64,000 nucleotides of DNA, taken from Macrophomina tecta (taxonomy: Eukaryota > Ascomycota > Dothideomycetes > Botryosphaeriales > Botryosphaeriaceae). The notes under the pieces were generated by a model that was given only the letters and a program-made list of their open reading frames with translations, had not been told where the DNA came from and did no database searches. Each line of letters starts with the position of its first letter. Position 1 is the stretch's first letter. Shown here piece after piece: positions 1 through 64,000 of this stretch. Both the position numbers and the translations under genes were made by a program. The DNA lies in assembly GCA_024180945.1 (NCBI GenBank), contig JAKSGN010000016.1:310001-374000 (forward strand), read 5' to 3'.

Positions 1-3000
1 CATTTCAAGGCCTACAACGCTTAATCTATCATAGATTGCCGATACTAGCACCACACATCACATCTGCAACAAGTACATGAAGGATCGCTACACCAAAACA
101 AGGGACGCAGGGCCAGATGACTACGTCACCTTAGGAAATACCACAGTCAAAATCGAGTCATTTGGTGAGGCACTGGTATACACCACCAACCATAAGGGTC
201 CACGCACAATTACGCTAGTGGACGTAGCTTATGTACCCTTATTCATAGCCAACCTCGTCTCAATTGCCAAGGCAAGAGAGAAGGGAATCGAATTAGACAT
301 AGAACGTATGTGCCTCTACTTAGAGGACTTTACTGTGGCTTACCTAACCTTTACTCAAAACCACTTCTTCATGGAATACAAGGAAGCAGATAATCCACTA
401 GCGATTGTATTAAACGTTGCTAATCGCTCACTGCCAGCCACACAATGGCATGACATCTTTGCACACGCAGGCTAAAGAGCCATTAAGGCCTTGCCTTAAG
501 CAGTGCAAGGAGTAGTTATTACAGATTAAGACTTAACTAATTACTGTGATGTATGCGCTCGCACCAAGGCGCATCAATAAATTTCACGCGAAATGGATCC
601 AGAGAAGTCATCAACCGAAGCCTTCTTTCGAGTCTCATTTGACTTGACACAGATGACACGAGCCAACAACGGCCACCAATGGATTACGCATCTTGAATGC
701 GCTTCTTCTAAGTTTACCTTTGCAGTCACTCACGCAACCAAGGATGAGTGTACCCAGCACCTTCTTAATATTATTTAAATGATTAAGACGAGATTTGGCA
801 AATCAGTCGCCTTTCTTAGATCAGATGGAGAAGTGTCGCTTACACGAGCCTTTAAGCAGCAGCTTGAACATCAGGGAGTTACCCATGAGGTGTTAGCTCC
901 TTATACCCCTTAGTAGAACGGTGCATTAGAGCGTTTAGGGCACTTAATTATTATCAAGGCAAGAGCCTTACGAGTTAGTGCTAACCTATCTGATTACCTA
1001 TGGCCTGAAACTATTAAGACGGCAGTCTACATCCACAATAGGACTCCAGTGAAGCGCTATAACTGGAGAACGCCATTTGAGCTTGTTTATGGCAAGAAGC
1101 TAAAAGTAACTTACCTACGAGTCTATGGCTGCAAAGCCTACTTACTGCTTAAGAATATTCCACGCAGTAATAAGCTGGATGAGCGAGTCCTTATTGGATA
1201 CTTAGTTGGATATGACTCTACCAACATCTACAGGATCTGGTATTCTCTAAAGGACCGAGTAGTACGCTCTAGAGACGTTATCTTTGACGAATTAAGTAAG
1301 TTCTCTCTAGAGGATCTAGAAAAGATACTCTCTCTATAGCAGCAGGAGCAGGATCAAGAGTAAGAGGTAGTAATTCCTCGCATTACGCTCTATGAGGAGG
1401 ATATTATTCCTTCAGATGAAGACTCTGAGACCTCCTTTTACCTTAGTGATGAACTATCACCGACTTAACCTCCAGAGACTCCAGGCAGCCAGCTAGGCGC
1501 TTAATCACCGGGAGTACAACTGGATTACCTACCAAGTCCTTCAGAATTAACTAGTGAAGGCCTCGCAAGCGAAAAGCATGTAGAAAGCAGCCTATAAGCA
1601 GGCCTAACTTAAGGTGACTAATTACCAGAGCCTTTAGATCACCAATCACCCGATCGATCTACTCTAGTTGAACAACAAGCCTCTCATGGCTTAGCCTCTT
1701 AAGGCTTAGGGGGTGAAGATCAATAGAATTAGCAATCACGAGGACTCGGGCCTCTTTTGCCAGTCTAATACGAGAATCCACCTGATCTAGGCGCTGCCAG
1801 AGGAAACCGTGCCCCAAGAGGACGTGATATTGCAGCGGATATTAATCTAAATCTAATCATCCATGGATCAAGGACTCGTAAACCACGTAGAGACGCGTAC
1901 ATTGCGTTAATTCATAATAATATGTTTAGCTATTAAATGCTGTTCACATCTTTTCTCGCATCTCTTTAGGAATCTACTCTAGTACAGGCTCAAGCACTGC
2001 CTATAGGCCTGCCACGTATTTATAGAGATTAACTGCTACCTGAACCTCGCTTCTATAAAGATATCTTTAACCACCTAATGAAAACCCATCTGTTGGAGGC
2101 AATTCAAACAGAACTCTAGGAACTATAGGGTAAGGGGGTGTGGGAGATAGTGGCACTCAGTGAAGCCAAAAGCCGTAATAAGGAAGTGATTCCTCTTACC
2201 TGGGTATTTAAGTATAAGTTTGATGAACACGGTTGGCTCATTAAGGTTAAGGCACGCATCTGTGTAAGAGGAGACCTCTAAGCTACTTAGTAAGATACTT
2301 ATGCAGCCATCCTTGCCTTCCGGATCTTTCGAGCCTTGATTGCTATTATCTGCGCCTTTGACTTAGAAATGCGCCAGTACGACGTTGTAAACGTATTCCC
2401 TCACGTACTACTCGAGGAAAGGACATACTGTCGACCTCCAGAAGGGATAAAGCTTAAACAAGATTAAATCCTTCGACTATTACGAGCGCTTTATAGCCTT
2501 AAGGAGTCTCCAGCTCTCTAGTAGAGATATTTCTATAAATCTTTAGAAGAGCTCGGCCTGACTCAAGTGCTAGATGTACCTTGTTTATTTATAAACGATC
2601 GCCTGTTCGTCTTCTTCTTTGTAGATGACGTTATTATGGCATACTACAAGCGAGATGAGCCTTTTGTAGATGCTTTCTAAGAAGATCTATTCAAACGCTA
2701 CGAGATAAGAGCACTAGGAGAAGTATAATGGTTCTTAGCCTTACGCATTATAAGGGATAGAGAGTAGAAGCTCTTGTGGCTTTCTTAAGAATTATATATC
2801 TCTGGCCTTATCGCTCGCTACGGTGTTGGTGAAAATTACTTCCCACTAATGCCTCTTCCATCAGATGAAGTGCTTTAAGCGAATTAAGGCACGTATGTAA
2901 GCGCATAAGACATTTACCTTTATTAAAGCAGGATTGGCTTAGCGCAGTTTGCAGCCACCAGTATAAGGGTAGATATTGCGTACGCCTGTTCAGCACTCTC

Positions 3001-3601
3001 ATCCTACCTTACTAATCCGTCTCCTCGCTACCTAGAGCTATTACAGCGGCTCCTCAGCTACCTGGCAGGAACGAAGAAACTCGCCTTATGCTTCCAAGGC
3101 AATTACGATAAGGATAGCATCTTTACTATTAGCAGTGATGCGGCATTTGCCAACGATCCGGACACACGCCGCAGCCACCAAGGCTCGATCATCACAATGT
3201 TCGGAGCAGCTGTTGATTGGAAGGCTATTAAGCAGCCTACTGTCACAACCTCTACCACCGAAGCTGAGCTTCTCGCCTTGTCAGAAGCTGCCAAGCAGTG
3301 CTTCTGGTGGAAGCGCCTCTTCAGAGGAGTGCAGTTCGATCCAGGCCATCAAATCAACGTTCAGTGCGATAACAAGCAGACGCTTCGCCTTATGCAAGAG
3401 AACGTTGGCAAACTCAACACCAAGCTACGTCATGTGGACATTCACCACCATTGGCTGCGCCAGGAAGCCCAAGCAGGCAACGTACACCTCCAGTGGACGC
3501 CTACAGCAGTGATGTTAGCAGACGGTTTGACCAAAGCCTTGCCTCGCCAAAAGCACGCTCAATTCGTTACGGCTATTGGACTTACACCACTCCATAACTA
3601 A
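1..3601 (+). pseudogene. Copia-1 Pol polyprotein, RIP-degraded
   Basis: The gag-pre-integrase stretch (77-475, ending in a TQWHDIFAHAG-like motif) is followed by integrase core (593-1000), integrase C-terminal part (1049-1339, motif RTPFELVYG), reverse transcriptase (about 2000-2800) and RNase H (about 3080-3600, ending near MLADGLTKALPRQKH). Many in-frame TAG and TAA codons sit where CAG or CAA is expected, for example around 904 and through 1340-3100. The last 400 bases are stop-free. The normal product would make a virus-like-particle polyprotein with protease, integrase and RT activity; here no complete protein can be made. Confidence 0.88.
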
Positions 3602-3788
3602 CCTTCTTCCACTTGTTCCCTTATACAAGATGAGGCGCAACCCTCACTGCTTTGCTTATATCAGCTGGGGAACTTATACCTTTAAAGTTATTCCTTTTTG
3701 CACACATGAGTTCAACACTCACTCCTATCTGCGTTTAGCTACCTTTCTTATCACCTACTCCCCAAGCAGGCAGTACGTGAAGGGGGTG

Positions 3789-3949
3789 TGTTGGATCAAT
3801 CACGTGTTTCAAGGTCTCCTTATTATCACACCACATCGCTTAGCTACAATTACTCGTATAAGAGGCGGTCGGGTCACCAACCCTCTCCCTCTTCATGCCA
3901 ATCCACTTTCTTCATCACTGAATAAGCTGTCACCTCACTTGTTCCAACA
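3789..3949 (+). repeat. Copia-1 3' LTR (161 bp)
   Basis: It begins TGTTGGATCAATCACGTG and ends CACTTGTTCCAACA, with a purine tract directly before it. Related copies lie at 7840-8010 (minus) and, split in two, at 50992-51112 plus 53219-53260. Confidence 0.9.
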
Positions 3950-4012
3950 GAATCTAAAGCTAACTACTTTGGGATGCATCTGTGCGCTCGTGTATAGCCA
4001 TATTCCAACACA
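3950..4012 (-). repeat. Copia-3 3' LTR fragment
   Basis: The 63 bases ending in TATTCCAACA match 24794-24856 with C-to-T changes. The rest of this LTR lies left of the window because Copia-1 inserted here. Confidence 0.8.
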
Positions 4013-4219
4013 CCCCCTTCGTGCCTTGCCTAATAGGGAAGTGTGCGACAAAAAAGGTCAAAAATAATAGTGTTAAACCGTAAAAATTGCATAGGGTATT
4101 GAATCCCAAAAAGCATAATAGACGCAAAGATGAGAAAGCGAAGAAAAAGCATGCTTTAAGCAGAGGAAAAGCAGGGATAAAGCGTGCTAGTCCTCAAAAG
4201 GCACTAAGCCAACGCTCTT

Positions 4220-7200
4220 TATAAATTAGTTGTGCTTTTGCCTGGGTAACGCTTTAGTAAGGCCATCTGCAATCATGGCTGCCGTAGGCGTCCAGCGCAA
4301 GTGAATGTTTCCTGCTTAGGCCTCTTAACGTAACCAATAGTGATGAATGTCGACATAACGGAGCCGGGTAGTAAGCTTTCCCATATTTTCTTGCATTAAA
4401 CGCAATGTTTGCGTATTATCACACTACACGTCAATCCGGTGGCCTGGATCAAATTAAATGCCACGGAAGAACCGTTTCCACCAGAAGCACTACTTAGCGG
4501 CTTCTAACAAAGCAAGAAGCTCGGCTTCTATAGTTAAGGTGGTAACAGTTAGCTATTTTATTGCCTTCTAATTAACAGGTGCGCCGTATAGTATAATAAT
4601 TAAGCCTTGGTGGCTTCTCCGTGTATTATAATCATTGCCGTATACAGCGTCACTACTAATTATAAAGATATTCTTCTCGTCCTCAAGGAAGCCTTAATAG
4701 CACAGGGTAAACTTCCTAGTTCTAGCCAAGTAACCAAGGAGCCTTTGTACCAATTCCAGATAGCGGGGCGAGGGATTAGTAAGGTAGGATAAGAGTGCTA
4801 AACACGTATAAGTAATATCCACACGCGTGCTTACAGCAGTAAACTGAACTGAGCCGATCTTGCTTTAAAAGGCGTGAATATCTTAAGGGCTTGTATACGT
4901 TCCTTGATTGGATTCGAGCACTTTATCTAATAGAAGAGGTATTGCTAAGAAGTAGGTTTCCTTAACGTTATACTTAGTAACTAAACCAGTGATGTACGAC
5001 TCTTGCGAGAGCTATAAGAGGCGTTACTACCGGTCCCTAATAATACGTAGGGTAAGGAACCATTAAACTTCTCTAAGTATTCGCATTTTATAACGTTAGA
5101 AGAGATTCTTTTAAAATGTATTTACGTATTACTCGTCCTGCTTATAATAAGCCATGATGATATCGTCTACAAATAAAAGGACGAATAGGTAATTATTAAT
5201 ATAGAGGCACGGAGCGTCTAGTATAGGTTCTAGTCCTAGCTCCTTAAGTAACTAACAGAGGTGCTTTTATTAAAGAGATAGTGACTTCTTTAATCCGTAT
5301 AGAGTACGGAGAAGGAGTAGAATTTAGCCGCGAGGAAGGTTTATGCCTTTAGGTGGACGACAGAAGGTCTTTTCCTAAAGAGTAATATACGGGAATACAT
5401 TAACAACATTATACTAACGCGTTTCTAAGTCGAAAGCGCAGATGATTATAATTAATACTCGGAAAATCCGAGAGGCTAGGGGAGCTGTAAAAGTATCTGC
5501 TGCTAAGGTCTAAAGATTACCTCTTATATAAATACGAGCTTTGACCTTAATAAGCCAGCCGTGTTCATTAAACTTATATTTAAATACCTAGGTAAGCGGA
5601 ATAATCTCTTTCTAGAGCTCCTATGCTTTACTAAATAGAACCGCCTTCTATACCCCCTTACCCTAGACCTTCTGGAGTTCGGTGTTAACGGCCTTGAGTA
5701 GGTGCTCGCGTAGCGGATAGCTGAAAATCTCCTTATAGAAGCGAGGTTTAGGTGGTAGATTATCTCTATAGATTCTCGAAAGATCCTTTAATTGCTTAGT
5801 TTCGGTCTCTAGGCTCTCTATATTTAATGTAGCCGTAAAGGTATTGATGAACGTTTGATAGCTAAATATATTATTGGTAATTAGCGCTGTATATATTTGC
5901 CTGCGAGTCTTATGCTCTTGGCGTGCTTTTCGCGTGCGTTTTCCTTGGACAATAAGGTTCGGGTTAATATTAGCTAAAATGTCTCGACCTCTGGGTGTAC
6001 GGTTTCTAGCTGTAGCGCCCGGATCAGGTTTAGTATTATATCGAATAGGTATAAGAGGACCGAGTTGTCGAGGTTGTTCTTTACCCCCTGAGCTTTGAGA
6101 GGCTGGTTGTTGTGGTGGAATCTACTCTGCTGGCGTGCTACTGGAGCGATTACTTGGTGATGGTGACGGTATTTGGGTGCTTTGAGGCTTATGTAGCTTG
6201 CTCGAGGCCTTAGCTCTAGCTCGTTCCTGGCGTTGCCTGGAACGTCGGTTATTTCGCTTATCTGATGAGGCCTTAGACTCCTTATTAGTGTGAATGATGT
6301 CTTCTTCGTTTAGCCTGATACGAGGGATAATAGAGGTGGCTTGAGGTTCTTCTTGTTTCGCTGCCCGAAATTGTTCTAGATCTTCTTGGGAGAATTTGCT
6401 GGATTTATTAAACGTGATATCTCGCATACGCACGATCCGGTTACTTGGTGGATACCAGATGCGGTAAATGTTGGTGGAATTATAGCCAACTAGGTAGCTA
6501 ATAAGAACGCGTTTATCTAGCTTGTTGTTGCGTGGAATCGTCTTAAGCAATGAGTAGGCCTTGCAACCGTATATACGTAAGTGAGCGACATTGGGCTGCT
6601 TGTTATGGACTATCTTAAATGGGGTTTTCTACTGATGACGCTTTATTGGGGTTCTGTTATGAAGGTACGTAGCTGCCTTTATAATCTCTGGCTATAGTCC
6701 TTCTGGTAAGCTGGTACTGACTCGAAGTGCACGAGCTTTTAGAACAATTGCGTGTCTAGATCTTTCTGATGATTCGTTTTGTTGTGGCGTATAAGGAGCT
6801 GATACCTCATGGGTGATTCCCTAATGCCTGAGCTGCTGTCTGAACTTATGTGACAGCGAAGTTTCTCTATCTGATCGAAAGAATGCGACTGTTCTGTTGA
6901 ATCTGGTCTTGATTATTTGGATAACGTTGAGAATAATCTCATTGCACTGGTCCTTGGACAAATGCGTTTTACTGAACGTGAACTTTGTTGCTGTATACTT
7001 AATGTGCGTAAGCCACTGATGCCCATTGTTGGCTCGAATCAGCTGGACTAAATCAAATGACAGGCGGTGGAACGGTTCCTTAGATGATTCTTTATGTTAT
7101 AAGAACCGAGAGATTTGTTAATGAGCTTTGGTGCGTGCATATATATTATAGTTGTTGGATCAATCACGTGTATGTGGCTTTTGCCAAGTTGTTGGAATAT

Positions 7201-7839
7201 TTGATTCAGTAGTGTTTTGGATTCAGTTATGTCTTATACTCGTTGCACACTTGTCTCAGTAGGTAAGCAAGTTACATACCCGTTTTACCCTAGTAGGTAG
7301 AATAGGTATAAGGGAAGCCCGTACGGCCTCCTCTACTAGATATGCCACTCATTCCAATTGATTCTTTTATCATTGGTCAAGCCGTCACACCACTTGTTCC
7401 AACAATAGTGCTAAGGTATTTGTTCTTTAGTGAGTGCTGCACCCTTTGTAGTATTTGGAATAGCCTTAATGACGGCTTGGTTTGCATGAGCAAAGATCTT
7501 ATGCCATTGCGTTGCTGGTAGTGAGCGAATAACTAGGTTTAAGTTGACCTTTGGTATATCTGCTGCCGGGTTATACTCTATGAAGAAGTAATTATATTTG
7601 AAAGTTAAGTTACTGACAATAAAGTCGCCTTTGTAGAGGTATATACGGCTAGTATTTATTTTAATGCCTTTTTCTCTTGCCTTGGCAACTGACACGAGGT
7701 TGGCTATAAATAATAGTACGTAAGCAACGTCCAGAAGCGTTATAATATAAGGCCCCTTATTATTATATGCTTTGACTATTACTTCTCCGAATGATTTAAT
7801 TGGAATCTAGCTATTGCCTACGGTAATATAGTTATCTAG
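4220..7839 (-). pseudogene. Copia-3 Pol (integrase, RT, RNase H), RIP-degraded
   Basis: On the minus strand, gag-pre-integrase is readable at 7411-7695 (SVAKAREKGIKI and TQWHKIFAHA motifs), the integrase C-terminal region at 6122-6550 (YLVGYNSTNIYRIWYPP), then RT and RNase H run down to about 4220 with many TAG and TAA codons. The solo LTR at 7153-7404 interrupts it. Sequence is colinear with Copia-1 but clearly a different copy. Non-functional. Confidence 0.85.
7153..7404 (+). repeat. Solo LTR (252 bp), TSD ATAGT, with a hybrid core
   Basis: It begins TGTTGGATCAATCACGTG and ends CACTTGTTCCAACA like the Copia-1 LTR. It is flanked by ATAGT on both sides (7148-7152 and 7405-7409). Its middle, from about 7191 to 7350, instead matches the core of the Copia-2 LTR (the stretch around CCCGTTTTACCCTAGTAGG). 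Either a Copia-2 LTR is nested and partly lost, or this is a mosaic LTR. Confidence 0.85.
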
Positions 7840-8010
7840 TGTTGGAACAAGTGAGGTGACAGCTTATTCAGTGATGAAGAAAGTGGGTTGGCATTGATTG
7901 GCATGAAGAGGGAGAGGGTTGGTGACCCGACCGCCTCTTATACGAGTAATTGTAGCTAAGCGATGTGGTGTGATAATAAGGAGACCTTGAAACACGTGAT
8001 TGATCCAACA
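7840..8010 (-). repeat. Solo LTR of the Copia-1 family (171 bp), TSD TCTAG
   Basis: This is the reverse complement of the Copia-1 LTR: it starts TGTTGGAACAAGTGAGG and ends CACGTGATTGATCCAACA. TCTAG flanks it at 7835-7839 and 8011-8015. It is hardly affected by RIP although its surroundings are, so it is younger. Confidence 0.93.
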
Positions 8011-8877
8011 TCTAGACCTATATCGCGTGTCTTCTTAAACCGGCTCTTTATGAACTTGTTGTAAATGTAATAAGTAGATCCAGTATTAGTAATCTATGAG
8101 AGGTTAAGCGTTATTAGACGAGAGAGGCGTTGTGTACTAAATACGCTTGTAACGACTACTAGGAATAAGAATATTTTATTAGTAGCTAAGCCCTAACTAT
8201 TCGTAGGCGTGCCGCTTGCTTTTTCTACGCTTGTATTATGCTTTTTAGATTACTTGTTTCTACTCTTCTGGTCCTTATTCCTCTTAATGGATTTATCTAC
8301 TTGGCTTTTAATAGTGGGGTTCGTGAGTGCTTTATTAACCTTAGCTTGTCATTTTTTATTCGGTTTCTAGTCCTTGGGCCTAGCAGCTAGGTTAAGATAG
8401 TAGCACTTATAATAGATATACTAGAAGCCGTATATATATGCTATTCTCGTTTCTTACTGCTGGTTTCGGAGCGTTGCTGTAAAGGCTACCTTAGTAACCT
8501 TTGGGTTTTTAGCTAGTCCTTAGCGATAATAGTTTTGGTAGTCGATAATAAGCTCTTAAAGGGATTTAGTAAGTTTACTATCTTAAAGCTTAACCTTTCA
8601 GTTAGCGGCCTATTATATGTTATATAACGTAAGCGCCTTAAGGAAGTTCTTCTTACCTTAATTACCTAAGATGTTAGAGAGGCTAAGTGCCTTAGCTTTA
8701 AATATAGTCCCCTCTTATTATGTAAGCTATTTCTTAAGGTTTTAGCTGCTGGGCAACTTCTTAAGCTACCTAAGATAGTTAATAATAAGTTCTTTTTATA
8801 TTTAGGAAGTAGGCTAGAGGCGAGCCTTTAAAGCGCGTAGCTATAAATAAGAATGTGAGTCCTTATTTAGCTTAAGA
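8011..8877 (-). pseudogene. Copia-3 Gag, C-terminal part
   Basis: AT-rich minus-strand sequence colinear with the gag regions of the Copia-2 copies at 43400-44160 and 62560-63310. Many stops are present. Gypsy-1 splits it at 8877/15742. Confidence 0.6.
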
Positions 8878-9259
8878 TATTACGCCGACACTCTTTCTAG
8901 GGGAGGTCCGGCGTATCATCGGGTAACTTAGGCTTTCTAGGGGCCGTCGTAGTAGGCAGTAGAGGTTCGCACAGTAATAAAATAAGAATTAATTAATAAG
9001 TTAACTATGAGGGTCCTATCTACTATAAATAAGTATAGTCTATATATATAAGGTATTTAGTTAGATTATAGTAGATTACTAGCTAGCTCACCGTGATCTA
9101 GTAAGTCGAGTAATCTATAGTTAGTGCGCTAGGTAATAAATCTACCTTCTACTCCTTAGGGCGTAATCCGGACTAAGAATTTCCCGCTTTAAGGAATTAG
9201 GGCCTTTTCTAAGAAGTAGGGCCGTTCTTCCTCCGTCCCCTCTAGCTAGTATTGTAATA
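8878..9259 (-). repeat. Gypsy-1 3' LTR (382 bp)
   Basis: It reads TATTACGCCGACACTC at the left end, originally TGTTACG, and GTAATA at the right, originally GTAACA. It aligns end to end with 15360-15741, the differences being mainly C-to-T and G-to-A. Confidence 0.93.
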
Positions 9260-9624
9260 CTATCCCCCCTCTAGGCGACTTTCAGCCCAAAAGTTTAAAG
9301 CTATAAGTGTAGAGTAGTCCTTCCTCGTCCATTTTATTGCTTATTTCTAACCTTATTTCGCAATATCTAGTCGTAAGTCTACTAAGCGCCGTAATTTAGC
9401 TACTCGCATCGCTTATTTAGAAGTTATCATTATACCTTCCTATAGTTACTACCGTAAGAAAGGCAAGGAGTATAAGGTATTACTAGAAAAAGAGCTAGGA
9501 ACTTTATCTTCTTATTATTCTAAGTATATCCATCGGGGTCGTAGCTATAACATTTAGGGTATCCCGGTTTAAGATTATAGGTTCTCCTAGTTCTTAGTAA
9601 GTAGTTATTAATAGTTATAGGGAA

Positions 9625-10000
9625 CTCGGTTAATCGAAAGCGCGATCGCCTTCGTAGAAAACATTTAGCTACTACTAAGGCCCTATCTACTTCTCGGTAG
9701 GCTTTAGAGACGGCTTAAAACTCCCTTCTTACTTCTATAGCCCGTTTAAAGCATTTAGAGCAGTAGAAGCAGTTTCTTAACGATTAGAAGTATAAAATAG
9801 TGCATCGGGGTTTATTATTCTTAGAGGAGCTAGAGCTTAAGGAGGCGTATACGGCATAGCCATCGAGTTTAAGTAGTAGTAACGTAGTAAGTTCCAACGG
9901 GGCGGTTTCTTAAAAGACACCGGTAGACTAGTTTTAGATATCCTTAATACCTCCTCCGGGTTTTACATCGTGGGAGGATACTCTAGGTTTAGACAGTTAG
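9625..10000 (+). pseudogene. Antisense coiled-coil ORF between Gypsy-1 pol and its 3' LTR
   Basis: On the plus strand, opposite to Gypsy-1 transcription, a frame runs to a stop at 9998-10000. Its internal stops are TAG or TAA codons that become Gln if C is restored. It reads as a helical region rich in Lys, Glu and Leu (RLKHLE then KQFL), a conserved-looking HRGLLFLEELELKEA block, and a tail with PPPGFTSWEDTLG. Similar antisense frames occur in Gypsy-2 (23310-23660) and in the outer Gypsy (25180-25648). I recall short fungal hypothetical proteins with an RGL-SL-EL-E block, but could not check this. Function unknown. Confidence 0.6.
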
Positions 10001-13000
10001 GGTTTTATCGGTAGTATTCCTAGATAAGTCCTTCATAGTTAAGATAAAAGACTAGTTATTATAGTCTAGAAGTCTAGTAATAAAGAAAGCCTTAGAGGAA
10101 CCTCGGCTATAACTAATAAATAGACTTATACCTATATAGGTATAAGTATTATATAACTTTACTTAATTTATATATTTAAATAGACTTTACTCTCTTTTCT
10201 CTTTTCTTCTTTCTTCTTCTTCTTTTCTTAAGTTTTAGCTTCTTATACGTAGCGTAATAAACCTTTTAGTGATTATTCTAAGATTAAGCCTTAATACTAG
10301 TTTCTATAAGGGTTTCTAAGAAATTCTAGCGGGGTCCATTCCTTTCTATTTAATAAGATACTTATATTAACCATCGATCTAGTTTCTATTAAGGATTTTT
10401 TCTACTGGCTATTCTCTATTAGCGTTATTAGGGTATATTTCGATTTCTAAATCGGGTTTAGCGTTGCTATATATAGGTTCAAGTAAGGAGATATAGAAAA
10501 CTAAGTATATATCTACTTACTCTAGTAATTTAAGTTTAAAGAAAATAAATAAAAGTTTTTTCTTAATCTAGTAAGATCTAGTTTCCTTATAGTCTAGTTT
10601 ATCATTCGATTATATAGTTTTAATATTTTTTTTAAGAAGCTAAACTTTATCCCCCTTCTTTAGAAGTAGCAATGCCTAGTGCCGTCTATTATAGTATATA
10701 GCTATTCAATATATAGTAAATTTAATATCTCGAGCTAGTTCTTAGTATAATTCGTATAGCTAATCTACCCTAAGTATAGCTTTTTAGATAAGTACTTCGT
10801 AGATCTAGGATTCTCTAAAGGCGGTAGGGTCGAAACTATAGTTAGCATAGAAAGGCATAGTTTATATAGCTTCTATTAATATACTATTATACGCATATTA
10901 GGCTAGCGGTAGAAGTTCGACCTAGTTATTTTATCTATAGTTTAGATAGAATCTTAGATACTACTCTAGTATTTAGTTAGTTTATTCCATTTATCCGTTA
11001 GTTTGTAGGTGTGCTATTATTAATATCTTATATTTAGTTCCTAGCTTATAGACTAAGGTTTACTAGAACTTAGCTTTAAACTATAGATTCTAGTCTGTAA
11101 TTAGTTTCTTGGGCATTCTATAGTGGGCAAAAATATATCTAAGAAAGAGATACGTATAGCCCTCTACTCCGATTTTCTTATTATAAGGAATAAAGTATAC
11201 CTATTTTATTAATCGATCGACGATGACTAGAATAGCATTATATCGTATTTTAGTTACGGGGTCTACTAAAATTAGTAGGTTAGTAATAAAGTCTATTATA
11301 ACTAATTTCTAGGGTTTAGTTAGTATTATAATAAGCTATAGCTATTCGTATAGTACGTATCGTGCCGCTTTATTCTTTACGTATTCGTTATATTTCTAAA
11401 TAACTTTTTCTACTATTTTTCTTATTTAGGAAAAATAGAAATATCTTATAAGTTATTCTAAGGTTTTTATTATTCCCAAGTATCTATAAACTACGAATTC
11501 GTAGTATTTCTTAGTTAGTTATTTATGTAGAGGTATTAGTACGTAGATTTTTTCGTAGAATAGTATATTACCTCTATAATCTTAGACTAGGTTAGGGTTA
11601 TTATATTCGGGGGTGTCTATTCGTTATAGTAGTTCTTAGAATAGCGGGTTATTATTATATTTTCTTTAGATAATTTATTTTTAAGTAGCGGTATCATTTT
11701 TTTCTTTATTTACTACTTCTTCTATAGTTTCTTTTAATATAGGCGTAGGTTCTTTATCTTATAGTTCCTTATTATCTTCGAGTTTTTATTTGGGTGTTAG
11801 GGCTCTTAGGGGCTTATTATTATCGATAGGGCTTTCTAGTCTTATAAAAGGTGCTAGTATCCGTTCTTTCTATAGTGCGTCGAATTCTTTAATAATTTAG
11901 GGGCGATTAGGGCCTAATATACTATTATTATTTTACCTAAGTACTATTAGTGATAATTTTAGCTTTTCTTCTATATAATTAGCTCTATAGCTAAGTATAT
12001 TCGCCTTACCGTTTTTATTTTCTTTACGGTAGTAGATTTTAAAGTAGAAGAGGGCGAGTTATTCTACCTATTATACTTATCTTCTATTTAATATCTTAGT
12101 AGTTATAAAGTATTCTAGGTTCTTATAATCTAAATATACCGTAATTTCGTAGTTAACTCTTTTAAGGTAATATCGCTATTTCTTAAATACTATAATAATT
12201 ATAAGTAGTTCTTTATCGTATATCTCGTAGTTAAGTTCTATAGGTAATATTTTACGAGAGTAGTACGCGATAGAATATAATCTTCTCTTATTATCTAGCT
12301 AGCTAAGAGTAGCACTAATAGTATAGTCTAATATATTAGTTTTGAGATAGAGGGGCTTATTAAGATTAAATAGAATTAATATAGGGGCTTCTATAAAGGC
12401 CTTTTTAAGTTAGTTAAATGCTTTCTATTATAGTTCTTTCTAGGCGAATAAGGTATCTTTTCGGGTAAATTAAATTAGTAGTTTAGCTATATAGGAGTAT
12501 CATTCGATAAACCGCTAATAGAAGTTAGTAAATTCTAGAAAGGCTTATACTTCTTTAACGTTTCTTAGTTCGGGCTATTTTAGGATATCTTTTATCTTTT
12601 TTAGGTCTATAACTACTTTTCCTAGTTCGATAATAAAGCCTAGGAATTTAACCTTCTAGATATAGAAGATATATTTTTTTAGTTTAACTAAGAGGCTATA
12701 TTCGAGTAGTTTCTAGAGAATCTTAGATACGTATTTCTTATATTCTTCTAGGGTTTCCGAGTAAATTAGGATATCGTTAGAATAAGCTATATAGAATCTA
12801 TCTAGGTATTCCTATAGAACGTGGTTAATGAGGGCTTAGAACGTAGTAGGGGCGTTAGTAAGTCTAAAGAATATTACTAAATATTCATATAGACTATATC
12901 GGGTTTAAAACGTAGTTTTCTATTTATATTCTTCTTTAATTCGAATAAGGTAGTATCCGTCCTATAGATCTAGTTTAGTAAAGAACTATACTTCTAAGAG

Positions 13001-15340
13001 GCGATCTCTTAGTTCGTCGATATAGAATAGGGGGTAGCGGTTCTTAATAGTAATATTATTTAAAGATCTATAATCTATATAAAGATATAACTTACCTCCT
13101 AGTTTTAGTATAAAGAGAACGGGTAATTCTACTAAAGACTAGAAAAGTTAAATATATTCTTTCTTTAGTAATAGGTCTAGGTATTCTCTTATTACTTATA
13201 ATTCTTTTTCTACTATTAGGTATAATAGCCTAAATCGAGGTTTAGTATTTAGTTTTAGATTAATCTCGTAGTCCTATAGTTAGTATTTTAGTAGCACGTC
13301 TTTAATTTTTTCTCTAAAAATCTCCTTAAACTAGTAGTATTCCTTAGAAATACTATTAAGGTACTATTTATATATTCTAGTAGAATTATCTTTTTCTATG
13401 AGTATTAGGTAGTCTAGTTCTTCTCGTCTAGTAGCGCTAATCTATTAGATTCGTTCTTTATTTATAGTAGTAGAGTAATACTATATTATTCTAATCGCTT
13501 ACCTCTTTCTTCGTATCCTTTCTAGTATAGCTTTCGAGATTAGGCTTACGTAGGTAATAGATTTAGCTATAGTATATAGTTTCTATTCTAGTTCTTTTTA
13601 ATTTTATTCTTTAGACTTAAGGATAATTTCTTCATTATTCTAGTTATATTATACTTTCTATTTCGTTTACTAAGGGATACTAAGAATAATATTATACTTA
13701 GAAATCTTAGTAATATCTAGATAGATACGTTCTCTATAGTCTTTATATTTAAGAATTAGTTTTAGGATTTCGATAATTACCTTTCTATCTCTAAAGAAGC
13801 TAGGTAATTTATTAACTATTCTTAGCTAATAGGGTTAGTTCTTTTCTTAGGGCTTTAGATTAGCTTTTTCTATAAATTAGTTTAAGACGTAGTTCCCTTA
13901 TAATACTAAGTTAATAAGGGTAAGCGCTCAGCATCTATTAATCTTTATTATAATAATCTAGTAGTTTTTATATTTTATAGAGTTCCCTTTATTCTCTAGT
14001 AGGTGTTCTATAGTATTTCCGGTTAATACTACTATAGTTCTATAGGATAGGGGGCTTACCTACTATAGCCCTAGCTTAGTAGGTATTTCTAGTTTTTTAG
14101 GTAGTATCTGCTAATATTCTTAGCTTCTTAGTAGGTTAGGTAGGCTTTAATGCTATAGATAGACTAGTAGAGAGTATTATAATTAAAAGTTTTAGATTAT
14201 TCTTTAGTAGCTAAGGTAGTTCTTTTATCGTTAGTCTACTAATTACTAGTTTACTTATATAGATAGTTTCTACTAATATATCTATATTTTCTATAGTAAA
14301 AGTAAAGACTCTTTTTACGTTAGTATTATTCTTCTTTTAGTACTAGCCGAGGGGTCCTCCGTTAGTTAATATCTAGGTCTATAGAATTCCCTAGTAGTAG
14401 ACTATTATAGAGTTAGGTAGTATTAGTAGTATTTCTAGAAAATCTTCCCGTTTCCCAAAAGTAATTATATATACATAAGTTAATCTAGATTATAGTATAC
14501 ACTATTTTCTAGTACGTAGTAGATAGCTTAGTACGGGCGAATTCGTCCTTAATATAGTTCTTAAGTCCCTTATAGTAGAGTATATGTAAGACCTCGTTAT
14601 CCTATTTAAGGCGTAAGGCATATAGTTAAAACTAGGTAATATAGTCGGTAGCTAATCTAGTTTATTTTAGGTAGTAAATTTAATAGGCGGCATCTTAGTA
14701 GTAATTCTTATTATTAAACGTGGTGCATAGTACCTCGGTAAATTTTTCGAAACTATTAATAATTTCTTTAGTTTCTTCGTGTGGCTTAGTGCTATTCTAG
14801 TTAATCTAGTATAGTTCGAACTATCTAGTAGTATTACCCCTTAGATAGAAGTTAGTAAATAGTATCTTCTAGGTATTATCTTAAAAGAAGGTTCGATATA
14901 TATAGAAGTATATTTAGATTTATTATAGAAATTTATTTAGTTGCCTCCTAGCTCTATTAAATATATCCGGGGCCTTAATTTTTAGTTTAAAGGCTAGGAG
15001 TACAACTAGACCCGCGAATTTAGGGTTTAGGGTGGGTTCCTGCGTAACTTCTTAGTTAGTTGTCGGGGTCTATATCGGATAGGTAGTTAGGGGAGTTAGG
15101 ATTTAGATTAGACGAGCTATTTATTTAGATTACTTCTATTAGCCAAGTTTAAGGTATTATATAGTAGTTTAAAGATTCTAGATAAGCCCGTATAGTATCT
15201 ATATAGGGTCTTAAGGTTAAGATTAGGTCGAGGGTTATTTCTTATTTATAGGCACGTCTTCCCCTTAGGGGTTATACTAGGGTAGGAAATTTTTATTATT
15301 TATAGTTAGTATTCTTTACTAGGTAATTACCTCCGGTGCC
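10001..15340 (-). pseudogene. Gypsy-1 Gag-Pol, RIP-degraded
   Basis: The best landmark is the reverse transcriptase on the minus strand at about 12700-13000. There KLDL-DGYYLIRI, then FQALINHVL and YSDDILIYSETLEEY motifs can be read once TAG/TAA are taken as Gln. RNase H and integrase follow toward 10900. Gag occupies roughly 14000-15340. No frame is open for long. The active-site YxDD reads YSDD. Confidence 0.8.
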
Positions 15341-15359
15341 TATAGAGTAGTAGTTAAAG

Positions 15360-15741
15360 TATTACGCTAACACTCTTTCTAGGGGAGGTCCGGCATATCG
15401 TCGGGTAACTTAGGCTTTCTAGAGGCCGTCGTAGTAGGCAGTAGAGGTTCGTATAGTAGTAGAGTAAGAATTAATTAATAAGTTAACTACGAGGGTCCTA
15501 TCTACTATAAATAAGTATAGCCTATATATATAGGGTATTTAGTTAGATTACGGTGGATTACTAGCTAGCTTACTATAATCTAGTAAGTTAAGTAATCTAT
15601 AGTTAGTATACTAGGTAATAGATCTACCTTCTACCCCTTAGGGCGTAATCCGGACTAAGAATTTCCCGCTCTAAGGAATTAGGGTCTTTTTTAGAAAGTA
15701 GGGCCGTTCTTTCTCTGTTTCCTCCAGCTAGTATCGTAATA
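15360..15741 (-). repeat. Gypsy-1 5' LTR (382 bp)
   Basis: Partner of 8878-9259. On the minus strand it is followed by the primer region at 15344-15359. Confidence 0.93.
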
Positions 15742-16446
15742 TAAGAAGAATTAGTAGTAACGGCTAGCTAACTAAATTCTTAATAACTAATAAGAGGTTA
15801 TTAATTTCTTTTATATACTTTTTATACTTTTTAAGATTCTCTTTATAATCTTTCCTTCTTATCTTATACTAATTCTATATACGATTATTATTATTGTCTA
15901 AGGGTTCTAGTTCTATAGGTTTAATAGGTTTCGTTAATTATACTAGTTTAGTTACTTTTAATAGGTTAATATAGATAAAGATTTAAGCCTTTTTAGCTTA
16001 TAATTAGATAATAAAATACTATTCTTTCTAGTCATCCATAGACCTTAGAATAATGATTAGTTTAGAAGATGCTATAGCTATCAATAGTTAGTAATTAGTA
16101 ACTAATAGTAGATAATAATTATCGAATATATAGCTAGTTAGTCTAATAAAATATTTCAACTATAACTATAGCCTTTTACTTACTCCCTAATTAGTGCTTC
16201 TATATAAGGGGCGCTAGTAAGAATAATATAAAAGATACTTTACTATCTAAATAAGGCGAGTTAATACTAGTCCTCGAAATGAATAATCTAGTAATATAAG
16301 AGGTACTAATAGCTTTTTTTAGAAGTAGGTAATAAGTGCTAAGATAACGTTCGAATACCTCGGTACATTGAATATGCACAAGGAGGTATAAATAGAGAAT
16401 AGCTTTAGATAGTAGAATATATTATACGCGTATCCGGGCTTATAAC
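15742..16446 (-). pseudogene. Copia-3 Gag N-terminal part and 5' leader
   Basis: The sequence resumes Copia-3 after Gypsy-1 and is colinear with 44160-44798 and 61865-62560 in the two Copia-2 copies. The primer-binding site at 16434-16446 (minus strand GTTATAAGCCCGG) touches the 5' LTR. Heavily RIPed. Confidence 0.65.
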
Positions 16447-16456
16447 TATTAGATTA
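16447..16456 (-). repeat. Copia-3 5' LTR, left fragment
   Basis: The ten bases TATTAGATTA are the LTR terminus. The LTR continues at 24721 after the TRIM insertion, whose TSD GATTA is 16452-16456 and 24716-24720. Confidence 0.75.
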
Positions 16457-16668
16457 TATTAGATATATACGTCAGTTCTACTAACCCTAAATATTAGGGG
16501 GTAGGGGTATAAAAGGCCCCCTAGTAATATAGAGTAACTAGATAAGTTCTATTCTTTTACTCTATTACTAATAGTTATAAGCCCTAACTTCTATACTAGC
16601 GTACGTTATAAGTAGAAACTCTATTTATTACGTAGTTAATATAAATAAATCACCGTGGCTAAGAAGAG

Positions 16669-17158
16669 TGTTACGGTGTAGCCTCTATAAAATTAGAAAA
16701 TAGTAGAATAAGATAGTAAGTAGAAAGCTCGGGTATAGCATAGAAAGAACCTACGCGTGTTTACGTAAAGTATATAACGCTAAGATAGTACTCTCGCTAC
16801 TCCGAAGGCACTCGGACTAGAATACCACGAAGCACTTAAAGTAGAATAAACTACTCTATCTACTTCTAAGGTTACTGCCCTTCCGAGAGATAGAGTAGAT
16901 AGATTAGAAACTAAATTATAGATACTTTTCTACTTATATATAAACTATACTTCTTAGATAGCTTTAACCTTCGTAGTTAACTTTAATAATAGAATTTAAA
17001 TTCTATTAGTAATACGGCCTTTGTACGTAGTGCTTAGTCTTATTACGTGCTCGACTTACTCTTACCCTCTTCTTATATCTACTTAAGAAAAACCCCCTTA
17101 ATAGATTTTCTCTCTCTTTAGTATTTAAATTCTTAGAGATAGAGGCCCGCTTATTATA
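16669..17158 (+). repeat. Gypsy-2 5' LTR (490 bp)
   Basis: It starts TGTTACGGTGTAGCC. The sequence right after it (CTTTAACTACTATTCT, 17159-17174) is nearly the same as after the Gypsy-1 5' LTR, so the two families probably share a primer. Confidence 0.93.
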
Positions 17159-17174
17159 CTTTAACTACTATTCT

Positions 17175-20100
17175 TATAAGGAGAGAAAGGCTCTAAAATT
17201 AAGTCTTATTAGGGTAAGGTATTACCCCCTAACGAGTTTAGAAAATAGTAATAGCACTAGAATCTTAAATAGAGGTCGACCCGGCCGAGGGTTACGTTCT
17301 AGGTACCTAGGGGCTAGCTCGGCCCGTATAGTAAATGAAGCCTACTAGAGCTAAGCTCTTATAGCTTATCGAGGAGCTAAAGACTTAAAACGCTCGACTA
17401 TTCGAGTATATAACAAAGCGAAGCGCTACTAAGGTTAAAGTAGCGGCACCCGAGAAGTTCGATAGAAATAAAAAAAAGCTCTAATTCTTTTTACTCTAGA
17501 TATAATACTATCTCTAGTTTAATTAAGCGTAATTCGATAGTAACGCCGAGAAAGTACTCTTCGTATTAACCTACCTTAGAGAAATAGTAGAGGTATAAAT
17601 AGAACTATACCTTCGCGACTATCTAGCTAACGAATACTCTCTTAAGAAGAGACGAGAAAAGACTAAAAAAATCTTTAATACCTATACGGGATTCGTAGAT
17701 AATCTTAGAACTACTTTTAATAATTAAAATAAAGTCCGTAAAGCCTCTAATGATATTATAACTATTAAATAACTAGGATCTATAGCTATCTACGTAACTA
17801 AGTTCTAGTAGCTTATAGCCTACCTTAAATAGTTAAATAAGACTTTCCGCGACCTCTTCTATAAGAATCTAAAGGAAGAAGTTAAGAAGAATATAATTAC
17901 CTATAAATACCCGTTTACCTTCTAGAAGATAGTAGACCTTACGTCTTAAATCAATAATCGTATATACGAATAAAAGATAGGTTCCTAATAAGCTAATACC
18001 TTAAAGCCTCGCCGAGAAAGAACAACCCTCGAAGGCGAAGACGCTATAGCCCTTAACGCGACTAATAGATAGAATTCCAAGAAGAAAAATAATAACAGTC
18101 GAAATAATAATAAAAAGCCTAGAGGACCTAACCCGAACTAGATAAACGAGTAGAAATAGCGCTATAAAAATCGACTCTATATAACCTATAATAGTAATAA
18201 GTACTTTTCTTCTAAGTACCCGCAGAACCCTTATAATAAGAAAGATAGAAAGCAAACCTCGAGCGCCTAGCGCGAAGCATCGGTTATATCCCGCTAAGAT
18301 AACTATAATACGCTATACTAAATAGCCTACTACGACGATAACTACTAGATATACTAAAGTAGTAAAGATATATCGGGATAGTACCCCTATAAACCTTAAT
18401 AATTCGGTATAATAACTAGGAACGAAGAAGTTATTAAGACTAACGATATTATTAATAGCTTTTTCTTAGACGAGGAGCTCGTAAATAGCGAGACCGAAGA
18501 ACTATATAACTTAATAGATAGCAAAATAGAAGCTATACTAGACCCTATAGCTCTTCTAAAACTCGAGCGCCTTATAGCCAAGTATAGGATTAGCGTAGAA
18601 ATAATAAACGAGAATAACTAACTCGCCTAGATAATCTAGATTCCCTACAAGAGAGGATTAGTCCTTATAGTACTATAGATATAGCGCTAAGGGACCCTCT
18701 AGAAAACCCGCATCGAGTAAGATAGAAAGAAGTATAAACTTATTATTATAAAGAAAACCGCGCTCGTAACACTTTATTATTAAGAAATAACTACTTAATA
18801 GTAAGTAGACTATAACTTTCTTTAAGAGTTAGCAAGGGTTCTTTATTAGTATAATATAGTAACTATCTAGAACCGTATACTCTAATAAATACTAAACGAG
18901 AAACTTAATATACTAACCTTCTAATATTAGGTACGAAAGAATATAGTCTACTAGCGAAAATAATTACGCACTAATAAATAGACTAACTAGAAACAAGTAT
19001 ACCTTTAAGTTAATAAATAGAAAGACTATATATATAGTAAAGTCTACGGCTATCCAAAGCTAAAAAACTAGACGGCCCTATAGTATTAGAATTAATCTAG
19101 GAGCTATAGTCTAGGTCCCTTTATATAGTATTACGCATATCGAATACGGAAATTCTTACTGGACTAAATCTTTAAAAATAATTTAAAACGAAAGAAATAC
19201 TTAATAAATATCCTATCTCAATACTAATTAATATAGGATTAAGTGGAAACTTTATACACAACGAGTTTATAGAATAATATAAGATCCTATACTAAAAGAA
19301 GAAAGAGCTATATCCGCTTAGCGGATTTAATAAAAAAAACTTAGTCTATAAAGAAGGCTAGATAAAAATAGAAATAAAGAAAGTAACTCTCTAAATTAAA
19401 AACTATTAGAAATAGATCTCTCTCGATATCTAATATATCCCCGGGTACGATATTATTCTAGATATATCCTAGATCTAAATATAGAGACCTATCTTCGACT
19501 TTAGTAATAGAGATAAAATCATCTTCTAAAAAAAGATTAATAACCTTCTACAAAAATTTAATTTACGTATAAAAAATAGATTAATAAATACTCTATAGCG
19601 ACTCTTATCTACTATAAATTAAGAAGTAGCCAGTATAAGGCCTAAATATAGTAACTATATAGATAACTCCGATAGTAGTATAAGTTAAAACTAGGACTAT
19701 AACATAGAAGACGAAGCCTCCTTAGTAAAATATAATTCTATTATAGAAATAAGCCCTACTAAGTAAAACGATACCCTCGAATTATTAGAAGAAATGCAAG
19801 ACTTAAATAATAGTGTAAGGCCTAGTAATAGTAGTATTAACGGCAACCTTAAGAAAGGCCTAAGATAGAACTAAAACTATAGCGTATAAGACGCTACCTC
19901 CTCGGTAAAATATAGCGCCTTAAGTGGAGTAAGTCCTACTAAGTTAAATATTCCTAAAAATTAGGTATAATACTTATCATAAAAAACTACGTGGAGAAAG
20001 CGTAAGGCTAAGAGTAAAGCTTCGCGAAAGTAATTAGTAGCTATAAAACCTCCTGTAGATATATAAATAATCTTAAAAGAGATATTTAGGTGTATATAAC

Positions 20101-23100
20101 GCTAAGAATAATAGGTCTACCTTATATATATTAAACCCTTACCGGTAGTGCAATAAAGAGTATTAGCTAGAACCTAATAGAAAAGGCTAAGAAATAAGAA
20201 CTATCTAACTTCTATTAAAGAAGATAATCCTACAAGAATTAAAAGAGAATAATATAGTAGTTTAGAGATATAATAGTAACTATAAGAAACACCTCTAATA
20301 CTAAAAATAAAAATAGTACCTAACGAGTATTAGAACTTAGTTACTATTTACTAAGAAAGAGGAAAGAGAGACTTACTAAAGTATTAACTATAGAATTATA
20401 AGATTTCGCTTAAGCTAGAAATAAAACTAGCTTATAAGCCTATCTACTTCTTATCGAAGAAGAAAATAAAGGCTTTAAAGAAATATATTAAGAAGAACCT
20501 TAAATAAGAATATATTTAGCTATTAACGTTATTAGCCGGATATCCGATCCTCTTTATTCTTAAAAAGAATAGTAAGTTACGCCTCTACATCGACTATTAA
20601 TAACTTAATGATATTATAATTAAGAACTAATACCCACTTCTACGTATTAACGAGCTCTAGAATAAGTTAGAAAATACGAAGTACTTTACAAAACTAGACC
20701 TCCGGGATAGTTATTACCTAGTTAGAATTAAAGAAGGAGAAGAATAGAAGACAACCTTTAAAATAAGACTAGAACTCTATAAGTATATAATAATACTATT
20801 CGGGCTTACTAATGCGCTAGTAACCTTTTAGTCACTCGTTAATAATACGCTACGCGAATACTTAGATATCTTCTACCTAGCTTATCTTAATGATATTCTT
20901 ATCTTCTTAGAAACACTCGAGAAATATAAAAAGTATATTAAAAAAGTCCTAGAAACCCTTTAAGCTAAGAACCTAACTATCGCACCCGATAAGTATAAGT
21001 AGCACGTATAAAGAATAGAATTCTTAGGCTTTATTATTACCCCTAAATATATCGGTATAGACGACTCGAAGCTAGATTCTATTAGAGAATAGCTAGTACT
21101 AAAGACGATTAAGAAAGTATAGTTCTTTCTTAGATTTACGAATTTCTATAGAAAGTTTATCTAGAACTACTTAAAGGTTACGAAACCTTTAACGCGACTT
21201 ACTTAGAAGAAGCATAGTTTCTAATAGAAAGACGATTAGTAGTAAGCCTTCGATTTACTAAAATAAATATTTTACGAAGCACCCGTCTTGGGAATATACG
21301 ACCCCGATAAACCGATCGAAGTAGAAACTAATACGTTAAGATTCGCCCTAGAAGTATATCTTAGCTAGCCTAACGATAAAGATAGATAGTACCCGATCGT
21401 GTTCTACTTAAGAAAGTTTACCCTAGTAAAGCTTAACTACGATACTTACGATAAGAAGCTCTTAGCCATCATCTTAGTATTTAAGTACTAGAGATACTAT
21501 CTAGAAGAAGCTAACTAATAGATAATAGTATATTATAACTATTAGAATCTTACACGCTTTACTACGACTAAGGAGCTAAACTAATAATAGATTCGCTAGT
21601 TATAAGAATTAGTATCCTATAACTTTAAGATTATATATAGAAAAGATATAGATAATGCCGCTACTAATATACTTAGTAGAAGGGTAGACTATATAGAAGA
21701 AAGAATTAAGCCGCAACCTATAATATTATAGTAGATAAGCGATAAATCGCTTACTTTTACTAGATAGTCTTTCCTAATGCTTCGCATTAAGTTAAACCCG
21801 TGGTATTAGAAGATTTAAGAAGTATACGCTTAAAACTCCTTTATATAAAAACTTTTAGCACTTAAAAATGACCCGCATATTACTTAAGATAGAGAAGGAA
21901 TGCTTCTCTTTAAAGAATTAATCTATATCCTAATAAGACTACGAGAAGCACTTATTAAGAATATATATATAGTACCCGTGTATAAATATTAGGGCATCGA
22001 TAAAACGACCGAGAGAATTACGCAAAACTTCTACTTTCTAGAATTATAAAAAACAGTTTAGTATATAGTTTCATAATATAATCTTTATATCCGAAGTAAA
22101 GCTGCAATATACGCTCCGTACGAATATTTATAACCCCTAGAAGTACTAAAATAATTATAGCAATAGATTACGCTAGATTTTATTATAAAGCTACTAAAGT
22201 CTAGAGATCTACTTATAGAAGTTAAATTCGACTCGATTCTAGTCTTCGTTAATAGACTTACGAAGTATACCTACTTCTTACCCTACCTCGAGGTATTAAA
22301 TGTAGAATAGCTAGCTAATATATTTCTCTAATATATCTTCGTAGATTACGGAATACTGGAAGTATTAGTCTCGAATAAAAATAAGCTAATAAGATCGGAA
22401 TTTTAGCAAACGCTTATATGCTAGCTTAGAGTAAAGAATAAACTCTCTATAATAATATATACATAAACCGACGGCTAGATAAAACGAATAACTAGACTCT
22501 CGAATAGTATCTTCGCTATTATATTAACTACCTATAGGATAACTAGGCTATATAGCTACCTATAGCATAATTCTCCTATAATAGCGCTAAATAAGAGTTA
22601 ACTAACGTATCCCCATTCTTCGCTAACTATAGGTTTAAACTAGACGTGTATAAAGAAGCTATTCTAAGTAGAAAATTAGCCTAGAAAGACGTTCTTAAGG
22701 CCGAGTAGCTAAGAGAATTATATAAAGCTATTAGTCTCGACCTCGAATATATATGAATTATAATATCTAAGTACTATAATAGACGGCACTAGACGGCACT
22801 AAACTTTAAAAAGAGGGATAAAGTATACCTCTTTATAAAAAATATTAAATTAAAATGACCAAGTAACAAAATTAGATTTTAAGAAAATTGGTCTATTTAA
22901 AATTATAAAAAAACTCGGAGAAGTTATGTATTAACTTAAATTACCTAATATATAGATAAATTTTACCTTTTACGTAGTAATACTCGAGCTAGCACTAGAA
23001 AATGCCACTATTCTAAAAACTTAGAAAGAGATTATACTAGAAAACCCTAATACCGAAGAAGACTAGTATCTAGTTAAAAAGATTCTAGACTATAAACGGT

Positions 23101-23260
23101 TTAGTCGTTAGCTTAAATATCTTATTAAATAGAAAGATTACGGGAATAAAGACAACTAGTAGGTACTAAAGAATAATATATACCTAGACCTTATTATAGA
23201 GTTTTATCGCTAGAACCCTAACCTCTCGCGGAAACAAGGTCGCCCTAAAAGAACGAATCT
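17175..23260 (+). pseudogene. Gypsy-2 Gag-Pol with C-terminal chromodomain, RIP-degraded
   Basis: Gag lies at about 17330-18640. The RT (about 20400-21200) shows KLDLRDSYYLVRI, then TNALVTFQSLVNN and a YLNDILIF box (degraded YxDD). RNase H ends near 21700. Integrase (about 21960-22700) shows TLDFIIKLL and a VDYGILEVLVS region. A chromodomain with LKYLIK-like residues lies at about 23060-23160 and is also seen at 24857-24960. Stops are nearly all TAG or TAA at expected Gln codons. Chromodomains in this clade direct integration to marked chromatin; this copy cannot make the protein. Confidence 0.88.
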
Positions 23261-23309
23261 ATCTATAACTTAGCCCTAGATAGAAACGCAATCCTAGCTA
23301 CTAAGTTAG

Positions 23310-23660
23310 GCTAAGAACCTCTAGAATTTAAAGAGCCCGCAACAACAAGAGAACTTAAAGAATATTCTAAAGTCGGCACGTCCTCGTTAGCTATACGTCG
23401 CCTATTACGATTCTTCTTTTCGAGCTTTTTTAACTCCTTAATAGACGCTAGCTCGCGTTTAAATATTTCCTTTTACTTATGTTTAAGAAGGGCGAGTTGC
23501 TTCTTTAAGTAATAATAACGAGCGTATACCTCGGAACGACGCTCTTAGAGTTTTAACTCCTCTACTAGAATCTAATGCTTATTCTTATAAAGGCGCTCTA
23601 GCTAATCCTCTATCTTTTCTACTTCCGCATTAATTTTCGCCCCTATAAAGGTCAGCCAGG
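23310..23660 (-). pseudogene. Antisense coiled-coil ORF in Gypsy-2
   Basis: On the minus strand, opposite to Gypsy-2, a frame starting near LTFIGAKINAEVEKIED continues through YKNKH, RSEVYARYYYLKKQL and KRELASIKELKKLEKKN. This is a strongly charged helical run typical of coiled coils. Its stops are TAG/TAA at likely Gln codons. It corresponds to 25180-25648 in the outer Gypsy and to 9625-10000 in Gypsy-1. Confidence 0.6.
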
Positions 23661-23970
23661 ACAAAGAATAAGTAGGAAAGATATATAGTCGCGTTAAGAA
23701 ACTACTAAGTTGTATTTACAGTTCTTTAATAAATAGTGCTTATAGTACCCTAAATCTAAGCTAATAAAACACTTCGCACTAGCGGCACGATAAGCGCTAT
23801 AAGGAGAAGATATCTCATATTAGTAGCGACTAACGAGTGCGTAGCGACGTTACGTTAAAGAAACCTTAGGCATAATAAGCAAAAGACACGGAAGAAAGCG
23901 AAGATTACCTACTAAGAACTTATACACGTTACGAAATCCTTCAGGCCGAAGGACCTAAAAGGGGAGATAG

Positions 23971-24460
23971 TATTATGGCGCAGCCTCTATAGGGTTAGAA
24001 AACAGCAGGATAAGGCAGTAAGTAAAGAGCTCGGGTACGGTGTAGAAAGAACCCACGCGTGTTTATATAAAGTACGTAACGCTAAGACAGTGCTCTCGCT
24101 ACTCTAAAGGCGCTCGGACCAGAATGCCACGGAGTACTTAAAGTAGAATAAGCTACTCTATCTACTCCTAAGGTTACCGCCCTCCCGAGAGACAGAGCAG
24201 ATAGATTAGAAACTAGATTATAGATACTTTTCTACCTATATATAAACTATACTTCTTAGATAGCTTTGACCTTCGTAGTTAACTTTAATAATAGCATTTA
24301 GACTCTATTAGTAATACGGCCTTTGTACGTAGTACTTAGTCTTATTACGTACTTGACTTGCTTTTACCCTCTTCTTATACCTACTTAAGAAAAACCCCCT
24401 CGATAGGTTTTCTCTCTCTTTAGTATTTAAATTCTTAGAGGTAGAGGCCCGCTCATTATA
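23971..24460 (+). repeat. Gypsy-2 3' LTR (490 bp)
   Basis: It starts TATTATGGCGCAGCC and ends GCTCATTATA. It is less mutated than the 5' copy. Confidence 0.93.
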
Positions 24461-24720
24461 AAGAGCTTAGAGGTTACGCGTTCGAATTTAATAATTGGTA
24501 AGCGATATAATTCTTTACTATATCTACTATAACTACCCTCGCGACTCTACTAAAAATCCGAATCCTTGAGCTAATTTGTTATTTTTAGTGAGGGGGTATA
24601 TTAGATATATATATTAGTTCCACCACCCCTAAATATTAGGGGGTAGGGGTATAAGAGGCCCCCTAGTAATATAGAGTAACTAGACGAGTTTCGTTCTTTT
24701 ACTCTATTACTAATAGATTA

Positions 24721-24856
24721 AATGGGGTTGCAATTACTAGATAATAAGTAGTATATATTAGAAGAAAGAGGCTTAGGAGTCGCCTCTTATCCTTAGAATC
24801 TAAAGCTAACTACTTTAGAATGCATCTATGCGCTTATATATAGCTATATTCCAATA
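24721..24856 (-). repeat. Copia-3 5' LTR, main fragment
   Basis: It continues the LTR begun at 16447 and ends CTATATTCCAATA. The last 63 bases correspond to 3950-4012. Confidence 0.82.
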
Positions 24857-25179
24857 CTAGTAGAAAAGATTCTAGACTATAAACGGTTCGGACGTTAGCT
24901 TAAATATCTCGTTAAATGGGAAGGATACGGGAATGAGGATAACTAGTAGATACTAAAGAATGATATATACCTAGACCTTATTATAGAATTCTATCGCTAA
25001 AATCCTAACCTTCTACGGAGACGAGGTCGTCCCCGAATAAGAATAATAGAAAACCTTTAAGAACTAGCGAATCCGTCGTAAACTAAGATAAATAAGCAAG
25101 ATTTATAGGCTCAGGAGAATACGGAGACCTCGTATTCAGCATAGATTCCCTAGTAGAACCGGCATAATTAGCCTACGGC

Positions 25180-25648
25180 ATAGTAGGATCTACTAACTTG
25201 TAACATAGCCGTTTTAACGAGGACCGACCCTTAGAACTCTTAGGGTTAGAAAGACCCCTAGGTAAACTAGACGCCTTAGCCTTCTCTAACTCCTCTAACG
25301 ATGTAAACCCTTGCCGAATTATCTTAGACCTATGCTTCTAAAGAAAGTGGCACTACTTATATAGACGCACTAACTTCTCTAGAGTAGTATCTTCCTTAGT
25401 AGCGATACGATCGAACTCCTGGTCTAAACGATCTACTATAAAAGTCAGTCAGGAGAATAAAATAAAATAATATAATATCTATAACCCGAGGTACTTACTT
25501 CCGTAATATCGTAACCCGTGTGACGCGCCTTTAAGCAGGCGCTATAAATAGAGAGATTATCCTCTAAGATAAAGCACACGGTATAGTACTTTAGGTAGTA
25601 AGTATAAGAAATTATCTCTATGCCGTCTCGGAGAATACAACGCAACAA
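25180..25648 (-). pseudogene. Antisense coiled-coil ORF in the outer Gypsy
   Basis: A frame opens at ATG 25648 and stays open for 67 codons to a stop at 25445-25447. It then continues in frame as LTFIVDRLDQEFDRI, EKLVRLYKQCHFL, a RSKIIRQGFTSLEELEKAK block and a Ser/Pro/Lys-rich tail. This is the least mutated of the three antisense copies. A GTCAGTCAGG near the internal stop could be a splice donor. Function unknown. Confidence 0.55.
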
Positions 25649-25833
25649 GTCCCGACGACATATTATAGTATAATACGGCCGCTTAGTAGAAGGCTCTAAA
25701 CTATTAGTAAGAGGACGTTTAGGCGATATAATAAAGACCTATAATGAGAAATAACATAGAAACCCCACGGAACGAAAAGATATAGCCGCGCAAGGAAAAT
25801 CTTCGGGCCGAAGATTCTAAAAAGGGGGGATAG

Positions 25834-26269
25834 TATTACGGCGTAGCCTCCGTAGTATAGGGAATAAGAAAGAAAGGGACGTTCTATGGGGAATTCTAAA
25901 GAAAAGAGGGGATTACGTAGCTTAGTACGTAAGTACCTAAGGACGGACCCACCGAGCCCTTACGAGCCGGGCTCACAACGGCTTACCTCGAGCCCTCTAG
26001 AGCTGGGCTCGCAACAGCACTACTAGATTATATACACTTTCCTACTTGTATATAAACCACACTTCTTAGATAGCTTTAACCTTCGTGGTCAACTTTAACA
26101 ATAGAATTTAGACTCTATTGGTAACACGGCCTTCGCACGCAGTGCTTAGTCTCATCACGTGTTCGACTTACTCTCACCCTCTTCTTATACCCACTCAAGG
26201 AAACCCCCTCGACAGGTTTTCTCCCTCTTTGGTGTTTGGATCCTTAGAGGCAGAGGCCCGCTCGTTACA
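25834..26269 (+). repeat. 3' LTR of the outer Gypsy (436 bp)
   Basis: It starts TATTACGGCGTAGCC and ends GCTCGTTACA. The right two thirds match the Gypsy-2 LTRs closely and are far less RIPed. The left third differs and holds a GAGCCGGGCTC/GAGCTGGGCTC repeat. Confidence 0.88.
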
Positions 26270-26351
26270 AGGCAGAAGTACACAGGCAGAAATTCGATTC
26301 TTTCTTCTGACCTCACCGAGTTCGGGCCTGAGGCCCCCCCACAATTCGACA
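26270..26351 (+). repeat. Truncated LTR of the 270-bp family
   Basis: The sequence AGGCAGAAGTACACAGGCAG and the following 60 bases match the end of the solo LTRs at 50722-50991 and 52949-53218. Confidence 0.85.
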
Positions 26352-26784
26352 AGTAGGTATGATGCAGTAATCGCATTGCAGCCGAGGGTTGGCATACTAA
26401 ATATTAGTATAAATAAGTAACACCGTTATTTTCTTAAGCTAATTCTAAGTAAGATAAGCATGTCAAGCGACTCTAGACCCGTTTTGTCGACTCACGCTGC
26501 GTTCTTTGGTGGGTGGGCGGTCAGCCCGTGTCGGGCCGGCCCAGAACTTTTTTGTCCTAGTTCTGTAGGAAGGGGTGCCCTCTTGTATCCGTGAAGCTAA
26601 CTAGTTATAACATTGGTGAAGCCGCTATTCCAACAGATTCATGAGGATGCATGACCTTCCTATTCCAACCATACTTAAAACATTGCCTTTCGTCCAACCC
26701 CAGCGCGTCGGAGGCCTGCTTCTCCAAATGAATGATTCTCATATCACAGAAAGGAGGAAATATGCCGCCTCTCCTCCCGCGCGG
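26352..26784. other. Intergenic, 3' side of P450-1
   Basis: No gene recognised. Base composition changes here from RIPed to normal. The start of this stretch is AT-rich; 26500-26560 is GC-rich with GGGTGGGCGG. Confidence 0.5.
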
Positions 26785-28681
26785 TCAACATTTGGCCAGA
26801 TCGACGTGTTCGCGGCGGCGCCGGATCAACACTGTGGCGGCCGGATCCGCGTAGTACGAGGCGCCAGCGTAGCGGTGGCGGGGCGGTCCGGCGCCCGCGG
26901 GCAGGCTCAGGTCGTACTTGAGCAGGATGTGGCAGAGCGCGACCTTGAGCTCGCTGCCGGCGAAGAAGCGGCCCGGGCAGGCGTGCTTGCCGTGCCCGAA
27001 GCCCAGGTGCCGCTCGCTGGTCGTGACGAAGAGCGCCTCGCGCGCGGCGCTCTTGTCCTCGCTACTGCTGCCCTCTTCGCCTTGTCGCTCGCGCAGCCGC
27101 AGGAACCGCCGCCCGTCCCACTCGTCCGGCCGCTCATACACCGACGCGTCCCACATCCGGTGCGAGGAGACGGCCAGCTTGGTGCCTTTGGGGAGGTGCG
27201 TGCCGTCGGAGAGGTTGACGTCGGCGGTGGCGACGCGACGCATCGAGACTGTCAGGGCGATGCCCCACGTGGTCAGGGCCATTGGAAAGGGGAGGCGAGG
27301 AGGAGCGGGTGCAAGGGGGACTCACCGACAGCGATGGGCTTGAGGCGGAGCGACTCCTTGATGACGCTGTCGAGAAGCTTCATGTTATGCAGTGAAGTCT
27401 TCTGCCAGCCGCCTTCGCTCAGCACACTGGTGATTTCCTCGCGTAGCTCCTCGATAACGTCTGGATGGCGGACGAGGTCCAGCAGCGTGACTGTCAGCAA
27501 GTCCGACGTCGTGTGGATGGCGACGGTGGAAAGGAAGAGCTGCACGATCTCCGGTCCGTAAGAGCAGCCCTTCGCCTGGGCCGCCTGCTCGAACCACTCG
27601 ATCGCGTCGTTGTACGCCGCCGCCTCTTTGCCCTGCGCCTGGAGTGCCTTCTTCTCCGCCCGGCGCCGCTCCAGTACTGGCCGGATGATGTTCGCTGCTT
27701 GCTTTACCTCTCGCCGCAACTTCTGCGCCTCCGGCATGAACCAGTGCACGTAGCGACGCAGAGGGCCCGGCACGCGCCGTAGCCGCTCCGCCGCCACCAT
27801 GATGTCGACGGCATAGCTGACGGTGATTCGGAGCCAGTCCTCGTTGCGGCACAGCTCCTCGCCTAGGAAGATCCGCGAGGACAGCCGCGCCACCACGTCC
27901 AGGTTGACGTCCTTCACGTTGACATCGTGCCATTCTTGTCATCCACTGCGTCAGCTGCATATTCCTCGGCCCGTTCTGGCGGGGCATCACTCACCCTCGT
28001 TGTCCGTGTATACCTTGTTCAGTGCGAAGTCCGCCTCTTCGGACAACGGCCGCGTCATCCTCGCTGCAGCGGTAGTGCTGTTTTAGCCGGTGTTTGGGAA
28101 ACATGGAAGAAGGGGATGAGGGCTGGCGAGAGGAAAGCCTTACCGAGGCCCTGCGTCAGCCATTTCTGGATGACGACGATGCCAATGTCGTTATCGAACA
28201 TGCCCTCCTTTGTCGGCTCGAAGCCCGGGAGCTCACTGAAAAACAGCTGATAGAAACAATTAGCGCGACCTGCGTGTGCGAGGCGGCGAGACAGAGCGCT
28301 TACGTGGGCCATAAACGCAACAAAGCTAAGGTTTGGTTCGTTCCTTATTTCGTTGGCATACTCGGGCGGCAAGATGGTCGTCAGTCCGACATCAGCCCCG
28401 ATCATGTTGAAGGGCTGCCTGGGAAACCGCTCAACGCCCTGCTGGATGATCTGCCTCGCCCTCACTAGCCATTCCCTCCTCACTCGGCCCATCGTCAGCT
28501 CGAACCGCTTTGGGGGGTTGATCAGAGGAAGCCGGGCCACCTTGGGCAGACTGGCCCAGTAGTAGTAGCCTAGGACGGCCATGCCCATCAAGGCACAGAG
28601 GAACGAGCTGGCCCTGGATTCAGGCTCGGGCTCAAAGGCCACACCCATCATCTTTGTCGTAGAATTGTGCAGTACAGCCAT
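26785..28681 (-). CDS. Cytochrome P450 monooxygenase, ent-kaurene-oxidase (CYP68/CYP503) type, five exons
   Basis: Proposed exons on the minus strand: 28681-28304, 28246-28144, 28063-27995, 27934-27326 and 27248-26785. This gives 1,623 nt, 540 residues, in frame throughout. The introns are 57, 80, 60 and 77 nt with GT/AG ends. After a membrane anchor (about residues 22-42) come the typical LPLINP and TILPPEYANEIRN blocks, an I-helix AIHTTSDL, a K-helix KESLR and the heme-binding FGHGKHACPGRFFA with its axial Cys. All key residues are present. The class oxidises terpenoid or other secondary metabolites at the ER with a P450 reductase; the substrate is unknown. An upstream in-frame ATG (28759) is possible but the sequence before 28681 looks non-coding. 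A long ORF on the other strand is a GC-rich shadow. Divergent neighbour of the P450 at 32047. Confidence 0.9.
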
Positions 28682-28826
28682 TTTCGCTTCCCCTGTCCTT
28701 GTCAGGGTTGGTTGATGGTCTCTACGGGTGCGACGCGGCGTGGTAGTAGGTCCGGCCACTATTCATCGAGCTTGACCGCCACCCTCCGCGCACTGCTTAT
28801 AACCGCGAAAAGGGCAGCCTTCCAAC

Positions 28827-31686
28827 CAGGGTGGCAATCAATTCAATAATATTGACGGTCAATCAATATTGACCAATGTCTTGGCAATCAATCAATCAAC
28901 TGAGGTCTGTCATTTTCGTCAATCAATCAATTGCTCCGGGCCAGTTGATTGACGATATTGATTGACGGCTTACCTTGTATAGAAAGCAGCTTTGATGATC
29001 ATCTCGCTCTTGTGGCGCTCAAGCCACGTCAGGCTAGCCTTTTATCTGATACACTCTTGGCACACAACGTGTCGGGCACATTCTCTTGGCAGCTAGTATA
29101 TAAACGCTCTCTCAGAATGGCTAGAAGGGACAGCTGAATCTGCTCTTTCAGATCCGTTCTACATTTTCTCAGCAGCTCAGCAGCAACTCTCCCACTATCA
29201 AGATGGACTCTAGCAACGATCAACACTCTGTTTTAAGCCTCTCTAGCGCGCCCACTAGCCTCTTTTCCTCTCAACAGGACTCAGATCCTGCGCAACCCAC
29301 CAATCTTGCCGTTGATGGCCGAGGACCTGTACGCGAAGGGTGGGAGTACTTCCCATGGCAGAAATTCCGTGGATATCATGTCACAGAGTCAAAGCAGCGC
29401 AGCGGGTGGACTTGGGAGCACGCATATGACATTGAGGACGTAGAAGGGCGTACCCGCTGGGTCTGTATGTACTGCGTGCACAAGAAAGCCCACAAACCAG
29501 CTAGCTTCGCTGCTGCTGGCACTGATAATCAGGCAAGGCACCTGGTGACTGAGCACAAGGTTGAGGATCCTACAGGGAAGCGTCACGTCAAACGGGCCAA
29601 GATTTCAGTTGCTCAGCGGCTTGGACTGGATACGAATAGGCCTTCAGAGCAGGCTATTGTCAATCGCCTTGTCACATCATTCAATCCGGCGTACTTCCAG
29701 CAACTACTCACTGATTGGGTCTCATCCGATAACATTCCTTTCCGCAAGCTTGAAAGCGAGAGATTCAGGCGCGTTCTTAGCTATTTGAATCCTGCAGTAA
29801 CGTCTACTGGCAGCCTTCCAACACACTCTACTGTTCGTAAATGGCTACTTGATGAATTCAACCGCCATAAAGGGATCGTTGCTGAGCTTCTTCAGAGCTC
29901 ACCTGGCCTTATACACCTTGCCTTTGACGGCTGGACGTCGTGTAATCACCTCTCTCTACTCGGTATTAACGTCTTCTTCCTTACGTTCTCTGGCACGCTT
30001 CGCAAGTTCCTTATTGGCCTCCCACACGCCGAAGGACGGCATACTGGTGACAGCCTTGCGGAAGAGGTAGCCCAGATAATTATGGAATGGGGCATTGGAG
30101 GGCAACTTGGCTACTTTGTCACGGATAACGCGTCAAACAACGACACGTGCATGGACGCGCTAGCTGAAGAGTTTGGCTTCAATCACAAGCACCGCCGCTT
30201 GCGCTGCATTGGCCATATCATAAACCTGGTAGTCCGCCAGATCCTCTTTGGCAAGGAAGCTGACGCGTTCGAGAACGACTGCGCTCAGCCAAAGGAGCTA
30301 CTCGCTGAGCTCCTACTCTGGCGCAAGAAGGGCCCTATCGGCAAGCTTCACAATATCGTCCACTGGATTCAGCGCTCAAACCTTGTCTATCAGAGACTGC
30401 ACCAACTTCAGCGGAACGAGCAAGCGTTGACTGGCGAAAACGGCCCTACCTACGAGGTTATAGAAGATAATGCGACACGATGGAACTCTACCTCCGCCAT
30501 GATTGAGCGCGCAATCAAGCTACAGTCAGTCATTGACGCCCTCGTCCTCCACGAAGTTCAAGAATGGGATAAATACGTCAAGCCTCGCACTGCTAGTAGG
30601 ACTCAGCCAATGCCAGCTAAGACAAAGAACAAGCCGGCAATCGTGGATGATTATCTAACCTCAGATGATTGGGCAACTCTTGCTGAATATCACTCCATCT
30701 TGAAGCCTTTTCATGAAGTCACAATCAGGCTACAAGCCAACCCAACTAGTGGTAGGTTTGGCGGCTTATGGGAAGTCCTTCCATGCATGGAGTACCTGTT
30801 GAACAAGCTGGAGGAGGTCAAGATCCGCACAGATCAGTATCCTGACTCTCACTTCAAGGTGAACATCAATTTGGGGTGGGCTAAGCTAGATGAGTACTAT
30901 CAGCTCCTTGATGATACTCCAGCTTACGTCGCAGCTTGCGCCCTTCACCCTGCCTACCGCTGGGAGTGGATTGAGGATCAGTGGGCATTCAAGAAGAGCT
31001 GGATCAAGAAGGCAAAGGCAGCTGTTCTAAAGCTCTGGAAGGATGAGTATCAGTCAATTGCTATTGCTGAGGACCCACAGCTACCGCAGAAGCGTAAACG
31101 CGAACATCTCAGCGAATTTGACAGCTGGCTTGCTGCCTCCAGGAGGACCAAGCATCTAGATCTGACCGAGGATGAGTACACCTACTGGCAGCTCGATACC
31201 TCTCCTACAGATGACGCAGTCACCAATCCAGTTGATTACTGGATACTACGCCGCCAGCAATACCCCCGCCTATCACGTATGGCTCTGGACCTCTTTTCTA
31301 TACCGGCAATGTCGGCAGAGGTGGAGAGGATATTCAGTTTGGCAGGACAAATGGTGACGCCATTGCGCAATAGGCTGGAGGCCAATACTATAGCAGTTGG
31401 GCAGATACTACGCTCATGGAACGCAGAAGGCATCATTGAAAGAAGTTGAGGACTCTATACACGCGGGAGTAGCTATAGCTAGCAAGAGTTAGCTAGATTG
31501 TATGGCTATCAATCTCAACACTATGCCAAGCATCACGAGATTTTGCTACGTGAACCGTGTGTCAATCAATTCAATTCAATCAATATCAACACCTTATTGA
31601 TCAATCAATTTGACCTTATTGGAAAATCCTATCAATCAATCAATCTGGACCCGATATTGACGTTGATTGAATTGATTGCCACCCTG
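28827..31686 (+). mobile_element. hAT transposon (hAT-3), complete, TSD CTTCCAAC
   Basis: Terminal inverted repeats CAGGGTGGCAATCAATTCAA (28827-28846) and their complement (31667-31686) enclose 2,860 bp. The 8-bp TSD CTTCCAAC is perfect (28819-28826 and 31687-31694). Subterminal regions carry many ATTGATTGA and CAATCAAT repeats on both sides, likely transposase-binding sites. There is no sign of RIP. Coding capacity looks intact, so this may be a recent and possibly active insertion. Confidence 0.97.
29203..31449 (+). CDS. hAT-family transposase, intact, 748 aa
   Basis: An uninterrupted frame. A BED-type zinc finger lies at about residues 65-115 (CMYC followed by HLVTEH). The RNase-H-like catalytic core has Asp242 in AFDGWTSCNHLS and Asp308 in FVTDNASNND, then the RCIGHIINLVVR box. 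The C-terminal hAT dimerisation domain is at about 680-745 (RMALDLFSIPAMSAEVERIF). Length and order are normal for the family. It performs cut-and-paste transposition, making 8-bp target duplications, as seen at the element ends. The ATG at 29203 gives the usual Ser-rich leader. A TATA-like TATATAA is near 29097. It resembles the broken hAT-1 and hAT-2 genes in this window in domain order but not closely in sequence. Confidence 0.96.
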   Translation: MDSSNDQHSVLSLSSAPTSLFSSQQDSDPAQPTNLAVDGRGPVREGWEYFPWQKFRGYHVTESKQRSGWTWEHAYDIEDVEGRTRWVCMYCVHKKAHKPASFAAAGTDNQARHLVTEHKVEDPTGKRHVKRAKISVAQRLGLDTNRPSEQAIVNRLVTSFNPAYFQQLLTDWVSSDNIPFRKLESERFRRVLSYLNPAVTSTGSLPTHSTVRKWLLDEFNRHKGIVAELLQSSPGLIHLAFDGWTSCNHLSLLGINVFFLTFSGTLRKFLIGLPHAEGRHTGDSLAEEVAQIIMEWGIGGQLGYFVTDNASNNDTCMDALAEEFGFNHKHRRLRCIGHIINLVVRQILFGKEADAFENDCAQPKELLAELLLWRKKGPIGKLHNIVHWIQRSNLVYQRLHQLQRNEQALTGENGPTYEVIEDNATRWNSTSAMIERAIKLQSVIDALVLHEVQEWDKYVKPRTASRTQPMPAKTKNKPAIVDDYLTSDDWATLAEYHSILKPFHEVTIRLQANPTSGRFGGLWEVLPCMEYLLNKLEEVKIRTDQYPDSHFKVNINLGWAKLDEYYQLLDDTPAYVAACALHPAYRWEWIEDQWAFKKSWIKKAKAAVLKLWKDEYQSIAIAEDPQLPQKRKREHLSEFDSWLAASRRTKHLDLTEDEYTYWQLDTSPTDDAVTNPVDYWILRRQQYPRLSRMALDLFSIPAMSAEVERIFSLAGQMVTPLRNRLEANTIAVGQILRSWNAEGIIERS

Positions 31687-31694
31687 CTTCCAAC

Positions 31695-32046
31695 GCCGCC
31701 CCGATCCTGGACGGCGGCATTTTTTGCACTCGCATCTCGTTGTGGCAGGCTTGATATGCAGCTTCGGCTGTCCGTAATCTGGCGATGCCTTTGTTAAACC
31801 GACGCCAGGATAAAGAGCGCGGCTATCGGTAGGTAGAATGCGGTGCGCGGCGTCGGAGTCCGGTGCGTGCCAAACCCGCCCGGTAGAACAGGGATCGAGA
31901 AGTATATCCGACGCGGCAAAACGCACAAAAGACGGCGCTGAGGCTTAGCAACGCGGAATCTACGGTAAGAATCTGCCATACTGTCGTTGTAACTGGATTC
32001 TCCAAGTCCGGAGACGGCACAGGCCATTTGGGCTGTTCAGCCTGCC
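31695..32046 (+). promoter_or_regulatory. Promoter side of P450-2; one half of a split divergent promoter
   Basis: Without hAT-3, the starts of the two P450 genes (28681 and 32047) would be about 0.5 kb apart. The hAT cut this shared upstream region at CTTCCAAC, leaving 145 bp with P450-1 and 352 bp with P450-2. No certain TATA box is seen here; the region is GC-rich. Confidence 0.55.
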
Positions 32047-33803
32047 ATGTTTGCTTCCGCTCTCCTCATCACGGCGGCCCTGGTAAGCGTGCTTCTTCCT
32101 TTACGGCTTGCAGCTCCAATTAACTCACATTGGCCACGAGTACGTGCTGTATCACGTGGGCATCGGTGTGTACAACCTATACTTTCACCCCTTAGCACAA
32201 TACCCTGGGCCGCTGCTGTGTCGTGCCTCGTCTCTGTGGTACGCGCGCTCTCTATCTTGCGGCAGAATCGCGCAGGATACATTGGCCTTGCACGACCGCT
32301 ACGGCCCGGTCGTTCGAATCGCGCCTGACGAGCTGTCCTACATCAACCCAGAGAACTGGAAGGAAATCTACGCCTTGAAACCCGGCAAGGGCGAGCTCAT
32401 TAAGGATCCGAGATACCATGACACCGTCAAGCCTACGCCGACCATCTTAACTGGGGACTGGGACGAGCATAGCAAATATCGCAAGATGTTGTCCCCTACC
32501 TTCTCGGAGCGGACTCTGAAGGAGCAGGAGTATATCCTGCACAAATACGTCGACCTCTTCATCGAAAGACTGCACGAGGTATCAGACCAAGGCAAGAAAC
32601 CAGTTGATATGACGGCTTGGTGGAATGTCAGTATCCCGCCATCTCCTGTCTTGGACGAGCCGCTGAGCTGATCTTGGGCGCTTCTGCAGTACCTAACATT
32701 TGACATCATCGGATTCCTTGGTACGTCAGCCACCGGCTTCTGTACCGTCTGCTCTACTCCTGAGTTGCTAACGACTTCTCGCACGTAGCTTACGGAGAGT
32801 CTTTCAATTGCCTCACCGAGTCGAGGCTGCATGACTGGATTGAAGCTCTCTTGGACATCGCCGTCCTCATGTCTTTGGGTCAAGCCGCTCGGCATTTCCC
32901 CGCACCTTTTGACAAAATATACAAAAAGTTGATTATTCCGGCATCGGTGCGTAGAAATGCCCAACTCCACCGCGATTTGACAGAGGTAAGCTGGGATTTT
33001 CTCCTTGTCCCCCACCACGCACCATCCTGCTTCCGAGTTGCTGAATGGCGGCCATCACTGCCCAGGAAAAACTCCGACGGCGTCTGGAGAAGGAGCCCGG
33101 CCATCAGGACGTCATTAAGCGCATGGTCGCGTCCTATAAGGCCGGCGAGGTGCCGTACCCGGTGTTGAAGGAGCACGCCGGAATCCTCACCATCGGCGGA
33201 AGCGAAACGACGGCGACCTTACTAGCGGGCGCCACGTTCTATCTGGCGACGAACCGGGCCGTGTTCCGGAAGCTCGCCGACGAGGTGCGCGCCCGGTTCG
33301 ACAGAGGCGAGGACATCACCGTGGCCGGCACGCATGAGTGCCCGTACCTGGTCGCCTGCGTCGAGGAGGCCCTGCGCATCTACCCGCCGTCGCCAGCCAA
33401 CCACACACGCATCACGCCGCCCGAGGGCATCGTCCTCGATGGCCGCTACGTCCCCGGCGGATTCGCCGTCGGCATGCCCATGTACGCCTGCTTCCGCAGC
33501 GCCGCCAACTTCCGCAACCCGGCCGCCTTCGCGCCGGAGCGCTGGCTGCCGGCCGCGCAGGCCGACGGCGCCGAGTACGCTGATGACAGGCGGAGCGCGC
33601 TGCAGCCTTTCTCCGTCGGCCCAAGGAATTGCCTCGGCCGCGCCCTGGCGTACCAGGAGATGAAGTGCGCCTTGGCGAAGCTGGTCTGGCATTTCGACCT
33701 CGAGCTGCGCCCGGAGAGCAAGGATTGGACCGACCAGAAGAACTATACATTTTGGGTAAAGCCGGAACTGTGGGTCAAGCTGACTCCTGCGAGGAAGAAT
33801 TGA
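32047..33803 (+). CDS. Cytochrome P450 monooxygenase, CYP65 (isotrichodermin C-15 hydroxylase) type, five exons
   Basis: Proposed exons 32047-32082, 32141-32626, 32690-32720, 32789-32985 and 33066-33803 give 1,488 nt and 495 residues in frame. The introns of 58, 63, 68 and 80 nt all have GT/AG ends, and the third has GCTAACGAC as branch point. The N-terminus is a single membrane anchor followed by VYNLYFHPLAQYPGP. Then come the C-helix region (HSKYRKMLSPTFSE), the I-helix AGILTIGGSETTATLL, the K-helix EEALR, and the heme loop FSVGPRNCLGRALAYQEMK with its Cys ligand. All catalytic elements are intact. The family hydroxylates fungal secondary metabolites; the substrate is unknown. The first exon is only 12 codons and was chosen because it restores the usual membrane segment. 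Confidence 0.92.
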
Positions 33804-34366
33804 AGTTTGTGCTCTTGAATTCTGCACCTGGCGAGAAGAATTGGGGGAAACGGGAATTGTTGGAGGGGATTTTGCAAATTCATGATAGTTTCTGGTCCTA
33901 ACAAGGAAGTCAAAGCTATTATTATGGCAGTGTTCCGATCTTCTCCTGTTGAATGCTATCGCTTTCTTCCCCGGTACCAATGACCGGTTTGGTTTGATGC
34001 AAAATGGGCTCAGTCCTCGAGGCCCTCGAGACAGAAAGATATGTATCTCGCAATGCGGCGTAAGGGACAACCAACGGGGGGATTCTTTAGACAGTAATGA
34101 AGCTTAGCGTGTCGTTCGCGCACCAGCCCCCGAACCGACTAATGTGCTCGCAACGCAGACAGATCCGTCCAGTTTGGTTGAAGCCGACGTCGGTGTTTAA
34201 CCTGCAATGATTTGAGCCGAGCAAGAGTGGCGTATAACTGGAGGGTCTCAAGGTATTTCCATTAAAATTCTCCCGGTGCGTCTCCGATGCCTGCTATAAA
34301 TCCCTCGACCGCCGGAACAAGAGCTCGTCGTACAACGACAGCTCGGTCTCTTTGGATTCCGCAGCT
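33804..34366. other. Intergenic region with promoter of the ABM gene
   Basis: No gene seen. A TATAAA box lies at 34295-34300, about 67 bases before the next start codon. Confidence 0.6.
34295..34300 (+). promoter_or_regulatory. TATA box of the ABM-fold gene
   Basis: TATAAA in the context GCTATAAATCCC, 67 bases upstream of ATG 34367. Confidence 0.5.
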
Positions 34367-34793
34367 ATGCCATTACACGTACTCAACACTGTCGCCCCCG
34401 CACCGGGCAAAAAGCAGCGTGTAGGCAAAATGCCCGCCATGAGACAAAACGATTGATTGATGAAATATCAGGTGCAAGAGATCCTCCAGTTTTTGGTCAA
34501 CGAAATGAAAAGGAACGAGCCTGATGCCTTGCAAGTGCAAGTCTTATGGGATCAACTCAAAGGTGTCTTTCATATAGTTGAAGTGTATGTAGGCCTGCAG
34601 GATGGACTTCCCTAACCAGGTGCTGACAATTCACTTTAGTTTCGCCGATGAGAATGCGCGCAACAACCACCACAACATGCCATACACGACCCAACTCCGC
34701 CAGGCAGTCCAGGAAGATCACCTTTTCGCGGGAAATATGGAAAGTAGAGTCGTCGACGGGTTGGTAGGATTTTCTAGGAAGCAGATGTCTTGA
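34367..34793 (+). CDS. Small ABM-type (dimeric alpha/beta-barrel) monooxygenase-like protein, three exons
   Basis: Exons 34367-34420, 34472-34584 and 34640-34793 give 321 nt and 106 residues. The introns are 51 nt (GTAGGC...CAG) and 55 nt (GTATGT, branch GCTGAC, TTTAG). The protein starts MPLHVLNTVAPAPGKKQR, then a helix (EILQFLVNEMKRNEPD), a strand around LQVQVLWD and GVFHIVEVFADENA, an HH pair and a C-terminal strand. This is the layout of antibiotic-biosynthesis-monooxygenase (ABM) domains of about 100 residues. Such proteins act as small cofactor-free oxygenases or stress proteins, and are common in fungal metabolite clusters next to P450s. It is on the same strand as, and 560 bp downstream of, the CYP65-type gene. 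The call rests on fold pattern, not on a search. Confidence 0.7.
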
Positions 34794-34797
34794 TATT

Positions 34798-34964
34798 TGT
34801 TACGGCGCAGCCTCCACAGGGTTGATGATGATGATGAGTTCATAGACCGTCCCAGTCGCCGAAGGCGGCTATGCGGCATACGGCCGGTTCCTCTGCGCCC
34901 GCTAGGCCCCTTTGGGCCTAAGCGAGACAGCGGAGCCCGGCCTGATTTCTATCTGACCTGTAAC
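34798..34964 (+). repeat. LTR-like remnant starting as a Gypsy-2 LTR
   Basis: It begins TGTTACGGCGCAGCCTCCAC, the un-RIPed form of the Gypsy-2 LTR start. It then diverges into GC-rich sequence with a GGCCCCTTTGGGCC palindrome. The right end (CTGTAAC) is uncertain, so it may be a solo LTR of a related family or a truncated one. Confidence 0.5.
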
Positions 34965-34974
34965 GTACTTCATA

Positions 34975-35397
34975 ACGTGTTTCACCAGTGAGCTGCGCAC
35001 CCCAGTGAGCTGCGCACCGCGTTTCTCACCAAAATCGTAAATTTGGCAGCATGATATCTCCACAGTCACTTAATAAAAACTGCCAAAATTCCATTATCAA
35101 GCTTTTATACGTTCAACGTTTTCTCTTTCTTATTTTTAGAGTGATTGACAGGGTGAGTGTTGACATGCAAGAATTGGAGCAGATTTTGGGGTCCAAAATT
35201 ACATATCTCCATGGCCACTTGACGCATTATTATAAATTTAAGAGCGGGATAGTGGAATATGTGTGCAAACTTATCCGTAGAGTTTTAGAAGTTGTTATCT
35301 AGTGGTTGTGGAGATATCATGCTGCCAAATTTACGATTTTTGGTGAGAAACGCGGTGCGCAGCTCACTGGGGTGCGCAGCTCACTGGTGAAACACGT
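34975..35397. mobile_element. Mariner-type MITE (423 bp) with about 90-bp inverted repeats, TSD TA
   Basis: The left end ACGTGTTTCACCAGTGAGC is matched in reverse at the right end. TA flanks it at 34973-34974 and 35398-35399. Each inverted repeat of about 90 bp contains CCAGTGAGCTGCGCACC twice in tandem. The 240-bp middle is AT-rich and has no recognisable protein; its short frame (35051-35302) is not convincing. Non-autonomous. Confidence 0.85.
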
Positions 35398-35401
35398 TAT
35401 G

Positions 35402-35827
35402 GTTTTACAAAAGAGGGTTCCATTTCATAACTCGTAATGAAACAGGATTGTAAAATGAAATAGACTATTTCTCGGTGACCGACTTCGGTCTCCGAAAAAA
35501 AAAGCTCGGCTAACGAGGTCGAAGCTGCACGTATTGCAACAGAAAGTTCGACGTGTCAAGCAAGATGAAGGATTATACCGCACTTAAGTATTCAGCGGAA
35601 CATTAGAGTGCTTATGTTTGGATGAATGATTCAGCTCCCCACATGGTGGGGAAATGGAGTTCTACTGACCTGGAAGATGACCGTGAGAAAAGCGGAATCT
35701 ATTGTAAAGATTTTCGTCCGTTGATCAACCCTTCACACGCTCAAAAAAAGCATGGCATCTTCCACAGGGAGGAGAAAAGGGGGAAGACGTAGGATGCTCC
35801 TCATGGCTCCCGGAAAGAGAATTATAC
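35402..35827. other. Intergenic, nothing recognised
   Basis: About 430 bases with no coding frame or repeat seen. It contains a small inverted repeat (GACCGACTTCGGTC, about 35477-35490). Confidence 0.4.
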
Positions 35828-36289
35828 TGTTAGATATATGCGTCAGTTCCACCAACCCTAAACATCAGGGGGTGGGGGTACAAGAGGCCCCCTAGCAATA
35901 TGGAGTAACTGGACGAGTTCCGTCCTTTTGCTCCATTACCAACAGTTATGAGCCCTAACTTCCGCACTGGCGCACGTCACAAGTGGGAACTCTATTTATC
36001 ACGTGGTTGATATAAACAAATCACCGCGGCTGAGAAGAGCTTAGAGGTCACGCGTTCGAATCTAATAATCGGCAAGCGATGTAATTCCTCACCACATCTA
36101 CTATAACTGCCCTCGCGACTTCACTAAAAATCCGAATCCTCGAGCTGATTCGTCATTTTCGGTGAGGGGGTGTGTTAGATATATGCGTTAGTTCCACCAA
36201 CCCTAAACATTAGGGGGTGGGGGTACAAGAGGCCCCCTAGTAATATGGAGTAACTGGACGAGTTCCGTCCTTTTGCTCTATTACCAACA
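35828..36289 (+). mobile_element. TRIM: complete 462-bp miniature LTR retrotransposon
   Basis: Two 117-bp LTRs (35828-35944 and 36173-36289) begin TGTTAGATATATGCG and end TACCAACA. They enclose 228 non-coding bases. Directly after the left LTR is GTTATGAGCCC (35945-35955); directly before the right LTR is a purine tract GGTGAGGGGGTG. The flanks TATAC (35823-35827) and TATAT (36290-36294) are a TSD with one C-to-T change. It must move with proteins supplied by another element. It has only a few RIP changes, in contrast to the second copy at 16457-24715. Confidence 0.92.
35945..35955 (+). other. Primer-binding site matching the anticodon loop of initiator tRNA-Met
   Basis: GTTATGAGCCC is complementary to GGGCUCAUAAC, the anticodon stem-loop of eukaryotic initiator tRNA-Met (anticodon CAU). 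Half-tRNA priming of this kind is known for copia-type elements. RIPed versions follow the 5' LTRs of Copia-3 (16434-16446, minus) and Copia-2 (61865-61878, plus; about 44788-44798, minus). Confidence 0.7.
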
Positions 36290-36482
36290 TATATAGACTG
36301 GTAAACACTTCACTTAAAGTGCTAAGAGATTGAAGTGATTGACAAAATGTCGAACTTTGAGAAAAGTGATGAATTGTGTAGTAGCTGGCTATCTGTAGAG
36401 GGTAAAACAACCACCTGTAGCGAGAACGAATTCTTGGAATTACGCCTTATAACCACGCGTAATCGCTCTGCAACGCGTACTA

Positions 36483-37790
36483 CCGCACCCGTGCAAAAGT
36501 CAGGGCGCACGGCCAAGGCGCTAATTATCCTGCCACCAACACCAATACTTTGGAGTCGTATTATTCAACAAGGAGTTGCTCAAATGCAGTAAGAGTTGAT
36601 TCTTTATAAAGCTAGGCTACCAGCGAGTTTGATAGCCACCAGCTTGAATAACATCTACAAGCCGTTGTGGCATACTTTTACAAAGCGCTTTAAGGCTTGG
36701 TTTTTCCACCAATGCGTATGCCCTAGGTAACCACTCAGCTAGTAATGCCTCCACGCGCTCAGGATTCTTCTCAAGCTCAATAAATGGCGCAATCTCTTGA
36801 AGCTTCATCTTTAGTGGCCACCAAAGGTATTCCTGGAGGTTCAGATCAGGCGAATATGGGGGGTGAGTAATGCACCTAATTTGGTGATCACGCAGCCATT
36901 TCTTCACCCGGTTCGCCCGATGAATACCAGCACCATCTTGTAACCAGTACATACCATAGTCGTAGTTTCTTGGCACCTGTTCCTCCAGTACTTTGATATA
37001 GGATTTGGCAGTATAGCCTTGCCTAGGAGAGTCCAAATCACGCTCCATAACGTGTAAATCAGACACCCCTAGCTGGCCTGAAAAGCCACCCCATACCATA
37101 CATCTTGCCTTCTTGCCAAGTGGCCGTGTATTAAGCCGGCTTTGGTCCCACTTTTGCTGGCCAGGCGTACGGAAAACCCAGCTTGGTGCGTGGCCAGAGC
37201 CCTGCTCAACTGAGCACTCATCACCGAACGTAACCCTCATCCACCATCTCCAGCTCTTATACCGGTATTTCTTTGCATATTGGTACCGAATGCGGGCATT
37301 CGCTTGAGAGATCCAAGGCCGATTCTTTGCACGCCATTTGGTAATATGGTTCTTGCGTAGAATACGCCTGAGCGTATCTTTATGGATAGATAACTGGAGT
37401 TGCTTAATCACCTGGCTGTGCTTAAGTTTTGGGAACCGGTTAACAAAACGAATAATCTGGCGCTCCGTGCGAAGGCTGACTTTGGGGGACGGCCAGTACG
37501 AGGTGTTAGATCAATCTGGCCAGTCGTATTGTAGTGGTTGATGCAGCTCCTAATTGCGTGTTCTGAGAAGCGAGTCTCACGGGCAATTTGACGCCCAGAT
37601 TTACCATCTTGCGATTGTGTAATAACCGAAACTCGTTGATCATGTGAAAGCTGATGCCTTTGCCTAGCATTGCCTGAAATTTCGCGTCCAAAGATGCGCT
37701 GCATGGTGGTGTAATGAGGCAAGGGATGAAGAGGGTACGTTGTTGTTTTGACTCGTGCACGTCCGTGCGCCCTGACTTTTGCACGGGTGC
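36483..37790 (-). mobile_element. Tc1/mariner transposon, 1,308 bp, TSD TA
   Basis: Inverted repeats CCGCACCCGTGCAAAAGTCA (left) and its complement (right), about 30 bp in all, are flanked by TA (36481-36482 and 37791-37792). One transposase gene on the minus strand fills the interior. No RIP is seen. It may have landed in or beside the LINE fragment that follows. Confidence 0.93.
36617..37722 (-). pseudogene. Tc1/mariner transposase with one frameshift
   Basis: The N-terminal part (37722 to about 37490) has the helix-turn-helix region: QRVSVITQSQDGKSGRQIAR and a GRPPK hinge. The frame then shifts by one base near 37485, next to a run of C, and continues as RTERQIIRFVNRFP and onward from 37411. 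The catalytic triad is present: Asp in FGDECS, Asp in WLQDGAGIHRA, and Glu in PDLNLQEYLW, spaced as in DD34E transposases. The C-terminus lies at 36617. Only this shift separates it from a full protein of about 365 residues, so a sequencing error is an alternative. Confidence 0.88.
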
Positions 37791-37792
37791 GG

Positions 37793-38577
37793 TAAGCCGC
37801 TCTACTGGTAATCCGCTATTGCCTAATACCGGATTGTCCGCTATGGCGGTCGCCGACGCCTTGCGACCCGGCGATAACCCCCTTTCGCTCTACGAGCACG
37901 CCGTACAGCTGAGGACCCAGGTAAAGCAGCTTCTTGACGATGCAGGCGACCACAGACGTAGTTTTCGCTACCACACCATCGCTCCGCTGATTAAAAGCGC
38001 CATCGAGTTGTGCGACAAAGCCCTTAGTTAGCCGACGCCGGCCGAGCTGAAGGTAGTTGTGCACTTAGTCCTCCAGACTGCGAACGACATCAAGAAGGAC
38101 ACAAGCACCATCAAGCGTACTACTGACTCCATTAATATAGCCGACTCCTAAATCCAACGGACCGCGCAGCAGAGCCCCATGACCTGGGCTCGAGTAGTAG
38201 CGATGCGAACGACAGCAATAGCGATAGTATAGATGTAGCCCAGCCTCTCGCCAAGCCCGAATGACAGGTGTCGCGAATTAGTGATCAAGCTTACGGACCC
38301 GTACATGATCAGCCACCTCCGCTCGCAGCCCCCGACCCACCTTAAAGAACGTATTAATCGTGCCCTGAAGTCGCAGCCGGACCCCGGGGTGAATAAGATC
38401 TAGGTAGTCGCGGCGAAGCAGCTTCGAAGCGGGGATATTGCGGCATACACAAGAAACTAACAAGAGAAGGAGATACTATAGAAAAGCGTATATAGTTAGG
38501 TGGAGACGTTTGGAGGCACAGCGCGAATCGTAATACAGACGTACGGTGTCATCGTGCACGGCGTATATATAAAGTTA
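37793..38577 (+). pseudogene. Tad1-like LINE, ORF1 fragment
   Basis: One plus-strand frame reads ADALRPGDNPLSLYEHAVQL, later ELVIKLTDPYMISHLRSQ, then HLKERINRALKSQPDPGVN and VETFGGTARIVIQTYG. This resembles ORF1 (RNA-binding protein) of fungal Tad1-clade non-LTR elements as I remember it. Stops at about 38029, 38151 and 38400 are TAG or TAA at likely Gln codons. It is cut at 38577 by a Copia-2 LTR. The endonuclease/RT ORF2 is not in the window. Confidence 0.65.
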
Positions 38578-38797
38578 TGTTGGAAAATGACTAATTGGCA
38601 GCCTTGATTCAACTGATGAAGATGAGTTCCCATAGATTTGGCATATCTAGTAGAGGGAGGCTGTACGGGCTTCCCTTATACCTATTCTACCTACTAGGGT
38701 AAAACGGGTATGTAACTTGCTTACCTGCTGAGACAGGTGTGCAACGAGTATAAGACATAACTGAATCCAAAACACTACTGAATTATATATTTTAATA
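38578..38797 (-). repeat. Copia-2 family LTR (220 bp)
   Basis: It starts TGTTGGAAAATGACTAATTG and ends ATATTTTAATA. It is the least RIPed copy of this LTR. The LTR plus the next 272 bases recur inverted at 45619-46110. Confidence 0.9.
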
Positions 38798-39069
38798 AAT
38801 ATGAAGGCAGCTGCTTCGACAGCTACGACTAGAGACATCGCGACTGCTATTATGTTGGTTTGCGAATGATCAAAGACTTGGAGGTTAGTATTAATTCGAT
38901 GAAGGCGGTTCATTCTCATATAATTTTTAATTGTGAGGGCAATTTGGTACTCAGACAAAATAGACATTAAGTAATAGATACTTTATAAATTTATAACTAG
39001 CCTAGCGTCGAAGTCAGATAATAAGTCATAGTTCGCTTAATAATTATCCGATACGCCTCGTATAATTAG
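38798..39069 (-). repeat. 272-bp segment X, inverted copy of 45619-45890
   Basis: The reverse complement matches 45619-45890 base for base apart from C-to-T/G-to-A changes; this copy is less mutated. No function recognised. A short minus-strand frame spans X and the LTR (38647-38967), but the LTR junction makes it unlikely to be a gene. Confidence 0.85.
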
Positions 39070-39287
39070 TGTTAGAAAATGACTAATTAGCAGCCTTAAT
39101 TTAACTAATAAAAATAAGTTCCTATAGATTAGCATATCTAGTAGAGAAAGGCCGTACGGGCTTCCCTTATACCTATTCTACCTACTAGGGTAAAACGGGT
39201 ATGTAACTTGCTTACCTGCTAAGATAGGTGTGCAATGTGTATAAGACATAACTAAATTTAAAATACTACTAAATTAAATATTCTAAT
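39070..39287 (-). repeat. Copia-2 3' LTR (218 bp)
   Basis: RIPed partner of 44799-45017. Confidence 0.9.
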
Positions 39288-39394
39288 ACACCCCCTTCAC
39301 GTGTTGCCTAAAAGGGAAGTGCGTAATAAAACAAAGGTAGGGGTAGAATAAGTGTTGAACTCGTCGTGTGTAAAAATTCAAAAAGAAAAAATGC

Positions 39395-39512
39395 GTAGTA
39401 GTACTTAGAATCGAACTCGGAATCTTTTAGCCTGCCCATATTAAGAATTAAACTCGGAACCTCAGTTCTAACGTAATTAGCGCTTTACCTAATACACCAC
39501 TCGGTCACGTGA
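39395..39512 (-). other. tRNA-like sequence in the Copia-2 3' non-coding region
   Basis: The minus strand reads GACCGAGTGGTGTATTAGG, resembling a tRNA start and A box, then AGGTTCCGAGTTTAATTCTT, resembling a T-arm. A second T-arm-like CCGAGTTCGATTC lies about 50 bases further. The cloverleaf does not close well. This is a tRNA pseudogene or tRNA-derived fragment, not a working tRNA. Confidence 0.3.
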
Positions 39513-39949
39513 GTGGGTATATAAGATTAAAAAGTGAAAATCTTCCCATCTAAAGTAACTAAGCTAACCACTATTATATATGCTACGTATAGCCACATTT
39601 GGGCTAATTACCTATTAGACACTAGCGATCACAGGATCAGATATACCTAGGTAGTGAATTAAGGGCCCTTCTGCTAGGTAACTAGTAGTTAGAAAGAGGG
39701 TTATCCGATATCGGCTAGATTTCTAAGCCGGTGGGTGTAATACTCTAGCTGGGTAAATCTACGGGGCGTACTAAGCCTAGCTACTAATGTAGCTTATTAG
39801 TCTTAGTGTTGTTCTATGGTATAGCCTGGCTAGGGCCGGCCTCCTCAGGGGTTGGTTAATCCGCTTCTTTTTCTAATTCTTTTTTTCTTTTATAAAGATA
39901 ACTAGGGAAGAAGGTTAAGCCTCTATAAAAGTAATAATACTATTTACTA

Positions 39950-42900
39950 AAATCGACTTAGGCCATTACTTAAAGAGAGGTGTAAGGCCAATTTAGTTAA
40001 TAAACTAATAGTGTTTCTAACGTAGTAAGGCTTTAGTTAAGCCGTCTATAAGTATAATGGCCGTAGGTGTTTAGTGAAGGCGAACATTGCCTACCTAAGC
40101 CTCTTGGCGTAGCTAGTAATAGTAAATATTAACGTAGCGTAGCTTGGTGTTTAGCTTGCCTATTTTCTCCTTTATAAGGTGAAGCGTTTGCGTGTTATCA
40201 CACTAAACCTTAATCTCGTATTCTAGATCGAACTAAATGCTCCTAAATAGACGTTTCTACTAGAAGTACTACTTAGCTATCTTAGATAAAGTAAGTAGCT
40301 CTACTTCCGTAGTTAAGGTAGTAATAGTTAGTTATTTAACCGCTTTCTAGTCTACTAGCGTACCGTATATTATAATAATCGATCTTTAGTGACTACGGTG
40401 TGTATTTGGATCGTTTATATACGCCGTATTACTACTAATAGTAAAGATATTAGCCTAGTTCTCCTAGAATCCTTAATAGCATAAGGCGAGGTTCTTAGTC
40501 CCTACTAGATATCCGAGGAGACGTTATACTAGCTCTAAGTAGCGAGCTAAGGGGTTAGTAAGGTAGGCTAATAGTGCTAAATAGGCGTAGGCTATATCCG
40601 TACATATACTTATAGCTATAAACTAAGCTAAGCCTATCTTACTTTAGTACGTATAGATATCTTATATGCTTATATACGTGCCTTAATTCGATTCTAGCAC
40701 TTTATCTAATAGAAGAGGTGTAGCTAGTACGTAAGTCTCCTTAATACTATAATGCGTAATAAGGCCATTAATATATAACTTCTATAAGAGCTATAAGAGC
40801 TGTTGCTTACGATCCCATACTATTCGTAAGGCTAAGAATTATTAAGCCTTACCTATTATCCGCATCTTGTAGTACTAGAATAAGTTCTTCTAAAATACGT
40901 TGGCGTACTACTTATTACACTTATAGTAGGCCATGATTACATTATCTACAAAGAAGAAGATAAATAAGTAGTTATTTATATAGAGGTATAGTACGTCTAG
41001 AACTAATTCTAATCTAAGCTTTTATAGTATCTAGTAGAAGTAGTTTTACTATAACGCTAGTAATTCTTTTAAGCTGTATAACGCTCAGAGTAGGAGTAGT
41101 ATTTAGCTAGTAGAGAGGTTTATTTCTTTAGGCGATCGGTAGAACGTCTTTTCTTAAAGAGGTATATATAGAAATACATTAATAACATCGTACTAACGTG
41201 TCTCTAAATCGAATACATAGATAATTGCTATTAGTGCTCGAAAGATTTAGAAGGCTAGGATAGCTATATACGTATTCTATTAGGTGCTTTATAAGTCTCT
41301 TCTTATATAGATATGAGCCTTGACTTTTATAAGCTAACTGTATTCGTCGAATTTATATTTAAATATCTAAGTAAGTAGAATAATCTCTTTCTAAAGACTT
41401 TATACTTCTTTCGCTTATACTATCTTCTATACCCCCTTACCCTAGACTTTCTAAAGCTCTATTTGAATAGCTTTTAGCAGGTGGGGTTTTATTAGGTATT
41501 TAAAGATTTCGTAGTAAAACCGTGGCTTAGGGGATAGTTAATCTTTATAGATTTATAGGAGCTCAGTTTAGTAATACTTTATAGTATATGTTCGTAACTC
41601 ATTTAGAATAGTTATAAAGAACGAGTATAGCCCCTAATAACTAAATATATTATTCTATATTAGTATAATATATGTATTATGGCACTGGTAGCGTGTCTTT
41701 AATCCTTAGATAATTAGACTCATATTAATATTAGCTAATATATTACGGCCTCTAAGTATATAGTTACTAATAGTAGCACCTAGATTAGGCTTAGTTTTAT
41801 ACTAAACTAGTAAAAGAGGTCTAAGCCTCTAAGTTTACTACTATTCTTTACCCCCTAAGTTCTAATTCGATTCACTCCCTAATTCTTAAGAGAATAACTG
41901 AGGTAAATTTAGTACTTAGACTCGGATACCACTTACTAATAATAATAGGCTTAGTAGATAATCGGCCTACATAGGTATTAATTTCTTTTAGGGACTCTCT
42001 ACTTAATTTAGTATAGTTTCCCGGCTTATATTATTAGTAGATGTTTCTGGTTTCTTATTTAAGTAGATAATATCCTCTTTGTTAAGTATAATACACGATA
42101 TAACTAATTCTAGCTCATTATCTTATTACTAAGCTGCTAGTAGCTCGTTTAAGTCCTCTAGTAAGAACTTACTAGATTCGTTAAATATAACATCTCTTAA
42201 TTGTATAATACGATCCTTTAGTAGATACTAAATACGATAGATATTAGTTAAATTGTATTTAACTAAATATCTAACTAAGACTTACTTGTTTAGCTTATAT
42301 AAGCGTGGAATCGTCTTAAGTAGTAAGTAGGCTTTATAGCTATATACTCGTAGGTAAGCCACCTTAGGCTACTTTTTATAGACTAACTTAAATAGAGTCT
42401 TCTACTAGTGCCGCTTTATTAGGGTCCTATTATAAATATAGGTAGCTACCTTAATTATTTTAGACTAAAGGCCTTTAGGTAGATTAGTACTAATGCATAG
42501 AGCACGTACTTTAACTATAATAGAGTATCCTAAACGTTCTAAAGCTTTATTTTACTAAGGTATATAGGGAGCTAATACCTTATAGATAATTCTCTACTAT
42601 TTAAGCTATTACTTAAACGTGTGCATAAGTAATACTTCTCTATTTAATCTTAGGAATGCCACTGTCTTTCTAAATCGAGACTTAATTATTTAGATAATAT
42701 TAAGAAGGTGCTAGGTATACTTATTCTTAGTAATGTGTGTAACTGTAATAGTAAACTTAGTAGATATATATTCTACATGCGTTATCTACTAATTTCCATT
42801 ATTAGCTTATGTTATTTGTGTTAAATTAAATAAAATTTAAAAAAAGGCCTTCGTAGATAATTTTTCTAGCTCTATAGCTCGAGAAATCTATTAATAGACC

Positions 42901-44787
42901 TTTATACGAGCGTATATATTATAGTACTTAGATAGCTTCTAATCTGTAATAGCCGCTCCTTAAACTACCTTAGGTAATACGTTAACAGCGTTTTAGCCTA
43001 TATAGATAAATATATCATACCACTAAGTAGCTAGCAATGATTAGATAATAAGATTCGAGTTAACCTTTAAATTATTTAACCCCTTATTATACTCTATAAA
43101 GAAGTAGTTATACTTAAAAATTAGATTTGCTATAATAACGTCCTTCTTATAGAGGTATAAACGATCTATATTTAACTAAACACCCTTATCCCTTACCTTA
43201 GTAATGGAGATAAGGTTAGCCTTAAATAATAGTACGTAGGCTACGTTTAGTAGAATAATAACGTGGTTTCCTTATTAGTTAATTATATTAATTATTACTT
43301 CTCTAAATACTTTGATTAGTATAGTTAAATTTCTAGCTATAACGTAATTATCTAGACTTATATTTCTAGTTTTCTTAAACCATTTCTGTATAAATCGATT
43401 ATAGATATAGTGCGTAGAGCCTATATTAGTAATCTATAAGAGCTTAAGTGTAGTAGGTTTAGTAACGTATTATATACTAAAAGCCGAGGCTACTACGGCT
43501 AGAAATAATAAAGAATTACTATTATCTAAATCGTTTATTAATTACTAATCTTACGGATTCTCTTATAGCTTCTAAAGAGTTGGATTCTTATATTTATGCT
43601 TAAAATAGTTAAGTGAACGCTCTACCTAATACTTAGTTTATGGGTCCTCTAGGCTCTTTTTAATCTTAGCCTAAAGCTTCTTATTAGGCATCTAATTAGT
43701 CGGTCTAATTACTATATTATAATACGCGCATTAGTTATACTAGTAATTCTTTTTATATATATATTTAGGAGGACCTCGTTTTTACTTTTAATTATATAGT
43801 ATAGCTAGTAGCTTAGTAAGCTTACTATTCTAAAGCCTAATCTTATAGTTAGTAGCCTATTAAGTATTAAAAGATGAGAGCGCTTTTAAAAAGCTTTTCT
43901 TACCTCGGTTACTAGAAATATTAGGTAGGTTAAGTAATTCCGCCTTAAATAGCATTTCTATCTATTAATCTAGCTATTTAGCGATATTTTAGCTACTAGG
44001 TAATTTCTTAAGCTACTTTAGCTAATTTATTATAAGGTCTTCTTAAGTCTTCTATATAGGCTAAAGCCGTGCTTTAAGTGTAGATAGCTAAGAATAAGGG
44101 TATAGGTTATTTCTTAGCTTTTAAAGAATCGGTTAAAGAGAGAAGCTAATAAAGTCTAAAATAATTATTAATAGATTATTAATTTTCTTTTCTAGCTTCT
44201 TATATTCTTGAAGCTCTTATTTATAGTCCTTATGTTATAGTTTATAACGCTTTTATACTTATATAAAGTCATTTTTTAGCTCTGTAGGGCTACGTAGCTT
44301 AGTTAGCTAGATTAGCTTCTCTATAAGGTTCGGATTAATATAGTCGAAGATTTTCCCCTGCTTCGCTCGGGCTTAGATAGTAAAATACTACTTATTCTAG
44401 TTATCGAATGACTTAAGGATAATAATAGGCTTTAATAAGGCTATAGTTACTAGTAGTAGCTAGTAGTTACTTATCGGATAATCGGGCCGAGTCTCGTAGC
44501 CGTAGGTAACTTAGGAAAAGTGCTAGTATGTAGTAAAACTCACTTAGATAGCTAGTATACCTACTAGGAATGCTATACCTAAAAAGGGCTGCTAAAATAG
44601 ACACTTAGTAATAGTTTAGATAACCGTTATAAAAATAATGAATAAGGGAGGCACTTAGCTCTGCTTATAACTATATAGTAAAAGAATGCTAAGCGAGATG
44701 TCCGGATACTATAAAACGCTTAAACGTAGTATAAAAAGGTACTTCTAGAGGATAGCTTAGATTATAAAAGGCACCTAAGACGCACCT
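39950..44787 (-). pseudogene. Copia-2 Gag-Pol, RIP-degraded
   Basis: From right to left on the plus strand: gag (about 44787 to 43400), gag-pre-integrase (43350 to 43030), integrase (about 42950 to 42280), RT (about 41640 to 40600) and RNase H (about 40420 to 40000). Order and spacing match Copia-3 and Copia-1. No open frame longer than 60 codons remains. Confidence 0.8.
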
Positions 44788-44798
44788 AGGCTTATAAC

Positions 44799-45017
44799 TA
44801 TTAGAAAATAACTAATTAATAGCCTTAATTTAACTAATAAAGATAAGTTTCTATAGATTTAACATCTCTAGTAGAGGGAGGCTGTATGGGCTTTCCTTAT
44901 ACCTATTCTATCTACTAGGGTAAAACGGGTATGTAATTTGCTTACCTACTAAGATAGGTATATAACGAGTATAAGATATAACTAAATCTAAAATACTACT
45001 AAATTAAATATTCTAAT
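44799..45017 (-). repeat. Copia-2 5' LTR (219 bp)
   Basis: It starts TATTAGAAAATAAC (from TGTTGGAAAATGAC) and ends ATATTCTAATA. Confidence 0.9.
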
Positions 45018-45618
45018 AAAATATTTCTTCTCTTATCTCTAATACCTATCGTAAAATAATTATAGCTATAGATTAGAATTTACTTTTCTCTAGGCTTCTT
45101 TACATTCTTAGTTACTATAACTTCCTAGTAGTACTAAGGTAATTCCCCACTATTTCTTAACCTTAATAATACTCTATTAAAACCGACTCTAGTTAGTGTA
45201 TTCGGGAAGTTATCTTTCTATTTATAAAGGTAATTAGTTATTTAAATACTAAAGGTGAGGAATAATTACTTTTAAATTATAAGAAGAAGGCTTAATAGCT
45301 AGAGAACTTAGTAATCGATATATTTATTTTACCGAGTAGTATTAAGTTTTCTATAGGCCTACTATATCTATTTAGTATTTAATTTATTGCTATAGCCCCG
45401 TCGGAAATCCTATAATTAGGCCTAAGAAAATATTTTAGGATAAATAATTAGACTATAAAGATTCTAGAGACCTAGAGTATATAAAGGTACTTTTCTATTT
45501 AAATTATTAAGTGGCGACACTAGCGTTTACGATTTTATTATCGGAAGAATTAGGTTCGGAGTAGAAAATTAAATACTTTATATATCTTTAATATCTAACT
45601 TAAGCCTAGGTATGCTTT
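45018..45618. other. RIPed AT-rich sequence, not recognised
   Basis: About 600 bases of very AT-rich DNA with no recognised gene. If the inversion model is right, this was originally upstream of the Copia-2 insertion site. Confidence 0.4.
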
Positions 45619-45890
45619 CTAATTATACGAGGCGTATTAGATAATTATTAAGCGAACTATAACTTATTATCTAATTTTAATGCTAGGCTAGTTATAAATT
45701 TACGAAGTATCTATTACTTAATATCTATTTTATTTAAGTACTAAATTACTCTTATAATTAAAAATTATATAAGAATAAACTACCTTTATTAAATTAATAC
45801 TAACCTCTAAGTCTTTAATTATTTATAAACTAATATAATAGTAGTTATAATATCTCTAGTCGTAGCTATCGAAGTAGCTACCTTTATATT
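45619..45890 (+). repeat. 272-bp segment X, second copy
   Basis: Inverted relative to 38798-39069 and more strongly RIPed. Confidence 0.85.
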
Positions 45891-46110
45891 TATTAGAATA
45901 TATAATTTAGTAGTATTTTAGATTTAGTTATATCTTATACTCATTATATATCTATCTTAGTAGATAAGTAAGTTATATACCCGTTTTACTCTAGTAGGTA
46001 GAATAGGTATAAGAAAAGCCCGTACGGCCTCCCTCTACTAAATATACTAAATCTATAGAAACTTATCTTTATTAGTTAAATTAAGGCTACTAATTAGTTA
46101 TTTTTTAATA
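45891..46110 (+). repeat. Copia-2 family LTR (220 bp), plus orientation
   Basis: It starts TATTAGAATATATAATTTAG and ends ATTTTTTAATA. Its right flank TATTT (46111-46115) matches the flank of the Copia-2 5' LTR when that is read in sense (45018-45022, reverse complement). Confidence 0.88.
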
Positions 46111-46948
46111 TATTTTATATAGTTATCTAGAGAAGTTTATTAAATATATAGAGAGCTAGGTATAATAGCTTACGTCTAGTATAACGTTAATAGCTTAAGA
46201 GATTAGCGAGGAAAGTATATTATAAATACAAGTAGCTAGGTTATATATATTATTACCTAGAATTAACTCTCTATCTCTAATATTAGTAGCCGCATATTAG
46301 GCTTTAGAATATTTAATACAAGATAAGATTCACACTTAATTACTTTAGAAATTTATAACTATAATGGATTAGTTTATAAACCCTTGCAATAAGTTATTTA
46401 AAAGGCAAAAGCTACTAGTAGTAAATATAAGAAAATTAAAGGGAGCTTAAATAAATTAATAAGAGATAAAGTTAAGGTATTAGTGGCTAAGGTCCCCTAG
46501 TATATCTATAACTTATAGGTCGTATGAGAATAGTATATAGGCTAGGCTCTATAGTTAAAAATCGTAGTTATAATAGATATACGAGTTTTAATATATATTT
46601 TAGCAGAAATATCACAATAGAAATATAACATAGAGAATTAATATATAAGTTTAGTGGGCGTATTCTAAATAACCTTAACTATTAATACTGCGAGCTATCG
46701 TCTCTCCGAGTAGCTAGAATAAGGCCTCGGAACTTATTTAAAAATAGTCGAGTTTAATAGCTAATAAAGTTATACGATATATTACTAAGTCTATTAAAGA
46801 GTAGTATATATATCGGCTCTCTCTTATTTAGCTCTATCTAATTATTATAGCTAGACCTCAAAAGAAACCTAGTTACTCTGATATTATTATATTAGTTATT
46901 AGTCTTCTCGAGTGTATTATCTCTTTAGACGCCCTACTATAGAGTATA
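46111..46948. other. RIPed AT-rich sequence, not recognised
   Basis: About 840 bases with no readable gene. It ends with AGAGTATA (46941-46948), the left TSD of hAT-1. Confidence 0.4.
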
Positions 46949-48342
46949 TAGTATGTCTAACCACCCACCGGGCGCTTAGGTGGGCGGTAGGTGGGTGCTT
47001 AGTAATCCGCCCGCCCGCCCGCTACTTAGCTGCTCGCCCACCCGCCTAATTAATAGACGGGCGGTAGGCGGGCACTTAGGTGGAAGACGCCTACTGTAAG
47101 AAGCGATTTCACAATACTTACTATAGTATTAAAGCTAAGTAGCATCTATTCTCCCTTACTTATGGAGACTATGCAGCTAATAAGGTCTTATTATTAGTAT
47201 ATTATAAGATATTAACTACTATGTATATTATCTATATACTTATTTGTTTCTCTAAGAAAGCTTCTTAATAGAATATAAGCCTAATCGTTAGCTAATTAAT
47301 ACCTTAATACCTAATTTAGTTAAGCTTACCTCGGCTATAGTATAAATATCTATAGCTAGCGCTACTTATTAGTAGAAGAATAACTAGATTTTCTATTATT
47401 AGTTTTACAGACTAGTTCCTATTTTAAGGCTTATAGGACTATATACTATTACTTCTTAATCCTTTAAACTACTACTATATAACTAGTAGTCGATTCTTAT
47501 ATTTCTATTTCCTACGCTACTCATTTCGCTGCTGTATATAGCACTATATTAGTAGATAGTTATACTAGTAGTAGTAGATTTAACATTTAGTTTCTATACT
47601 ACTATCTATCGTTTAACACAAGGCTATTCCTACTTAAACATTTTAGAATAATTTCATACTATTAAAGCAAGAATTAGAGTTAGCTATATATAGAAACTAC
47701 CGCCCTTCTATTAAATACCTATTTACTTATATAATTAATTGTTTCTACCCCTTATCTATCTACTCTAATGTTACTGCTGCCTTTATACTAATACTTATTA
47801 TATATAAATTTAGGTTAGCTCTTCGTCTATCCCTAAGAAATATTTGTACCTACTAAGCATGTAAGATTAACTTATTAGTATTAACTTTTTAGTTTCTATA
47901 GCAATAAACTGCTTTCTATAGCGAAATTCGATCTTTTATATCACTTTCTCATCTCTCTCTTCTCTTAGAGCGACTTATATACCTAATCCTAACTAGATTC
48001 TACCCTCTACTAAGTGCCTATTAACTCTAGCGACTCTATTAACTCTAGTATCCTCCGATATAAGCTATACCTGCGCTTTCGACATATAGTGGGATAAGAT
48101 AAAAGTTAAAGAGCGGTTAGCTAGGGAAGTGCGCTTTAGGCCATGCCACCGTAGTATTATCAGTACTAATAGAAAGCCCTCGTGAATCTATAACCATGGA
48201 GCTAATCTTAAGAATACTAATAGCACGTGTATCTAGGTCTATAAGCGCTGTTATCTTAAGGGCTATTTTCACAAAGGTGTGTATTAAGGCGGTAGTACTA
48301 ATTACTAAGTAGTAGAGGGTCCATCGTATCCCAAATCCTAAT

Positions 48343-49303
48343 GGGGTAAATTCGAAATCCACACCTTAGAGGATTAAATTTACTAAATCTATACACCCGC
48401 TCTAAATCCACACCTCCGACGTGCCACCGCATTAGTGCGATGGCATAGACAGACGCTTTACCTTATTATATTCTCGCTTATTTAGCGCCCGTCGCATAGA
48501 CAGGGATTTCTATATCTAATTTAAGCAATAAGGTCGTGAACTCAAGGCTTAAGAGCCTTAAGCGAGAGATTTACGTCCTCTAATCGCCCTGAACACCACG
48601 CGCGCGGCGTCTACGGACGCTAGCATCATCGCCGTTATCTAGTACGTAGATAATACCTACTCCTACTCCCTCGCTAGCGCACACACCTGCGCCTGCACCT
48701 GCGCCTACACTAGGGCGTATACCGGGGCGCGCATCGGAGCCCTCGCAAGGGCCGCAGCGCAGAAGCAAGCGCGCTAGGCCGATAGTCGACTACGTAGCGC
48801 TCGCGGGCAAGCGTCCCAGGACGATTAGATGAGGATAATTGACAAAGATGTGTGGATTTGGATCAGCGAAAATTAAGAGCAGTGTGGGTTTAGATCAGGG
48901 TAGTTGATAGAGATGTGGATTTGGACCAAGCTTGTTTAGGCATGTGGATTCAGATTTTAGACTATTCTGCTAAGAAATAAGGGAGACTTACAATCTTAGA
49001 CTTTATACGTGTGTCCAACGAGGGCACAAGGCGCCTCATTGCATTGTAGAATGCGTTTAGGCGCTAGCGCGCGCAGAGCGGGGGTTAAATGTCAACACCG
49101 TGCCAAGACATACGATAGGGCGGCGATCCTGCAAGCAGTGGCGGCGTATACGAGGCGACCCTAGTCTGCGCTCGGCCGCTAAGAAATTAGCGGCGCCAAG
49201 CGACAGCGCACGGCCGCGGCCTATCCACGGAGGTGTGGATTCAGAACGGGTGTGTGGATTCGGTGAATTTGACCCTCTGAGGTGTGGATTTCGAATTTAC
49301 CCC
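48343..49303. mobile_element. Non-autonomous MULE-like element (961 bp), 9-bp TSD AATCCTAAT
   Basis: The ends are GGGGTAAATTCGAAATCCAC and its complement; the inverted repeats extend about 77 bp. AATCCTAAT is repeated exactly at 48334-48342 and 49304-49312. A 9-bp duplication with long inverted repeats is typical of Mutator-like elements. Subterminal direct repeats (GTGTGGATT) occur at the right side, about 48849-49290. The interior is GC-rich with a low-complexity CACCTGCGCCTG run, and near 49100-49230 a short frame resembling the start of a helix-turn-helix transposase. No transposase of its own is complete. Confidence 0.8.
49100..49230 (+). pseudogene. Fragment of a pogo/CENP-B-type helix-turn-helix N-terminus inside the MULE-like element
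   Basis: The plus-strand frame reads AKTYDRAAILQAVAAYTRRP, a stop (TAG), SALGR, then a jump to ISGAKRQRTAAAYPR. This looks like the DNA-binding start of a fungal pogo-like transposase with a piece missing in the middle. It may be captured sequence. The recognition is from memory only. Confidence 0.35.
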
Positions 49304-49312
49304 AATCCTAAT

Positions 49313-50721
49313 AAGCCAGGCCGAATTGAGCCTGAGCTGCCCGCTGAGGGAGTCCCTGCAACTTACGTTGTTGCGGCGCCTTTTCACGACATCCTCTTTA
49401 AGCGCGAGTTCGTCGACTGCGTAATCGCCGAGGATCTAACCTTCCACCAAGCAACGAGCAAGCGTCTACGCGACGTTATACTCCATGGCGGCCCAGGCGC
49501 GTATCTAATGCTCGCTCAGAGTCCTACAAGCATTAGTTCCTGGGTTAAAGACACGTTCGAATCGAGGCGTGAGGTCGTTAAGAGTCTCCTTTACAATGTA
49601 AAGAGCAAAATCAACATTAGTACGGATATCTGGAGTAGTACTAATAAGCGATCCTACGCAGCGATCTGCGCTTACTTTGTTGATTAAGTTGGCAAGCTCC
49701 GTGTCCTCCTCATTGGCCTTCCGCGGATTTTGGGCCAACATACAGGCGCTAATATTGCTTACTGCTTGGTTAAGGTCTTTAGGATCTATTAAATTGAGGA
49801 CCTAATCGGGTCCTTTATCGCCGACAATGCTACCAACAACGATACCCTTCTTTAGGCGATCGCCCGTGATTTACCTTACCTTGACGGTAATAAGGATCGC
49901 CTCTGCTGCGTCGGCTATATTATTAACCTTGTAGTTAAAGCCCTACTCTTTGGCAAGGGCCTTAGTAAGCTAGAGAAGGATCTGCTAGGTGTAGACGATA
50001 AAGAGATATTCTTGCGCTGGCGAAGGGAGGGCCCAATTGGCAAGATTTATAACCTATGTGTGTGGGTCAATCGCTCTGATTAGCGGCGCTAGAAATTCCT
50101 GGCTGGGCAGATCGACTTAGCTGAACTGGACGAGAATTTTGATGAGGACGGTGATCCTGAGTTCTACTACCAATTGCTTGTTGATGGAGGAGTCCGCTGG
50201 AACTCAGTCTACTATATGATTAAGAGAGGTAAGCGTTCCGTAGGCTCTTAAGGACATGTTGCTAATAGATTACCTATACATCTCTTAGGCTGCGGACTGT
50301 AATCGACCTTTTCTTCCTCCGCTATCGCTACAACAAAAACGACGAGGAGGACATGAGCGAAGACGCCCTCTCTGACGATGATTGGCACTAACTGGAGCTC
50401 TTTTACGCACTCCTCAAGCCCTTTAAAGATCTGACAAAACACATGGAGGGTAATGCGAATAAAGGGGGTAGGGAGGGTAGCCATGGAGCTCTATGGGAGA
50501 CGCTTAAGAGCATGGACTTTATGTACGCTCACCTGGAGGGCGCAACCGACGATATCAACGCGAACCCTGCTGCCTTCAGCGAGCCGTATACCCTCGGCGT
50601 TGACGCCGCTTTTTTGAAGCTCAATGAATACTACGACTTAACCGATAAGACCCCTCTCTACAGAGCAGCAATTGCACTCTATCCGAGCATGAAGTTCGAC
50701 TACTTTCACGAATACTGGAAT
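49313..50721 (+). pseudogene. hAT-1 transposase, N-terminal and central part
   Basis: Readable segments are STDIWSSTNKRSYAAICAYF (first catalytic Asp region), SFIADNATNND (second Asp), the RLCCVGYIINLVVKALLFGK box, VRWNSVYYMIKR, and a last open stretch ending YFHEYWN at 50721. In-frame TAA/TAG at 49685, 49788 and 49851 and others look like RIP of Gln codons. A GTAAGC...GCTAAT...TTAG pattern at about 50229-50290 may be an intron. The gene stops at the 270-bp LTR; its C-terminus continues in frame on the other strand at 52948. Confidence 0.85.
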
Positions 50722-50991
50722 TGTCAACCAGAATCCCCTTGTTTTTTAGGCAACACTTATCATTGCTTCCTTAGGCTCTACATTGATTCCTTCCTCGGTA
50801 TCCCCTACACCTCGGATCTTCTACTTTTCCTCGGATGTTCTCAATTCCTCGGTTATACTGTTTCAGAGTCATGTATTTAAGGACACTCATTCTCCTTCAG
50901 TTAGAAGGACAGGCAGAAGTACACAGGCAGAAATTCGATTCTCTCTTCTGACCTCACCGAGTTCGGGCCTGAGGCCCACCCAAATTCAACA
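50722..50991 (+). repeat. Solo LTR A (270 bp)
   Basis: It begins TGTCAACCAGAATCCCCTTG and ends CCCAAATTCAACA. Its flanks do not match: GGAAT on the left, GAAGT on the right. Its inverted twin at 52949-53218 has the reciprocal flanks. Confidence 0.9.
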
Positions 50992-51112
50992 GAAGTCTAT
51001 TCAGGAGAGGATAAAAGGCCACTCCACGGCCGCCCTCCTCCAACACCATGCCAATCTATGCCAATCCACTTTCTTCATCACTGATTAAGCTGTCACATCA
51101 CTTGTTCCAACA
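50992..51112 (+). repeat. Copia-1-type solo LTR, piece 1 (split by LTR B and the inversion)
   Basis: It ends CATCACTTGTTCCAACA at 51112, like the Copia-1 LTR. The missing piece is 53219-53260. CTTTT follows it (51113-51117), the complement of the AAAAG found after 53260. Confidence 0.88.
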
Positions 51113-51548
51113 CTTTTCCGTGCTTATGTTGCTGCCCAAGGTGACGCGTCATATTCTCCGTACCGCCAGATTTTGCATACTGAACGACGGGATTTCGCTT
51201 CTCTTTCGTGCAAAATTTGCATACCCAAATGCAGTCTCCGGTGCGGTTATGTTGTAGTCTGTATCCGTGTTTTCAAACCCACGAGGTGTACCCGCGTTTC
51301 GAGTGGTCTGGCTTTCGATATTTCGGGTATTTAGCCCAGGATAGACCGGCGTAGAGGTCTTCGTCTTCGGTATCGCGGTCGTAAATATCAAGAGGCTCGG
51401 AGGTAGATCGCTGTGTCTCTGCAGACAGTGCAAGGGCAGACGGAACGGTCGGGTTGCTTTGAGCTTCAGAAAGGACGTCGGTCACCGTGTCGGTCGCCGT
51501 GTCAGTCGCTGCATCGGTTGTCGCGTCGGTCGCCGCGTCAGTCGACAT
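51113..51548 (-). pseudogene. hAT-2 transposase, N-terminal part with BED zinc finger
   Basis: The minus-strand ATG at 51548 opens MSTDAATDATTDAATDTATD, a Thr/Asp-rich leader. After DEDLYAGLSW and GYTSWV comes one stop (TGA where TGG is likely), then a BED-type zinc finger (CKFC followed by HLGQQHKHGK). It ends at the LTR insertion point. The frame then continues exactly at 53261 on the plus strand (KDGPIKKRRIEEFM). Confidence 0.88.
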
Positions 51549-51905
51549 TTTAGGGGTTCAAGTAGTGAGATTGGGGTGAAATTCGATGAATTTTGTTGGG
51601 ATAAAAAACAGCGCGTTTGTGAGGCCTGGGGACGCGTTAAGGGCTTAGAAGGATAGACCGAGGCACCGGGCAAACACCGGTACAAATATGATTGGTTGGT
51701 AACGCGGTCTATTCGATATTTAACTAGCTGCATTGCAACATAAAGCATCCTAAATGCTTCGAAAATCACCGATATTTACACTATATAAATTTATACAGTC
51801 GGGCCAGTCTCGCAGTCGGTCTGGCCCTTTTCAGACCGACTGCATGCCAGACTGCAGTCTATGCAGTCGGTCTGGACCATTGGGACGGACTACTGCGAAC
51901 TATGA
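51549..51905 (-). other. hAT-2 left terminal region with subterminal repeats
   Basis: GCAGTCGGTCTGG and CAGACCGACTGC repeats occur at 51800-51880. The terminus GGACTACTGCGAACTATGA (51887-51905) matches the right end at 55516-55534. These are probably the inverted repeat and transposase-binding sites. No matching TSD was found. Confidence 0.65.
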
Positions 51906-52246
51906 GTTCTGCCTGACGCTGATAGATCCGTACCAGCATGGATGTATGAACGCTCAGGATGGTGAGGCCTATCTTACCTAGCTCGAATGAATTGCAAGTA
52001 ACTATTTTAATACGCATTCATAGCTACTTCGCAGCTACAGGCCATAGTCCGACTATGGCTGTTGCTGATGGCCGCATTATCATTCATTCTCTGGAGTTGG
52101 AAATCGGGCAAATACCACCTCGGCAGCAATTCCGCCCGGCGGCGCAGTGAAAAAGCTAATAACTGCATGCAACCGCGCGAATGAGTGAGGTAGGCGTGAC
52201 TGAGGGGTATCTCAGTCCATCGGTCGGGAATACAACAATGTACTCT
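51906..52246. other. DNA between the two hAT elements
   Basis: About 340 bases, not recognised as coding. It ends with TGTACTCT (52239-52246), the hAT-1 TSD in reverse complement. Confidence 0.5.
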
Positions 52247-52463
52247 CAGCGTGTCCAACCACCCGCCCGCCCCCGCCCGGCCCTACGGGCGGGCGGGCGA
52301 GCAACCAGCGTTCGGCGAGCGGGTGGATTACGTAACGAGGGACCCGGCGGGCGGGCGGGCGGGTAAATCAGTTATACCAGATCGGGTAGTCCATGATAGA
52401 GCTCCATAGTGTTGAAATGGTTATCAAATTCGTCACCTATCGTAGAACGCTGCCTCCCGCACC
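52247..52463 (-). repeat. hAT-1 right terminus (inverted)
   Basis: Terminus CAGCGTGTCCAACCACCC, followed by GC-rich CCGCCC/GGGCGG repeats to about 52362. Confidence 0.85.
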
Positions 52464-52948
52464 TCACATACCTTCTTTAAAGAGCCCTGCTCGTAGCCAG
52501 TGCTTCTGACATTCCTCCGCTTCAAGCGTATCGTTACCCATGCGGTTGCGGTCGTCTGTAAGGATCCTTTTGGTCTGGCTGAAGACTCGTTCGCACTCTG
52601 AGCTCATGGCGGGTATACTAAAGAGATTCATGGCCATTCTTTGTAGGACAGGCCACTTCCCTCCCTTCGTAAGCCATCAGTTGAGCGGGTCCTTGATCTT
52701 GCTGTTGGTTACACCAATCTCCATATACGAATCAAGCTCACTAAGGATCTTTCGCCGCTTAGCGCTCCTGTGCGTGCCCTTAACGCGGCCAAATCTGCCA
52801 AATTCGTCATTAGAAGACGATTCTGCATCCTGCTGCGTAGCTGCTGCTGCAGCCGCTGCGTCTTCTTTAAGCCATGCCTTCTCGTACTTCTCGTAGAGCT
52901 CCCGAACTGAGCTCTTCGCCGTTGTAATCCAGGCAGGGTGTTCATTCC
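52464..52948 (-). pseudogene. hAT-1 transposase, C-terminal part with dimerisation domain (inverted)
   Basis: On the minus strand from 52948 the frame of 50721 goes on: EHPAWITTAKSSVRELYEKY, an Ala run, KRRKILSELDSYMEIG, then the hAT dimerisation domain with RMAMNLFSIPAMSSECERVF and RNRMGNDTLEAEEC. It stops at 52464. One internal TGA sits after DPLN. The open part at 52709-53068 in another frame is a shadow. Confidence 0.88.
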
Positions 52949-53218
52949 TGTCGAATTTGGGTGGGCCTCAGGCCCGAACTCGGTGAGGTCAGAAGAGAGA
53001 ATCGAATTTCTGCCTGTGTACTTCTGCCTGTCAATTCGAACGAAGGAGAATGAATGTCTTAAATACATGAAACTAGAGTGATATAACCGAGGAAATCAGA
53101 GTATCCGAGGAAGTGTAGAGCATCCGAGGTGTAGGGGAGCACCGAGGAAGGAATCAATATGGAGCCTAAGGAAGCAATATCAAGAGATGCCTGAAAAACA
53201 AGGGGATTCTGGTTGACA
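52949..53218 (-). repeat. Solo LTR B (270 bp)
   Basis: Inverted twin of 50722-50991, same length. The flanks ATTCC (52944-52948) and ACTTC (53219-53223) do not match each other, but match those of LTR A in a crossed manner. Confidence 0.9.
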
Positions 53219-53260
53219 ACTTCCCTTGGCGAAAGCTAAATACACGTGATTGATCCAACA
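53219..53260 (-). repeat. Copia-1-type solo LTR, piece 2
   Basis: It ends CACGTGATTGATCCAACA at 53260 and is followed by AAAAG, the TSD. Confidence 0.85.
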
Positions 53261-55287
53261 AAAAGACGGCCCTATCAAAAAGCGCAGGATCGAAGAATTT
53301 ATGCAAGAAGGGGAGACCGCGGAGCAGGCTTTTCACAATAGACGGGTTGAGTCTTTCAGGCCTCAACGGTTCAAGCGGTCTCTCGTACGATGGGTTGCTA
53401 TAACGAATATCCCGTTTTCGAACGTGGAAACCGAGCCGTTTCGCCGTATGATGACCGATGCGAATGCGAATCTACAGGCTGCGGGCTGTCTACCCGTTGC
53501 AAACACCGTGAGATCCTGGGCCGAGGCCGATTTCAAGATAATTCGATCAGTCGCTGCAAAATAATTGGAGACCGTGCCGTATAAGCTACATTTTACGTTC
53601 GATTTATGGACTGCTGAAAATGGCATTTGCTTAAACGGGGTATTTACGCACTGGATTAGCGACGACGGCACAAAACAGAAGCTTCTACTTAGTCTACCGG
53701 AAATAGACGGCGGTTATACTGGCGAACGCATTTCCCTTGGATTATAAATGACTGGAACCTGAAAGACCGTGTCGGATACTTTATCATTGATAACGCCGTC
53801 AACAACAATACCTGCATGAATCAGCTGGCGACCGAGTTCAATTTCGACCCCGTGGCACGCCGTCTACGCTATATCTGTCATATTATCCATTTAATTACCA
53901 TGCAGATCATGTACAGGGTCGACCTCGATGCAGTCATAAAAAAGCTCAAAGAATGGCGCGATGAAGGCCCGCTGGGAAAGCTACGACGACTGATCATGTT
54001 TATCACGGATAAGCATGCAGATGGGGGTCGACTGCGTACATTTAAGGCCATTCAAAGCGAGCTAAAGGAGTTTTTACGGCTCGACCCTTTGCCAGGCGGC
54101 CGCCGGCCGCATGTCAGTCTATTGCGGCCAGGTGACACGAGATGGAACAGTCACTACGACGCGTACGAAGCTGCAACCGACCTCCGCATCGTTCTAGACG
54201 AGTACTGCGGCCGCGAACATAGACTTTATAAGCAGCAATGCGAGTTAATTGCTGAAAAAAAAAAACCCGTCTCCGCGGCCCCAAATAAAAAACAGATAAA
54301 TATCCCTGAGCGACCTACGCCGGTGATTGACAAGCCGACTGGCCACGATTGGTCTGTCATCACGCGGTATATGGAGATACTACGGCCATTAAAAATGGTG
54401 ACGAGAAAGCTCGAAGGGGACTTGAAAGACAGTTCGTTTTGCTGCTTTTAAATGACTATATTTGCTAATACATTAATAAATAAATAGGTCAAAACGGCGG
54501 CCTATGGGATGTTCTCCCATCGTGGGAGCACTTGCTGAACGGCCTTGAAGAAAAGACCGCGGAATATGCGCAATACCGAGACGAATACGACATCGAATAC
54601 GACACATTCGAACATATTCGAATTAGTCTTCAACTCGGGTGGCAAAAAGCGAGGACATACTACGAGAAACTCGACGAGACTTCTGTCATCGTTGCTGCTT
54701 TCGTTCTGCACCCTAAATATCGAATGACGAGGCTCTGGTACCTTTGGGAGGGCCGTGATGACTGGATCGAGAGGTTTGAGCAACAATTTGATGATTTATG
54801 GCAGTCTTACAAGAAAAAAGACATTGGGACACAGTCGAATATGACGGCCATGGCCGCAGGCGACCCGAATTAGTCAAAAAAAGACTGGCTGCTTTCATTC
54901 CTTGAGGACGACGCGCAGTTGAACGGCCCTTACCCCGATATTACCCAAAAAGAAGCAGACGCAGAGGCCTGGCGGCAGCGAGATCGAGACAAAAACGTTG
55001 AAGAATACGACGAAATGCACGAGTTTCAAAACGCCGCAGACAGCGGCTTTGCCGCAGTCGTCGACCCCGTCAAATTCTGGATTGAAAACAAGTACCGCTA
55101 GCCGCATGTCTCTTTTATGGCGCTCGAAATCTACGGGATACCGGCGTCTAAGGCAGCCAACGAAAGACTATATAGCCAGACAGGTGATATAGTGACAGAA
55201 AGGCGTGGTCGACTAAAAGCAGACACCGTTGGGGTGGCTCAATGTCTCAGACAGTGGGATACAGAGCGAATTATTGATCATCGTTAA
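53261..55287 (+). pseudogene. hAT-2 transposase, central and C-terminal part
   Basis: It continues the BED-finger fragment at 51113-51548. Segments: KDGPIKKRRIEEFMQEGETA, FKRSLVRWVAITNIPFSNVE, a TAA after SVAAK, YKLHFTFDLWTAENG (first Asp), a small frame shift near 53740, GYFIIDNAVNNNTC (second Asp), RRLRYICHIIHLITMQIMY, then a likely intron (54432-54487, branch GCTAATAC) before NGGLWDVLPSWEHLL. The C-terminal region with FMALEIYGIPASKAANERLY is the dimerisation domain and ends at 55287. Stops at 54871 and 55099 look like RIP or Gln-codon changes. It is damaged but recent compared with the RIPed blocks. Confidence 0.88.
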
Positions 55288-55534
55288 CGTACGCCGTGGC
55301 TTGTAGGTCATTTAGGACTTTAAATAGACCGATTCAATTGATTTCTATGCATTTTGGGTCTGTTTTTGCATGCCGGGGCCGTGTATAAATTACTCGATTT
55401 TTATTAAGTGGTCTGGCAGTCCGTCCAGTCTCGACCCCTAAAACTGCAGTCTGTGGCAGTCGGTCTACCGGTATGACGCGTGCAGTCGGTCTGACGGGTG
55501 TCAGACTGGACCGACCGACTACTGCGAACTATGA
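55288..55534 (+). repeat. hAT-2 right terminal region
   Basis: It contains GCAGTCGGTCT repeats (55456-55492) and the terminus GACTACTGCGAACTATGA (55517-55534), the reverse complement of the left end. Confidence 0.65.
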
Positions 55535-56619
55535 TCTATGTCACGGGTTGGACCCGTAGGATGCCTTGGATGATTCCTGCGGCAGGTAGCCAGTGGAGGG
55601 AGCGAGAAAGTTCGAGAACATGCCAAATCTGGAAAGTAGTCAGTGCGCAGGGTGTATATTACTCGCACTGCCCTCGTCTTTTATCTATTCCTTTTCTCTC
55701 CAGCTTAGTCTTCTTGTAGGTAGCAATGCCACTGCATACCCGCGAACGCACCGGGTGCAAGCCCTCACAATCTACACTTCAATTATCTCAAAGGTTGTGA
55801 TGGACGATCAGTGCGCATGAGAGGATGAGGACTGTGTTGATTGTTAACGAGTGTATCTAGCTATCAATATATAGAAAGGAGTGTTAGTAGGCAACCGGCC
55901 TAGTGTAAACAGTGGGAGGCAGCAATAGGCAGCAGTAGGCAACTATGCGCACAGACGCTCACATCTCGAGGAAGTTAACAAATTATGACTTACTTTTCCA
56001 TCGACGAGGATTATAAATCATAGGAAAAGCATTCGTCTAATCTGGCGTCAAACTTGGAAGTCCGTACGCCCCCTGCTTCACCAATCGGTTACAGACATGA
56101 GCAGAAGTATCTATACCTAAACTAAGATTCGATCGTGTGGTTTCAACGTAACTCGTTCTGGTGCGGACCGCTTCTGGTTTTATGAATCATCTTTTGAGCA
56201 GCTGCGCGGTCTTACGGCAGAACCGCTGATTTCGCACTTCGTTGAACCGAAGGGTTTCGGTTACCGTTGCCGCAAAACCGCAGGACCCGCTTGGATCGCG
56301 GGAATTTGACCATTATCATCTGCGAGATCGATTAGCGAGAAAGAGCGGTGACTGATCTTGCAATAGCAGTTCCTAAAATCTGGTATACTGTAACCGAGCA
56401 AACTAATCGTCCAGGTTCCGTTGGATCCGGAGATCCCGGTTGTATGGTCCTATATGACGTGCCCACGCCAGCGATTGAGTGACGGAGAAGATTGCCATAG
56501 CCATCACTAAAATCAAGGGTTTACCTCTCACTTGTTCTGCAGACAGATCCACGTTTTCCACTTCCCCCTCTATCCGTAACCTTTGTCCTTCTCAGCATTC
56601 CCGTCTTCCCGTGATTATC
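55535..56619. other. Upstream region of the NCS1 permease gene
   Basis: No gene recognised. The first part is plain intergenic DNA with a GGCAGCA/GGCAGCAGTAGGCA repeat near 55917-55940. From about 56190 there are GGTTTTGC/GAACCGAAGGGTTTCGG inverted motifs that may be regulatory. The 120 bases before the ATG are pyrimidine-rich, as is common for fungal leaders. Confidence 0.45.
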
Positions 56620-58438
56620 ATGGAGTCCATCCAAAAAGCGGTGCGCGCGGCTTTCGGCACCGGCCTTGTTCTTTCGTCGACATATGAACAAACGAATAAG
56701 TGGATCAACGATGACATCCGCCCGCTTCCACCCCACCGGCGCACGTGGCGCGCATGGACGTACATCAGTTGGTGGTCCGTCTTCATGTTCAGCATCACGA
56801 ATTGGCAAGTCGGTGCATCGTTGATTAGCCTGGGGCTTTCGGTATGGCAGTGCATGCTGCTCATTCTCGCGAGCCGTGTGCTGCATGCTTGCCTTGCCGT
56901 CGCCTGCGGAATGCCGGGAGGGCAGTGGCACATTGGCTTTCCAGTCGTCTCACGGCTGGTCTGGGGAGTCTACGGCTCGTTCGTACCCATCGTCATGCGT
57001 CTCTTCATCGCCATCTTTGCTTTCGCTTTCAACACGTGGTACGGAGGGCTCTGTACTACCGCCATGCTGCAGGCCATGTCGTCCAGCTTCAATGATTTAG
57101 CTGCCCGGTTCCCGGCATCCTCCCACATCACGATCCAGGAGCTAATCGGATGGTTGGTCTTCAACGCGCTGATGTTGCCTATCCTCGCCATAAAGCCCGA
57201 AGGTTCCCCCATTATTTTTACCGCTTTCAATGCAGTATCTGTCGCGACCCTTGTTGCCATCATGGTCTGGTCTCTTTTCGCTGCAGATGGCGCAGGACCA
57301 ATGCTGTCCAAAAGCACTGTTGCGGTAGGATCTCTAGGTTGGACGGTAGTCAAAGGACTGTCCACGTCTTTGGCTAGCATGATAGCGCCGCTGAGTCCGT
57401 CTCCATTTACTTACGGCTGTCATGGTGTATGCTGACGTATACTTCAGTGAGTCAATCTGATTTTTCCCGATTTGCACGTCGTCCAGGAGACCAGATTGTG
57501 GGGCAATTGGTCAGTTTCATTGGTCTGGGAAGCATTATGCCACTTTTTGGGTGCTTGGCTGCATCTGCCACGCAGAAGACTTGGGGTGAACCTGCCTGGA
57601 ATCCGCCGTCAATCATCACAGGGTGGTTGCGGCAGGACTACTCTCCTGGCACGCGTGCCGCTGCCTTCTTCGCAGGAGCTGGCTTGATGGTAAACCTGCT
57701 TAGCTTGAACACAGTCGAGAATGGTGAGTTTGCCGAGTGTATTGTTCGGATGCTGGCTAACTTTCGTCCAAAGGCTATGCCGTCGGCATGGACATGGCAG
57801 GGCTACTGCCACGTTACATCAACATCCGACGTGGCGCCTACATAGGGCTCATCGTATCAATGGCTCTCTGTCCATGGCAACTTCTTGCCTCAGCAACCAC
57901 CTTTACAGCCGTGCTCAATGGGTTCGCAGTGTTTTTCGCACCCATCTGCGGAATCCAGATTTGCGACTACTTCTTTATTCGCACTCGCCGCATCAAGCTG
58001 ACGGACCTCTATCATTCACAATCCTATGGCATTTACTACTTCTGGCACGGCATCAACATCCGCACGGTAGTTGCATGGCTATGTGGCTGGATCCCGCTCG
58101 TGCCAGGGCTTGCGAGGACGGCAAATCCGGTGCATGCTGCACAAGCAACCCTCGGCATTGAACACATCGACCGCCTTTATGATCTCAACGTATTTTATGC
58201 CTTTTCTGTTGGATTTGTCGTTTATTATGCTGTATGCAAGATCTGGATGCCACCGGCACTCGGCGAAACAGACGCTGAGGACGTTTTCGGGACCTTCACA
58301 CCAGCAAATATCGGCACTCTCCAAGCCACAAGCTCAGTAGATAGCACTAATGGTCATTCAGTAGCCGGCTTTCATGAGGCAGTAAGCGGAAAACGCTTGG
58401 ACAAAACTAACTCGCTCACGTTGGCACCAAATGTTTGA
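56620..58438 (+). CDS. NCS1-family permease (uracil/uridine/allantoin/thiamine type), three exons
   Basis: Exons 56620-57394, 57448-57723 and 57774-58438 give 1,716 nt and 571 residues. The second intron (50 nt, GTGAGT, GGCTAAC, AAAG) is clear. The first (53 nt) uses GTCCGT with branch GCTGAC and is less certain, but it restores the family motif before SDFSRFARRPGDQIVGQ. An acidic cytosolic N-terminus and RRTW lead into about 12 membrane segments. Family blocks are seen at GFPVVSRLVWGVYGS, PLFGCLAASATQ, GYAVGMDMAGLLPRYINIRR and ICGIQICDYFFIR. It is a proton-coupled plasma-membrane importer of nucleobases or related compounds; which one cannot be told. The first ATG in the 56479 frame is less likely, as that leader is not family-like. 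No damage seen. Confidence 0.9.
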
Positions 58439-58641
58439 TAGACTTTCCAGGCAGGATGTATGTAATACATAAGAAGCAGGAGGATGAGAAAAAAAAAATG
58501 AAGAAGTGTCAAACTATTTTGCCTTACTCCCTCAGATCAGCATCTACTCTTTGCCGCCTCCTCACTACTCCTCATCTTCACAAGCTTCGGATAGTGTTAC
58601 GACGGACCCGACCGTGTTGGGTTTCAGTCGGCGCGTAAGAC
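58439..58641. other. 3' flank of the NCS1 gene
   Basis: About 200 bases with no gene. It ends at an abrupt change to RIPed sequence. Confidence 0.5.
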
Positions 58642-59640
58642 CAGTGGTGTATTCGGTATTGAAAAACCCCTGTCAATATTCTCAATACATATTAAGAATA
58701 TTGATTTTTTCAATATTAACTCCTCAATATGCGGTCCTTCAATATTAAAGATATTGAGGATATTAAATCCAAGCACTCGCTACACAGGTTCGTAACTCAA
58801 GTAGCAATATTGCCACTCGAAGTCTTTAGAAGCAACTAGAATATAATAGAAGGTGGTAAAAGAGCTATCTAGAGATAGGTATAAAATAATAGGTTAAGTC
58901 CGTAGACAAAAGAACAAGCCTTGCCCTATATTTTAGGCACAACACTCCGGAGCCGTAGACTTTTCGTTGTTAGAGTTTTTCGCACCCTATATACTTAACT
59001 AAGGATTAATACAATCACTCCACTACCACGTCTAATATAGTAAACAGCGATACCGAAATAGATACTAATAGCCCTTTTTAATTCTTAAACCTCGATCCCT
59101 CTTAATTTGCCAAGTCGTCACGTGCCGATAGCCCTAATTTTATAGTTACTACTAAGAGTAGAGCTTCATCCGGCCGCGGGGCTAAGAAGCGTACCTAGAT
59201 CGCTATAGAGACTTAGGGTTATGCGAAGAAGCTAAAGCTAGATAAATAAGTCTAATGTAATCGCGCTAGTAATAGGATATAGGTGTATAGTAGATGCTTA
59301 TAGAAATTAGCTTCTCTAACCTCTATACGAAACTATCTTAATTAAATATATAGTATTAAGATTAAAGCGCAGCAGCCACGGGTTATAATAAAGGGATAGG
59401 CGAAACTTAAGTAGGTTCTTCGACGGTAGGGTGAGAAATAGTAAGCTTAGGCTAATAAACGCGAGTAAAAAATGCTTAGGAATACTATTAATTAAAAAGC
59501 CTTCAACGAATCTCTACTATAGCTATTGGATTTAGTGGTAATACCATTAATTAAGAATGAGTAGCATAAGGTGTAAGAGAAACGCTTAGGGGAGTCCTCT
59601 TATTAGTTCTCTTTCGTGACTAAGCTAAAGTTTATTATAT
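58642..59640 (+). mobile_element. Possible hAT-like remnant, left end and RIPed N-terminal coding region
   Basis: CAGTGGTGTATTCGG at 58642 could be a hAT terminus. It is followed by AATATTGA/TCAATATT subterminal repeats (58655-58766), as in hAT-3. Further on a plus-strand frame with many TAG/TAA reads basic, Gln-rich sequence (QKAFNESLLQLLDLVVIP near 59490-59550). No catalytic motif is visible. The Copia fragment at 59641 truncates it. Confidence 0.4.
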
Positions 59641-61644
59641 ATATACGTAATATTCCAACACACCCCCTTCGTGTGGTGGTGAAGCCAGCGCATGATAAGG
59701 TAATGGCTCTAGGTAAAAGGATAACTACGTGCATAACTAAGAATTGAACTTATAAACTCGAGGTTAAAAAGGATAGCGAGCGGGTTCTATTAGTTATAGT
59801 TAAGGTGGCTAATTGGGCCTAATAGCCTTTGGACTATTAAACTATATAGGTAGCTAGATTGCTGACTTTAATAGAATATAAAGTAATAACTAATAAGTGG
59901 ATTAATAATTTAGCCGAGCGAGTTGCTGCAGGCTATATATATCTAAATAAAAAAAATAAAAAGCGCATAACGTTAAATAAAGGAAATAGAAGAAACTCAG
60001 TTATTTTATTCGATTAGCGGCGTAAGTCCTAATTAGTTAACGAATATCTAATACTTCTACTTTAGTAGTGCCTTTATAAGTCTGTCTGCGATTATATCGG
60101 CTGTGGGCATCTATCTAAAGTAGATATTGCCTGCTAACGCTTCTTATCTAAGCTAGTAATAATAAATATTAATATGGCGTAACTTTATTATTAGTTTTCT
60201 AATGCTTTCTTCTATGAGTCGTAGAGTTATTTGGTTGTTACACTGAATCTATATAAGATAGCCTAGATTAAACTATAGTTAGTTAAAGAATCATTTCTAC
60301 TAGAAGTACTACTTAGCTATTTTAGATAAGGTAAGGAGCTCTGCTTCGGTAATTCATATAGTAATAGTCGGTTATTTAGTAGCTTTTTAATCTACTAGAC
60401 CTCTAAATAGCGTAACGAGCGAGCCTTAGTAGCTTCTATACGTTTTTTAATTGTTTACGTATGCTGCGTTACTGCTAATTGTAAAGATATTTTGTTTATC
60501 TTAATAGACGGAGCTGTTAAAGTATAAGGCGAGTTTCTTTATTTCTTCGAGGTATTTAAGGAGTCTCTACACTAGTACGAGGTAACAGTATAACAGATTA
60601 GTTAGGTAAGCTAATAGAGCTAATATAGTAAAGATAATATTCGCTCTTATACTAATTATAGCGAACTATACTAATTCTATCTTATTTTAAAAGGTGTAAA
60701 TATTTTATAGTATTGCATGTAAGTTCTTATTTAGTGTAAGAGGCTTATCTTATAGTAAAGATATTACTAGGGCGTTTACTTTCTTAATGTTGTATTTAGT
60801 AATTAGGCTGTTAATATAGGATTTCTAAGAAAGCTAGAGCAAATGCTCTTATCAGTTGCGGACTATACGTAGTATAAGAAACTACTAGATTTCGCCTATT
60901 ATACATATCTTATAGCGTTAGAATAAGTTATCTTAGAATACCTCCGCGTAGCGCTCATTATTCTTATAATAGATGACGATAACGTTATTAACAAAGAAGA
61001 AAACGAAGAGGTAACTATTCGCGTAGAGATATAGAGCGTCTAGAATTAGTTCTAAGCCGAGTTCCGTTAGTATATTATAGAAGTAACGTTACTAAAGCGC
61101 TAGTAATTCTTTAAGGCCGTATAGCGTTTTAAGTAGTTAAAGAACTTATTCGTTCTTTAATATTATTTCTTCTAGAGGCTTGTAGTACGTTGTTTGCTTA
61201 AGTGGAATATGCGGAAATATATTTACAATGTTATATTATCTTATTTTAAGGTTAAAGGCATAAATAATGGCTATAAATGCTTAAAAAATATAGAAGGCTA
61301 GGGTAGCTATAAAGGTATCTTTCTAGGTTATTTATAGATTATCTCTAACGTAAATACGTGTTTTGTATTTTAGTAGATAACCGTTTTCGTCGAATTTATA
61401 CTTAAATATCTAAGTAAGAGGTATTATCTTCTTAGTATTATCTTATACGTCTATTACTAAAATAACCTTTTATACCTTCTTATTCTAGACTTCCTATAGT
61501 TTCATTTCTATTACTTTAAGGAATTTAGCGCCTATTAGATACGTAAGAGCGTTCTTATACGTCTTAGGCTTAGATAGAAGAGTATCTTAGTATCAGCGTA
61601 TTAGCTATTTAATAGACAACGCTGTAACGAATATAGTTACCTAG
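59641..61644 (-). mobile_element. Copia fragment, 3' end (RNase H and RT), RIPed
   Basis: The end of a minus-strand LTR (TATTCCAACA, 59651-59660) and a purine tract (CACCCCCTTCGTG, 59661-59673) are followed by RNase H (about 60050-60400) and RT (about 60600-61600), colinear with Copia-2 at 39288-41650. A T-arm-like TAAGAATTGAACTTA is at about 59740-59754. It is cut at 61644 by the next Copia-2. Confidence 0.75.
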
Positions 61645-61864
61645 TATTAAAATATTTGATTTAGTAGTATTTTAGATTTAGTTATATCTTATACTCGTTA
61701 CACACCTGTCTTAGTAGGTAAGTAAGTTACATACCCGTTTTATTCTAGTAGGTAGAATAGGTATAAGGAAAGCCCGTACGGCCTTCCTCTACTAGATATA
61801 CTAAATCTATAGGAACTTATCTTTCTTAGTTAAATTAAGGCTGCCAATTAGTTATTTTCTAATA
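61645..61864 (+). repeat. Copia-2 5' LTR (220 bp)
   Basis: It starts TATTAAAATATTTGATTTAG and ends TTATTTTCTAATA. Confidence 0.9.
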
Positions 61865-61999
61865 GTTATAAGCCCGGGTACGTCTTAGGTGCCTTTCGTA
61901 ATCTAAGCTATTCTCTAAAAGTACTTCTTTATACTATATTTAAGTATTTCGTAGTATCTGGACGTCTCGCTTAGCATTCTTTTACTATATAGTTATAAG

Positions 62000-64000
62000 C
62001 AGAGCTAAGTACCTCCCTTATTCGTTATTTTTATAACGATTATCTAAACTATTACTAAGTGTTTATTTTAGCAGCCCTTTCTAGGTGTGGCGTTCCTAGT
62101 AGGTGTACTAGCTATTTAGCGAGTTTTACTACGTACTAGCACTGCCTCTAAGTTATCTACGGCTACGAGACTCGGCTCGATTATCCGATAAGTAACTACT
62201 AGCCACTACTAGTAACTATAGCCTTATTAAAGCCTATTATTGTCCTTAAGTCGTCCAATAACTAGGATAAGTAGTATTTTACTATCTAAGCCCGAGTGAA
62301 GCAGGGGAAAATCTTCGACTACATTAATCCAAACCTTATAGAGAAGCCAATTTAGCTAATTAAACCACGTAGCCCTATAGAACTAGAAAACGACTCTACA
62401 TAAGTATAGAAGCGTTATAAGCTATAACGTAAGGACTATAAATAAGAGCTTCGAGAATACGAGAAGCTAGAAAAAAAAATTAATAACCTATTAATAGTTA
62501 TTCTAGACTCTATTAGCTCCTCTCTCTAACCAATTCTTTAAAAACTAAGGGATAACCTATACCCTTATTCTTAGCTATCTGCGCTTAAAGCACAGCTTTA
62601 GCCTATATAGAAGACTTAAGAAGACCTTATAATTAATTAGCTAAAGTAGCTTAAGAAATTACCTAGTAGCTAGAATATTACTAAGTAGCTAGATTAATAG
62701 GAGGAAATGCTATTTAAAATAGAATTACTTAACCTACTTAACATTTCTAGAAACTAAGGTAAGAAGAGCTTTCTAAAAGTACTTTCGTCTTTTAATACTT
62801 AGTAGGCTACTAACTACAAGATTAGGCTTTAAAATAGTAAGCTTACTAAGCTACTAGCTAATCTTATTATTAAGTACTACAACTACCAACGTTAAAATAT
62901 AGCCGAAAATCTAAAGGTTATAAAAGCAGCCTTTACGGCTACGCTATGTAATTAAAAGTAGAAACGAGGCCCTTCTAAATATACGTATAGGAAGAATTAC
63001 TGGTATAACTAATACGTATATTATAATGTAGTAATTAGACTGACTAATTGGATGCCCAATAAGGAGCTTTAGACTAAGATTAAAAAGAGCCTAGAGGACC
63101 TCTAAACTAAGTATTAGGTAGAGCATTCGCTTAATAGTTTTAAGCATAAATAAGAAAATACCCCTTAGAAGCTATAAGAGAATCCGTAAGATTAGTAATT
63201 AATAAATAATTTAGACGATAGTAATTCTTTATTATTTCTAGCCGTAGTAGCCTTAGTTTTTAGTACATAATACGTTGCTAAACCTACTACACTTAAGCTT
63301 TTGTAGATTACTAATATGGGCTCTATGCACTACATCTACAATCGATTCATGCAGAAATGGTTTAAGAAAACCAGGGATACGAGTCTAGATAATTATATTA
63401 TAGCTAGAAATTTAATTATACTAATCGAAGCGTTTAGAGAAGTAACTATTAACGCAACTAACTAATAAGGGAACCGCGTTATTACCCTACTAAACGTAGC
63501 CTATATACTATTATTTAAGGCTAACCTCGTCTCCGTTACTAAGGCAAGGGATAAGGGTATTTAGTTAGATATAGGCCGTTTATACCTCTATAAAAAAGAT
63601 GTTATTGTGGCGAATCTAATTCTTAAGTATAACTACTTCTTTATAGAGTATAATAAGGGGTTAAATAATTTAAAGGTTAACTTAAACCTTATTATCCGAT
63701 CGTTGCTAGCTACTTAGTAGCACGATATATTTACCTATATAGGCTAAAATGCTGTTAACGCGATATCTAAGGCAGTTTAAGGAGCGGCTATTATAGATTA
63801 GAAGCTACCTAAGTACTATAATATATGCGCTCGTACGAAGGCCTATTAATAGATTTCTCGAGCTATAAAGCTAAAAGAATTATCTACGGAGGCCTTCTTT
63901 CGAATTTTATTTAATTTAATGTAAATAACACGAGCTAACAACGGCAATTAGTGGATAACGCACGTAGAATATATATCTACTAAGTTTACTATTACGGTTA
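62000..64000 (+). pseudogene. Copia-2 Gag and start of Pol, RIP-degraded, 3'-truncated by the window
   Basis: Gag covers about 62200-63300, with an RGPSKYTYRKNY-like Lys/Arg stretch near 62960. Gag-pre-integrase (about 63400-63750) shows YNYFFIEYNKG. Integrase begins at about 63890 (QITRANNGNQWI-like). TAG/TAA are frequent. Confidence 0.78.

Follow-up and report, generated by a model that had tools for sequence, protein, structure and literature searches.

An exchange between two solo LTRs lying in opposite orientation, whether by crossover or by template switching, very probably flipped the DNA between them in the genome of Macrophomina tecta. The locus lies in a 64,000-nucleotide window (bases 310001-374000 of contig 14), the whole stretch of DNA analysed here. 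Inversion through these LTRs explains the crossed 5-bp duplications beside them, three interrupted elements and the duplication flanking one of these, the transposon hAT-1. Instead of rebuilding the ancestral locus, we sought copies, in the same genome, of the elements cut by the inversion. This comparison adds independent support, as the paralogs have the unflipped order. An earlier note on this DNA had called the locus an unusually complete record of such an event; four kinds of evidence do agree on a single event, but the target duplication of a second transposon, hAT-2, remains unmatched.

The two LTRs, LTR A (50722-50991, forward strand) and LTR B (52949-53218, reverse strand), are each 270 bp long with TG...CA ends, and the inverted segment between them spans 1957 bp (50992-52948). 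LTR A has GGAAT on its outer side (50717-50721, forward) and GAAGT on its inner side, and LTR B, read in its own orientation, is flanked by GAAGT and GGAAT. The inner GAAGT (50992-50996) reads ACTTC on the reverse strand and is the displaced half of the site B target duplication, the outer half of which, ACTTC, occupies 53219-53223 (forward). Likewise, the displaced half of the site A duplication, GGAAT on the reverse strand (ATTCC on the forward), occupies 52944-52948. This arrangement, as described in the earlier note, was borne out with coordinates agreeing to within one base. Flipping 50992-52948 back does, as had been claimed, give LTR A a GGAAT on either side and LTR B an ACTTC on either side, each a perfect 5-bp duplication; all 20 flank bases of the crossed duplications match, and no base was gained or lost at either breakpoint.

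Both LTRs belong to a multicopy family with TG...CA ends and a 5-bp duplication. Genome searches with LTR A and with LTR B returned at least 41 matches each (40 candidates scored). Flanks were readable in 29 copies, LTRs A and B included, with perfect 5-bp duplications in 14, one mismatch in two and at least two mismatches in 13. Five of 34 loci (L021, L029, L030, L032 and L034) were dropped from this count, their LTR being partial or its ends unclear; L017 has uncertain ends, and about nine more listed places, mostly partial or about 81% identical, stood outside it. LTRs A and B formed the only exact reciprocal crossed pair among the 29 copies, in a test that left out pairs whose copies both have perfect duplications. 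There was no second such pair; the sole other pairing was L005/L007, which belong to a duplicated stretch of 3.27 kb and each have nearly matching flanks of their own. For the other 11 copies with mismatched flanks, including the duplicated locus L024/L025, no partner was found among the fetched copies, as deletions or non-reciprocal events would predict. The duplication extends over at least 3.27 kb with 99.97% identity in both L005/L007 and L024/L025, and the latter pair lies on the 23.6-kb contig 26 and on contig 7. Two more A-type LTRs in opposite orientation, L012 and L014, lie only about 0.4 kb apart on contig 12 (407249-408162); their flanks are not crossed, with a perfect duplication at L014 and an unmatched one at L012. 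Two B-type copies on different contigs, L023 and L026, share, besides the LTR itself, no more than 26 bp of 3' flank and none of the 5' flank, an apparent sign of non-reciprocal exchange.

Aligned with each other over 271 columns, LTRs A and B show 36 differences. LTR A differs from one other copy (L002) at 2 of 270 positions. LTR B is identical over its 270 bp to two others (L018 and L019), so the event is probably young. At 33 diagnostic columns (positions 26-186), LTR A was in the A state at all 33 and LTR B in the B state at all 33. The states were set from 16 other A-type and 11 other B-type copies, A and B excluded, in a test made slightly circular by subfamilies having been assigned beforehand by overall similarity. 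The two LTRs therefore come from two subfamilies, each with many other copies, and from two independent insertions; that they might be the two LTRs of a single element was rejected on the same ground.

The earlier note had proposed aligning the two LTRs to locate the crossover tract. With both LTRs pure subfamily types, no such tract is visible. LTRs A and B share an uninterrupted run of 80 identical bases close to the 3' end, which is the inner end of both; we rejected this match as a conversion tract because, in the alignment of other copies, the final ~84 bp of the LTR are common to both subfamilies, barring scattered changes. Position 206, a weak marker, is G in LTR B and in 2 of the 11 other B-type copies (L018 and L019) and A in the other nine. 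No mixing of states was found at the 33 diagnostic columns, and a crossover would escape this test if it fell within the first 25 bp or the final ~84 bp. The missing chimeric LTR, which would be the most direct mark of a crossover, counts against the best explanation; with no chimera visible, the exchange falls in one of these two shared tracts, and by length the 3' tract would be the more likely of the two. The boundary near LTR position 187, 25-30 bp past a TATA-like stretch, would suit the end of U3 and the start of R-U5. Elsewhere in the window, the 82-bp 3' tract that LTRs A and B carry has a match of 95-96% identity at 26270-26351; this match follows a sequence unmatched to LTR A, which recurs at 16910-17151 and 24212-24461 (84%). 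In copies L021, L029 and L030 the match is confined to the first ~183 bp. The LTR family has a modular appearance, its parts joining near position 185.

The transposon hAT-1 is split between a 5' part running up to LTR A (46949-50721, forward) and a displaced 3' part (52247-52948, reverse). One of the four hAT-1 pieces scanned matched PF05699, the hAT C-terminal dimerisation domain (E 8.9e-16), at 52464-52673 in the displaced part. Queries of 110 codons from the left piece and 160 codons from the displaced piece, with one stop masked as X, were used to find paralogs. Besides the window's own copy, the left piece matched 14 loci (L036-L049) that correspond to 12 distinct places, with L041, L045 and L049 overlapping among the 14. 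At each of the 14 loci the two pieces lie side by side on the same strand, and so they adjoin collinearly at all 12 of the distinct places, in agreement with the claim that un-inversion rejoins the hAT-1 frame. Five loci (L036-L040) are closer relatives, with 67-83% identity in the left piece (for L038, in its better stretch), and the remainder are more distant hATs at 49-53%; L043/L044 and L046-L048 are probably copies of one another.

The ends of hAT-1 are consistent with the same reconstruction. Un-inversion recovers the 8-bp duplication that the earlier note had reported, with AGAGTATA just before the 5' part (46941-46948) and AGAGTACA beyond the displaced part (52239-52246, reversed) matching at 7 of 8 bases. 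The 18-bp terminal repeats beside it match at 14 of 18 positions, with all four differences being C>T or G>A, and a search of the window's forward strand for this repeat with up to five mismatches found these two places only. In the present order both repeats point in the same direction, which cannot be the case in an intact hAT element. Among the relatives, L040 has the right-end repeat with two mismatches and L038 has a perfect 8-bp duplication, GCAATTGC. Paralog homology starts only near 49300, and 46949-49300 was assigned to hAT-1 by the terminal repeat and duplication alone. The distance from the left end to 49300 is about 2.4 kb in the window versus about 0.9 kb in L038, leaving the 5' part about 1.5 kb longer than in that relative; the part after 46949 is AT-rich in places. 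Judging from this length, 46949-49300 probably holds a further insertion.

The remaining two interrupted elements are nested. A solo LTR that the earlier note named Copia-1-type is divided into a displaced 5' piece of 120 bp (50992-51111, reverse) and a remaining 3' piece of 42 bp (53219-53260, forward), the latter followed by AAAAG (53261-53265). Four of the 39 other listed copies were fetched, and in three (L053, L054 and L055) the pieces are contiguous, as un-inversion of the segment would make them; the fourth, L056, has no 3' piece and gives no support for that join. hAT-2 consists of a displaced 5' part with AAAAG at its inner end (51112-51904, reverse) and a remaining 3' part (53261-55533, forward). 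These parts are contiguous in both paralogs, L051 and L052, which upholds the proposed rejoining of the hAT-2 frame. L051 differs from the window copy at 11 of 791 positions in the N-terminal part and 67 of 2255 in the rest, the N-terminal part being the nearer (Fisher p 0.013). Mismatches to L052 are C>T/G>A in 135 of 142 and 450 of 473 cases, the mark of repeat-induced point mutation (RIP); L052 is, by this pattern, RIP-mutated. No Pfam match was found in the three hAT-2 pieces scanned, and the name hAT is that of the earlier note.

Un-inversion does not restore the 8-bp duplication of hAT-2 itself. The 17-bp terminal repeats of the window copy are intact (51888-51904 and 55517-55533), and the outer 8-mers, GCAGAACT and ATCTATGT, do not match. 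Both paralogs have the 17-bp repeats within perfect 8-bp duplications (ATTACAAT in L051 and GGCTTTAG in L052). A further solo LTR of 231 bp (55539-55769, TGTCA...CTCACA) with a perfect ATCTA duplication lies 5 bp from the end of hAT-2, and eight other genome copies match it at 99-100% identity. It was considered as the cause and does not explain the mismatch, since the 8-mers remain unmatched with this LTR set aside (GCAGAACT versus ATCTACAC). A search for partner 8-mers within the window found, apart from the two flanks themselves, one additional occurrence of ATCTACAC, in reverse at 44078 and without any evident connection. The unrestored duplication means that another event happened there, likely a further rearrangement or the formation of a chimeric hAT-2; given that its N-terminal part is the nearer to L051, the element may combine parts of two copies, or adjacent DNA may have been lost. 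The mismatch is without bearing on the LTR inversion.

The locus probably arose in four steps. hAT-1 would have inserted and acquired RIP-like C-to-T changes, with hAT-2 inserting about 330 bp away. A Copia-type element would then have entered hAT-2 and been reduced to a solo LTR. Next, LTR A would have inserted into hAT-1 at the target GGAAT, and LTR B, in the opposite orientation, into the Copia-type LTR at the target ACTTC. We infer this order for the first three steps. Finally, the two LTRs would have paired over sequence that both contain, most likely the ~84 bp at their 3' ends, and an exchange, either intrachromosomal or involving sister chromatids, would have flipped the 1957 bp and swapped the inner target duplications. 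A genome search with the 333-bp spacer for an unflipped allele found the window's own copy only.

The same product would result if the flip was real and used the two LTRs but proceeded by replication template switching or break-induced repair, an unlikely though by no means negligible route. The tracts available for exchange are short, at 25 and about 84 bp, the 26 bp of 3' flank shared by L023 and L026 may reflect a non-reciprocal exchange elsewhere, and the 11 partnerless copies with unmatched flanks also fit such a route. The breakpoints, with no base added or lost, are as a clean reciprocal exchange predicts, yet switching can be clean as well. We infer that reciprocal crossover was the probable route, and give template switching a clearly smaller share. 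A further rival reading is an assembly artefact. The 80-bp perfect inverted repeat at the inner LTR ends could have confused a short-read assembler about orientation, such that the true locus is unflipped and its middle was turned by the assembler. We consider this very improbable, given that the 54.1-Mb assembly comprises 37 contigs, including one of 5.1 Mb, that the window is free of N, and that L005 and L007, with 3270 bp at 99.97% identity, were kept apart at two places on one contig. This separation and contigs of several Mb suggest assembly from reads longer than 3 kb.

Aberrant (hybrid) transposition, in which the ends of two element copies together invert a segment, can leave similar duplications according to PMC2775673, where the model predicts identical copies. 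LTRs A and B, with their 36 differences and different subfamilies, are far from identical, and solo LTRs lacking an internal region would not be expected to transpose in this way, making this reading highly improbable. Chance is the least probable of all, to the point of being negligible. Unrelated LTRs could have flanks that match crosswise, and 13 of the 29 copies, A and B included, do have flanks differing at two or more of five bases; for one given pair, however, both matches would arise with a probability of about 9e-7 from the flanks alone, using the window's own 5-mer frequencies. Moreover, the same un-inversion heals three other elements, and the paralog comparison disfavours chance. 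LTR-LTR exchange is thus the reading that we retain.

In yeast, ectopic recombination between dispersed LTRs of the Ty/delta type causes rearrangements, and the present locus is similarly an ectopic exchange between dispersed LTRs. In plants, inter-element recombination has been inferred from mismatched duplications at solo LTRs, mostly as unpaired products, whereas the present locus retains the two reciprocal products, separated by 2 kb. Exchanged target duplications are an established signature of TE-bounded inversions, according to PMC2775673, which describes inversion 2z3 of Drosophila buzzatii with opposite Galileo copies, exchanged duplications and chimeric copies. The present locus resembles it in having two homologous, oppositely oriented TE copies, one at each breakpoint, whose target-site duplications have been exchanged (PMC2775673). 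Galileo, as presented there, is a DNA transposon at a chromosomal inversion, whereas the elements here are 270-bp solo LTRs at a 2-kb inversion in a fungus; both Galileo copies are described as demonstrably chimeric, whereas no chimera is visible here; and non-inverted chromosomes are reported to have been sequenced in Drosophila, whereas the ancestral order here came from paralogs of the interrupted elements (PMC2775673).

The locus is a clear, well-documented new example of a known process; the mechanism is textbook, and knowledge of inversion mechanisms is unchanged. What sets it apart is an unusually legible reciprocal LTR-LTR exchange, in which 5-bp duplications, two transposons, a third LTR and an 8-bp duplication agree, and an unflipped order that paralogs reveal with no need of a second genome. 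It also illustrates genome rearrangement by short LTR fragments that bear little RIP. We speculate, with considerable doubt, that in this RIP-competent genome RIP passes over short solo LTRs, which stay near-identical and so become the main live substrate for local rearrangement, and that the 1957-bp segment may still flip, with both orientations segregating in the species. A search with the first piece (56479-57432) of an NCS1-type permease gene, which lies in the window beyond the locus, returned named relatives mostly from filamentous ascomycetes behind two unnamed best hits. Both this piece and the second (57761-58435) match PF02133.
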